Source of the DNA: Spirochaetaceae bacterium
GTDB taxonomy: Bacteria; Spirochaetota; Spirochaetia; PWKH01
Direction: 5' to 3'
DNA length: 40,944 nt
Assembly: GCA_003559765.1 (NCBI GenBank)
Contig: PWKH01000104.1
Span: 1 to 40,944, forward strand
The number at the start of each line of letters is the position of its first letter. Within the stretch, counting starts at the first letter, position 1. The notes beneath the pieces were generated by a model. The model saw only the letters and a program-made list of their open reading frames with translations. It was not told the origin of the DNA and searched no databases. Both the position numbers and the translations under genes were made by a program. This document shows, in pieces, positions 1 to 40,944 of this stretch.

Positions 1-1
1 A

Positions 2-1519
2 CTCTTTTTCCGGGCAGCTGAAACCGATCCTGAGAAACTGTGTTTTTTCATGCTCTCCCCTGCCGAAGAGCGCTGCACCTATGGAGATGTACGCCCCATG
101 ATTACCGCAGCGGCACAGGACCTAGCCGCATCGGGCATACAGCCCGGAGACCGCATCGTGCTCACCGGGAAGAACAGCCCAATGTGGGCGGTCAGCTATT
201 TCTCCATCCTCCATGCCGGCGCAGCAGCCGTACCGATTGACTGGCAGCTTGACTCCGCCGATATCGCCCGGCTGGCATCCTTTGCCCAGGCGGCAGCAGT
301 TATTACCGATGAGGATATCCTCTCCGGTTTTCCCGAAGAAATCAAAGCATCATGCCGCCTCATCTCCTTGAACGAGGAGAGCAGCATGCAGTCCATGTAT
401 GCTGTCTGCCGGCAGGAGCCCGGTTCTGCCGTCCTCCCTGCACGCAGCTGTGATGATCTTGCCGCAGTGATGTTCACCTCCGGCACTACGGGAAACGAGA
501 AAGGGGTCATGCTCACCCATGGAAACCTCTCTCCAACATATTCATGACCGGTCACCGGGACTTCATCGCAGGGGTGCCGGAGGATGTGTATTACGCCCTG
601 CTTCCCCTGCATCACATCTGCACCCTGACCGTCTGCCTCGGAGAGACCGTTCTCCACGGCGCAGCACTTCTCTTTGCCAGACGGATCGTCACCAAGGAAA
701 TCATCAGGGATCTCAGGGAAGGAAGTGTGACCATGTTCGTCGGCATTCCCCTGCTGTACAACAAGATCCTCAAGGCCCTGATGAAGGAAGTGCGGGCAAA
801 GGGAGCAGCCGTCCATCTGCGGAGGGGGACCCCTTTCTCCGGATACCTTCCGACGGTACAACGAGCTCGGGGTGAATTTCGTCCAGGGATACGGACTTAC
901 CGAAACCGCTTCGATTCTCACCCTGAATCCCAAGCACGCCTGCAAATATGAATCAGTGGGCATTCCCCTGCCCCTGGCGGATGCGAGAATTCTGGATGCG
1001 GATGATCAGGGGACCGGGGAAATAGCAGCACGGGGTCCGAATATCACTCAGGGATACTTTCGGAATGAAGCTGAGACCGGGGAGCTTTTTGATGATCAGG
1101 GATATCTGCGCACCGGAGATGTCGGGTATGCCGACCGGCAGGGATATATCTGCCTTACCGGACGAAAGAAGTCCCTGATGGTCACGGAAGGCGGGAAGAA
1201 CGTCTGCCCTGAAGATATTGAGGAGCATTTCCAGCTGTTTCGGCAGATCGAACAGATCATGATAACCGGCTGCATCCGGGATGCCGCCGCCCGATCAGAA
1301 GGGATTGAGGCGCTGGTGCTTCCCAGCAGCGAATACTTCGCCGAAGTCGACGGGCATGCCGTCGAGGAGGAGATCCGAAGGCTCGTCAGGCAGGTGAATG
1401 CCGGACTGCTGCCCTGCCAGCGGATCAGCAGAACGACGGTGCTCGAGGAGCCGCTGGAAATAACCCCTACCCATAAAATCAAACGGGGAAAGGTGCTCGA
1501 AGGGCTTAAGAGAAGCTAA
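2..1519 (+). pseudogene. Decayed long-chain acyl-CoA synthetase (AMP-binding), 5' end outside window
   Basis: This was an ATP-dependent fatty acid-CoA ligase. The open frame runs in from the window edge and carries the family's N-terminal motifs and the P-loop FTSGTTGNEKG (about 475-508). Two lesions break it. Near 527-532 the frame shifts at a CT repeat (aacctctctcc); removing one CT restores HGNLSNIFMTGHRDF. Near 805-818 the frame shifts back, and about 60-80 residues usual between 'YNKI...KGA' and 'GGGPLSPDTFRRYNELG' are missing, so a deletion is likely. After that come YGLTETAS (about 890-915), TGDVGYADRQG and the final catalytic-lysine region THKIKRGK. The CT change alone could be a sequencing error, but the missing segment could not, so I call a pseudogene. 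It converges on the queuosine transporter, with 4 bases of overlap. Confidence 0.8.
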
Positions 1520-2208
1520 CGGTCTTCAGGAATTCTGCCCTGTTCAAACCATCTTCTGGCAAGGTAGATGAAGGGCGTATCCGCCGCCGCCACCAGCCAT
1601 TTCAGCAGATAGGTGGTTGCGGCAATCTGCACCAGCACCCCCGTGGGAAACACACCGTAAAAGGCGATCATGGTGAACACGATGCTGTCGAGCAGCTGGC
1701 TGACCATGGTGCTGAGGTTGTTTCGTATCCAGATATACCGAGCTTCGGGACGCCGTTTTTTCCACATGGTATATGCCCAGATGTCATGAAACTGGGACAG
1801 ACCGTAGGCGGTCAGACTCCCCAGGGCAATCCGGGGCATCAGGCCGAAGATGGTCTCCATGCTCTCCTGGACAAAATCACTGGCAGAGGGAGCAAACAGC
1901 AGGGAAAGGTTCATCAGCACCGTCATCACGATCAGGGCAAAAAATCCGATACCCACAGCCTTCGCCGCAGACCGTCTTCCGTAGTTCTCGTTGAGAATGT
2001 CCGTGGCAAGGAAGCTTGTCGCATAAACAATGTTGCCCAGGGTGGCTTCAAATCCGAAGAGATTGACCGTCTTGGTCACCTGGATATTTGCGATGATGAC
2101 CGATATCGGCACCCACAGGTACAGTCCGGTCTTACCCCAAAGCCGGTAGCAGAGCATGATCGCCGCAAAGTTCAGAAGCAGCATCGCAAGCCAGAGCAGT
2201 TCATTCAT
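1516..2208 (-). CDS. yhhQ: Queuosine precursor transporter (YhhQ/VUT family)
   Basis: A 230-residue integral membrane protein of the DUF165/VUT family, which imports queuosine precursors such as preQ0 or preQ1 for tRNA modification. About six hydrophobic segments are visible, with family motifs NIQVTKTV, ATDILNENYGRRSA (about 70-83) and the C-terminal QLLDSIVFTMIAF and KWLVAAADTPFIYLARRW. Its start overlaps the end of the upstream NTPase gene by 8 bases, so the two are probably translationally coupled. The family assignment is firm; the substrate is inferred from the family. Confidence 0.9.
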   Translation of the reverse strand: MNELLWLAMLLLNFAAIMLCYRLWGKTGLYLWVPISVIIANIQVTKTVNLFGFEATLGNIVYATSFLATDILNENYGRRSAAKAVGIGFFALIVMTVLMNLSLLFAPSASDFVQESMETIFGLMPRIALGSLTAYGLSQFHDIWAYTMWKKRRPEARYIWIRNNLSTMVSQLLDSIVFTMIAFYGVFPTGVLVQIAATTYLLKWLVAAADTPFIYLARRWFEQGRIPEDR

Positions 2209-2737
2209 GGAGCATATCCTTCAGCGGCACAATGACCGCTTCCTTGAGCAAAATATGATTCAGCACCTGGACGGTCAGGCTGCTTCTCACTGACAGCAGC
2301 AGCGCTGTCTCCCCGGTGCAGAACTGAGGCCGCAGGATATCATAAAAGCCGCAGTTCTGCAATTCGACCGGTCCGACCTCATCCACGCAGAGCACCGGCA
2401 CCCCTGCGGCCAGATCCCGGAAAATCAGGTCCCTGGCCCAGGAGAACGCCCGGGGGGAAAACCAGTAGGAAAGCCCGTACCTGGTCTTATCAGGATCGTC
2501 TATGTCCTCGGAAATTCTGCTTGCCAGCGGCCTGCTCTCACCTGTCGGAATGTGCACCAGCCGGTAGCTGATTTTTTCCCCGTCCCTGAACTCCCCTTCA
2601 GAGAGGAAGCCTCCGCATGCAGGCCCCAGCAGCTGAGCTGCGGCTGAGCACATGGCAGTTTTTCCGCTGTTCTTATCCCCTGAAAGGATAACCCCGGAGT
2701 GCCGCTGAAGCAGCTGTACAATATGTTGTGCATCCAT
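2201..2737 (-). CDS. THEP1-like nucleoside-triphosphatase (NTPase_1 family)
   Basis: A 178-residue P-loop protein. The Walker A motif is GDKNSGKT (about 18-25) and the Walker B region is VLCVDEVGPVEL (about 120-131). The stretch GGFLSEGEF...GEKISYRLVHIPTGE fits the THEP1/NTPase_1 family of nucleotide phosphatases or kinases. The frame is open further upstream to 2947, but the ATG at 2737 is chosen because homology-like sequence starts there and the longer version would run far into the divergent gene. It is coupled by an 8-base overlap to the queuosine-precursor transporter. The physiological substrate is unknown. Confidence 0.75.
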   Translation of the reverse strand: MDAQHIVQLLQRHSGVILSGDKNSGKTAMCSAAAQLLGPACGGFLSEGEFRDGEKISYRLVHIPTGESRPLASRISEDIDDPDKTRYGLSYWFSPRAFSWARDLIFRDLAAGVPVLCVDEVGPVELQNCGFYDILRPQFCTGETALLLSVRSSLTVQVLNHILLKEAVIVPLKDMLHE

Positions 2738-2752
2738 GGGCGCAATGATACA

Positions 2753-3277
2753 ATGTCTGTCATGATTCGTGAAGGGCTGACCATCTTTTCTCTGACAGGC
2801 TGGAGGGATTGCGGAAAGACGCATCTGCTGTGCGAACTGATCAGGAGACTTCCCGGAAAATGCGCCGCATGTATTACCTCCGATTACCCGCTGTACCAAA
2901 CTGATACCGATGCTTCTGCCCGGCTCAGGCAGGCCGGGGCAGACCATGTTTTCAGACTGGAGCAGCCTATCATCTCCCGGCTGACAAGTTCCGACGGTCT
3001 TACCGATACTGAAGGAGTCCTCTCATTTCTTCCCGGCAGTCTTCCGGCAGACTTTCTGCTTTTCGAGGGAATGCTGCTTTCCGGGACTGTCACGGCTGTG
3101 CTGTACACCAGGGAAACCGCAGTCCGGGGCATCTGTCCCGGTCATGACCATGCCGGGGTGCTGATCCACGACGGCAGAGCGGAGACCCTTGCGCTGCTTG
3201 ATTCGCATCGAAACAGGGAACAGCTGCTGCTGTTCCGCAGGGATTATCCGGAGATGCTTGAGCTGCTGCTGAGTTAA
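2753..3277 (+). CDS. MobB-like P-loop GTPase
   Basis: A 174-residue protein with an N-terminal P-loop, SLTGWRDCGKTHLL (about 10-23). It then reads DTDASARLRQAGADHVF, which resembles the D-S-x-R-x-R-x-A-G-A stretch of MobB, the GTP-binding adaptor of molybdenum cofactor maturation. No other Mo-cofactor gene is in the window, so the role is uncertain; a general metallochaperone-like or nucleotide-binding role is equally possible. The ATG at 2753 is chosen, and 2762 is an alternative. The start lies only 15 bases from the divergent THEP1-like start, so at least one promoter must lie inside the neighbouring gene. Confidence 0.55.
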   Translation: MSVMIREGLTIFSLTGWRDCGKTHLLCELIRRLPGKCAACITSDYPLYQTDTDASARLRQAGADHVFRLEQPIISRLTSSDGLTDTEGVLSFLPGSLPADFLLFEGMLLSGTVTAVLYTRETAVRGICPGHDHAGVLIHDGRAETLALLDSHRNREQLLLFRRDYPEMLELLLS

Positions 3278-3927
3278 GCTCCCATAAACGACTGGAGGGA
3301 CTCGAATGCCTTCAGGGAGTCTTCCTTGATGACCACAAAGGTGAGTTCGCTGGTGGTCGAAATGATTTCAAACACGTTGATGTTCTCCCATGCCAGCCGC
3401 CGCACCGCCTCGTACACTACCCCGGGGGTATGCACGAAATCACCCGTAAAAAGAATGGTCACAGCGACCAGATCATCCATCGCATGGATGATCTCAGCTG
3501 ACTTGAACAGATCCATCAGCTGCTGCCGGTATTTCTGGCTGACGGCAATGCTGATTTCGTTGCTTCCGATGCTGATATTCAGGAAGTCCCCCCGCTGGAT
3601 CGAAACCATCCGGTAGACCTGGTCAAGGGAGGACAGCAGAGAATCATCCTTCACCAGGTTGATGTCGAAGATCCTGGTGCGCATGGTGATTTCAAACTGC
3701 ATCGGGCGGTCGTTCATCTGTGCACGTCGATGCTTCAGCTCGTCGGCATACCTGCGCAGGGCCATCACCACGGACGACTGGGTCACCTCCTTGCCGGTCT
3801 GCTGCTCCAGATCCGGACGCAGTTCCTCGGCGAGAGAGTTAAAACTGACAATGCCCCTGATCATGGCTTCCAGGAGAAAGGGACGGGTTTCAATGGTATC
3901 TTTTACTGCACTGCTTACTGATTTCAT
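3274..3927 (-). CDS. ACT-domain protein with winged-helix-like N-terminus
   Basis: A 217-residue protein. The N-terminal 70 residues (RPFLLEAMIRGIVSFNSLAEEL, then SSVVMALRRYADEL) look like a small helix-turn-helix-type domain. The C-terminal part has two ACT-like segments; the last (HTPGVVYEAVRRLAWENINV, then EIISTTSELTFVV) resembles the aspartokinase ACT fold that binds amino acids. I infer a ligand-responsive regulator, but no target is evident. The ATG at 3927 is chosen because residues upstream of it in the longer frame look unrelated to the domain. The 3' end overlaps the MobB-like gene by 4 bases, tail to tail. Confidence 0.6.
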   Translation of the reverse strand: MKSVSSAVKDTIETRPFLLEAMIRGIVSFNSLAEELRPDLEQQTGKEVTQSSVVMALRRYADELKHRRAQMNDRPMQFEITMRTRIFDINLVKDDSLLSSLDQVYRMVSIQRGDFLNISIGSNEISIAVSQKYRQQLMDLFKSAEIIHAMDDLVAVTILFTGDFVHTPGVVYEAVRRLAWENINVFEIISTTSELTFVVIKEDSLKAFESLQSFMGA

Positions 3928-4019
3928 ATACACCTTGTTATCATAGACACTATCTGTTATTATAATCACAGTTTGGATAGATTGCAACCGGTGAACAGCC
4001 GGCTGCGGGAGCGCAAGCC

Positions 4020-4502
4020 ATGAGATGTCCCCGATGCAGCAGCATTCAGGATAAAGTACGGGAGTCGAGACAGAATCCCAGCGGCACCACCATCCGCCGC
4101 AGGCGGGAATGCCTGTCCTGCGGATACCGGTACACCTCCTACGAGAAGATTGAGGAAAAACCCCTGCGGGTAATCAAACGGGACGGGCGGCGAGAACCCT
4201 TCGACCCTGACAAAATTGAGCAGGGGCTGCAGAAGTCCCTGGAGAAGCGGGTAATCAGCCAGGATGTCATCGAACAGATCCTCAGCGAAGTGGAAGATGA
4301 GGCTGCCATGAAGGCGGGAAGCAAACGGGAGATTTCCTCCCGAGAAATCGGCGAGCTGATCCTGTCGAAGCTCTTCGCCGTTGATCCCATTGCCTATGTC
4401 CGCTTTGCCTCGGTGTATCGAATGTTTGATGACGTTGACCAGTTCATTGCTGAGATCGAAAAGCTTTCATCCGAAAAATCACCTAATCGTGATCCAGAAT
4501 AA
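4020..4502 (+). CDS. nrdR: Transcriptional repressor NrdR
   Basis: NrdR represses ribonucleotide reductase genes in response to dATP/ATP. The 160-residue protein has the N-terminal zinc ribbon with Cys3, Cys6, Cys31 and Cys34, then RRRECLSCGYRYTSYE, then the ATP-cone domain (about 49-140: VIKRDGRREPFDPDKIEQGL ... VDPIAYVRFASVYR). Length and order match the family exactly. It ends inside the 3' end of the dNTPase gene (20-base tail-to-tail overlap), so two regulators of dNTP supply lie together. The start follows a weak GGGAG. Confidence 0.96.
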   Translation: MRCPRCSSIQDKVRESRQNPSGTTIRRRRECLSCGYRYTSYEKIEEKPLRVIKRDGRREPFDPDKIEQGLQKSLEKRVISQDVIEQILSEVEDEAAMKAGSKREISSREIGELILSKLFAVDPIAYVRFASVYRMFDDVDQFIAEIEKLSSEKSPNRDPE

Positions 4503-5598
4503 ACCGGTCAAACTGATCATGCATATGCCTGGGGGTAATGATCTCATTGATGCATTCCAGAGCATAGGTATCGCTCATACCGGCCACATAGTCCAGTGCA
4601 GCTTCGGATGCACCGCTTCCCTCCCGCTGATAGCATCGATGCATCTTTTCCAGATAATCTCCGAATCTCACCGCCAGTAAATTTTTCTCCTGACGGTATC
4701 GGCCGGCGTCAAACCCCCACTGATCAAACAGATCCCTGAGATAACTGAACAGCAGGTGAATCATCCGATGGAAATAGTCATGATATCCCGTTAAAAGCGG
4801 TGACCGGTAGATATGGCGGTAGTTGAACTCCTTAAGATCCAGCACGGCGGCGAAGACCTCATCAGAAAATCCGATGCCCCCCGTATCGCTTGAAGATTCC
4901 ACCACATCATGCACCAGGGTGCTGATGATCTCCCGGTTGGTCCTGCCGAGGAGCCGCGTCGCAGCTTCAGGAAGATCCTCCGGCTGAATGACCTGCAGCT
5001 GCAGGGCATCTTCAATGTCCCGGCCGAGGTAGGCGATCTTGTCTGAGAATCGGACCGCCACTCCCTCCCAGGTGGCAGGCACCGTATCGCGGCCGGCAAG
5101 CTCCTCGAGGACAATCTCGTCACTCCTCGGGATGAGCCGCTGCTCGAACTGTTCGCCGCAGTGGCACACGATCCCGTCGCGGACGGCATAGGTAAGGTTC
5201 ATCCCCTCTCCGTAGCCGGCAAGCACATCAGCCACCCTGAGGGAGAAATGCTCATGGCTGAATCCGCCGATCAGCTCATCGAGCACCTTCTCACCGGTAT
5301 GCCCGAAGGGCGCATGTCCGAGATCATGACCGAGTCCGATTGCCCAGGCGAGTTCCCCGTCAAGACTGAGGCCCTTGCACAACGCCGCGGCAATAGTGGA
5401 GACATGGAATACATGTTCGATCCTGGTGCAGATATGATCATTTTTCGGCGCATAGAACACCTGCGTCTTGTGCTTCAGCCTCCTGAAGGGATAGGAATGC
5501 AGTATGGCGGTGGTATCCCGGAAGTAGTCCCCCCGGATATCAGCATCCCGGAGCTGTCTGCGGCGGTGAAGCACAGTATTTGGAAGGTTATTTCTCAT
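4483..5598 (-). CDS. dgt: Deoxynucleoside triphosphate triphosphohydrolase (dGTPase-like, HD domain)
   Basis: A 371-residue dNTP triphosphohydrolase that hydrolyses dNTPs to deoxynucleoside and triphosphate. The N-terminus has DYFRDTTAILHSYPFRRLKHKTQVF; the metal-binding HD core is visible as RIEHVFHVS (about 58-66) and GLGHDLGHAPFGHTGE (about 88-103), followed by YAVRDGIVCHCGE and VAVRFSDKIAYLGRDIEDA. Length fits the short bacterial type. A purine-rich AGGG lies about 10 bases before the ATG. The gene diverges from the membrane protein at 5675; the shared region carries a near-perfect 20-base palindrome. Confidence 0.9.
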   Translation of the reverse strand: MRNNLPNTVLHRRRQLRDADIRGDYFRDTTAILHSYPFRRLKHKTQVFYAPKNDHICTRIEHVFHVSTIAAALCKGLSLDGELAWAIGLGHDLGHAPFGHTGEKVLDELIGGFSHEHFSLRVADVLAGYGEGMNLTYAVRDGIVCHCGEQFEQRLIPRSDEIVLEELAGRDTVPATWEGVAVRFSDKIAYLGRDIEDALQLQVIQPEDLPEAATRLLGRTNREIISTLVHDVVESSSDTGGIGFSDEVFAAVLDLKEFNYRHIYRSPLLTGYHDYFHRMIHLLFSYLRDLFDQWGFDAGRYRQEKNLLAVRFGDYLEKMHRCYQREGSGASEAALDYVAGMSDTYALECINEIITPRHMHDQFDRFILDHD

Positions 5599-5623
5599 TT
5601 GCTTGTTCCCTAGCGTTTCTATT

Positions 5624-5643
5624 TGTGGTAGTATACTATCACA
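5624..5643. promoter_or_regulatory. Near-perfect 20-base palindrome in a divergent promoter region
   Basis: TGTGGTAGTATACTATCACA equals its own reverse complement except for one symmetric base pair. It includes TATACT on each strand, a usable -10 hexamer, and sits 25 bases upstream of the dNTPase start and 31 upstream of the membrane-protein start. This is the layout of an operator controlling divergent genes. The binding protein is unknown. It does not match the NrdR box consensus ACACwATATATwGTGT. Confidence 0.45.
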
Positions 5644-5674
5644 CTTTCATAGGAAGAGAAAACTGCGGGAACAC

Positions 5675-6307
5675 ATGATGAATCTTTTTACGATCGAGTT
5701 ACTACAGGCTGCGATATCCCTGCTTCCCCTGCTGATCGCCTTTACCCTTCTGTTTGCCAAGGGGCTGGGACGGTACTGGCTGCTTCCGACCCTGGCGTTC
5801 CTGCTGAACACCGGATACCGGATCTATGAGCTGTATCAGGCCCGGGAAAAAGCAGATGTTATTACCGAAACAGGAGAGCTGCTTTTTGCATTTTTTCCGT
5901 CGATTATCAACATACTGCTCTTTCTGGCCATGCTTTCCATACAGATATCTCTGCTGCGGGAATACCGGGAACGGGAGCAGGCCGGACAGCCCCAGAGGCT
6001 GATTACTCCACCCCATGGACCGGCTCCGGAACCTGAAACTGAATCCCCGGCTCCTGCGGAGGAGTCTAAAAAAAAAATCCTGAACCCTGAACCTGCTTCC
6101 GCTGTTTTCTCCGTCGACGCTTCGGCAGGAGTCAACCGTATCCGCGTTCCGGAGGACCCCGTCCTTGCTGAAGAAATGGCCAGGGAACTGAAGGAAGTCC
6201 GCGCTTCCCTGGCTCAGGCATTGGAAATTGCTCAGTTTAACGGAACTTTGAAGAAACCGAGGAAAAAGAAAAAGGTTCCGAAAAAACGGAAGCGGAAAAC
6301 CGGATGA
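5675..6307 (+). CDS. Small membrane protein with a lysine-rich tail, unknown function
   Basis: About 210 residues, no family recognised. Three hydrophobic segments are visible (about residues 10-28, 34-50 and 68-92), followed by a proline/glutamate-rich stretch (PPHGPAPEPETESPAPAEE), a charged helix (LAEEMARELKEVRASLAQAL) and a strongly basic end (KKPRKKKKVPKKRKRK). The tail is probably cytoplasmic and could bind nucleic acid or acidic lipid. The start is ATG 5675 or the adjacent ATG 5678. Its stop overlaps the aroK start (ATGA), so it is read with the shikimate genes. Confidence 0.7.
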   Translation: MMNLFTIELLQAAISLLPLLIAFTLLFAKGLGRYWLLPTLAFLLNTGYRIYELYQAREKADVITETGELLFAFFPSIINILLFLAMLSIQISLLREYREREQAGQPQRLITPPHGPAPEPETESPAPAEESKKKILNPEPASAVFSVDASAGVNRIRVPEDPVLAEEMARELKEVRASLAQALEIAQFNGTLKKPRKKKKVPKKRKRKTG

Positions 6308-6897
6308 AACCTGAAATTATCTGTAAGAGCCGACGATTCCTTGACCGGCGGCAGGGTTGCCGGCTGCTGTACTGCGGCATCAAGCATTCCGGAAAGAGTT
6401 CCCTTGCCCGCAGGGCAGCTGCGCATCTGCGGTGGGATTATGCAGACAGCGATGAACTGATCATGCAGTCGAGGCCTTCCTCTGATTCTGTCCGCAGTTT
6501 CTACCAAAGCGTCGGGAAAGCGGCGTTCATGGAGGCTGAGTATGATCATACCCTGCTGCACCTCCAGTCAGCCGGATCGGTCTGTCTGGCCCTCGGCGGA
6601 GGCGCTGCTGATAATCCGCAGCTGCTGGAATGCTGCAGGAAATACGGAGTGCTGATATTCCTGGATGCCCCTGAGCAGCTTTTGTATGAGCGCATTGTAT
6701 CAGGAGGGATTCCCCCCTTTCTCTCGGCTGATAACCCGAAGGAAAGCTTCCGGAACCTCTATGAACGGCGCAGAAAGGTATATCTGCAGCATGCCGACGT
6801 CCGGCTCTCCACCGGAGGGCTGTCCCTGGATGATGCAGCGGCGATGCTGCTGGATGCGCTTGATGAGATCATAGCGAGGTATTATGGCAGGCAATAG
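6304..6897 (+). CDS. aroK: Shikimate kinase
   Basis: This enzyme phosphorylates shikimate with ATP. The 197-residue protein has Walker A GIKHSGKSSL (about 25-34), the shikimate-binding DSDELI (about 49-54), FYQSVGKAAFMEAEYD and the glycine-rich LALGGGAA (about 98-105). The lid region reads SGGIPPFLSADNP, less arginine-rich than usual, so specificity is a little uncertain. The start overlaps the upstream stop by 4 bases and the end overlaps aroC by 14 bases. The link to aroC supports the assignment. Confidence 0.85.
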   Translation: MKPEIICKSRRFLDRRQGCRLLYCGIKHSGKSSLARRAAAHLRWDYADSDELIMQSRPSSDSVRSFYQSVGKAAFMEAEYDHTLLHLQSAGSVCLALGGGAADNPQLLECCRKYGVLIFLDAPEQLLYERIVSGGIPPFLSADNPKESFRNLYERRRKVYLQHADVRLSTGGLSLDDAAAMLLDALDEIIARYYGRQ

Positions 6898-7960
6898 TTT
6901 CGGTGAACTGTTTCGCATCACCACCTTCGGAGAATCCCACGGCGAGGCCAACGGTGTGATTATCGACGGAATAGAACCCGGCTTCCCTCTTGATCTTGAT
7001 GCACTTCAGCGGGAAATGGACCGCAGAAAACCCGGACAGAGTGCGGTGACCACCCCAAGAAAGGAGCGCGACCGTATCCGGATTCTTTCGGGATTCTTCG
7101 AAGGGAGGACCACCGGAGCTCCGCTGACGCTGATGCTCTTCAACGAGAACCAGCAGAGCAGGGACTATGACTCCCTCCGGGATGTGTATCGGCCGGGCCA
7201 CGGCGACTATCCCTATGCGGCAAAGTACGGCCACCGGGACTACCGGGGCGGCGGAAGGGCTTCCGGAAGAGAGACTTCAGCCAGGGTTGCCGCCGGAGCT
7301 GTTGCAAAGCAGCTGCTCCAGAACCGCGGAATCACCGTTACCGCCTACTCCCTGATGATCGGCGGCCTGTGGTGCAGCACCGTCGATCTCTCAGTAATTG
7401 AGACGAATCCGGTGCGCTGCCCCGACCGTGAGAAGGCCCCTGAAATGGAACAGATCATTTTAGACGCAGGCGCCTCCGGAGACAGTGTGGGCGGGATCGT
7501 CGAATGCATCTGCCGAGGTGTGCCCTCCGGACTGGGCGATCCGGTATTCGATAAACTCGACGGACTGCTTGCTCATGGAATGCTTTCCATCGGTGCGGTA
7601 AAGGGAATTGAATTCGGAGCAGGATTCGGCAGTGCTTCCCTCAAGGGCTCCCAGTTCAATGATGCGATGACCGGGCCGGGAGCTTTTGCTTCAAACCATG
7701 CAGGGGGCACCCTCTCGGGTATATCAACAGGACAGGATATTCAGTTCCGGCTTCCGGTGAGACCTACTCCGTCAATCAGCAGAACCCAGCAGACCGTCGA
7801 CATCCGCGGCGGGGCTGCTGAGATATCCATAGAAGGACGTCATGATCCCTGCATCATCCCCAGGATCATACCGGTGGTCGAAAGCATGGCCGTCCTGGTG
7901 CTGATCGACCGGTGGTATCAGCAGTTCGGACGGGACTGCCGTCAGCCCTCGAAAGGATAG
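6884..7960 (+). CDS. aroC: Chorismate synthase
   Basis: This is the last step of the shikimate pathway, converting EPSP to chorismate with reduced FMN. The 358-residue protein has all the family signatures: TTFGESHGEANG (about 13-24), DRRKPGQSAVTTPRKERD, YRPGHGDYPYAAKYG and GHRDYRGGGRASGRET (about 118-133), and a C-terminal RPTPSI with RHDPCIIPRIIPVVE. It overlaps aroK at its start and converges on the oxidoreductase gene, with 19 bases of overlap. Confidence 0.97.
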   Translation: MAGNSFGELFRITTFGESHGEANGVIIDGIEPGFPLDLDALQREMDRRKPGQSAVTTPRKERDRIRILSGFFEGRTTGAPLTLMLFNENQQSRDYDSLRDVYRPGHGDYPYAAKYGHRDYRGGGRASGRETSARVAAGAVAKQLLQNRGITVTAYSLMIGGLWCSTVDLSVIETNPVRCPDREKAPEMEQIILDAGASGDSVGGIVECICRGVPSGLGDPVFDKLDGLLAHGMLSIGAVKGIEFGAGFGSASLKGSQFNDAMTGPGAFASNHAGGTLSGISTGQDIQFRLPVRPTPSISRTQQTVDIRGGAAEISIEGRHDPCIIPRIIPVVESMAVLVLIDRWYQQFGRDCRQPSKG

Positions 7961-8940
7961 ACCAGTTTCCAGTACTCCCGCATCAGATCAATCTGCTCAA
8001 TGAGGTCCCGGCTCTCCTGCAGGGGCATAAGATCAGATTCAAGTTTTCCGGACTGCAGACATGAGACCACCTCATCCACCTGATAGATGAACCCGTTGGC
8101 TCCATGATCTGCCCGCACTATCTCTTCACTGGAAATCTCATTGGCTCCCTGGTGGTGATAGAGGCAGAACCTGTCCCCGGAGGGAAACCTGTCGAAGGTG
8201 ATATACCCTTCCGTGCCGTAGATCACTCCCCGGTTCTCCATGGGCAGCTCATACCCGCAGCTGATGTGGGCAAAAGCGCCGCCGGGATACTCCAGCTGAT
8301 AGACAGCCAGCCGATCCACCCCGAGGTCGTTCTTCCGGCAGGAGGCGTACTGAATTTCCGGTATTTCCCCGAGCAGATAGCTGCAGAATGATAACGGATA
8401 GATCCCCATATCCAGGGTTACCCCGCCGCCGAGCTCCGGGTCAGCCAGTCTCCGGGCATACTCCGGCTGAATCCGTTTCCCGAAGCAGATATCGATCAGC
8501 TGCACCGTGCCGATGCCGCCCTGCTGAACTGCCTCCCGCATGCGCCGCATCAGAGGGAGAAACCGGGTCCACATGGCCTCCATCATGAAGACTCCCCGGA
8601 TTCGAGCTTCCTCGATGAGGGTGTCGGCCTGCTTCGCATTCACCGTGAAGGGCTTCTCCATCACCACATGCTTGCCCGCCTCAAGCGCCGCCATGGCGCA
8701 GTCATAGTGGAAGTTATTGGTGGTCGCTACATATACCACATCCAGGGATTCGTCGCTGAGCATCTGTTCATAGGTTCCGAAGCCGGGCACCTGATGCGTC
8801 AGGGCAAAGCTCCGGGCCCGCTCCGGGCTTTTCGAACTCACCCAGGCAAGGTCGCACTGTTCATTGGTATGCAGGGCGTCAGCCATTTTTGCGGCAATAA
8901 TCCCTGCACCCATGATTCCCCAGCTGTATCGTTCCGTCAT
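7942..8940 (-). CDS. Gfo/Idh/MocA-family oxidoreductase
   Basis: A 332-residue NAD(P)-dependent oxidoreductase. It has the N-terminal Rossmann motif GIMGAGIIAAKMA (about 8-20), VYVATTNNFHYDCAMAALEAG, the family lysine in VVMEKPFTVNAKQAD (about 93-107) and LGGGVTLDMGIYPL (about 169-182). The overall pattern is closest to the dihydrodiol dehydrogenase-like branch. The substrate cannot be told. It stands alone, converging on aroC and diverging from the helicase gene. Confidence 0.85.
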   Translation of the reverse strand: MTERYSWGIMGAGIIAAKMADALHTNEQCDLAWVSSKSPERARSFALTHQVPGFGTYEQMLSDESLDVVYVATTNNFHYDCAMAALEAGKHVVMEKPFTVNAKQADTLIEEARIRGVFMMEAMWTRFLPLMRRMREAVQQGGIGTVQLIDICFGKRIQPEYARRLADPELGGGVTLDMGIYPLSFCSYLLGEIPEIQYASCRKNDLGVDRLAVYQLEYPGGAFAHISCGYELPMENRGVIYGTEGYITFDRFPSGDRFCLYHHQGANEISSEEIVRADHGANGFIYQVDEVVSCLQSGKLESDLMPLQESRDLIEQIDLMREYWKLVYPFEG

Positions 8941-9058
8941 GCAGCCCCCTTTTTCGGTTCATTGAGCATTGATCCTATTTTACCCTACCTTGCAGGCCTT
9001 TCATAGCAGAAGTTCCCCATGTTGCATATCTTTTCAATACCAAGTATCCTGTACTACT

Positions 9059-10726
9059 ATGCAAAATCTACCCCTGATCATACAAAGTGATAAAACCATG
9101 CTTCTGGAGGTGCATTCTCCCTCTTTCTCCGATGCCCGGGACGATATTGCCCCGTTCAGTGAACTGATGAAATCCCCCGAACATTTCCATACCTACCGCA
9201 TCTCACCGCTGTCTCTGTGGAATGCCGTAGCAGTGGGGTTCAGTTCTGAGATGATCATCACACGGCTCAATCGATGGTCGAAATATCCCCTCCCTGATGC
9301 AGTGGAACAGTTCATTCATGAATTCGCCTCCCGGTTCGGCCGGCTGAAGCTGCTGCCGGGACCGGATGAGCAGACCCTGGTGCTGTCCTGCAGCCAGGAG
9401 AAGCTCTACCAGGAGCTCAAACATCACCGGGGACTGCAGAACATGCTGACTCCGGCGGGGGACTGCAGCTTTCTGCTCTCGCTGTACAACCGGGGAACGG
9501 TGAAGGTGACTCTGATCAAACTCGGTCATCCTGTTGAGGATATAATTCCCTTGAGACAGGGTAAGACGCTTGCCCTGTCGCTGCGGGAAACCGCCCTTTC
9601 CGGGAAACCCTTCGATCTCCGGGATTACCAAGAGGAGGCGGTCAGCGCCTTTCTGGGATCGGGCAGCCCCTCCCCGGGGCTCGGCTACGGTACGGTGGTC
9701 ATGCCCTGCGGTTCTGGGAAGACCGTCATCGGCATTGCCGCCATGCACCGGCTGCAGCAGCAGACGCTGATCATCACTACCAATACCGCCGCGGTGCATC
9801 AATGGATAGACGAACTGCTGGACAAAACCTCCCTCACCGCAGACGATATCGGTGAATATACCGGAGGAAAAAAGGAAATCAGACCGGTTACCGTATGCAC
9901 CTATCAGGTGCTCACCTGGAGACCCGACAAGGAGAGCGACTTTCCCCATTTCTCCCTGTTTCAGCGCAGCGACTGGGGACTGATTATCTATGACGAAGTC
10001 CATCTGCTGCCGGCCCCCGTGTTCAAGATTACCGCTGAGATTCAGTCCACCATGCGCATCGGCATGACCGCCACCCTGGTGCGGGAGGACAACCGGGAGG
10101 ATGAAGTCTTCAGCCTGATCGGCCCGAAACGATATGACATCCCCTGGAAGGACCTTGAGCAGAAAGGCTGGATTGCCTCAGCTGTATGCACGGAGATCCG
10201 CACGCCCCTCCCGGAGGAGCTGGAAATTCCCTATGCGGTAGCACCCCGGGGGGAAAAGTTTCGAATCGCCAGCGAGAATCCGAGAAAAATTCCCATTCTC
10301 AAGGAACTGATAGCAAATAATCCCGAGGACCTGATCCTGATTATCGGCCAGTATGTCAGACAGCTTCAGCAGATTGCCCGGGAGCTGAATGCGCCGATCA
10401 TCACCGGGAGTCTTCAGAATGCGAAACGGGAGGAGCTCTACCGGCAGTTCCGGGAGGGAACGATTCAGATCCTGGTGGTTTCAAAGGTGGCCAACTTTGC
10501 CATTGATCTGCCCGACGCATCCATGGCCGTCCAGGTTTCCGGCACCTTCGGATCGCGCCAGGAGGAGGCGCAGCGCCTGGGACGGATCCTCCGCCCGAAA
10601 AAACGGAATGCAAAATTCTACAACCTGGTCACCCGCTACACCTCTGAAGAGCAGTTTGCCTCCAACCGGCAGCACTTCCTGACCGAACAGGGCTACACCT
10701 ATCAGCTGGAGATCTGGGATGATTGA
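9059..10726 (+). CDS. XPB-type DNA repair helicase (superfamily 2)
   Basis: A 555-residue 3'-5' DNA helicase of the bacterial XPB/Rad25 family. The N-terminus (PLIIQSDKTMLLEV, then FSELMKSPEHFHTYRISPLSLWNA) matches my memory of the mycobacterial XPB opening and fixes the start at ATG 9059, although no clear ribosome binding site precedes it. Motifs follow in order: Walker A MPCGSGKT (about 217), DEVH box (about 311), motif III with the XPB-specific RED triad in TATLVRED (about 337), and motif VI QRLGRILRPKK (about 504). It overlaps the accessory gene by 8 bases. Confidence 0.93.
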   Translation: MQNLPLIIQSDKTMLLEVHSPSFSDARDDIAPFSELMKSPEHFHTYRISPLSLWNAVAVGFSSEMIITRLNRWSKYPLPDAVEQFIHEFASRFGRLKLLPGPDEQTLVLSCSQEKLYQELKHHRGLQNMLTPAGDCSFLLSLYNRGTVKVTLIKLGHPVEDIIPLRQGKTLALSLRETALSGKPFDLRDYQEEAVSAFLGSGSPSPGLGYGTVVMPCGSGKTVIGIAAMHRLQQQTLIITTNTAAVHQWIDELLDKTSLTADDIGEYTGGKKEIRPVTVCTYQVLTWRPDKESDFPHFSLFQRSDWGLIIYDEVHLLPAPVFKITAEIQSTMRIGMTATLVREDNREDEVFSLIGPKRYDIPWKDLEQKGWIASAVCTEIRTPLPEELEIPYAVAPRGEKFRIASENPRKIPILKELIANNPEDLILIIGQYVRQLQQIARELNAPIITGSLQNAKREELYRQFREGTIQILVVSKVANFAIDLPDASMAVQVSGTFGSRQEEAQRLGRILRPKKRNAKFYNLVTRYTSEEQFASNRQHFLTEQGYTYQLEIWDD

Positions 10727-12689
10727 TCAGCCGAATCTGCTGCAGACCTATCTGTACCGCCTCACCGACCCCCAGCTGCTGTACCTCTACCACATCCATA
10801 TCGGCGATGTCCCTACCCCGTTCCACAAACCGAAGCTGATTGAGGAGCTGATCAGCTATCTGAGACAGCAGGAAACCCTGTCGGCTACGGCTGGGCTGCT
10901 GGAAGCCGATGAATTAGCAGCCGTAACAGCGGCGGCCCTGACCCCATTGCCCTCTTCTGCTCAGCTGAATCAGATCCTCATCTGCCGGGGCCTGCATGCA
11001 GCAGCTGCAGAGCGCATGCTGCTGCATCTGGAGGAGCGGCTGGTCCTGCTTCCGCTTCAGGAATCGGACGGAACTGTATGGCAGGTAAATCCCCTGCTTC
11101 AGGAATATATCGGCGGAAGTCTGCACATTGATGCGCTCTTTGCTCCAGGGGAGACTCCTGACGGTCCTGTCAAGGAATTATGGTTTACCCCGTCCATGCT
11201 TCCCGGTTGGCTTTCACTGCTGCAGCACCGCAGTGAACTCTTCGACCGGAAGGGTATGCCGAAAAGGCAGCGGGAAGGAGAACTGCGGAGGCTGTATCCT
11301 GGCATCAGCGATCCCCGGCGGTTCAGCCAGCTTTCCCAGACCGCAAGAAAAGCCGGTATACTCAAAGGGAGCTTCCATCTTGATCACGAAGCAGCCAGGA
11401 TGCTCTTCACACTTGATTCGCATTCACTCACCCTGCACTTCGCCTACCGTCTTGTCAGGGAGTACGGAATTACCCGAGGGCAGTTTGCCCGCCTGTTATC
11501 TGTGTGCCGCCATCGCTGGTATGCTTCCATGCATCTCACGGGCATCATCATGACGCTTAGCGGGCTTTCCCGTCAGCAATGCGATGCGCTCCTGGATTGC
11601 CTGAAGTCTTTCGGGTTTGCAGCCGAAATCGAGGGAACGGTCAGCCTTGTTCCCCTGCACCGCAGTCTTCAGTCAAAAAAAGCATATCCTTCTTCGGAGG
11701 AAGGTCATCTTTCCAAGGACTTCGGGATCCATATAGACCGGAACCTGCCCCTGCATCGCTGGGCTCATGCCTACCGTTTTTCCGCTCTCAAGCTGCATGA
11801 TCGGATGACCATCCTTCAGGTAAACCAGCGGAGCATGCTGGAGGCTCTGGACAGCGGAATGAGCACAGATGAGATCACCGATGCCCTCAGGCTCATCAGC
11901 ACTGATCCCCCTGCACTGCTTCTCCAGTTCATTCAGGAATGGGCGCAGTCCTATGAAACGATCTCCCTGTTCAGCGGAATCGTGCTTCAGTGCAATGAGC
12001 GCACTGAGCGGATCATCACCCGTCACCCCACCATCAGTTCCATGATCGTCCGCACCATCGCACCGGGGGTGTTTCTATTTTCCGAGAAGGAATCAGAGCA
12101 GCTGCGCATCCAGATGATCGAGGCCGGTCTTCCCTTTGTACCGGCAGTCCGGACAGCTGAATCCATGAAGCACCCCGGCGGAACAGCCCGCGGAACAGTA
12201 CCGATGCCCCCTGAACCGATTCTGCTGCCGAAGGAGGTTGATTCCCCGACGCCTATTCCCCGGTACGACGATGAAATCATCAAAGGGCTGCATCAAAGTC
12301 TTGAGCGCTTCAGCGGAAGCAGTGAGATGATTTCCGAACTGCGCTACCGGATTGATCAGAAACTGATTCTTACCGAGCAGCAGCTGATCCGGTGCTCGAA
12401 AAAGCGCCATATATTTGAAGCAAAGGGATTCGATTATCAGGGAAAGGTTCAGCTCATCAGGCAGGCTCTGAAGTCTAAAGCGGACATCCTTGAGATTCAG
12501 CTGCATCAGGACGGTCAGTCGATGCTGCTGTTTCCTGAACTGCTGATCCGGCAGGGAAACGCAGACATACTCCAGGGACGCACCATCCCCGAGAATGAGG
12601 AGTACCGTATTTCCGCGGGGAAGCTGTTCCTTGTCAGAAAAATCAGAAAACCGCTGCTGCTTCCGAAAAGGGATAGCTCAATCCGGTGA
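10719..12689 (+). CDS. XPB helicase-associated protein
   Basis: A 656-residue partner of the helicase, starting 8 bases before the helicase stop. The N-terminal half is helical and not recognised in detail. About residues 408-475 (ISLFSGIVLQCNE, then HPTISSMIVRTIAPGVFLF, then LIEAGLPFVP-like) match the helicase-associated domain found beside bacterial XPB genes. The last 90 residues (FEAKGFDYQGKVQLIRQAL ... ILEIQLHQDGQSMLLFPELL) look WYL-like, a fold that can bind nucleic acid or ligands. A helicase/accessory pair of this kind also occurs in mycobacteria. The 3' end runs 47 bases into the opposing aroDE gene. Confidence 0.75.
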   Translation: MIDQPNLLQTYLYRLTDPQLLYLYHIHIGDVPTPFHKPKLIEELISYLRQQETLSATAGLLEADELAAVTAAALTPLPSSAQLNQILICRGLHAAAAERMLLHLEERLVLLPLQESDGTVWQVNPLLQEYIGGSLHIDALFAPGETPDGPVKELWFTPSMLPGWLSLLQHRSELFDRKGMPKRQREGELRRLYPGISDPRRFSQLSQTARKAGILKGSFHLDHEAARMLFTLDSHSLTLHFAYRLVREYGITRGQFARLLSVCRHRWYASMHLTGIIMTLSGLSRQQCDALLDCLKSFGFAAEIEGTVSLVPLHRSLQSKKAYPSSEEGHLSKDFGIHIDRNLPLHRWAHAYRFSALKLHDRMTILQVNQRSMLEALDSGMSTDEITDALRLISTDPPALLLQFIQEWAQSYETISLFSGIVLQCNERTERIITRHPTISSMIVRTIAPGVFLFSEKESEQLRIQMIEAGLPFVPAVRTAESMKHPGGTARGTVPMPPEPILLPKEVDSPTPIPRYDDEIIKGLHQSLERFSGSSEMISELRYRIDQKLILTEQQLIRCSKKRHIFEAKGFDYQGKVQLIRQALKSKADILEIQLHQDGQSMLLFPELLIRQGNADILQGRTIPENEEYRISAGKLFLVRKIRKPLLLPKRDSSIR

Positions 12690-14094
12690 AGGTTTCAAAC
12701 TGCAGGATGCCCTGACTGAACAGCATCTGCTTCCCTGTTACAATCCTGCATCCGGCCCTGCGGGCACGCTCTATAATCGGGGTGGTTTCAGGAGCATAGA
12801 TCAGCTCATAGAGGATCTCCTGTCCCCGAAACTGATATGCCGGAAGCGGATCGGCATCCGTATCGGGCTCCATACCCACATTGGTGGTCTGGACAATGAG
12901 ATCAGGGGCTGCAGTCCGGTCTGCTTCGTCCAGGGATCCCCAGGTAGAACCGGTCTGAAGCGCCAGCTGCTGAGCCTTCTCCACGGTCCGGTTGAGCACC
13001 GTCACCGAGCACTGATGATTCCGCAGGGCCCATACCGCCGATCTGGCGGCTCCGCCGGCACCGATGACCAGGGCATGCTTAATCCGGTCCTGTTCCAGAT
13101 CATCAAAGATCGGCCTGAGAAACCCGTAATAGTCCGTATTGATGCCCTTCCAGGTATCACGTTCCCATACCACGGTATTGCAGCTTCCGATCTGCTTCAC
13201 CTCCCGGGTGATTCTGCCGAGATACGGGAGCACTTCCTGCTTGTGGGGAATGGTGACGGAAAACCCCTGGATTCCCAGCGAATCAGCGAGCATAAAGAAG
13301 GTGCGCACATCATCAACCTGGAAGGGGACATAGACGGCGTTCAGTCCGAGGGTGCGGTAAGCGGGGTTGTGGATCCTTGGAGAGGCGGAATGGAGCACGG
13401 GGTTTCCGATGATCCCGTAGATTTTGGTATCGGAATTCACCGACTCGCAGCGGTACAGATCCTTCATCACCGAATAATCCAGATGCCCCGGAGCCGCTGA
13501 GGCGGCATTCGGTGCAGAGGCGAACGTGAGAAACGAACCGGTCCTGCGGTAGAGAATCCGCGTGGGCACCCCCCACGGCCCCATGGCCAGGACAATCTTT
13601 TTCGGGATATGGCGAAGCTGCGCTTCTGCGTTGAAGAGGGTCACCACGTCCCGGATGCCGCAGGCGGTAACCGCCGCCTTGGGGATTTCCCCGCGCTGGG
13701 AAATCCGCTCGATTCTCGCAAACAGATCAACAGGAACCTTCTCCAAATCATGGAAGGAGCGGATGATTTCAATCCCGCGCTCTGCGGCGATCTGCTCAAG
13801 TTCGCTCCGCTTGAAATCCTCCTCAAGATCAGCATAGCTGAAGGCTCCTTCCTGCAGCAGTTTTTTCAGAAAGGAAGCCCTGGTCCGGTCAGTCCTCCGG
13901 TAGGCGCCGCCGTCGCGTTCCCTTCGGCAGGTGAGGATCATGGGACGGTTCATCTGACGGCTGAACTGAATGATCTGATCGGCATCGGGCTTTTTCAGCA
14001 GGTCGGTGCGCAGTTCATAGATTTCAGCAGGACAGGCTGCCGCGATCAAGGCGTTCTCTTCCAGGGTTTCTCCGGTCAATGTCAGACACAGCAT
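12643..14094 (-). CDS. aroDE: Fused type I 3-dehydroquinate dehydratase - shikimate dehydrogenase
   Basis: One 483-residue polypeptide carries shikimate pathway steps 3 and 4. Residues 1-215 are a type I dehydratase: the catalytic His is in IIRSFHDLEK (His115), the Schiff-base Lys in IPKAAVTA (Lys139), and MGPWGVPTRI follows. Residues about 223-483 are shikimate dehydrogenase: YGIIGNPVLHSASP, the catalytic Lys in FSVTIPHKQEV (Lys285), GINTDYYG and the NADP-binding VIGAGGAARSA (about 341-351). This fusion is typical of plants and chlamydiae and less usual elsewhere. An AAGGAG ribosome site precedes the ATG. It diverges from the ABC-F gene. Confidence 0.95.
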   Translation of the reverse strand: MLCLTLTGETLEENALIAAACPAEIYELRTDLLKKPDADQIIQFSRQMNRPMILTCRRERDGGAYRRTDRTRASFLKKLLQEGAFSYADLEEDFKRSELEQIAAERGIEIIRSFHDLEKVPVDLFARIERISQRGEIPKAAVTACGIRDVVTLFNAEAQLRHIPKKIVLAMGPWGVPTRILYRRTGSFLTFASAPNAASAAPGHLDYSVMKDLYRCESVNSDTKIYGIIGNPVLHSASPRIHNPAYRTLGLNAVYVPFQVDDVRTFFMLADSLGIQGFSVTIPHKQEVLPYLGRITREVKQIGSCNTVVWERDTWKGINTDYYGFLRPIFDDLEQDRIKHALVIGAGGAARSAVWALRNHQCSVTVLNRTVEKAQQLALQTGSTWGSLDEADRTAAPDLIVQTTNVGMEPDTDADPLPAYQFRGQEILYELIYAPETTPIIERARRAGCRIVTGKQMLFSQGILQFETFTGLSYPFSEAAAVF

Positions 14095-14107
14095 AGGTAT
14101 CGGCTCC

Positions 14108-14137
14108 TTGATGTTTCAACTACGGTTATGATATAAT
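14108..14137 (+). promoter_or_regulatory. Sigma70-like promoter for the ABC-F gene, with overlapping palindrome
   Basis: TTGATG (14108-14113) and a perfect TATAAT (14132-14137) are spaced by 18 bases and sit 48 bases before the ABC-F start. The -10 lies inside the palindrome TATGAT-ATA-ATCATA (14127-14141). The opposite strand of the same region serves aroDE, so the palindrome could be a shared operator. Confidence 0.5.
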
Positions 14138-14185
14138 CATATGAAAATTTAATACACCTTATTTGACTCAGTCAGGATAGTTCAT

Positions 14186-16126
14186 ATGCATACCATTTCC
14201 GTTCAGAAGCTCAACGCAGCCTTCGGCGACAGAGACATACTGCTCAATATCAGTTTCAGCGTTCATCAGAACAGCAGAATTGCCCTGGCGGGAGCCAACG
14301 GTTCAGGGAAGACCACCCTGATGAAGATCCTCGCGAGTCTCCATGAACCTGATTCGGGGACCGTAGAGATTTCCCGGGGAACAACCGTCGCCTACCTGCC
14401 CCAGCATGCTGATTTTTTTGCAGACCATACCCTCTACCGGGAAGCCGAAGGAGCTTTTGAGCGCTTCGAGCCGCTGAAGCGCAGAATCCGGGAAGTGGAA
14501 GATCAGCTGACCGGCTGTGATCCCGGCACCCCGCCCACAGCCGGTCTGCTGGAGGAGCACGACCGGCTTCACCAGGAGCTCGTCGGCAGCTCCTATTACG
14601 ACCGGGAGCGGATCATCTACCGGGTGCTCTTCGGTCTCGGATTCAGCACCCAGGACCTCCAACGAAGCTGCCGGGAGTTCTCCGGCGGATGGAGGATGCG
14701 CATTGCCCTGGCCCGGATTCTGCTGTCTTCACCCGATATCCTGCTGCTGGACGAACCGACGAACTACCTCGATATCGATGCGAGAATATGGCTGACGGAA
14801 TTTCTGCGCAGCTATCACGGAGGGGTCATGCTGGTATCCCATGACCGGCAGTTTCTCGATGATACGGTGACAGAGATTTTTTCGCTCTTCCATGGAAGCA
14901 TTAAACGATATACCGGCAACTACAGTGATTTTGAACGCCGTCAGCAGGCTGACATGCAGCAGCTTCTGGAGGCATATGAGCAGCAGCAGAAGGAAATAGC
15001 GCGGATCGAGCAGTTCATCCAGCGCTTCCGCTACAAGGCCACCAAGGCAGCCCAGGTCCAAAGCAGAGTTACCCAGCTTGAGAAAATGGAGCGCATCGAA
15101 ATCCCGCCGCATATGAAGCGCATCGGCTTCTCCTTTCCGGAGGCTCCCCGCTGCGGCAGAGAGGTGCTCCAGCTGAAGGATGTCTCGAAAAGCTACGGCA
15201 GCCTGCAGGTGCTGGACTCCTTTGATCTGACCGTCACCCGGGGGGAGCGCATCGCCGTCACAGGAAGAAACGGGGCGGGAAAATCCACCCTGATGCGCAT
15301 TATCGCAGGCGAAGACCGGGAGTTCTCCGGTCCCCGGGTGATCGGCAAGGATGTGCGCATCGGATACTTCCAGCAGAATATCGACGAGGTGATCACCGGC
15401 ACCAGAACCGTTCTTGAAGAAGCTGAATCTTCCGTACCGGAGCACATCCGGCCGTCGGTCCGGAATTTTCTTGGAGCCTTTCTGTTCCACGGAGATGACG
15501 TGTTCAAGGAGCTGAACGTGCTCAGCGGCGGAGAAAAAAGCCGGCTCCAGCTGGTGAAGCTGCTTCTTCAGAGCTGCAACGTGCTGGTGCTGGATGAGCC
15601 CACCAACCATCTGGACATCACCTCCCAGGAGATCCTGATGGATGCCCTTGATCAGTTTACCGGCACCCTGCTGTTCGTCTCCCATGAGCAGTCCTTCATC
15701 CGCAGACTGGCCGGAAAAATTGTCTATTTTTCCCAGGAGAAACCCCGCATATATGAGGGAGACTATGAATACATGCGGTGGAGACAGTCCCGTGAGACCC
15801 CTCAGGAGCCCATGAAGGCTGCACCTGCCCTTCAGGATCCTCCGGGGGATGCGAAAATCCGGCATCAGGAGCATAAGCGGCTGCGCAACCGGCTCAGGAG
15901 CCTGGAGCACCAGGAGCATGAGATCATTGAGGCGGTGGAGACCCTGGAGGAGCGGCTGCAGGAGCTGCAGCAGTGCTTTTCCCTTCCTGAATACTATCAG
16001 GACGGAACACAGCTGAAGCAGCTTCAGGATGCCGTAAAGGATACTGAAGCCCGTCACCATGACCTGCTTGAGCGGTGGAATGAAGTCACCCAGGAGATTT
16101 CAGCATGCAGAAAGGAACTGGCATGA
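14186..16126 (+). CDS. ABC-F family ATPase (translation/resistance type)
   Basis: A 646-residue soluble protein with two ABC domains and no membrane segment. The first domain has Walker A GANGSGKTT (36-44), signature FSGGWRMR and Walker B LLLDEPTNYLDI. The inter-domain linker has the ABC-F stretch FIQRFRYKATKAAQVQSR. The second domain has GRNGAGKST, LSGGEKSR and VLVLDEPTNHLDI. A C-terminal charged coiled coil (about 560-646) is of the Uup/YdiF type. ABC-F proteins act on the ribosome; which subgroup this is cannot be decided here. It overlaps maf by a 4-base ATGA. Confidence 0.92.
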   Translation: MHTISVQKLNAAFGDRDILLNISFSVHQNSRIALAGANGSGKTTLMKILASLHEPDSGTVEISRGTTVAYLPQHADFFADHTLYREAEGAFERFEPLKRRIREVEDQLTGCDPGTPPTAGLLEEHDRLHQELVGSSYYDRERIIYRVLFGLGFSTQDLQRSCREFSGGWRMRIALARILLSSPDILLLDEPTNYLDIDARIWLTEFLRSYHGGVMLVSHDRQFLDDTVTEIFSLFHGSIKRYTGNYSDFERRQQADMQQLLEAYEQQQKEIARIEQFIQRFRYKATKAAQVQSRVTQLEKMERIEIPPHMKRIGFSFPEAPRCGREVLQLKDVSKSYGSLQVLDSFDLTVTRGERIAVTGRNGAGKSTLMRIIAGEDREFSGPRVIGKDVRIGYFQQNIDEVITGTRTVLEEAESSVPEHIRPSVRNFLGAFLFHGDDVFKELNVLSGGEKSRLQLVKLLLQSCNVLVLDEPTNHLDITSQEILMDALDQFTGTLLFVSHEQSFIRRLAGKIVYFSQEKPRIYEGDYEYMRWRQSRETPQEPMKAAPALQDPPGDAKIRHQEHKRLRNRLRSLEHQEHEIIEAVETLEERLQELQQCFSLPEYYQDGTQLKQLQDAVKDTEARHHDLLERWNEVTQEISACRKELA

Positions 16127-16725
16127 ACCTTCATTATCCCCTGATCCTTGCCTCTGCCTCACCAGCACGATATGCCCTGCTGCATCAGGCAGGCATTCCC
16201 TGCATTCAGATTCCCACCCATGCTGACGAAACAGCCGAAACCGGCTGTCCCCGTGATCTGACCTCCCAGCTGGCCGAGCGGAAACTGGAATCAGCCTGCT
16301 GCGGCGGGCTTGATCTCAGCAGGCATCCGGTGCTCTCCGCCGATACGGTGGCAGCCTTCGGCTCGGACATTCTGGGAAAGCCTCAGTCCCGCGGCGAGGC
16401 GGAGGCGTATCTGCGGATGCTGTCGGGAAACACCCATGAGGTGGTGACCAGTTACTGTCTCAAGCTTCCCGGTATCTCCCGGGTGTTCAGCGGAACGGTG
16501 TCCACGCTCATCAGGTTCCATCCTCTCAGTTCCTCGGAGCTTTCCCGGTACCTCGACCGTGGAGAATGGGAGCATGCCGCGGGGGCCTACCGCATTCAGG
16601 GAACCGGGGCTTCCTTCATTCAGGAGATCAGCGGCTCTTTCTGGAATGTTGCAGGGTTGCCATTGGAGGAAATTTTTGGCATAGTAAGGGAACAGGACTG
16701 CCTGCACGTTGTGTACGGCCCCTGA
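16123..16725 (+). CDS. maf: Maf-like nucleoside triphosphate pyrophosphatase
   Basis: A 200-residue Maf/YhdE-family pyrophosphatase; family members hydrolyse dTTP, UTP or modified pyrimidine nucleotides. Motifs are LILASASPARYALLHQAGI at the N-terminus, LSADTVAAFGSDILGKPQS (about 68-86) with the catalytic Asp, SGNTHEVVTSYCL, and GAYRIQGTGASFIQEISGSF (about 150-169). The ATG at 16123 overlaps the ABC-F stop; an in-frame ATG at 16105 is less likely because the family starts at the LILAS strand. Confidence 0.93.
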   Translation: MNLHYPLILASASPARYALLHQAGIPCIQIPTHADETAETGCPRDLTSQLAERKLESACCGGLDLSRHPVLSADTVAAFGSDILGKPQSRGEAEAYLRMLSGNTHEVVTSYCLKLPGISRVFSGTVSTLIRFHPLSSSELSRYLDRGEWEHAAGAYRIQGTGASFIQEISGSFWNVAGLPLEEIFGIVREQDCLHVVYGP

Positions 16726-16730
16726 ATTTC

Positions 16731-16748
16731 CGTTTACCTGAGTAAACG
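16731..16748 (+). promoter_or_regulatory. Hairpin in the rpsB leader
   Basis: CGTTTAC-CTGA-GTAAACG is a perfect 7-base-pair stem with a 4-base loop, 5 bases after the maf stop and 60 before rpsB. There is no T-run, so it is not a standard terminator. It may be a leader structure or a processing site. Confidence 0.35.
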
Positions 16749-16807
16749 AGACAGAGAGAAGGAAGCACTCAGACTCATTCGATCTGACGTGCATCAGGAG
16801 GATTACC

Positions 16808-17692
16808 TTGGCGGTAGTAACAATGAAGAGCCTGCTTGAGTCAGGCGTGCATTTTGGGCACCAGACAAAACGGTGGAATCCCAAAATGAAGCGGTTCATC
16901 TTTTCTGAACGCAATGGAATTCATATCATCGATCTGCAGAAAACCATTGTCTCAATCAAAGAAGCCTTTGATGCTGTCCGGGAACAGATAAAAGCGGGAA
17001 AACCGGTACTGTTCGTCGGAACCAAGAAACAGGCCCAGCAGGCCATCGAACGGGAAGCTCAGCGCTGCGGCATGCCCTACATCAATTACCGATGGCTGGG
17101 AGGCATGCTCACCAATTTCACCACGATCAAGAAGTCAATTTATCGTCTGAAGAAAATCGAAAAGATGGAAATTGACGGAACTTTTGAAAGTCTCACGAAA
17201 AAAGAAATTGCAAAACTGAACCGTGAGCGTTCAAGACTCGAGAAGAACCTCGGCGGTATTAAGGATATGAAGGACCTTCCCGGGATCATCTTTATTATCG
17301 ACACCCGGAAGGAAGCGATCGCAGTAGCAGAGGCGAACCGCCTCGGCATCCCGGTAATTGCGGTGGTTGACACCAACTGCGATCCTACCCACATCGATTA
17401 TCCCATCCCCGGCAACGATGACGCCATCAGAGCCATCTCGCTGTTTGCTGAAATTATTGCAAATGCAGTAGTCGAAGCCGATAACGAAGTGGGAATTCAG
17501 TTCATCGAAACCCTTGATGATGATTCCGAATCATCAGAATATATCGGCAGCTCCACTGCTGAGAAGAAAACCGATGAAGTTGAGGAAGACTTCGAGGAAA
17601 GCGAAAGCGCAGCAGATCCTGAAACTGAGCGGGAAAAGGAACTGGTAGAACCGACCAATCTGGTTGACGAGGACACCCTCTACGAAGAATAA
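16808..17692 (+). CDS. rpsB: 30S ribosomal protein S2
   Basis: S2 of the small ribosomal subunit, 294 residues, opening [20 protein letters not shown] and with [12 protein letters not shown] and [20 protein letters not shown]. The start is TTG, preceded by a perfect AGGAGG six bases upstream (16796-16801). The core ends near residue 235; the remaining 55 or so residues form an acidic tail ([18 protein letters not shown]), longer than the roughly 240-residue E. coli protein. It heads the operon rpsB-tsf-frr-uppS-cdsA-dxr-rseP. Confidence 0.97.
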
Positions 17693-17721
17693 ATGCACTG
17701 TGCACAGGTAAGGAGCAGAAC

Positions 17722-18570
17722 GTGGAAATAAAAGCGAGTGAAGTAAAAAAACTCCGGGATAAGACCGGAGCCGGCATGCTGGACTGCAAGAAGGCTTTAA
17801 CGGAAGTAGGCGGTGATTTTTCCAAGGCGGAAAAGAAACTGCAGGAGCTCGGACTAGCCGCGGCGGCAAAGCGGAGCCATAAGGCCACCAAGAACGGCAT
17901 GATCACTACCCTGATTACCGACACGAAGGCCGGCATGCTTGAGCTGTTTTGTGAGACCGATTTTGTCGCCCGAAATGAGGATTTCGCGGAACTCGGCGGA
18001 AAAATGCTGCAGGATGTCATCAATGAAGGCATCACCGATACAGCTGACCCTCGTCTGACTGATCAGATGAACGTGCTGATCAGCCGGATCAAGGAGAACA
18101 TGGGCATCAAGCGGTTTCTCACCATGGATATTGCCGATGATGAATATGCAACTTCCTACATCCATGGCGGCGGCTCCCTCGGCGTGCTGGTGAAATTCAA
18201 GTCAGACAAGCCTGAGGTCTTTGCAGATGATGAAGTGAAGGAAACCACCTTCGACATGGCCCTCCATGCGGCTTTCCATAATCCCCAGTACCTGGATCCC
18301 GCCGACGTCGATGATCAGTACATCACCGACCAGCAGGAACTCTTTACGAAACAGGTTGAAGCCCTCGGCAAGCCTGCCAACGTTGTGGAGAACATCGTCA
18401 AAGGGAAAATGCAGAAGCACTATTCAGAGATCTGCTTTCTCAAACAGCCCTTTGTAAAGGACGACAAGCGAAGCGTCGAGCAGGTGCTCAGCGACCTCGG
18501 AAAGAGCAAGGGTGGAACAATCTCTTTGGTCGACTGCAAGGTATGCCGCGTCGGCGAAGAAGAAGCGTAG
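17722..18570 (+). CDS. tsf: Elongation factor Ts
   Basis: The nucleotide exchange factor for EF-Tu, 282 residues. The N-terminal UBA-like domain reads VKKLRDKTGAGMLDCKKALTE; the core signature LFCETDFVARNEDF is at about 75-88; the C-terminus has KGKMQKHYSEICFLKQPFVKD. The start is GTG with AAGGAG about eight bases upstream. It follows rpsB by 29 bases. Confidence 0.97.
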   Translation: MEIKASEVKKLRDKTGAGMLDCKKALTEVGGDFSKAEKKLQELGLAAAAKRSHKATKNGMITTLITDTKAGMLELFCETDFVARNEDFAELGGKMLQDVINEGITDTADPRLTDQMNVLISRIKENMGIKRFLTMDIADDEYATSYIHGGGSLGVLVKFKSDKPEVFADDEVKETTFDMALHAAFHNPQYLDPADVDDQYITDQQELFTKQVEALGKPANVVENIVKGKMQKHYSEICFLKQPFVKDDKRSVEQVLSDLGKSKGGTISLVDCKVCRVGEEEA

Positions 18571-18586
18571 AAAATCCATGACAGCA

Positions 18587-18620
18587 GGGCTGCAGCCTTT
18601 TCGGCTGCACCCTGTTTTTT
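18587..18620 (+). terminator. Terminator or attenuator hairpin between tsf and frr
   Basis: GGGCTGCAGCC-TTTTC-GGCTGCACCC forms a 10-base-pair stem with one bulged base, followed by TGTTTTTT. It sits 16 bases after tsf and 24 before frr, so it may reduce read-through and give the ribosomal genes more transcript than the distal genes. Confidence 0.65.
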
Positions 18621-18643
18621 GCCAGACAGCAAGGAGACAAGCC

Positions 18644-19198
18644 ATGAATGAAGTGCTGAAACGGACTGAAGAGAAAATGAAGAAAACCCTTCAGGCGCTG
18701 GAGCATGATTTCCAGACATTGCGGACCGGCAGAGCATCTGCAGGCCTGCTTGATAAAATCAAAGTGAGCTACTACGGACAGGAAACTCCCCTATCCCAGG
18801 TCGCCAGCATCTCAGTGCCTGAAGCACGGCTGATCGTTATCCAGCCGTGGGACAAGGGACTGGTCAATGAAATTGAACGGGCAATCCAGAAGTCAGAGCT
18901 GTCTTTGAATCCGAGCAACGACGGGCGGCTGATCCGCATCAATATCCCCCCCCTGACTGAAGATCGGAGGAAGGAGCTGGTGAAGCTGGCCAAGCAGCAT
19001 GCTGAACAGAACAAGGTTGCCCTGAGAAATGTCCGCCGGGATGCCAATGAGGAGCTTAAAAAGCTTGAAAAAGCCAAGGAAATCAGTGAGGATGATCTGA
19101 AGCAGGCAACATCGAAGATCCAGGATCTTACCGACAGCTATGCAAAGCAGATCGAAGAAATGCTGAGCCTGAAAGAAACTGAAATTCTGGAAGACTAG
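18644..19198 (+). CDS. frr: Ribosome recycling factor
   Basis: It splits post-termination ribosomes together with EF-G. 184 residues, usual length. Motifs are DFQTLRTGRASAGLLDKIKV (about 21-40), SISVPEARLIVIQPWDKG, NPSNDGRLIRINIPPLTEDR and the C-terminal helix DDLKQATSKIQDLTD. The frame is open upstream, but ATG 18644 follows AAGGAG by 8 bases and begins the family homology. Confidence 0.97.
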   Translation: MNEVLKRTEEKMKKTLQALEHDFQTLRTGRASAGLLDKIKVSYYGQETPLSQVASISVPEARLIVIQPWDKGLVNEIERAIQKSELSLNPSNDGRLIRINIPPLTEDRRKELVKLAKQHAEQNKVALRNVRRDANEELKKLEKAKEISEDDLKQATSKIQDLTDSYAKQIEEMLSLKETEILED

Positions 19199-19201
19199 GC
19201 T

Positions 19202-19924
19202 TTGGAATCAGGAATTCCTCCCGTGGACACGGACCATCTGCCCCGCCATATCGGTATTATCATGGACGGCAACGGCCGCTGGGCCCAGCGACAGGGCCTG
19301 CCGAGGACAAAAGGCCATCTTGAAGGGCTGAAAGCGGCAAAACGCGTGGTCGGTTATCTTGCGAAGCTGCCGATTGAGTACGTGACGCTGTACACCTTCT
19401 CTACGGAAAACTGGAGCCGGCCTCGGCAGGAAGTAGCATATCTCATGGGACTTATAGCAAAGCATCTGCTCAAGGAAATGCCCTTCTACCGGGAACATAA
19501 CATCCGGGTTTCCCGCATCGGAGACGACAGCCAGCTGCCTGATTCTGTACTGAATCCGCTGAATGAAGCAGCACAGATGACCCGGCATCACAACGGACTG
19601 CAGGTGAACCTGGCAATAAACTACGGAGGGCGTGATGAGCTGATACGGGCATTCAATCGGCTTACCGAACATCGGGGGGTGCAGCCGTGCACTGCCGCAG
19701 ACCTGGAATCATACCTGGACACCAGCGGCATGCCCGACCCTGAACTGATACTTCGGTCAGCCGGGGAACAGCGGCTGAGCAACTTCCTGTTATGGCAGGG
19801 GGCCTATGCAGAATACTGTTTTGTTGAAACCTGCTGGCCGGACTGGAATGAGGAGACCGTTTCCCGCTGCCTGCGGGAATACCAGCGGAGGAAACGGAAA
19901 TTCGGCGGACTTACAGATGAATAA
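19202..19924 (+). CDS. uppS: Isoprenyl transferase (undecaprenyl diphosphate synthase)
   Basis: A cis-prenyltransferase making the lipid carrier for cell wall synthesis; up to 240 residues. Motifs are HIGIIMDGNGRWAQRQG with the catalytic Asp, TLYTFSTENWSRP, NLAINYGGRDEL, and the C-terminal RSAGEQRLSNFLLWQGAYAE. The start is uncertain: TTG 19202 or GTG 19223. The GTG would place the family's opening (DHLPRHIGIIMDGNG) near the first residue and has AGGA about 10 bases upstream. It overlaps cdsA by 8 bases. Confidence 0.95.
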   Translation: MESGIPPVDTDHLPRHIGIIMDGNGRWAQRQGLPRTKGHLEGLKAAKRVVGYLAKLPIEYVTLYTFSTENWSRPRQEVAYLMGLIAKHLLKEMPFYREHNIRVSRIGDDSQLPDSVLNPLNEAAQMTRHHNGLQVNLAINYGGRDELIRAFNRLTEHRGVQPCTAADLESYLDTSGMPDPELILRSAGEQRLSNFLLWQGAYAEYCFVETCWPDWNEETVSRCLREYQRRKRKFGGLTDE

Positions 19925-20774
19925 GAAAAAACTGGTGCAGCGGATTGCGGTCACCGTAATCGGGATACCCCTGGTCCTCTCGGCAATATTCTTTTTTCCC
20001 CACTATAATCACGCACTTTTCTTTCTGGTAGTGCTGTTCTTCAGCGCCTCAGGATCCATTGAAATCAAGGGACTGCTTGAGCAGAAGTACCAGGTGCCGA
20101 TCCCCCTCTCCCCCTACTGGGGGCTGGTGTTCCCGACGACCGCATACATTTCCCTGTTTTTCAATCCTTCGTTTTCGGCCATCTGGACGGTGTTCATTCT
20201 CTTTACGCTTGCGGTGTTTTCCCGGGAGATTTTCCGGGGGGCGCAGGATGATTTTTCCGGCTCACTGACACGCTCAATTATGACCCTCTTCATGCTGTTC
20301 TATCCGAATCTGCTCACTCCCTTTGTGATTTACCTGGTAACTTTCGAGCATACATCCTATCTGTTCATGCTCTTCTTTCTGCTGGTCTTCGGAAATGACG
20401 TGTTTGCCTATGTCTTCGGCATGATCTTCGGCACATCAACCAGAGGGGTGGTGAAGGCAAGCCCGAATAAGAGCATTGCCGGGTTCCTCGGCGGGACTGC
20501 AGCGACTGTCGGAATTTCCCTGGGGTATTTTGCCCTGTTCTCCTCCAGTCTTCCCCCGGCTGCCTGGTACCATGCGGCAGTCCTGGGTGGAGTGATGTCG
20601 ATTGTCTCGAACCTGGGGGACCTTTTCGAATCAGTGGTGAAACGTTCGGTCCATGTGAAGGACTCCGGTTCATTAATGCCCGGACGGGGAGGGATTCTAG
20701 ATACGATTGACTCGATTGTATTCAGCGCCCCGGTATTTTATTATCTTATGTATCTGGTGTACATAACGGTGTAG
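19917..20774 (+). CDS. cdsA: Phosphatidate cytidylyltransferase
   Basis: A membrane enzyme making CDP-diacylglycerol from phosphatidate and CTP; 285 residues with about seven or eight hydrophobic segments. The C-terminal signature is present as SNLGDLFESVVKRSVHVKDS followed by MPGRGGILDTIDS. It differs from the classic pattern at two points (GRGG instead of GHGG, DTID instead of DRID). The ATG at 19917 overlaps the uppS stop by 8 bases; an earlier in-frame start at 19806 would lie inside uppS and is not used. Confidence 0.92.
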   Translation: MNKKKLVQRIAVTVIGIPLVLSAIFFFPHYNHALFFLVVLFFSASGSIEIKGLLEQKYQVPIPLSPYWGLVFPTTAYISLFFNPSFSAIWTVFILFTLAVFSREIFRGAQDDFSGSLTRSIMTLFMLFYPNLLTPFVIYLVTFEHTSYLFMLFFLLVFGNDVFAYVFGMIFGTSTRGVVKASPNKSIAGFLGGTAATVGISLGYFALFSSSLPPAAWYHAAVLGGVMSIVSNLGDLFESVVKRSVHVKDSGSLMPGRGGILDTIDSIVFSAPVFYYLMYLVYITV

Positions 20775-20777
20775 TAT

Positions 20778-21908
20778 ATGAAAAAACGTATTATCATCCT
20801 CGGATGTACCGGATCCATCGGCACAACCGCGGTAGAAATTGTTCGGGAGCTTCCTCAGCATTTTGAAATATCGGGAATATCTGCGCATAAGAACGAGGAA
20901 ATCCTGCTGAGGCTTGCCCGGGAGTTCTCCATTACCCATACCGCCTTAACCGACAACGTATCTGCTCCCCATGAATGTATCCGCTATACCGGAGTTCAGG
21001 GATTATGCCGGATGATCCGGGAAGTGGACGCCGATATGGTGCTCAACGGAATTTCAGGGGCGTCCGGCCTGGCATATTCCATTGAAGCACTTCGATCGGG
21101 AAAAGACCTTGCGCTTGCCAACAAGGAATCGGCAGTCCTGGCGGGAAAGCTGCTTTTCGATCTCGCCGGGGAGCGCGGTTGCAGCATTGTTCCAGTTGAT
21201 TCGGAGCATTCAGCTATTCTTCAGCTGCTTCGCCATCGTCCGATCGAGACAGTTGAGCGGGTGGTACTGACCGCCTCGGGCGGACCGTTCCGCACCCTGC
21301 CGACAGAGCAGTTCACATCCATCACCCTTGAGCAGGCGCTCAGACATCCGACCTGGGATATGGGGCCGAAGATCACCATAGACTCCTCCACCCTGGCGAA
21401 CAAAGGGCTTGAGGTGATCGAAACCAGTCACTTCTTCGGTTTTCCCCCTGATGCGATATCGGTGATGATCCATCCCCAGAGCCTGGTCCACTCCCTCATT
21501 GAAACCCGGGAAGGTTCCCTCTACGGTCAGATGAGCCAGACGAGTATGAAGCTGCCGATTCTCAATGCCTTAAGCTACCCGGAAATCATCAAGTATACCT
21601 GTGAGCCCTTCACCCTCGTGGGGAAGACACTGACCTTCGAGCAGCCGGACTACCAGCGGTTTCCCATGCTTTCATACGCCTTTGATGCGCTGCGCTGCGG
21701 ACCCGCCTCACCGATTGTCTATAACGCCGCCAACGAAGTTGCGGTTGAGGGTTTTCTGAACGGGACAATTCATTTTACCGAAATTTCTCATGTAGTCCAT
21801 GAAGTGCTCTCCCGTGAATGGGACCAGAAGATAGACAGCTTTGATGCCGTCTATGAGACCGACCGGCGTGCTCGAAGCATTGCAGAGACCCTGCAGAGGT
21901 CCCTATGA
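20778..21908 (+). CDS. dxr: 1-deoxy-D-xylulose 5-phosphate reductoisomerase
   Basis: The committed step of the MEP isoprenoid pathway; 376 residues. The NADPH-binding start is IIILGCTGSIGTTAVEIV. Substrate and metal motifs follow: LALANKESAVLAGKLL, VPVDSEHSAILQLL, LTASGGPFR, HPTWDMGPKITIDSSTLANK (about 191-210) and MIHPQSLVHSLIE. It provides precursors for the nearby uppS product and overlaps rseP by 4 bases (ATGA). Confidence 0.97.
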   Translation: MKKRIIILGCTGSIGTTAVEIVRELPQHFEISGISAHKNEEILLRLAREFSITHTALTDNVSAPHECIRYTGVQGLCRMIREVDADMVLNGISGASGLAYSIEALRSGKDLALANKESAVLAGKLLFDLAGERGCSIVPVDSEHSAILQLLRHRPIETVERVVLTASGGPFRTLPTEQFTSITLEQALRHPTWDMGPKITIDSSTLANKGLEVIETSHFFGFPPDAISVMIHPQSLVHSLIETREGSLYGQMSQTSMKLPILNALSYPEIIKYTCEPFTLVGKTLTFEQPDYQRFPMLSYAFDALRCGPASPIVYNAANEVAVEGFLNGTIHFTEISHVVHEVLSREWDQKIDSFDAVYETDRRARSIAETLQRSL

Positions 21909-23278
21909 TTATCACCATCATTGTCGGGCTGATCAGCCTCGGTATTATTATTTTTATCCATGAGCTCGGCCATTTCCTTACGGCCAAGTCCTTCGGCATC
22001 ACCGTTGAGGCCTTCGCCCTCGGATGGGGGCGTAAACTCTTCTCCTTCAGAAGGGGTGAGACGGAATATCGGATCAACATCTTTCCTATGGGCGGATACT
22101 GCAAAATGAAGGGAGAGGAGGAATTCCGTAAGGCCCTTGCGGAGAAGCGGGACACCTTTCACCCCTCCCCGGGCTCGCTGTTTTCCGTGTCTCCCCTGAA
22201 ACGGCTTGCCACGTATGCGGCAGGGCCTGCGGCAAATTTTCTCCTGGCGGCAATTCTTCTGTCCATGGTGGTCTGGATCGGATACACCTACACCACCTTC
22301 AGCAATACCGTGATCCTTACCAGTGATTATCCCGAAATGTTCGCCTCGGCAGAGGAGCCTTCTCCGGCCCAGGAGGCGGGACTGCAGACGGGGGATCAGA
22401 TCATTGAACTGAACGGGAAATCGGTGCAGACCTTCAGTGATCTGCAGCAGATCATCGCAGTGAATCCTCAGCAGCGCATGCAGCTGGTTATTCAGCGAAA
22501 CAGCGAGCGGGTTGAGACGTTCATCACTCCGGGACTGGACCGCTCAAGCGGTGCCGGCTACATCGGGGTTTCTCCCTATATTATCCCCGAAGTCGCCGAA
22601 ATCCAGCCTGACAGCTCCGCTCAGCAGGCGGGCCTGCAGCGGGGAGATGTCATCACTAAAGTAAACGGACAGGAGATTTCCCATACCATCGATCTCCAGC
22701 AGTTTTTCCGCGGCACACCGGGAAGTTTGGAGCTCACCGTCCAGCGCAGCGGTGCTGAAGAGCATCTCACCTATGTGCCCCAGTACAACGAACAGGGACA
22801 GCCGGTGCTGAACTTTTCCTTTGCCATGCAGGAGATCTCCACTCCCGACCGCAATCTCATCCAGGCGCTTCCGGCGGGATTCGCCGAGGCCGTTGAGACC
22901 TTTGTACTCACCATCCGCAGCATCGGCGTGCTCTTCCGCGGAGTAGACACCTCCGAGGCGGTAGCCGGACCGGTACGGATCACCTACCTCATGGGTGACG
23001 TCACCACCCAGGGATTTCAGGCGGGATTCAGCCAGGGAGTCATTACCTTCTTCCAGTTGATCAGCTTCATCAGCATCGCCCTCTCCTTTGCAAACCTGCT
23101 TCCTATTCCTGCGCTGGACGGAGGTCAGATCATCATGTCACTGTATGAAGCGGTGCGCAAAAAGATGATCAGTCCGAGGAAGTACCACCTGCTGCAGGTG
23201 ATCGGGTTTTCGATCATCATGTTCATCTTTCTCTTTGCGCTTTTGAGCGACATCTCCTTTTTTGCCGGATCACGGTAA
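21905..23278 (+). CDS. rseP: Site-2 intramembrane zinc protease RseP
   Basis: An intramembrane metalloprotease cleaving membrane-anchored regulators or signal peptide remnants; 457 residues. The zinc motif HELGH is at 19-23 in the first membrane helix, and the third ligand is in NLLPIPALDGGQ near residue 400. Two PDZ domains lie between (AQEAGLQTGDQIIELNGKSV and AQQAGLQRGDVITKVNGQEI), an arrangement like E. coli RseP. Four membrane helices are visible. It ends 8 bases from the opposing PfkB gene. Confidence 0.95.
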   Translation: MIITIIVGLISLGIIIFIHELGHFLTAKSFGITVEAFALGWGRKLFSFRRGETEYRINIFPMGGYCKMKGEEEFRKALAEKRDTFHPSPGSLFSVSPLKRLATYAAGPAANFLLAAILLSMVVWIGYTYTTFSNTVILTSDYPEMFASAEEPSPAQEAGLQTGDQIIELNGKSVQTFSDLQQIIAVNPQQRMQLVIQRNSERVETFITPGLDRSSGAGYIGVSPYIIPEVAEIQPDSSAQQAGLQRGDVITKVNGQEISHTIDLQQFFRGTPGSLELTVQRSGAEEHLTYVPQYNEQGQPVLNFSFAMQEISTPDRNLIQALPAGFAEAVETFVLTIRSIGVLFRGVDTSEAVAGPVRITYLMGDVTTQGFQAGFSQGVITFFQLISFISIALSFANLLPIPALDGGQIIMSLYEAVRKKMISPRKYHLLQVIGFSIIMFIFLFALLSDISFFAGSR

Positions 23279-23286
23279 TTCTGCGG

Positions 23287-24180
23287 TCAGCAATGCTGAG
23301 ATTCCTTGATTTTCCGCATTTTTTCAAGCACATCAGCAGTACTGCCCCGGAATGGGCCGGGGTTTTCTAATTTAATGCTCACCAGGGCTGCAGCAAAATC
23401 CAAGGAGGATTGAATATCTGTATGGAGCCGTTTTGCTAGATATGCTGCAAAAACCGTGTCTCCGCGACCTGTTCGTCCTGTCAAGTTGTCCGGACTAAGC
23501 GGTGATTTGAAAATCCTTCCTTGCGAAGCGACAATCACTTCATGGTGGTGGCTGATCATCACTTCCTGTGCCCCCCATTCTGTCAGTTTGAGAGCGGCTT
23601 CATACCGGTCAGCTGTACCGGTGATAATTTCCCCCTCCGCCGCATCTGCCTTGAAATAGGTAACATACGGCAGCAGCTCCCGTTTTCGCTCCCAGTCACG
23701 GAATATCAGGCTTCTGTTTTCCTCCCTTCGCAAGAACCCTTGCGCATCAATCCCGATACGGCCTTTTCCTGAGAGCGGTATAATGCATGCGTCGGGAATC
23801 TCACCTGCAAAAAGTCCGGCAAAATGGATTATCTTGGTTCTGACGCTCGGAATATCATCTAAATTGAATGCATCACCCCGGGAAAGCAGCGTCACGGTTC
23901 GCTTCTCCCGATCTTCACTGTGATAAATATTTTCGATTGAGGTAGTCCTGGATGAATGAATAAAATGCAGATCACTGCTGTTTTCTTTTATTATTTGTTC
24001 GACATTGAGTTTATCTTCCTGATGTGCCTTGGTTACGACAAGTACCGAAGCACCGGAACGAACGGCTGATGCCGAAGAATAAATAACCGGCCCGCCCAGG
24101 ATATGCTGAATCTCATCCTGGTACATAATAATATCGCGGGACACATGCCCAATCATAATCATGTCATATGCTAACTCCAC
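23287..24180 (-). CDS. PfkB-family carbohydrate/polyol kinase
   Basis: A 297-residue sugar or nucleoside kinase of the ribokinase/PfkB family. The N-terminal strand is IMIGHVSRDIIMY with GGPVIYSSASAVRSGA; the C-terminal anion-hole motif is GRTGRGDTVFAAYLAKRL (about 230-247), with the catalytic Asp in GRGDT. Substrate unknown. It is the last gene of the leftward ABC importer operon and lies 33 bases after the phosphodiesterase, so it probably phosphorylates a product of that enzyme. Composition is AT-richer than the rseP operon next to it. Confidence 0.85.
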   Translation of the reverse strand: MELAYDMIMIGHVSRDIIMYQDEIQHILGGPVIYSSASAVRSGASVLVVTKAHQEDKLNVEQIIKENSSDLHFIHSSRTTSIENIYHSEDREKRTVTLLSRGDAFNLDDIPSVRTKIIHFAGLFAGEIPDACIIPLSGKGRIGIDAQGFLRREENRSLIFRDWERKRELLPYVTYFKADAAEGEIITGTADRYEAALKLTEWGAQEVMISHHHEVIVASQGRIFKSPLSPDNLTGRTGRGDTVFAAYLAKRLHTDIQSSLDFAAALVSIKLENPGPFRGSTADVLEKMRKIKESQHC

Positions 24181-24213
24181 AGTATACTCCTCCTGCCCTA
24201 CTTTATATTAATA

Positions 24214-24969
24214 TTACCAGTGTCCGATTTGAGGCCCGGCATTGATCAACTGAATGAGTTTTTTCGGAAAATAGGTAGTTATACTGAAGACTCCCATATG
24301 AAGCATCTGCTTCATCTCTTCCTCGTTATTTACCGTCCAGACTGATACAGGAAGTAACCGCTTTCTGGCATATTCCACTAATGTGCTGCTGCAAACTGCA
24401 TAGTTAATATTGATGCCGCAGCAGCCCAGTTCAACTGCGTTTCTGCATATATCTTGTATGTGTAAATAACTTGGTTCATTGCAACCGGAATCAGAAACCC
24501 GCTGGACATTCAGAAACACCTGCATTTTCGGGTATGTTTTCCTGATCACCGATGACCAAGCTGTCCCGCATCCTGAAAATACTACAAAATCCAGCAGTCT
24601 GTGAGATGTAATTATACGGTTAATATTTTCGATGCTGCCGATATCTTTCAGATCAAGATTCAGCATACAGTTTTGATCTTTAATCACCTCAAGGATGTCT
24701 TCAAGGGCAGTACATTTTCCAGTCTGTGATTCGAGAACCTGTTTAATAACGGAATAGGGAGTTTCTGAAATTAAGATGCGTTTCCCTGTATTGTCATACA
24801 CCCAGGGATCATGGGTCAGCACTGGTTTTCCATCCAGGGAAGTTCGGATATCTATTTCAACCATATCGGCTCCTGCTTCCATGCCTGAAATCACGGAAGC
24901 AACAGTATTTTCCAGGCTTTCTTCACAGCCGGAATGAGCCGTCACTAATGGTCTGAACCTGTTTGACAT
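24214..24969 (-). CDS. Glycerophosphodiester phosphodiesterase-like protein
   Basis: A GDPD-family TIM barrel, 251 residues. Recognisable are LENTVASVISGMEAGADMVE, IDIRTSLDGKPVLTHDPW and PVSVWTVNNEEE. Several usual residues are changed: HRG is HSG near residue 14, the E-x-K pair appears as LNLDLKD, and the closing TD-P motif reads TTYFP. It may have a modified activity. The start is ATG 24969, which has GAGG 7 bases upstream; an ATG at 24981 is possible. In UgpBAECQ the same position after the permeases is held by the phosphodiesterase UgpQ. Confidence 0.8.
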   Translation of the reverse strand: MSNRFRPLVTAHSGCEESLENTVASVISGMEAGADMVEIDIRTSLDGKPVLTHDPWVYDNTGKRILISETPYSVIKQVLESQTGKCTALEDILEVIKDQNCMLNLDLKDIGSIENINRIITSHRLLDFVVFSGCGTAWSSVIRKTYPKMQVFLNVQRVSDSGCNEPSYLHIQDICRNAVELGCCGININYAVCSSTLVEYARKRLLPVSVWTVNNEEEMKQMLHMGVFSITTYFPKKLIQLINAGPQIGHW

Positions 24970-24985
24970 AGCATACCTCATTTAT

Positions 24986-25819
24986 TTATTTCAGACTCAT
25001 TGAAAAACCTTCAGTAAGCTGTCGATACACAAAATTTGAGAACAGCAGGATCGGCAGCGAAGCCAGCAAACCAATAGCCATGAGTTCACCCCATTGAGTT
25101 GAATATTCACCTATATATCGTGAGATAACCACAGGAAGAGTAAGCAGGCGGGGGGTTCTTACGAAAAGCAGCGCAAACATAAATTCATTCCAAGCTAGAA
25201 TCAAAGCAAATATTGAGGTGGCAATTACTCCGGTACGCACAAGCGGTGCAACCACTGACACTAAAACGCGCAGAGGTGAAGCTCCGTCCAAGGTAGCTGC
25301 TTCCTCAAACTCAATGGGCAGTGCTTTTAGAAACCCGTAAATGATCCATATTGAATAAGGCAGTGTATATATTTGAAATGCTACAACAAGCCCACTGAGA
25401 GAGTTTATCAATCCGACAGCGTTGAAAATATTGAACAGAGGCACAGCAAGAACAATGGGAGGAAGGATGCGTACTGCCAGAACCCATATTAGAAACAGTT
25501 TATTAATGCTGAAGGGAAACCGGTATCTGACTAAGGCATATGACGCCAGGAATGCGAGTAGGATTGAAATCAACGTTGCTGAAAAAGACACCATTACCGT
25601 ATTGAAGAAATTTCTCCAAATACCTGCTTGAAAAACCTTTCCGTAATTTTCTAAAGTAGGGTCATGTGGAAAAAACGTTGGAACCGAACTGATAACTTCC
25701 CGTGGATTTTTTAAGGAAGTATTGAGCATCCAATAGATTGGTATGAGGATTAGTCCGAGAAATGAAAGAAGGATCATCCAAAAAAGCATGCGTTTAATTA
25801 TCAGGCGAAACTGGTGCAT
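24986..25819 (-). CDS. ABC transporter permease, MalG/UgpE type
   Basis: A 277-residue inner membrane permease of a carbohydrate-type importer, with six membrane segments. The coupling EAA loop reads EFEEAATLDGASPLRVLVSVVAPLVR (two-part, about 178-203). Opening and spacing fit the second, shorter permease of the family. It starts immediately after the first permease stop and ends about 16 bases before the phosphodiesterase. No ATP-binding subunit is encoded nearby, so a shared ATPase of the MsmX/UgpC type elsewhere must be inferred. Confidence 0.92.
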   Translation of the reverse strand: MHQFRLIIKRMLFWMILLSFLGLILIPIYWMLNTSLKNPREVISSVPTFFPHDPTLENYGKVFQAGIWRNFFNTVMVSFSATLISILLAFLASYALVRYRFPFSINKLFLIWVLAVRILPPIVLAVPLFNIFNAVGLINSLSGLVVAFQIYTLPYSIWIIYGFLKALPIEFEEAATLDGASPLRVLVSVVAPLVRTGVIATSIFALILAWNEFMFALLFVRTPRLLTLPVVISRYIGEYSTQWGELMAIGLLASLPILLFSNFVYRQLTEGFSMSLK

Positions 25820-26698
25820 CTAGTCATCCTCCTTGAGTAATCTTCTGAGATAAAACATTGCCAAAAAGGCTACAAAAAACAATGTTATGACTGAGGCGGC
25901 ACTTGCTCTCCCAAAATTAAAAAAAGAAAATCCTTCACGATATATGTAAAACGATAAAGTCTGGGTAGAATTTGCCGGGCCTCCTCCTGTGAGGGCGTAC
26001 ACTTTATCGAATAGTCTGAAAGTATCCAATGTTCTCAGCATGAGCACCAGAAGTATCTGTGTTGAAAGAATTGGAAGGGTTATTGTTCGAGCGATTTGAG
26101 TCTTCTTGGCTCCGTCAATCCGTGCAGCTTCGAAAAGTTCATAGGGGATCGAACTCATTCCGGCTTGAATTATCAGAAAGGTAAAAGGGGTCCATTGCCA
26201 GATATCAACGAGAATAATCGAGTATAGGGCAATCCGCTGATCAGTCAGCCAACCTACAGGTTGCATGCCGATATTTCTCAATACATAATTAAACAAACCA
26301 ATTTCATAATGATAAAAAATTTGCCAGACCGCACAAATAACCATAGTGGAAATTATCATAGGAAAAATAATAATCAGAGATGCCGCCTTCTTCCCCTTGA
26401 ATGAACCGTACAGCAGAAAAGCAAGCAGTACTCCGAAAAATACTTCAAGTACGCTTGCAAAAAAGGTAAATACTAACGTATTTCTGAAGGATCGCTGAAA
26501 CAGTTCATCCCCGGCGATCCGAATATAGTTCTGAAAGCCGATATAATCCTTTGCACCGGTGATAAAGTCATAACGAAAAAAAGAATCATGCAGCACTGTA
26601 CCTAAAGGATAGGCAGTAAGAAACAGTACAAGCAGTAATGCCGGGGCAAAGATGATATAAAAAAATGAGTTATAGGAAATTCTGTCCTTATTTTTCAT
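25820..26698 (-). CDS. ABC transporter permease, MalF/UgpA type
   Basis: A 292-residue permease with six membrane segments. Its EAA loop is ELFEAARIDGAKKTQIARTI (about 190-209), followed by LPILSTQILLVLMLRTLDTF and VYALTGGGPANSTQTL, which is characteristic of this class. It follows the binding-protein gene by 61 bases; a strong hairpin lies in that gap. Confidence 0.92.
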   Translation of the reverse strand: MKNKDRISYNSFFYIIFAPALLLVLFLTAYPLGTVLHDSFFRYDFITGAKDYIGFQNYIRIAGDELFQRSFRNTLVFTFFASVLEVFFGVLLAFLLYGSFKGKKAASLIIIFPMIISTMVICAVWQIFYHYEIGLFNYVLRNIGMQPVGWLTDQRIALYSIILVDIWQWTPFTFLIIQAGMSSIPYELFEAARIDGAKKTQIARTITLPILSTQILLVLMLRTLDTFRLFDKVYALTGGGPANSTQTLSFYIYREGFSFFNFGRASAASVITLFFVAFLAMFYLRRLLKEDD

Positions 26699-26719
26699 GC
26701 AGTCATATCCTTACATATC

Positions 26720-26747
26720 GTCATGGGGTGCCTCTGCACCCCATGAC
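26720..26747 (-). terminator. Strong hairpin between binding-protein and permease genes
   Basis: GTCATGGGGTGC-CTCT-GCACCCCATGAC is a perfect 12-base-pair stem with a 4-base loop, 12 bases after the binding-protein stop and 21 before the permease start. There is no T-run. Hairpins in this place commonly protect the upstream mRNA or reduce read-through, giving more binding protein than permease; here that role is inferred. Confidence 0.6.
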
Positions 26748-26759
26748 CGGTTAAAAACA

Positions 26760-28019
26760 CTAATTAAGCATATCCTCAACGCGAATCTGGATCTGTTTCA
26801 GTGCCTCCTGTGCTGAGATATCACCCACAAGAGCTCTTTGGAGAAAATCGCCAAAGACAGTTTCTATTTGCGCCCAGTAGTCGGTTCTCGGCCGTACTGA
26901 ACCGGAAATTTGGCCATCCAGCTGTGCCGGATACCAGGGGTATTTTTCCACCAGCCGTTCTATTTGGTGTACACTGTGTCTTGTTGGGGGATTTCCTGTC
27001 TCATCAGCCATCAGTTCCTGAATTTCTGCACTGGTAAGGTGAAGCATGAAATCAAAAGCTTGATCAATATTTCTGGAATCCTTAGGAATACCTACCATCC
27101 AGGCGCCGATCATTGACGATGAATCCTTCACCTGTCCCGGATGAGCAGCGATATTTACTTTTCCTACCACTTCCGACAGTTCAGGATTTTCAAGTTCCCC
27201 AATCCAGCCGGGCCACACTTCAATTGCCATAGCTCCTGCCCCCGACATCAACGCATCCCGAACTTGAGTAGCCTGATATGCGGTTACCCCCTGGGGTGCA
27301 TATTCCGCCAGTTCAAGAAAAAATTCCACAGCGTTCAGAGCTTCAGGCGTATTAAAGGCAGCTTTTCCGTCAACTAATATGTCGGCTCCAAAAGCCCAGA
27401 AAATTGGAAGAAATCCGGTCACAATAGGATTACCCTGCACTCCCCTGAAAAGCACCGGTACCATATCAGATTCATGCTCATCTACCAGTTGAGCCACTTC
27501 AAGCACATCATCCCAGAGCTTAAGGGTATCGTAGCCATACTTCTCAAGGATGTCCTGCCGGTAAGCGAACAATGCTACGTTTCCTACATGGGGCAGCGCA
27601 TACAAATCCCCCCCCGGATACGGGTATCTTCCGATATCTACCATGTTTTCAACTAAATCAGGATCGATTTCTAATCCGCGCTGTGCAAACATATCATCGA
27701 GATTTACTAACCATCCTGCTTCCTGTACTCTCGGCAGAAAGGGATCATCAATTAAAATAAGATCGAATGCTCCGGTCCCACCTCTTAGTTCAATCACAGT
27801 CTGCTCCATCAGTTCAGGTCCGGAAAGCTTGAGAATTTCAAATCTCACATCCGGATTTTCCTGCATGTATGTTTCTACAGCTCGTTCCATGGCATCACCA
27901 AAGGCCCCGTCCCTGCCGGCTATGGTCAGGGTGGTTACATCGGCTTCCCTTGAACCTGCTGCACTCAGTGCAGCAGTAATTACCAGCAGCACCGCGGCTG
28001 CTGTAAAAAAACGTTTCAT
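26760..28019 (-). CDS. Extracellular solute-binding protein, family 1
   Basis: A 419-residue periplasmic binding protein. A signal peptide is visible (MKRFFTAAAVLLVITAALSAAG, in two parts: basic start, then hydrophobic core); there is no lipobox cysteine, so it is probably released rather than lipid-anchored. Body motifs are FDLILIDDPFLPRVQEAGWL, GDLYALPHVGNVALFAYRQD, GAGAMAIEVWPGW and ETGNPPTRHSVH, typical of sugar and glycerol-phosphate binding proteins. Substrate not determined. AAGGAGGG precedes the ATG. It is the first gene of the leftward operon. Confidence 0.9.
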   Translation of the reverse strand: MKRFFTAAAVLLVITAALSAAGSREADVTTLTIAGRDGAFGDAMERAVETYMQENPDVRFEILKLSGPELMEQTVIELRGGTGAFDLILIDDPFLPRVQEAGWLVNLDDMFAQRGLEIDPDLVENMVDIGRYPYPGGDLYALPHVGNVALFAYRQDILEKYGYDTLKLWDDVLEVAQLVDEHESDMVPVLFRGVQGNPIVTGFLPIFWAFGADILVDGKAAFNTPEALNAVEFFLELAEYAPQGVTAYQATQVRDALMSGAGAMAIEVWPGWIGELENPELSEVVGKVNIAAHPGQVKDSSSMIGAWMVGIPKDSRNIDQAFDFMLHLTSAEIQELMADETGNPPTRHSVHQIERLVEKYPWYPAQLDGQISGSVRPRTDYWAQIETVFGDFLQRALVGDISAQEALKQIQIRVEDMLN

Positions 28020-28341
28020 TCTTTTCCCTCCTTGTTTTTTTTAAAGCCGTGAGCTTTTTTGTCTGCTCACAGTTTTATACATCCTAATCATATGCATGAC
28101 TTATCACCATTTGCACCTGAGCTGAAATCCAAGACGCGTTGCCGTGCTTTTTTATTCATTTCTAAATCATGCCGCTGACTGATAGTTTATATGATTTATT
28201 ATCGTATCATGATTCTGTCTGTACACAAAAATAATTTTAGACTCACTTAATAGCTTGTTTTTACTAATTAGCTTAATTTTAGTATTTAGTTATATTGACA
28301 TATTTCGCTTGCTAGATATATATTATTAAATTCTCGAAAAT
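28020..28341. promoter_or_regulatory. AT-rich divergent regulatory region, 322 bases
   Basis: No gene is seen here. The left end holds the binding-protein ribosome site (AAGGAGGG, reverse strand) and an inverted repeat GTGAGC...GCTCAC (28049-28070, 10-base spacer). Just upstream of it is a reverse-strand TATAAA (28074-28079), a plausible -10, so the repeat would lie at the transcription start like an operator. The right end holds the forward promoter listed separately. The middle is very AT-rich with short imperfect repeats (ATGATttattatcgtATCAT) and no clear function. Confidence 0.5.
28295..28324 (+). promoter_or_regulatory. Sigma70-like promoter of the regulator gene
   Basis: A perfect TTGACA (28295-28300), an 18-base spacer and TATATT (28319-28324). 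The transcript would start close to 28331, leaving a very short leader before ATG 28342 or about 25 bases before ATG 28357. Confidence 0.55.
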
Positions 28342-29352
28342 ATGATAAAATTTAACATGGGCAAAAAAAATAGCGCACAAGAAACATCAAGTTCTCCCCA
28401 GCGACTAAAAAGGAAGGATCTGGTCATGGGGGTGCTGTATCATTTCTCTGAAGTATTTGAATCATGTCAGGCAGAGACTATATGGGATATTTCTATTCCT
28501 GCAAAAGATATCAGAAAACAGTTAAAACAGAGCTTGGGAGTCGATTACAAAAGCAATCAATGGGTGTTCACGCAGCTGAGACGCTATGAAGATGAAATTG
28601 GAGCCAAGCTTTTCGAAAAGACCAAGGCTGACGGCGCCGACTCCTTTGATCTCATGCTCCATAGGCATATGATACAGTTCGTGCAGAAACAGCACCTCCA
28701 TGTGCCCCAAAAGATAAAAGTCGCAAATGGAGTGTATGATAAAATTAACAGTGTCAGCGAAACAGCAGACAAAAGATTATCTGTGCTGCTTGGGGCAGGA
28801 AGTACGGCGTATCATATTGCAAATATTTTTTTAGAAAAACACCGGCAGTCACCATGCAGGTTCACCCTTTATACACATAATGCAGGCATTCTGCCGATGC
28901 TTTTTAGTCAGCATATTGATCATCGAAAAATATCTATTGTTACCGCAGGAGGAAAGCTTGAACCCACCACCCAGACAATTCTGGGAAATGCAGATTCCAT
29001 TTTTCCGAAGCAGAACATTGATTTTATTGTTCAGGGAACATCCTTGGTTCACAAAGGGAATCTCTACATAGAATCATCCCAGGAACGGAAGATAAAATCT
29101 GCAATTCTGCATACCTATCAGGGAAAAAAAATTCTTGTGCTCACCAAACATGAATTTCGGGGAGATCCGGCACCGGAGACAGAACCTTACGGCACCATTA
29201 TGGATTATGACTATGTTATTGTGCCGAGATCGGTTCATCGTGAAGCCCAGAAATCCTATGAATTGCTTTTTCTCACCTATGCCCAATATTTTGAACCGGA
29301 AATTCTTAACTGGAACTACAGTATTTTAAAGGTGAAAAAAGCCAATAATTGA
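28342..29352 (+). CDS. DeoR-like transcriptional regulator with unusual N-terminus
   Basis: 336 residues. The C-terminal two thirds fit the DeoR sensor domain: LSVLLGAGSTAYHIANIFLE (about 148-167), FTLYTHNAGILPML, ISIVTAGGKLEPTTQTILG, DFIVQGTSLVHKGNLY and KKILVLTKHEF with the phospho-sugar-binding look of that family. The first 110 residues are not the usual DeoR helix-turn-helix; they contain a winged-helix-like segment (IPAKDIRKQLKQSL, then FTQLRRYEDEIGAKLFEKT). I infer a regulator of the divergent importer operon answering to a phosphorylated sugar or polyol. ATG 28357 is an alternative start. Confidence 0.7.
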   Translation: MIKFNMGKKNSAQETSSSPQRLKRKDLVMGVLYHFSEVFESCQAETIWDISIPAKDIRKQLKQSLGVDYKSNQWVFTQLRRYEDEIGAKLFEKTKADGADSFDLMLHRHMIQFVQKQHLHVPQKIKVANGVYDKINSVSETADKRLSVLLGAGSTAYHIANIFLEKHRQSPCRFTLYTHNAGILPMLFSQHIDHRKISIVTAGGKLEPTTQTILGNADSIFPKQNIDFIVQGTSLVHKGNLYIESSQERKIKSAILHTYQGKKILVLTKHEFRGDPAPETEPYGTIMDYDYVIVPRSVHREAQKSYELLFLTYAQYFEPEILNWNYSILKVKKANN

Positions 29353-29480
29353 GCAGAAACCACTAAAAAAACACTACTTCTGTCCACTGCCACTGCACCT
29401 CTTCCTTTCAATAACTATAATTTACAATTAGTTGTATTACGTCATTATTAACTCTTTTTTCATATTTGTTTATTTTAACA

Positions 29481-29510
29481 TTGACACCATATAGTGTTAT
29501 AGATTATTGT
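29481..29510 (+). promoter_or_regulatory. Promoter with overlapping palindrome, upstream of the symporter operon
   Basis: A perfect TTGACA (29481-29486) is followed after 18 bases by the weak hexamer TATTGT (29505-29510). Overlapping the -35 is ACACCATATAGTGT (29484-29497), a palindrome except for one base pair. It looks like a repressor site but is two bases shorter than the NrdR box that it resembles. Confidence 0.5.
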
Positions 29511-29543
29511 TTGTCATCATACAGAAATAATCGGAGGAGCATT

Positions 29544-29762
29544 ATGCGGGAAATTGCTGGCCACTGGCCTGGGAGAATCTTTTTACTTGTTCTTTTGCTT
29601 TCTGTGGTGGTGATGGCGGTTCTGGTCGCCCAGGGCATTACGGAAACAGATGTACTGCTGTTCGGGTGGATGACGATGCCCCTGGTTCTCGGGATAGGAT
29701 TTATCCTCGTGTGGCTTGTCGCCTATCTGATCTACTTTTTCCATTTTTGGCCGTACCGGTAA
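29544..29762 (+). CDS. Small two-helix membrane protein, DUF997/YhdT-like
   Basis: 72 residues with two hydrophobic helices (about 12-31 and 42-66) and an aromatic end (YLIYFFHFWPYR). Small proteins of this kind (YhdT, DUF997) lie next to sodium/solute symporters such as PanF. The ATG at 29544 has GGAGGAG at the right distance. It precedes the symporter gene by 15 bases and is probably its accessory subunit. Family membership is judged from shape and context only. Confidence 0.65.
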   Translation: MREIAGHWPGRIFLLVLLLSVVVMAVLVAQGITETDVLLFGWMTMPLVLGIGFILVWLVAYLIYFFHFWPYR

Positions 29763-29777
29763 AAGAAGGAGTTGCCC

Positions 29778-31307
29778 ATGTTTGATTATATTGCATTGGG
29801 GTTGTTTGGACTAGTAATTATCATGCTTGCTGCTTACGGATACCGGATCTCCGCGAAAACCGCAGAAGATTATATGATGGCCGGAAGAACCATCGGCGTA
29901 GTGGTAATGTTTTTTTTCGTGCTCTTCGCCATCAGTTCAAGCTGGACCTTCTACGGGTTTCCAGGAGTACTCTATCTCCACGGTCCCGGATATGTGTTTT
30001 TCATCTGGGGCTCTGTGGCAGGGTTCGCCTGCCTGTATATGTTCCTCGGACCGAGACTCTGGGCGTTATCTAAGCTTAACCGCTACCTCTCACCCGTTGA
30101 AGTGCTTTCCGAGCGGTATGAATCCCGTGCACTGAGAATTATGCTTTCAGTGACTATACTGGCATTTATTGTACCGTATGTAGGAATTCAGCCTCTGGGA
30201 GTCGGCAGAGGGTTTGAAGCCCTTACCGGGATGCCCCTGTGGGTCGGAGCCGCCTATACATCAGTGCTGCTGGTAATCCTGGTGATCCTCGGCGGCATGC
30301 GTATTGTAGCCTGGGTGAATATCTTCCTGGGAACTGTTTATATCACAGCGCTATTGGGCTCGCTCTTTTGGGCGGTCTCGGTGATATTCCCTGAAGCCGG
30401 TCTGGTGCAGGCAGCCCAGGAAATTGTTGTCATCGATTCGCAGAAGCTTACCACCCCGGGACCGTTAGGTGAATACACCCCGGTCCTGCTCATCGGAACC
30501 TTCGTGGTTGGACTCATGGCGTTCTCATGGCCCCACGTTGTCATCGGTGCTATGACCGCCAGGGACAAGACTCTGTTCAAATGGTTTCCCCTGCTGATCT
30601 TCATCTTCGGCGGACTGTTCTTCTACATCATCCCCTTTATCTGGGGCTCTCTGGTAGCACCGGCTGCACTGCCGGGAATCACCGATCCGGCTGAAGCCGA
30701 CCGGGTAGTCCAGACGGTCATCCAGCTGTATCTGCCGAGGTGGTTCGCCGTGTTCGTGCTGATGGGCGTGATTGCCGCGGCTGTTTCCACTGCCGCTGTC
30801 CAGCTGATGACTTCCAGCATTATCGTCGCCAGGGACCTCATCCAGGGCGTACTGAAGCCGGAGGCAAGCGACCGGGAGATTACTACCATCGCCCGGTATT
30901 CAGTTGCAGGAATTGTGGTGATCTCCCTGGGGGTCACCATCTTCGTGCAGCTCGGCATCGGGGAGGAGGCCATGGCGATGTATCTGACCGATGTGTCAGT
31001 GCCGGGATTCGCCCAGTGGGCCCCCGCTCTGGTCGGCGGACTGCTGTGGAAACGGGGCACCCGGCAGGGAGCACTGGCCGGAACCGGCATCGGGGTGCTG
31101 TATCTGCTTGCAGGACTGCTGATTACCGGCTCCGACGGAACCCGGTTCCTGCTGTTTGATCTGCATCCGGTAGTTCCCACCCTCCCGGTGAACGCCCTGG
31201 TATATGTAGTGGTAAGCCTGCTCACCCCGAAACCGAGTGAGCATATCGAGGATATCTTTTTTACTGAAGTGGAGGATTATCTGCTCAGCGACCGTTCAGC
31301 ACAGTAG
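29778..31307 (+). CDS. Sodium:solute symporter (SSS family)
   Basis: A 509-residue transporter with about 13 membrane helices. The family opening AAYGYRISAKTAEDYMMAGRT, the unwound-helix region AISSSWTFYGFPGVLY, and SPVEVLSERYESRALRI are visible, as is GVIAAAVSTAAVQLMTSSII with the small and hydroxyl residues usual at the sodium site. The closest pattern is the pantothenate/monocarboxylate branch. Context (acyl-CoA synthetase and lipoate-ligase parts downstream) suggests a carboxylate such as a fatty acid, lipoate or a related vitamin. ATG 29778 has AGAAGGA 8 bases upstream. Confidence 0.9.
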   Translation: MFDYIALGLFGLVIIMLAAYGYRISAKTAEDYMMAGRTIGVVVMFFFVLFAISSSWTFYGFPGVLYLHGPGYVFFIWGSVAGFACLYMFLGPRLWALSKLNRYLSPVEVLSERYESRALRIMLSVTILAFIVPYVGIQPLGVGRGFEALTGMPLWVGAAYTSVLLVILVILGGMRIVAWVNIFLGTVYITALLGSLFWAVSVIFPEAGLVQAAQEIVVIDSQKLTTPGPLGEYTPVLLIGTFVVGLMAFSWPHVVIGAMTARDKTLFKWFPLLIFIFGGLFFYIIPFIWGSLVAPAALPGITDPAEADRVVQTVIQLYLPRWFAVFVLMGVIAAAVSTAAVQLMTSSIIVARDLIQGVLKPEASDREITTIARYSVAGIVVISLGVTIFVQLGIGEEAMAMYLTDVSVPGFAQWAPALVGGLLWKRGTRQGALAGTGIGVLYLLAGLLITGSDGTRFLLFDLHPVVPTLPVNALVYVVVSLLTPKPSEHIEDIFFTEVEDYLLSDRSAQ

Positions 31308-31322
31308 AGGAGAGAAGATTGA

Positions 31323-32750
31323 ATGAAACGCAATGAACAGACCTGGAGGCTGCTGGTCAACACCAAGGGACAGGCGGTAGACCTGTATGCCTATCCTTCA
31401 GCGCTGATTGAAGGAAGACTGGCAGGAAAATATATGCTCTCAAAGGAGAAACTTCCTGATACGGTGGTAGTGCAGAGCTTCACCGGCAAGGGGATCCTTG
31501 CGGGAGCGGATGTGGAAATTGACGCATCTGCAGCGAAAAACCTGCAGATGCAGACAGCCAAGATTCCCCGTTCGGGACGGGGCGGACCCAAGGCAGTCGG
31601 CACCTATGACTATGCCGATTTGATTAAACAGGCATCAAAGAAGTTCACCCCGGCAGAACCGGAACTCGATGACCCGGCGGTGCTGCTGTACACCTCCGGG
31701 ACCACCGGAAACCCGAAGGGGGTGATGCTGACTCACCGCAACTTTATCTCTCAGACGGAACTGGTTGACGCCATCATGCCGATGTACAGCAAGGATACCA
31801 TCATCCTGGTGCTGCCGCTGTTCCATGTCTACGGACTTTCCAACGGGCTGGTCTGCGGAACCCGCAACGGCTGCACCATGTCCCTGATTCCCCAGTACAG
31901 CCCGGCAAAGCTTCTTGATACCATCAGTTCATCCTCAGCCACCCTGCTGATAGCCGTGCCCAGCATGTACATGCATCTGCTGCAGCTTGCCCGGGCTCGG
32001 CAGACAAAGATTCCCAAGAGTCTGAGGCTGTGCGTATCAGGGGGCGCTCCCCTGCCGGTGAACACCCTCAACGAGTTTATTGAACTCTTCGACACGCAGA
32101 TCGCCGAGGGATACGGCCTGACTGAAACCACCTCAGCTGTATCGCTGAATAAGACCGGAGAACAGTTCAAAGCGGGATCCATCGGTCCTTCTTCCCCGGG
32201 GATTGAGATGAAGGTAGTGGATGACAGTTTCCAGGAAGTGCCCGACAATACTGAAGGAGAGATTATCATCAGCGGCGGGGTGGTCACCCCGGGCTACTGG
32301 AACAACCGGGAAGCCACCGAAGAAATGATCCGCGACCAGTGGCTGCTGACGGGAGATCTCGGATACCGGGACAGCGAAGGATTTTTCTTCATCACCGACC
32401 GGAAGAAGGACATCATCGTACGGGGTGGGTTCAATATTTCGCCCCGGGAAATTGAAGATGTCCTCGCCGAACACCCTGCGGTTGAGGAATCGGCCATGGT
32501 AGCGGTAACGGACAAACGGGGACGGGAGACCATGAAGGCCTTTGTCGTGCTCAAGGAAGGCAAACAGACCGATGCCTCGGAGCTGCTTCAGCTGTGCCGG
32601 GAGCTGCTGGCTGAATACAAGATTCCAAAGGTGATTGAATTCCGGGAAATCCTGCCTAAGAGTGCGACAGGGAAAATCCTGCGCAAGGAGCTTCGGGATG
32701 AGCAGGGTTCCGACCAGCGGCTTATTCTCAAGGAGGCCCCCAATGAGTGA
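31323..32750 (+). CDS. Chimera 1: lipoate/biotin-ligase-like N-terminus joined to acyl-CoA synthetase C-terminal part
   Basis: 475 residues. Residues 1 to about 92 do not fit an acyl-CoA synthetase; they resemble the opening of the lipoate/biotin protein ligase family (TWRLLVNT, then LPDTVVVQSF, then IPRSGRGGP in the place of the RRxxGGG motif). From about residue 93 (GTYDYADLIKQASKKF) the protein is an AMP-forming acyl-CoA synthetase lacking its N-terminal 130 residues: LLYTSGTTGNPKGVMLTH (122-138), YGLTETT (264-270), TGDLGYRD, DRKKDIIVRGGFNISP and the final catalytic Lys in SATGKILRKEL. The missing N-terminus is present in the next gene. GAGGAGAG precedes the ATG. The stop overlaps the next start by 8 bases. 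Confidence 0.75.
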   Translation: MKRNEQTWRLLVNTKGQAVDLYAYPSALIEGRLAGKYMLSKEKLPDTVVVQSFTGKGILAGADVEIDASAAKNLQMQTAKIPRSGRGGPKAVGTYDYADLIKQASKKFTPAEPELDDPAVLLYTSGTTGNPKGVMLTHRNFISQTELVDAIMPMYSKDTIILVLPLFHVYGLSNGLVCGTRNGCTMSLIPQYSPAKLLDTISSSSATLLIAVPSMYMHLLQLARARQTKIPKSLRLCVSGGAPLPVNTLNEFIELFDTQIAEGYGLTETTSAVSLNKTGEQFKAGSIGPSSPGIEMKVVDDSFQEVPDNTEGEIIISGGVVTPGYWNNREATEEMIRDQWLLTGDLGYRDSEGFFFITDRKKDIIVRGGFNISPREIEDVLAEHPAVEESAMVAVTDKRGRETMKAFVVLKEGKQTDASELLQLCRELLAEYKIPKVIEFREILPKSATGKILRKELRDEQGSDQRLILKEAPNE

Positions 32751-33636
32751 GTTCCGAAATCTTTCACATATGCTCGATACGGTTACAAAGGCCTACAAGC
32801 GCAAGGATGCTCTGTATTTTGAAGGTAAACGCATCTCCTACCGCGAACTGAACGAGCAGGCAAACAAAGCGGCGAACGCCCTTGCCTCCATGGGAATTTC
32901 CAAGGGAGACCGGGTGGCGATGATGCTTCCCAACATTCCTGAATTCGTCTACTGCTTTTTTGGCGTCCAGAAAATCGGGGCAGTTGCCGTACCCTTCAAT
33001 TCGATGTACAAAGGCCGGGAGATCACCTTCATTCTGAATGACAGCCAGTCCAAGGCCCTGATCACCCTCAGCAATTTTGCAAACCTGATCAATGAGATCA
33101 GGGAGGACGTGCCGTCTCTGGAGCATGTCATTCTTACCGGCCAGCGGACCCTGGTCTATGTGACCCCGGAGGCGACGCTCAATCTCCAGATCGTCTGCGG
33201 GAAGAGCAAATTTTCCTCCCCGGAAGAGGCTTTCCGGAAAATCGGTGAGATCTTCGTCGATGTGCTTCAGTCCTACGGCGTAGACGCATGGTATAAACAC
33301 CGGGGCGGAGTGCGGGTCAAGGGGAAAAAGATCGCCACGATCCTCGTCTCGGAAATAGAGAACCTGCTGACGGTCAACGTGGTGCTGTTTCTCGCCCATC
33401 TCGACACCAGGGACCTGTTTAAAGTGGTCTGGGTCACTCCGGAAATAAAGGACAAAGTCCTGGAGCCCTCCACGTCAGTTGAGGAGGAGACCGGCACCAG
33501 ACCGGACACCGGGGAGTTTACCGATGCCCTGATGAAGGTGCTGAAAAACCGCCTGGACATAGAGATCGAACCCGGTTCCATGAAGCGGGATGAACTGTTC
33601 GGATATGAAAAAGTGCTGTCTTTGGCAGTTAAATAG
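32743..33636 (+). CDS. Chimera 2: acyl-CoA synthetase N-terminus joined to lipoate/biotin-ligase-like C-terminal part
   Basis: 297 residues. Residues 1 to about 133 are the N-terminal part of an acyl-CoA synthetase: ISYRELNEQANKAANAL, KGDRVAMMLPNIPEF, AVPFNSMYKGREITFILND and LEHVILTG. The nucleotide-binding P-loop that should follow is absent. From about 134 (QRTLVYVTPEATLNL) the sequence resembles the rest of a lipoate/biotin protein ligase: FRKIGEIFVDVLQSYGV, then RVKGKKIATILV (192-203) in the place of the catalytic lysine motif, then LEPSTSVEEETG and the helix ending KRDELFGYEKVL. Together with gene 31323 the parts give one synthetase of about 515 and one ligase of about 255 residues. Read directly coupled to chimera 1. 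Confidence 0.75.
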   Translation: MSEFRNLSHMLDTVTKAYKRKDALYFEGKRISYRELNEQANKAANALASMGISKGDRVAMMLPNIPEFVYCFFGVQKIGAVAVPFNSMYKGREITFILNDSQSKALITLSNFANLINEIREDVPSLEHVILTGQRTLVYVTPEATLNLQIVCGKSKFSSPEEAFRKIGEIFVDVLQSYGVDAWYKHRGGVRVKGKKIATILVSEIENLLTVNVVLFLAHLDTRDLFKVVWVTPEIKDKVLEPSTSVEEETGTRPDTGEFTDALMKVLKNRLDIEIEPGSMKRDELFGYEKVLSLAVK

Positions 33637-33643
33637 CTCAATA

Positions 33644-33670
33644 GAAGGCCGGCAGATTCTGCCGGCCTTC
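33644..33670 (+). terminator. Hairpin closing the symporter/chimera operon
   Basis: GAAGGCCGGCA-GATTC-TGCCGGCCTTC is a perfect 11-base-pair stem with a 5-base loop, 7 bases after the chimera 2 stop. No clear T-run follows (ATTCGGGT), so termination may be partial or factor-assisted, but the place and strength fit an operon end. Confidence 0.6.
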
Positions 33671-33743
33671 ATTCGGGTAAATACTCATTGCACACCCCTT
33701 TGTTTTGTGATTCAATAACGTAAATGAGTTGCAGGAGCAGGAC

Positions 33744-34892
33744 ATGGACATATCCGGTCGGTGCATCGGCACCGCCCAGGTAACAAAAATTACCGTATCA
33801 GATGGGATCATCACTGAGACTTCGCCGTCGGCGGAAAACCCGTCTCTCTGGGTGCTCCCCGGTTTTCTGGATCTTCAGGTCAACGGATACCGAGGATTTG
33901 ACTATACTGCAGGGAAAATAACCCCCGAAGCCATGATCCGGCTGGTCAGAGCCTTGGCTGAAGGCGGAACCACCAGACATGCCCCTACCCTGGTGAGCGC
34001 CGGCAGAACGCAGATTGTGACCCAGCTGAAGGCGATAGACGATGCATGCAGCAGTTCTTCCCTGCTCTTTCGTGCTGTCCCGCTGATCCATATGGAGGGT
34101 CCCTATATTGCCCATGCTGCAGGAGCCCGGGGCGCCCATGCTCCTGATCAGGTGAGAGACCCTGACCCTGAGGAGTACCTCCAGTGGCAGGAGGCCAGCG
34201 GAAACCGGATCGGGATCATCACGCTGGCGCCGGAGCGGCCCGGAGCGCTTGAGTTTATTGAGGCGGTAAGCGCCGACGGTGTGATTCCTGCGATCGGACA
34301 TACTGAGGCAGACCGGGGACTGATTCGGGAAGCCGTGCAGGCCGGAGCCAGGCTTTCAGCTCATCTGGGCAACGGCATGGCCGAACAGGTGCACCGTCAT
34401 GCAAACCCGCTGATCAGTCAGCTTGCCTGTGAGGCCCTCTGGGCCTCGGTAATCAGTGACGGAGAACATCTGCCCGAGGATCTGCTGAACATTATCTATG
34501 CAGTCAAAGGGTACAGGCGGATGGTGCTTGTCAGCGACGTCATCCCGTCAGCAGGACTGGCTCCGGGAAGACACAACTGGAACGGAACCGAAGTAACTGT
34601 TGAGGAGAGCGGGCGCATCACCCTTCCGGGATCCGGACTGCTTGCCGGCGCCTCCAGCCTCCTTTCCCGCAGCATCTCCCATATAATGCAGTCAGCGGGG
34701 ACATCCCTGGAGGAAGCTGTCACTATGTGCACGGTCAATCCCGCCGCACTTACCGGGCTGTCGGCGGTATCCCTGATTCCCCGGACAGGTGAAGCGGCGA
34801 ATATTGTCCTGTGCAGAGCAAACGGATCCCTTGTCCCTGCAGCGGCCATTTTGGCAGATGAAATCCTGTTTTCACAACTGGAGGAGCTATGA
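33744..34892 (+). CDS. nagA: N-acetylglucosamine-6-phosphate deacetylase-like amidohydrolase
   Basis: 382 residues, metal-dependent amidohydrolase of the NagA family, which deacetylates GlcNAc-6-phosphate. Motifs are VLPGFLDLQVNGYRGFDYT (NagA-type QxN rather than HxH), PLIHMEGPYIA with the metal Glu, AIGHTEADRGL, RLSAHLGNGM, VISDGEHLP and LVSDVIPSAGL with the catalytic Asp. The last motifs differ a little from E. coli NagA (HLGNG for HLFNA, SDGEH for ADGHH). ATG 33744 has GCAGGAG upstream; an in-frame TTG at 33729 is less likely. It overlaps nagB by ATGA. Confidence 0.85.
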   Translation: MDISGRCIGTAQVTKITVSDGIITETSPSAENPSLWVLPGFLDLQVNGYRGFDYTAGKITPEAMIRLVRALAEGGTTRHAPTLVSAGRTQIVTQLKAIDDACSSSSLLFRAVPLIHMEGPYIAHAAGARGAHAPDQVRDPDPEEYLQWQEASGNRIGIITLAPERPGALEFIEAVSADGVIPAIGHTEADRGLIREAVQAGARLSAHLGNGMAEQVHRHANPLISQLACEALWASVISDGEHLPEDLLNIIYAVKGYRRMVLVSDVIPSAGLAPGRHNWNGTEVTVEESGRITLPGSGLLAGASSLLSRSISHIMQSAGTSLEEAVTMCTVNPAALTGLSAVSLIPRTGEAANIVLCRANGSLVPAAAILADEILFSQLEEL

Positions 34893-35668
34893 ACATGAAA
34901 ATTGATTCCCTGGAAGTTTCTGTTTTTGAGCAGAGGGATGAACTGGGAAAACTTGCAGCGGGAAGAGCGGCTGCGGTCATTGAGGATACGGTGGAGCGTA
35001 AGGGCCACGCGGCGGTAATGTTTGCCTCAGCTGCCTCGCAGATTGAATTCATCCGGAATCTGCTGAAACACCAGCTTCCCTGGAGACGGATTACTGCATT
35101 CCATATGGACGAATACATCGGCCTCTCCTCCGGGGATCCGCGGAGTTTCGGAGCATTTCTCCGGCGGGAGCTGTTTTCTCTTCAGTCCTTCGGTTCTGTC
35201 CACTATATCGCATCACTGGAATCCGATCCGGAACAGGCCTGCAGCGATTACGAGAATCTCCTGCTTTCCCAGAAGCTTGATCTTGTGTGCATGGGGATCG
35301 GTGAAAACGGTCATATTGCCTTTAACGATCCTCCGGAAGCCAGGTTTGATGACCCTCGGCTGGTGCGCATCGTCACCCTCGAGGAACGCTGCAGAATGCA
35401 GCAGGTGCATGACGGCTGCTTTTCAGATATCTTGGAGGTTCCCCGGCAGGCTGTAACCATTACGATTCCTGCTCTGATGTCTGCAGACCACATTCTGTGC
35501 ATGGTTCCCGGATCTGCAAAAGCCGAGGCGGTCTTTACCATGCTCACCGGCCCGGTTGAATCTTCCTGTCCTGCTTCAGTGCTGAGGACGCATCCCGGGG
35601 CATCATTGTTTCTCGACCTTGACAGCGCTGAGCTGTTTCTCAAATCCCGGGAGACGCGGGATGACTAG
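34889..35668 (+). CDS. nagB: Glucosamine-6-phosphate deaminase-like protein
   Basis: A 259-residue sugar-phosphate isomerase/deaminase converting glucosamine-6-phosphate to fructose-6-phosphate. Motifs are ITAFHMDEYIGLSSGDPRSF (about 69-88), LDLVCMGIGENGHIAFNDPP (about 129-148) with the catalytic His and Glu region, and the C-terminal ILCMVPGSAKAEAV. GGAGG lies just before the ATG. It overlaps nagA and the hydrolase, so the three are one unit for amino-sugar use. Confidence 0.85.
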   Translation: MNMKIDSLEVSVFEQRDELGKLAAGRAAAVIEDTVERKGHAAVMFASAASQIEFIRNLLKHQLPWRRITAFHMDEYIGLSSGDPRSFGAFLRRELFSLQSFGSVHYIASLESDPEQACSDYENLLLSQKLDLVCMGIGENGHIAFNDPPEARFDDPRLVRIVTLEERCRMQQVHDGCFSDILEVPRQAVTITIPALMSADHILCMVPGSAKAEAVFTMLTGPVESSCPASVLRTHPGASLFLDLDSAELFLKSRETRDD

Positions 35669-36581
35669 AGAGCGGCTGGCATCGTATCTCGGAGACCTTC
35701 CTCCAGCTGATCAGCCGCCCCGGATTCTTGAGCGGAAGGTGCAGCAGCTCTCCTGGGCAGTCAGGGAGGATCTGCTGCTTGATCTCAACGGGCTTGAGCC
35801 GGTCCCCGGAGTCATATACACTCCCCTCAGTGCCGGGCCTCACCCGCTTGTCATCTGCGAACATGCCCACGGCGGTGCATATGAGATAGGAAAACGGGAG
35901 CTCTCTGAGGGCATACCGTACATGCAGAATCCTCCCTACGCCGAGGTGCTCACCTCCCTCGGATTCACGGCCGCATCAATTGACGCATGGGGATTCGGAA
36001 GCCGGAAACGCACCGGAGAATCAAAACTGTTCAAATATTTCCTCTGGAAGGGAAGCTCTCTGTGGGGCATGATGGTCCATGACACCCTGCGGTTCCTTGA
36101 TCTGATGCTTCAGGGGGATACGGTGCAGCAGGAAACTGTTGGAATCATGGGAATGTCCATGGGCAGCACCAAGTCGTGGTGGTGCGCCGCCCTTGATCAG
36201 CGGTTTTCCTTCTGCATCGACATCTGCTGTCTCACCGACTTTGACGAACTGATCAGCACCGACGGACTTGACCGCCACGGTCTGTTCTACTATGTGCCGG
36301 GGCTGCTGAAGGAGTTCACCGCAGCTTCCATCAATGCGCTGACTGCTCCCCGGAGACATTTCTCGCTGGCAGGCGCCCGGGACCCGCTGACCCCCTTGAA
36401 GGGACTGAAACAAATCGACCGGGAACTGCGGAAAGCATACCGCAAGGCAGGGGCTCCCGAGGCCTGGCAGCTGAAGATCTATGATGCCGGGCATGAGGAG
36501 ACCCCGCAGATGCGGCGTGATATTACTGCATATCTGGAGGGAATTCAGCGCTCCCGGGCCAGAGACTCAAATTTTGCGTAG
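35661..36581 (+). CDS. Alpha/beta hydrolase, dienelactone hydrolase/acetyl-esterase-like
   Basis: 306 residues. The nucleophile elbow is GIMGMSMGSTKSWW (about 167-180, Ser in GMSMGS); the acid is in LAGARDPLTPLKG and the His in DAGHEETPQMRRD near the end, giving the full Ser-Asp-His triad. The opening stretch PHPLVICEHAHGG and ASIDAWGFG fit dienelactone hydrolase or sugar acetyl esterases. No signal peptide. It starts inside the end of nagB (8-base overlap), so a cytoplasmic role on acylated amino sugars is a reasonable inference. It runs into the opposing dnaB 3' end by 37 bases. Confidence 0.8.
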   Translation: MTRERLASYLGDLPPADQPPRILERKVQQLSWAVREDLLLDLNGLEPVPGVIYTPLSAGPHPLVICEHAHGGAYEIGKRELSEGIPYMQNPPYAEVLTSLGFTAASIDAWGFGSRKRTGESKLFKYFLWKGSSLWGMMVHDTLRFLDLMLQGDTVQQETVGIMGMSMGSTKSWWCAALDQRFSFCIDICCLTDFDELISTDGLDRHGLFYYVPGLLKEFTAASINALTAPRRHFSLAGARDPLTPLKGLKQIDRELRKAYRKAGAPEAWQLKIYDAGHEETPQMRRDITAYLEGIQRSRARDSNFA

Positions 36582-37873
36582 CGTTTGTTGAAACCGATCT
36601 TGAAATGTCCCACCGGACCGTTTCGCTGTTTGGCCACCACCACATCAGTCTCGGTAATCTGCTGATGCTCCTCCTGGTCAACCTTCTCACGGTGAATAAA
36701 CAGCACCACGTCGGCGTCCTGTTCGATGGATCCGGACTCCCTGATGTCCGCCAGGTTCGGCTCCTTCCCTTCAGACTGTCTGCCCACCTGGGAGAGACAG
36801 ATGACCGGGATATCGAGCTCCCGCGCCAGTGATTTCAGGGATCGGGAAATCTCTGATACCTGCTCATGCCGGGGAATATTGCCCTTTACTTCCGGTTCAA
36901 CCAGTCCGATGTAGTCAATGAATATCGCCTGGACATTCTCGTTCTTCTTCATCCGCCTGGCCTGTGCCCGCAGGTCAAGCAGCTTGATGTTCGGGGTATC
37001 TTCGATGAACAGAGGGGCTTCGTAGAGTCTGGACGCGGCATCGGTGATGCTGTGGAGATCGGAATTTTTGAGCATCCCGCTTCTGATCTTCTGCAGGTCG
37101 ATCCGCGCCTCAGTGGCCAGAAGCCGCTGCATAACCGACCGTCCGGCCATCTCCAGGGTAAAAAACCCGACGGGGATCTTTTTCTTTACTGTCATATGGG
37201 AGACGATTGTCAGAGCAAAGGCGGTCTTTCCCACCGACGGGCGTGCGCCGATGATAATGAAATCCGACGGCTGAAACCCGCTGGTCAGCCGGTCCAGTTC
37301 AGGAAAGCCCGAGGCGACCCCGGAATAGTCTCCCCCTGCCTGATAGAGCTTCTCAATGATGTTGATGGTTTCGTTGATCACGTCCACCGAAGATCGGTAG
37401 CCGCCGACGGCCTGGCTCCCCTCAAGGATATTGAAGATCGCCTTCTCCGCTTCAGCCAGTACTTCCTTATGGTCTGAGATATCACTGTAGGAGTGGTCCA
37501 TGATGCCTGAAGCCGCACGGATGAGTTTCCGCTTGATGCTGGTGCTCTGGACGATTTCAGCATAATACCGGACATTAGCGCTCGATGGCACGCTTGAAGT
37601 AAGTTCTGATATATAGGAGGTCCCGCCGCATGACTCCAGGGCCTGCTCTTTTTTCAGCCGGTCGGTCACCGTGATGATGTCCAGAGGTTCCCGGTTTGAA
37701 TCAAGTTCAACGATGGTGGAGAAAATCCGCTGGTGCGCCTTCCGGTAAAAATCATCAGCCCTGAGATAGTCCATGACTATCATCAGAGCCTCAGAATCGA
37801 GCAGCACCGCGCCGAGAACTGCTTTTTCCGCATCATTATTATGGGGAGGCACTCTCCCGGCGGTGCTGCTCAT
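36545..37873 (-). CDS. dnaB: Replicative DNA helicase DnaB
   Basis: 442 residues, usual length. The N-terminal DnaG-interacting domain opens PPHNNDAEKAVLGAVLLDSE; the RecA-like domain has TSGFQPSDFIIIGARPSVGKTAF (in parts: Walker A GARPSVGKTA near 208), FSLEMA-like FFTLEMAGRSVMQRLL, Walker B AIFIDYIGLV, and LSQVGRQSEGKEPNLADIRESG near residue 365. No intein. It is the last gene of the rpsF operon, 8 bases after rplI. Confidence 0.97.
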   Translation of the reverse strand: MSSTAGRVPPHNNDAEKAVLGAVLLDSEALMIVMDYLRADDFYRKAHQRIFSTIVELDSNREPLDIITVTDRLKKEQALESCGGTSYISELTSSVPSSANVRYYAEIVQSTSIKRKLIRAASGIMDHSYSDISDHKEVLAEAEKAIFNILEGSQAVGGYRSSVDVINETINIIEKLYQAGGDYSGVASGFPELDRLTSGFQPSDFIIIGARPSVGKTAFALTIVSHMTVKKKIPVGFFTLEMAGRSVMQRLLATEARIDLQKIRSGMLKNSDLHSITDAASRLYEAPLFIEDTPNIKLLDLRAQARRMKKNENVQAIFIDYIGLVEPEVKGNIPRHEQVSEISRSLKSLARELDIPVICLSQVGRQSEGKEPNLADIRESGSIEQDADVVLFIHREKVDQEEHQQITETDVVVAKQRNGPVGHFKIGFNKRYAKFESLARER

Positions 37874-37881
37874 AGCGGCGG

Positions 37882-38439
37882 CTACTCCTCCTGCTTGGCC
37901 TGGGGCTCCTCAGGAGCAGCTGAGGCTTCTGCTTCAGCTGTGACGGCCTCTGCAGGTTTCCGGGCGGGAGCTGACTCGGCTTCCTGCTTTTTCCGCTCGT
38001 CCACTACGGTCAGCTTCAGTTCCGCAGTCTCCCCTTCATAGAGCTTAACAGTTACCGTATAGCTTCCCACCATCTTGATGGTATGGGACGGCACGTCGAT
38101 CTGCTTCTTATCGAGTTCAATGCCGAGCTTATGCAGGGCATTCATCACGGTTGCAGTGGTCACCGAACCGAAGAGCTTACCGGAATCTCCGGCGGACATG
38201 GGAATCTTAAGGGTAATGTCTTCTATCCTTTCCTTCATCGACATCGCCGCTTTCCGTTTCTCCTCCTTCTTCTGTTCAATGAATGCTTTTCTGCTTTCAA
38301 AATATGCCTGGTTGGCTGTATTGAACACCACTGCCATATTTCTCGGCAGTAGATAATTTCTTGCGTACCCTCTGGCGACTTCACACACATCTCCCTCTTC
38401 GCCGAGGTTGAATACATCCTGATTCAGAATGACTTTCAT
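37882..38439 (-). CDS. rplI: 50S ribosomal protein L9
   Basis: 185 residues. The L9 signature is MKVILNQDVFNLGEEGDVCE and VARGYARNYLLPRNMAV; the C-terminal domain follows (KLFGSVTTATVMNAL, IDVPSHTIKMVGSYTVTVKL). After about residue 150 there is an Ala/Glu-rich tail (AEAVTAEAEASAAPEEPQAK) not seen in the roughly 150-residue E. coli protein. The frame is open further upstream, but ATG 38439 with AAGGAGAA begins the family homology. Confidence 0.96.
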   Translation of the reverse strand: MKVILNQDVFNLGEEGDVCEVARGYARNYLLPRNMAVVFNTANQAYFESRKAFIEQKKEEKRKAAMSMKERIEDITLKIPMSAGDSGKLFGSVTTATVMNALHKLGIELDKKQIDVPSHTIKMVGSYTVTVKLYEGETAELKLTVVDERKKQEAESAPARKPAEAVTAEAEASAAPEEPQAKQEE

Positions 38440-38449
38440 ATGCTTCTCC

Positions 38450-39394
38450 TTATTCTCCGTTCCTACGGTAGACAATCCAAACTTCAGTAACCCCGAGTAT
38501 TCCCAGGGCTATGACTATAAGCATGTTCAGTCCGGGCAGCAGCGCCGTCAGAGCAACCATGATGCTCAGCTGCAGTCCCGATACGGGCACCCGGCGTTTT
38601 CTGCTGATCAAATTCTGGATAATCGCCATCCCCTGGATCATATATAACAATCCGGAGGCCAGAGCGATGTTCCAGCCTGCAATTCCCGCAATGCCGAGTC
38701 CCACCAGCAGATCCAGGAGCACCACCGTCCAGGATACCAGAAACACCCAGACAAAGGACTCCGGAATCCGCACCGACGGCAGCAGGCTCTTCATGATTCC
38801 CGCTCTGCGTTTGTGATACTCCCAAGCTGCACCAAAGCTGATGCCGAACTGCAGCATGAACAGCACCAAAAAGCTCCGCTGAAAGGTATACAGCGCCGCT
38901 GCCGCCAGCTGACTGGGAATAAACATCGCCCCTGATGAGCCGAAAAACGACTCAATACTCTGCGCCAGCAGCTGCTGAGTCTCTTCCATCAGCTGGCTGT
39001 TCATCTGGAACAGCGTGATCAGCAGCATTCCGATGACTCCGTAGGCTCCCGTCACGGCAGCCAGGCGCTTGAGCACCGGCATCGGCTGCAGCAGGTAAAA
39101 CGTTCCGGTGGCAATAGCCAGCATCACCGGCATGCCGAAGCCGACAATAAACATCACCAGCACCGGCCCCTGCAGACTCACTGAACTGAACCGAACCATC
39201 TCCCGAATAACGAGCACCAAGGATATGCCGATGACGCTGAACAGCAGAACCGCCTGCTCCCTGCGGACAAGCCCATGGTAATGCAGAGGAACGGCAAAAA
39301 GCACGGAAAACGGATCCAGGAGATAAAGCACAAAAGACAGAAGGGTCACTTTGCCCGCTGCCTGCAGCTCATCCCTGCTGTATTCAACTATCAC
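38450..39394 (-). CDS. DUF2232 (YybS-like) membrane protein
   Basis: 314 residues with about eight hydrophobic segments. The C-terminal part (GIAGWNIALASGLLYMIQGM, then AIIQNLISRK) matches the DUF2232/YybS pattern, and the gene's place between rpsR and rplI is the usual one for this family. Function unknown. It starts 38 bases after rpsR and ends 10 bases before rplI. Confidence 0.8.
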   Translation of the reverse strand: MIVEYSRDELQAAGKVTLLSFVLYLLDPFSVLFAVPLHYHGLVRREQAVLLFSVIGISLVLVIREMVRFSSVSLQGPVLVMFIVGFGMPVMLAIATGTFYLLQPMPVLKRLAAVTGAYGVIGMLLITLFQMNSQLMEETQQLLAQSIESFFGSSGAMFIPSQLAAAALYTFQRSFLVLFMLQFGISFGAAWEYHKRRAGIMKSLLPSVRIPESFVWVFLVSWTVVLLDLLVGLGIAGIAGWNIALASGLLYMIQGMAIIQNLISRKRRVPVSGLQLSIMVALTALLPGLNMLIVIALGILGVTEVWIVYRRNGE

Positions 39395-39432
39395 AGTCCA
39401 GCTCCTTCGGCGCCCGTTTCTGCCGGGAGCGC

Positions 39433-39783
39433 TTATTTCTTCTCAAAGGGCAGATAGGCAAGCACTCTGGCCCGCTTAATCTCCTTGGAGACCATCCGCT
39501 GATGTTTCGCACAGGTTCCGGTAATCCGCCGAGGCAGGATCTTCCCGCGCTCGGTAACAAATCGGCGCAGGCTGTCCGGTTCCTTATAGTCCACCTGCAG
39601 GTTCTGGGTGCAGAATCTGCAGACCTTTTTGCGGAACATCGGTCTTCTGCCGCCGCCGCCTCCGAAACCGCCTCTTCTTCGGTCATCTCCGTCACGGCTG
39701 TCACGGTTTGCCGCAGGTCTGTTCTGTGTATACTGTGGTCTGCTGTTCTGTTCAGAACGCTGATCTCTTGTTTCCTCACTCAT
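39433..39783 (-). CDS. rpsR: 30S ribosomal protein S18
   Basis: 116 residues. The core ([60 protein letters not shown]) is S18 with a CxxC pair. The first 45 residues are an extra Arg/Gly/Asn-rich arm ([19 protein letters not shown]), longer than in E. coli (75 residues). Lies 17 bases after ssb. Confidence 0.96.
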
Positions 39784-39800
39784 AGTTCATTTACTCCCTG

Positions 39801-40271
39801 TTAAAATGGTATGTCGTCATCAAAATCCTCCGGTCCACCGTAATCGGCATCCGGCATACCTCCGCCGCTTCCCTGCGTCTGATCAGGTCCCTGCTGCGGA
39901 CGGCCTCCTCCGTAGGAATCATTCCGTTTTCCGGAACCGCTTCCTCCTCCGAGCAGCTGCACGGTCGCCGCCGCAATTTCCACCCGGCTTCTGTTCTGGC
40001 CGTTCTGTTCCCAGCGGTTCTGACGCAGCTCTCCTGCTACGGAGACCTGCTTACCCTTCTCAAGGTACCGCTGAATCGCCTCGCCCTGTTTTCCCCACAG
40101 GACCACATCGAAAAAACTTGCTTCAGTGTCCCAGCTGTCTCCAGACCTCTTTCTTCTGTTGACAGCGAGGGAGAACCGGCAAATGGCCGTCCCGGAATTG
40201 GTATAACGAAGTTCAGCATCCCGGGTAAGACGGCCGACAAGGACAACAACGTTTACGTCGCTGCTAGCCAT
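39801..40271 (-). CDS. ssb: Single-stranded DNA-binding protein
   Basis: 156 residues. The OB fold is visible (VNVVVLVGRLTRDAELRYTN, FFDVVLWGKQGEAIQRYLEK, GKQVSVAGELRQNRW), then a Gly/Gln-rich linker and the acidic tip DDDIPF that recruits partner proteins. Lies between rpsF (9 bases) and rpsR, the usual order. Confidence 0.97.
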   Translation of the reverse strand: MASSDVNVVVLVGRLTRDAELRYTNSGTAICRFSLAVNRRKRSGDSWDTEASFFDVVLWGKQGEAIQRYLEKGKQVSVAGELRQNRWEQNGQNRSRVEIAAATVQLLGGGSGSGKRNDSYGGGRPQQGPDQTQGSGGGMPDADYGGPEDFDDDIPF

Positions 40272-40280
40272 AACTCGCTC

Positions 40281-40622
40281 CTACTCGTTTGATTCTGAGG
40301 TTTCTGCCCGCTGAGGCTTCTGTTTCTTTTTGGCAGGTTTTTCTTCTTCTTTCTTCACGATCAAGTGCTTCAGCACCGGATTCATCAGCTTCAGCGCCCG
40401 TTCAAGGCTGCTCACTGTCTCGGGGGGGCTGGTAAATTCATAATAGAGATAGCGGCCCTTTTCTTCCCGGTCAATGGGATAGGCCAGCATTCGGACGCTC
40501 AGGTCCTGGGAAGCGTCGACGGTAATTTGCTGTTTTGCCAGCAGTTCGTCCACCAGCTGCTTCCCCTTCGTGAATTCATCTTCTGATGCACGAAAGATTA
40601 CAGTTAATTCGTAGGTTTTCAT
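40281..40622 (-). CDS. rpsF: 30S ribosomal protein S6
   Basis: 113 residues: MKTYELTVIFRASEDEF, VRMLAYPIDREEKGRYLYYE, and a Lys/Glu-rich tail (KKEEEKPAKKKQKPQ). AAGGAGGG lies just before the ATG. First gene of the leftward operon. Confidence 0.97.
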   Translation of the reverse strand: MKTYELTVIFRASEDEFTKGKQLVDELLAKQQITVDASQDLSVRMLAYPIDREEKGRYLYYEFTSPPETVSSLERALKLMNPVLKHLIVKKEEEKPAKKKQKPQRAETSESNE

Positions 40623-40646
40623 GAACCCTCCTTACGGTCTTTAATG

Positions 40647-40664
40647 ATCCGTTCAACAACGGAT
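40647..40664 (-). promoter_or_regulatory. Hairpin in the rpsF leader
   Basis: ATCCGTT-GTTG-AACGGAT (reverse strand) is a perfect 7-base-pair stem with a 4-base loop, about 25 bases upstream of the rpsF start. In many bacteria rpsF leaders bind the S6:S18 dimer for feedback control. Whether this hairpin is such a site is an inference; I could not match the CCG box convincingly. Confidence 0.4.
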
Positions 40665-40678
40665 AAAGAGGTCACAGC

Positions 40679-40708
40679 AACCTACCATGACATCGACAAA
40701 TGTGTCAA
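40679..40708 (-). promoter_or_regulatory. Probable promoter of the rpsF operon
   Basis: On the reverse strand a perfect TTGACA (40708-40703) is followed after 18 bases by TAGGTT (40684-40679), a weak -10. The transcript would carry the leader hairpin listed separately. Confidence 0.45.
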
Positions 40709-40709
40709 G

Positions 40710-40944
40710 GCACGTTGCATAGGACAACCGCATGAAATCTGAAGTTGATAGATAAAAAACCAAACCCAAGAGCCGTCGGCGACATGTAGGTATAAGATGC
40801 CTGTATGTCTAGTGAAAGCAGGAGGATGAAATAACTCTGCTGGGGTGTTCATGACACGCATGAGCTCTGATCATGGGGAGTGATCAGCTGGAGCGGATGG
40901 GATGCTTTCAATCAAGATGAATCGCAGCAGTTAAGGTTTTTTCT
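40710..40944 (+). ncRNA. Candidate structured RNA at window edge (possibly group II intron domain I)
   Basis: No gene is seen in these 235 bases, but stems are dense. GACATGTAGG (40781-40790) pairs with CCTGTATGTC (40800-40809) over 10 positions, two being G-U. AGCAG (40817-40821) pairs with CTGCT (40837-40841). CTGATCA (40867-40873) pairs with TGATCAG (40881-40887), extended by GCTC/GAGC. Stretches such as CCAAACCCAAGAGCCGTCGG and GTGAAAGC remind me of group II intron domain I, and the reading would continue beyond the window. No convincing GTGYG 5' end is visible. Strand and class are uncertain. Confidence 0.3.

Follow-up and report, generated by a model that had tools for sequence, protein, structure and literature searches.

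In mammals, lipoate is activated by a synthetase of the ACSM type. The C-terminal domain of the lipoate ligase LplA is reported to be necessary for adenylation, and LIPT1, whose C-terminal domain differs, is described as transferring lipoyl-AMP while being unable to make it (PMC7253636; PMC12157495). A Mycoplasma LplA was reported to need only its N-terminal domain for activity (PMC7186572). Here we describe a spirochaete operon in which parts of a synthetase and of an LplA-type ligase are divided between two adjacent genes.

Organization of the operon

Four open reading frames on the same strand, genes A, B, C and D, occupy positions 29544-33636 of the window (the whole 40,944-nucleotide stretch of DNA that was analysed) and are separated by 15, 15 and -8 bases, in agreement with the original prediction. 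Gene A (29544-29762, +), an open reading frame preceded by AGGAG, encodes a 72-aa small protein that appears membrane-type from its hydrophobic sequence. Its homologues (72-77 aa) lie directly upstream of gene B wherever the contig permits. Gene A had been called DUF997-like, but searches of Pfam and NCBIfam gave no family match, DUF997 included. Gene B (29778-31307, +) had been recognized as a sodium/solute symporter, and its SSF match (PF00474, E 3.9e-30) confirmed this. Scores against the PutP and PanF models (123 and 120 bits) were far under their cut-offs (for PanF, 119.6 bits vs 328). The PDB returned weak matches only, to a choline transporter (3.4e-05) and a multivitamin transporter (9.3e-04), and these are uninformative on the solute. 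Among 296 spirochaete genomes, close homologues of gene B (68-100% identity) occurred in exactly the 9 genomes that carry C and D and were absent from the remaining 287; distant relatives at 28-29% identity were present in four more.

The one promoter that had been postulated corresponds to a promoter-like site (TTGACA-18-TATTGT, 29481-29510, +) upstream of gene A that agrees with the consensus at 10 of 12 positions. This is a consensus match only and no evidence of function; the scan found 8 such sites in the region vs 3.1 expected by chance. The hairpin 3' of the operon (33644-33670, +) is strong, as had been proposed, with a 12-bp stem and a folding energy of -28.5 kcal/mol (z -6.15; 0/200 shuffles as stable), but it has no T-run and was absent from the terminator scan output, so that as a terminator it is an unproven candidate. 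Just 5' of the operon, the product of positions 28342-29352 (+) has a weak match to the DeoR-type sensor domain (PF00455, 31.9 bits vs a cut-off of 31.8); the gene does not accompany the operon at the other loci compared. The 3' genes (33729-35668, +) look by eye like an N-acetylglucosamine-6-phosphate deacetylase and a glucosamine-6-phosphate deaminase and seem to have no relation to the operon. At the window start (1-1520, +) a second acyl-CoA-synthetase gene is broken, its reading shifting between two frames at about 540-870, which reflects either a sequencing error or a pseudogene.

Synthetase and ligase halves in genes C and D

Pfam searches, supplemented for C by profile comparison, placed parts of an acyl-CoA synthetase (A) and of an LplA-type ligase (L) in both gene C (31323-32750, +) and gene D (32743-33636, +). 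The original prediction had listed synthetase parts and lipoate-ligase parts, which is literally right by Pfam, but it had missed the reciprocal exchange of the halves. The second part of C (A_C, 31605-32750, +) is the C-terminal part of the synthetase and covers positions 151-384 of the AMP-binding profile (PF00501) and 1-76 of the C-domain (PF13193), while aa 1-134 of D (A_N, 32743-33144, +) are its N-terminal part and cover PF00501 positions 5-123. C by itself is missing the synthetase start and D by itself the synthetase end, and the domain complement (full AMP-binding plus PF13193) is complete only once the two halves are joined. Rejoining A_N and A_C gave a single PF00501 match from 5 to 384 with 334.8 bits, vs 110.5 and 214.9 for the separate parts. 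Against FadD13 (3r44) the rejoined A aligned from 29 to 501 (E 2.8e-83) with zero gap at the join, the cut falling in the loop before the P-loop strand. The A_C region keeps YTSGTTG-PKG, GYG-TE, TGD, DRKKD and PK-ATGK, and the P-loop, GYG-TE, D345, D359, R360, D363, K446 and K451 were invariant in 29/29 C rows. The tested residues represent the ANL core motifs A3, A5, A7, A8 and A10.

The ligase is divided in the same manner. Pfam recognized the LplA catalytic domain (LplA-B_cat, PF21948) only from position 73 to 199, in the second part of D (L_C, 33145-33636, +; E 4.8e-09), and the ligase start was absent from D. The first 94 aa of C (L_N, 31323-31604, +) were not recognized by Pfam and were assigned as the N-terminal ligase half by hhalign against a reference profile of 15 LplA-type proteins from the spirochaete genomes compared. 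L_N alone scored 22.5 against this profile, and none of 200 column shuffles scored as well (mean 13.1, max 21.6). Joined L_N+L_C, aligned globally over 1-256, scored 69.4 (E 7.8e-13), a value reached by 0/200 controls in which only the L_N columns were shuffled (mean 41.1, max 58.1). A PDB search with the L profile returned no chain at E up to 1. The ligase is cut at its glycine loop, which is variable in L. Invariant residues are present on both proteins: K196, H186, G188 and R191 of L_C (29/29 D rows), the junction residues G133, R135 and T136 (29 D rows), and R83 and G85 of the ligase-type loop (29 C rows). D-K196 corresponds to the lysine of the LplA GRK-(V/I)-SG motif. With invariant R83/G85 on C and K196 on D, the ligase site would combine residues of both proteins. 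L is without the asparagine-aspartate ('ND') motif that precedes the lysine in ordinary ligases of the same genomes, and its chemistry may therefore differ from that of an ordinary ligase. The rejoined L is 257 aa long and stops about 30 residues past the catalytic-domain match; Pfam did not find Lip_prot_lig_C in it, whereas 2 of the 5 intact LplAs examined from these genomes do show this domain. Judged by its sequence, L is very divergent from LplA.

Structure models were made as single chains, with C and D folded separately. In the D model (pLDDT 76.8) residues 1-133 matched synthetase N-domains (e.g. 3r44, with Z 15.2 and 2.4 A for 133 residues), whereas biotin protein ligases were matched by residues 133-274 (3efr_A, with Z 14.0 and 3.2 A for 129 residues). 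The model of C (pLDDT 68.2) took a synthetase fold with a poor L_N part (pLDDT 36-72), and several of its alignments begin at residues 4-6, laying part of L_N over the synthetase N-terminus. Alignments of this kind to whole synthetases (e.g. MenE 5x8f_D, Z 27.4, 381 aligned, rmsd 5.2), together with the presence of all core ATP motifs in C, would suit a C protein that is a working synthetase alone, with L_N replacing the usual N-terminal part and D acting as a regulatory or scaffold protein. We consider this quite improbable, since in a separate comparison of profiles L_N resembled LplA (21.5) and not A_N (11.3), and since the missing synthetase part is intact in D, joins A_C seamlessly and is the best-conserved of the four segments (mean identity 0.68).

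Taken together, the split Pfam matches, the seamless join of A and the likeness of L_N to LplA establish at the sequence level that C (L_N-A_C) and D (A_N-L_C) are the two products of a reciprocal exchange between a synthetase gene and an LplA-type ligase gene. The four termini of C and D correspond to the natural termini of both parent enzymes. A split-intein pair (fractured gene) was rejected, as no intein family appeared in Pfam scans of C, D or their pieces and the junction partners are LplA-type. C and D as one fused or frameshifted chain was ruled out by the C/D gap, which ranged from -8 to +59 in the first loci and was about +160 in loci L098 and L099.

Contiguous L_N+L_C, as an intact L ancestor would have it, was not found in the 296 spirochaete genomes (E cut-off 1e-10). 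The Pfam search offered two candidates, G123:C22 and G074:C244, which by eye were biotin-ligase-type proteins. The 348 genomes of the Bacillus phylum gave 7 weak L matches, all to the L_C part only, and the 6 of these that were examined (not G691) were LplA-type proteins without a synthetase. Within the Fulvivirga phylum 0/395 genomes had an L match in a search that had no positive control. Only ordinary synthetases were seen among the best 5 of 133 matching plasmid records. The nearest L_C relatives found outside the spirochaetes come from the Bacillus phylum (L130-L134) and are LplA-type proteins about 360-530 aa long. At one of these loci (L130) the 836-aa frame of the LplA-type protein also contains a lipoyl-synthase-like part, and by eye several of them adjoin E2-type genes.

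Conservation and distribution of the four-gene unit

A scan of 84,980 species genomes yielded 38 loci, comprising 26 D-type chimeras (L037-L062) and 12 ordinary synthetase starts only. Spirochaete labels were attached to 24 of the 26; the other two were labelled Latescibacterota (L039) and Clostridiales (L056), probably through misbinning, and L039 falls within the spirochaete tree. Two contigs of MAG SLTF01 (L042 and L060) each hold a D gene, one whole near the contig start and the other cut by the contig end, and are possibly two copies or strain variants.

With 10 others, two of which are pieces of the N-interrupted genome G062, the 26 loci make up 36 further loci. The junction could be read in 32 for C, in 33 for D and in 30 for both, the remaining 6 being cut by contig ends or N-runs. 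Wherever both junctions were readable (30/36) the synthetase halves lay in separate polypeptides, and no unswapped C/D arrangement was present among the 36. The halves in G062 had seemed far apart, an appearance dismissed because both places are cut by N-runs in a scaffolded genome. L halves are carried by 9 of the 296 spirochaete genomes and are always cut at the same point; in G116 only L_N was matched in this search, and there the contig ends inside D. Carriers include G029 and G049, which are single-contig, 99%-complete genomes.

The expectation that the same four genes would be found elsewhere was borne out, with the A-B-C-D order complete in 26 of the 36 further loci. The ten incomplete loci consist of seven contig-end cuts, one stretch too short for A and B (L014) and the two pieces of one N-cut genome. 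Genes beside the operon vary between loci, and because the flanks are not conserved the unit is exactly A, B, C and D. No conserved neighbour fit for a carrier protein or regulator was seen across loci, and no carrier protein lies within the unit. The four-gene unit is real, its content, order and strand being conserved far beyond chance.

Selection was examined in the 16 pairs with usable synonymous divergence from all pairs of loci in which both genes were readable. The dN/dS values for L_N, A_C, A_N and L_C were 0.007-0.43 (one L_N value was not computable), and each of these segments is under purifying selection. Their pairwise identities correlate with one another (r 0.82-0.88, 20 loci), and the C and D trees (25 rows each) share the same deepest split, of 8 vs 17 rows, with support 100/100. 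These data bear on the suggestion that C and D are an assembly artefact or decaying pseudogenes, in favour of which it can be said that the window comes from a MAG of 189 contigs and that L062 has an in-frame stop within C, itself a sequencing error or a decayed copy. The same junctions recur in 30 loci, also in two single-contig genomes, and dN/dS is low, which leaves this a negligible chance; for the family, the artefact reading is already refuted by the conserved junctions.

The L halves might instead be a mere dimerisation clamp for the synthetase halves, without catalysis, the product being acyl-CoA. The lost 'ND' motif and variable glycine loop of L agree with such a role, as do the intact synthetase motifs, but the invariance of D-K196, H186, G188 and R191 and of C-R83 and G85 speaks against it, as does purifying selection on both L halves. 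We regard a clamp as doubtful, though the most serious of the alternatives.

Proposed function

As a statement of gene content, the proposal that uptake, adenylation and ligase-type transfer share one operon was supported. The original prediction took these as a salvage route in which lipoate or octanoate is taken up, activated and transferred, and an operon that combines an LplA-type fold with a synthetase and a sodium symporter is compatible with it, as are GcvH and lipoyl/biotinyl-domain proteins in the genome. However, each of the 13 carriers tested, and likewise each of 3 non-carriers, had GcvH, a match to LipA and one or more additional genes of the LplA/LipB type (in G000 LipA was matched only in part and below cut-off). 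Proteins with biotin/lipoyl domains were present in 8/8 genomes searched, 6 of them carriers. Since carriers own LipA, GcvH and further ligases, a dedicated lipoate route is not needed and the genomes are not dependent on the operon for lipoylation. Absence of LipA and LipB had been put forward as a check, and the presence of GcvH, LipA matches and further ligase genes supplies one part of the evidence named as counting against salvage; the far divergence of L from LplA also weighs against it. Lipoate is thus unlikely to be the substrate or purpose, and another acid is likelier.

Our best reading, which we hold to be probable, is that C and D interlock as a heterodimer, restoring a synthetase and a half-ligase capable of transfer only, and that this heterodimer converts an imported carboxylic acid to an acyl-adenylate and then to a modification on a protein lysine. 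We infer the pairing, both activities, the order of the steps and the acceptor as follows. C and D would most likely co-fold as an obligate heterodimer, with A_N+A_C forming the synthetase and L_N+L_C the ligase domain, and the rebuilt enzymes would be covalently cross-linked through one loop of each. Motifs and gene linkage suggest that symporter B with its small partner A imports a carboxylic acid, which the rebuilt synthetase would turn into an acyl-adenylate. The rebuilt ligase domain, with a composite site formed by an RxG motif on C and the lysine on D, would receive the acyl group in activated form from its partner and hand it on to a carrier-protein lysine. A transfer-only role is proposed because L is without the C-terminal domain on which LplA relies for adenylation; given the reported activity of one LplA without that domain (PMC7186572), its absence is no proof of a half-ligase. 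In the fullest form of the proposal the pair would be obligate and interlocked, its active sites would be directly coupled, a dedicated sodium symporter would feed it, and it would attach to spirochaete proteins a carboxylic acid that is not a known protein modification. This form is tentative and in our judgement has clearly less than an even chance of being correct.

If C and D do pair, neither enzyme exists without the other, and the topology enforces 1:1 stoichiometry and co-assembly and possibly also the hand-over of the unstable acyl-adenylate. The pair is a natural test case for the origin and survival of reciprocal fusions, and the operon points to novel protein acylation in spirochaetes.

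Comparison with known systems

Paired proteins that each hold half of two enzymes were not described in the literature searched (limited, open-access), and we know of no precedent for two unrelated enzymes having swapped halves in a conserved gene pair. The rejoined A resembles fatty-acyl-CoA synthetases of the FadD13/PRK06187 type (ANL superfamily) in having both domains and all tested motif residues; unlike them, it is cut before the P-loop strand, its halves lie in two proteins and the gene order is reversed. L resembles LplA (PF21948) in that L_C matches the catalytic domain at 73-199 and the rejoined protein aligns end to end, whereas it is divided at the glycine loop between two proteins, lacks the C-terminal domain and has divergent motifs. 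Interrupted NRPS adenylation domains (e.g. 5wmm) likewise have a foreign domain inside an adenylating enzyme, but there one chain holds both, while in C/D the inserted domain is itself cut and its ends are the ends of two proteins.

The mammalian ACSM and LIPT1 pair is like C/D as proposed, in that adenylation falls to an enzyme of the synthetase family and transfer to an LplA relative that cannot itself activate (for LIPT1, PMC7253636). The comparison with these two enzymes made in the original prediction is apt as chemistry, L having the half-ligase shape without the C-terminal domain. ACSM and LIPT1 are, however, two separate whole proteins, whereas each C/D polypeptide holds half of both enzymes, a symporter is included in the operon and the substrate is probably not lipoate. 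What is new in C/D is the architecture; adenylation and lysine-transfer chemistry and the parental superfamilies are of known kinds.

What the first reader, a model, noticed from the sequence alone, without database searches (positions are those of the whole stretch)
31323..33636. Two adjacent genes look like a reciprocal swap between an acyl-CoA synthetase and a lipoate/biotin ligase
Gene 31323 begins like a lipoate ligase (to about residue 92) and continues as an acyl-CoA synthetase without its N-terminus. Gene 32743 begins with exactly that missing N-terminus (to about 133) and continues like the rest of a lipoate ligase, including a KGKKIATI lysine motif. The parts sum to about 515 and 255 residues, normal for each family. 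Both joins keep an open frame and the genes overlap by 8 bases, as expected for equal production. Bipartite lipoate ligases (LplA/LplB) are known in archaea. An interlocked heterodimer in which each polypeptide completes the other's enzyme is a testable possibility; rearrangement or misassembly is the plain alternative.
Basis: partly seen in the sequence, partly recalled or inferred. Interest (0 to 1): 0.88.

Follow-up and report, generated by a model that had tools for sequence, protein, structure and literature searches.

The report
Two enzymes with swapped halves, conserved
Two neighbouring genes each encode half of one enzyme fused to half of another (an acyl-CoA synthetase and a lipoate-ligase relative), and this crossed arrangement is kept in about 70 bacterial genomes from several phyla, which suggests that the two proteins must interlock to rebuild both enzymes.

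Summary
P0001 (31323-32750) is the first third of an LplA-like ligase fused to an acyl-CoA synthetase (ACS) that lacks its first ~130 residues. P0002 (32743-33636) is exactly that missing ACS N-terminus fused to the rest of the ligase. Put back together, the pieces give one complete ACS (model positions 8-141 plus 146-522 of 531, no overlap) and one colinear ligase domain. The same crossed pair occurs in 70 loci of Spirochaetota, Desulfobacterota, Fibrobacterota and WOR-3 bins, including a cultured type strain and two single-contig genomes. No intact ligase of this subfamily turned up in ~950 genomes searched. All four pieces are under purifying selection, and the ACS catalytic residues and the ligase lysine are invariant. 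In one genome the two genes are unlinked, yet both are kept. The pair usually follows a sodium/solute symporter gene (54 loci). Best reading: an ancient reciprocal exchange fixed as an obligate interlocked heterodimer that rebuilds both folds. Likely role (inferred, substrate unknown): import a carboxylic acid, adenylate it, and pass the acyl group on. A lipoate role is not shown; the ligase RRxxGGG motif is altered. No complex structure or biochemistry was available.

The parts
29541..29762 (+). Small membrane protein (about 73 aa), probable accessory of the symporter; first gene of the conserved module
   Evidence: Clustered family present in 35 loci; no Pfam or NCBIfam match
29772..31307 (+). 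Sodium:solute symporter (SSF family), conserved partner gene
   Evidence: PF00474 E 4e-30; same family in 54 loci; nearest solved relatives: choline transporter, sodium-dependent multivitamin transporter, SMCT1, all weak
31323..32750 (+). P0001, hybrid protein 1: ligase N-part plus ACS C-part, 475 aa
31323..31598 (+). LigN: N-terminal part of the LplA-like ligase (residues 1 to about 92)
   Evidence: hhalign against intact LplA-like proteins E 5e-6, reversed control 0.09
31566..31586 (+). PRSGRGG, the altered counterpart of the RRxxGGG loop; first join lies just after it
   Evidence: Alignments
31599..32747 (+). AcsC: ACS from just before the ATP-binding loop to the C-terminal domain; holds all listed catalytic motifs
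   Evidence: PF00501 151-384 and PF13193; YTSGTTGxPKG residues, E268, D345, R360, K451 invariant in 48 sequences
32743..33636 (+). P0002, hybrid protein 2: ACS N-part plus ligase C-part, 297 aa
32743..33141 (+). AcsN: the first ~133 residues of the ACS
   Evidence: PF00501 5-123, found in 51 of 51 relatives
33142..33633 (+). LigC: the rest of the ligase catalytic domain
   Evidence: PF21948 73-199, found in 48 of 51 relatives
33328..33330 (+). Lys196 of P0002, the ligase-type lysine in KGKKIATI, invariant
   Evidence: Invariant in 51 sequences
32743..32750 (+). 8-base overlap of the two genes
   Evidence: spacing in intact relatives ranges from -50 to about +165 bases

Best explanation
An ancient reciprocal exchange between an ACS gene and an LplA-like ligase gene cut both in loops and crossed the halves. 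The two products associate as an obligate interlocked heterodimer in which each chain completes the other's fold, giving one ACS and one ligase-type acyltransferase side by side. The pair works with the Na+ symporter encoded upstream: the symporter imports a carboxylic acid, the ACS turns it into acyl-AMP or acyl-CoA, and the ligase-type domain passes the acyl group to an acceptor, probably a protein lysine. Shown here: the crossed structure, its conservation, selection on all four pieces, intact ACS catalytic residues, and the conserved transporter linkage. Inferred: physical reassembly, the order of reactions, and the acceptor. Not known: the substrate.
For: Same crossed pair in 70 loci across phyla, including a cultured strain (Alkalispirochaeta alkalica DSM 8900, L062) and single-contig genomes G029 and G049. 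Precise complementarity of the pieces on ACS models and colinearity of the rejoined ligase. dN well below dS in each of the four pieces in every pair where both rates could be computed. Piece-to-piece distances correlate 0.77-0.89 and the tree shows one old family. Catalytic ACS residues and the ligase lysine invariant. In MAG G989 the two genes are unlinked (P0001 type beside the symporter on one contig, P0002 type beside an amidase on another) and both are kept. In G403 both have decayed together. Symporter in 54 loci. Single-chain models show the expected secondary structure, and Foldseek matches each chain to ANL enzymes.
Against: No complex was modelled or tested. The ligase RRxxGGG loop, cut by the swap, is altered (PRSGRGG, often PRxGRxx), so ligase activity may be lost or changed. 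Carrier genomes usually have an ordinary LplA or LipB as well. The GcvH-like proteins of two carriers without LipA appear to lack the lipoylated lysine. The substrate is unknown.
Confidence: 0.7

Rival explanations
1. The ACS is rebuilt from the two chains, but the ligase halves are now only a docking clamp that holds the two ACS halves together, with no transferase activity.
For: The glycine-rich ligase loop is altered in all relatives and is the site of the cut; other LplA/LipB enzymes are present in most carriers; all clear catalytic motifs belong to the ACS.
Against: LigC keeps an invariant lysine and further invariant residues (R135, W183, Y184, G188, R191, E241, P242), more than a clamp would be expected to need; it still matches the catalytic LplA model in 48 of 51 members.
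Confidence: 0.2
2. The hybrids are independent enzymes: P0001 works as an ACS whose N-terminus was replaced by the ligase piece, and P0002 does something unrelated.
For: All ACS catalytic motifs lie on P0001.
Against: AcsN is the most conserved of the four pieces (mean distance 0.40) and is exactly the part P0001 lacks; both genes are kept together, even when unlinked.
Confidence: 0.05
3. The DNA or RNA is rearranged in the cell (excision of the middle as a circle, or trans-splicing), which would restore one intact ACS and one intact ligase.
For: The order LigN-AcsC-AcsN-LigC is the one from which excision of the middle would restore both reading frames (inference from sequence).
Against: No shared repeat at the two joins above chance (mean longest match 5.84 against 5.89 for random positions); excision in cis is impossible in G989, where the genes are unlinked; no intact copy was found in the searched genomes.
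Confidence: 0.02
4. Misassembly or a recent break unique to this genome.
For: The genome is a 189-contig draft.
Against: The same joins in 70 loci from independent assemblies, with amino-acid identity down to about 45%.
Confidence: 0.01

Closest known systems
ANL superfamily acyl-CoA synthetases (PF00501/PF13193; NCBIfam PRK06187; solved relative FadD13, 3r44)
   Same: The rejoined sequence is a complete, motif-intact ACS
   Different: Made as two chains cut before the ATP-binding loop, each fused to part of another enzyme
LplA/LipB/LIPT1-type lipoate ligases and transferases (PF21948)
   Same: Both halves align colinearly with LplA-like proteins; the lysine is kept
   Different: Cut inside the RRxxGGG loop, which is altered; no accessory (LplB-type) domain seen on these chains
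Archaeal bipartite LplA-LplB ligases (PMC10332631)
   Same: A lipoate ligase made of two chains
   Different: There a complete catalytic domain and an accessory domain are separate proteins; here the catalytic domain itself is split and crossed with a second enzyme
Mammalian lipoate-activating enzyme (an ACS-type enzyme) plus lipoyltransferase
   Same: An ACS-type enzyme activates and an LplA-like enzyme transfers (from general knowledge; Fujiwara et al. 2001 is cited in PMC7253636)
   Different: Two separate intact enzymes; not shown here that the substrate is lipoate
Intact LplA-like proteins of Desulfobacterota (L147-L149 beside TRAP transporter and DXS-like genes; L150-L167)
   Same: Closest intact ligase relatives found
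   Different: Intact, with RRxxGGG, and without an ACS partner seen

Membership tests
Acyl-CoA synthetase (ANL) | Full-length AMP-binding domain plus C-terminal domain | tested here: met
   Only after rejoining P0002 1-133 with P0001 93-475: 515 bits against cut-off 476
Acyl-CoA synthetase (ANL) | Catalytic motifs (YTSGTTGxPKG, YGLTE, TGD, DRKKD, C-terminal Lys) | tested here: met
   Key residues invariant in 48 sequences
Acyl-CoA synthetase (ANL) | Adenylation and thioesterification activity | not testable with these tools
   Needs an enzyme assay
Lipoate:protein ligase LplA | LplA/B catalytic domain | tested here: met
   LigC over the PF21948 cut-off; rejoined domain colinear with intact relatives, E 1.5e-24
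Lipoate:protein ligase LplA | RRxxGGG substrate loop | tested here: not met
   PRSGRGG and variants, split from the rest of the domain by the swap
Lipoate:protein ligase LplA | Catalytic lysine | tested here: met
   Lys196 of P0002 invariant in 51 sequences
Lipoate:protein ligase LplA | Attaches lipoate or octanoate to a lipoyl domain | tested here: inconclusive
   GcvH-type proteins in 21 of 22 carriers, but most also have LplA/LipB, and GcvH-like proteins of two LipA-less carriers seem to lack the lysine
Archaeal LplA-LplB bipartite ligase | Separate complete catalytic and accessory subunits | tested here: not met
   The catalytic domain itself is divided between P0001 and P0002

The most novel reading that the evidence does not exclude
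An acyl-activation and acyl-transfer machine made of two interlocked chains: the swap happened at a contact point of an existing ACS-ligase complex, so the three-dimensional structure was kept while chain connectivity was exchanged, placing the ligase active-site loop against the ACS and allowing direct hand-over of acyl-adenylate. It would be a natural case of two different enzymes made permanently inseparable by exchange of their chains.
Probability: 0.35. Interest if true: 0.93.

Novelty: categorically new. Interest (0 to 1): 0.87.

Why it matters
Split enzymes and fused enzymes are both common. A conserved pair of genes in which two unrelated enzymes have exchanged halves, so that neither chain can be a complete enzyme, is to my knowledge undescribed, and searches of the open-access literature found none. 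If the chains do reassemble, this shows that evolution can fix a reciprocal chain exchange and make two enzymes inseparable, offers a natural two-way complementation system, and gives a way to find other such pairs. It would also add a candidate transporter-coupled acyl activation and transfer system. 'Categorically new' refers to this architecture, not to the two enzyme families, which are known.

Tried and rejected
Misassembly: rejected by 70 loci from independent assemblies. Site-specific excision at the joins: no repeats above chance. A naturally fused single-chain version, which could have been folded as a complex: only L093, a damaged MAG copy lacking much of both ACS parts, so not used. 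Intact ligase of the same subfamily: none in 393 Spirochaetota, 395 Desulfobacterota and 168 Fibrobacterota genomes. Viral contigs: none. Plasmids: 1390 records with ACS-type matches, none covering the whole hybrid. Defence families: no match. A ligase beside the nearest intact ACS genes (L104-L113), as an ancestral arrangement: not found. Rejoined ligase against solved structures by sequence: no match. Apparent far-apart genes in G061 and G070 sit beside runs of N (scaffold gaps), so are not counted as real separation. P0001 type without partner in G828: the contig ends there. Lipoate as substrate: neither shown nor excluded.

Full report
Observation. The two ORFs at 31323-32750 and 32743-33636 are as described, open through both joins and overlapping by 8 bases. 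Pfam places P0001 on AMP-binding 151-384 plus AMP-binding_C, and P0002 on AMP-binding 5-123 plus LplA-B_cat 73-199. On NCBIfam PRK06187 the two ACS pieces occupy 8-141 (P0002) and 146-522 (P0001) of 531; rejoined they score 515 bits, over the family cut-off of 476 that neither reaches alone. So the ACS is complete, with neither duplication nor a real gap. The ligase is more divergent. Its C piece passes the Pfam cut-off; its N piece has no Pfam match alone. Compared as profiles with intact LplA-like proteins found in Desulfobacterota, the N piece gives E 5e-6 (reversed control 0.09), the C piece 4e-21, and the rejoined domain 1.5e-24, colinear. The first join falls directly after PRSGRGG, the counterpart of the RRxxGGG loop.

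Not an artefact. A search of 60 related genomes found full-length relatives of P0002 at 50-75% identity in 7 others, each with the P0001 relative next to it, two of them in single-contig genomes. A scan of 84,980 species genomes brought 70 loci (69 assemblies), named as Spirochaetota, Desulfobacterales, Syntrophobacterales and other deltaproteobacterial bins, Fibrobacterota/Chitinivibrionales, WOR-3 and a few other bins, with one named cultured strain, Alkalispirochaeta alkalica DSM 8900. In 61 loci all four pieces are present in the order LigN-AcsC-AcsN-LigC on one strand; the others are cut by contig ends or N runs, damaged (L093), or unlinked (L045). The pair is sporadic: 12 of 393 Spirochaetota genomes, 9 of 395 in the phylum of the Syntrophobacterales carrier, 3 of 168 in the phylum of the Chitinivibrionales carrier plus one contig-end case. 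No intact ligase of this subfamily was seen in those searches. Pfam finds the ACS N-part in 51 of 51 and the ligase C-part in 48 of 51 P0002 relatives.

Selection and history. In the pairs of relatives where both rates could be computed, dN is well below dS in each of the four pieces (most ratios about 0.02-0.3). Pairwise distances of the four pieces correlate at 0.77-0.89, and a tree of the joined proteins gives a Spirochaetota-dominated clade and a mixed Desulfobacterota/Fibrobacterota/WOR-3 clade. One exchange before the split of these lineages, with some later transfer between phyla, fits best (inference). The position of the joins is shared, as expected of a single event. The two joins share no direct repeat above chance, so a conserved recombination site is unlikely. 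In the window itself an 8-base match (GCGGACCC) is present near both joins but out of reading-frame register and not kept in distant relatives.

Two instructive exceptions. In MAG G989 (PVC group bin CSSed11_184) the P0001 relative sits behind the symporter on one contig and is followed by an unrelated SDR-type gene, while the P0002 relative lies on another contig beside an amidase gene. Both are full length. This argues that the two proteins are needed together although not made from one message, and excludes excision in cis there; it is one MAG, and binning error cannot be ruled out. In G403 the pair has decayed, with both genes damaged.

Anatomy. All listed ACS catalytic motifs are on P0001 and invariant (Thr124, Gly126, Thr127, Gly129, Pro131, Lys132, Gly133, Glu268, Asp345, Arg360, Lys451). 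P0002 supplies the first ~133 residues of the ACS fold. For the ligase, P0001 supplies the N-terminal strands and the altered glycine loop, P0002 the lysine (Lys196, invariant). Models of the single chains (pLDDT 77 and 82, pTM 0.59 and 0.51) show the expected secondary structure, and Foldseek matches each to ANL enzymes. A complex could not be modelled: the tool takes single chains of real sequence, and no natural intact fusion was found.

Context. The conserved module has four genes: a small membrane protein (35 loci), an SSF symporter (54 loci), P0001 and P0002. The symporter is nearest, weakly, to the choline, multivitamin and monocarboxylate SLC5 transporters. The multivitamin transporter carries lipoate, biotin and pantothenate (general knowledge), which makes lipoate salvage attractive, but the evidence is thin. 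Carriers nearly all have GcvH-type proteins, and most have LipA and an ordinary LplA or LipB. Four carriers (G065, G597, G513, G688) have no LipA over the cut-off and no other LplA/LipB match, which would make the pair their only ligase, but their completeness is not known and the GcvH-like proteins inspected in two of them do not show the usual lipoyl lysine. So the acid and the acceptor remain open.

Mechanism. Most likely the two chains fold together, each completing the other's domain, as an inseparable pair of activities: adenylation by the ACS and acyl transfer by the ligase-type domain. ANL enzymes and LplA both work through acyl-adenylates (established knowledge), so hand-over between them is chemically natural, as in the mammalian lipoate-activating enzyme plus lipoyltransferase pair. 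Confidence is about 0.7 that the chains reassemble both folds, and about 0.35 that there is a direct relay. The main rival is that the ligase part is only a clamp.

Novelty. The families are known; the reciprocal exchange is not described in the papers that could be searched. Those cover open-licence papers only. The archaeal LplA-LplB case (PMC10332631) is a different division of the enzyme.

Noticed in passing
window 2-1519: Another AMP-binding (fatty acyl-CoA ligase-like) gene at the window's left end is broken by two frameshifts (frame changes near 547 and 872): pseudogene or base errors in the draft.
   Followed up: partly
L147, L148, L149 (whole locus): Intact LplA-like proteins (~370 aa, RRVGGGG) in Desulfobacterota encoded between a TRAP transporter gene and a 1-deoxyxylulose-5-phosphate synthase-like gene; their substrate is unclear.
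   Followed up: partly
L178:2239-3234 and 3567-4262; L179:2191-2748: GcvH-like proteins, some with N-terminal extensions, that seem to lack the lipoylated lysine; in L178 they lie beside ferredoxin-type and polysulfide-reductase-type membrane genes.
   Followed up: no
L045:1425-2324 and L204:684-2471: One MAG in which the two swapped genes are unlinked, the P0001 type still behind the symporter.
   Followed up: yes
L115:2642-3976: Decayed copy of the swapped pair (G403), both genes damaged.
   Followed up: partly
window 33646-33675: GC-rich inverted repeat (GCCGGCAGATTCTGCCGGC) just after P0002; looks like a transcription terminator before the nagA-like gene at 33729 (read).
   Followed up: no
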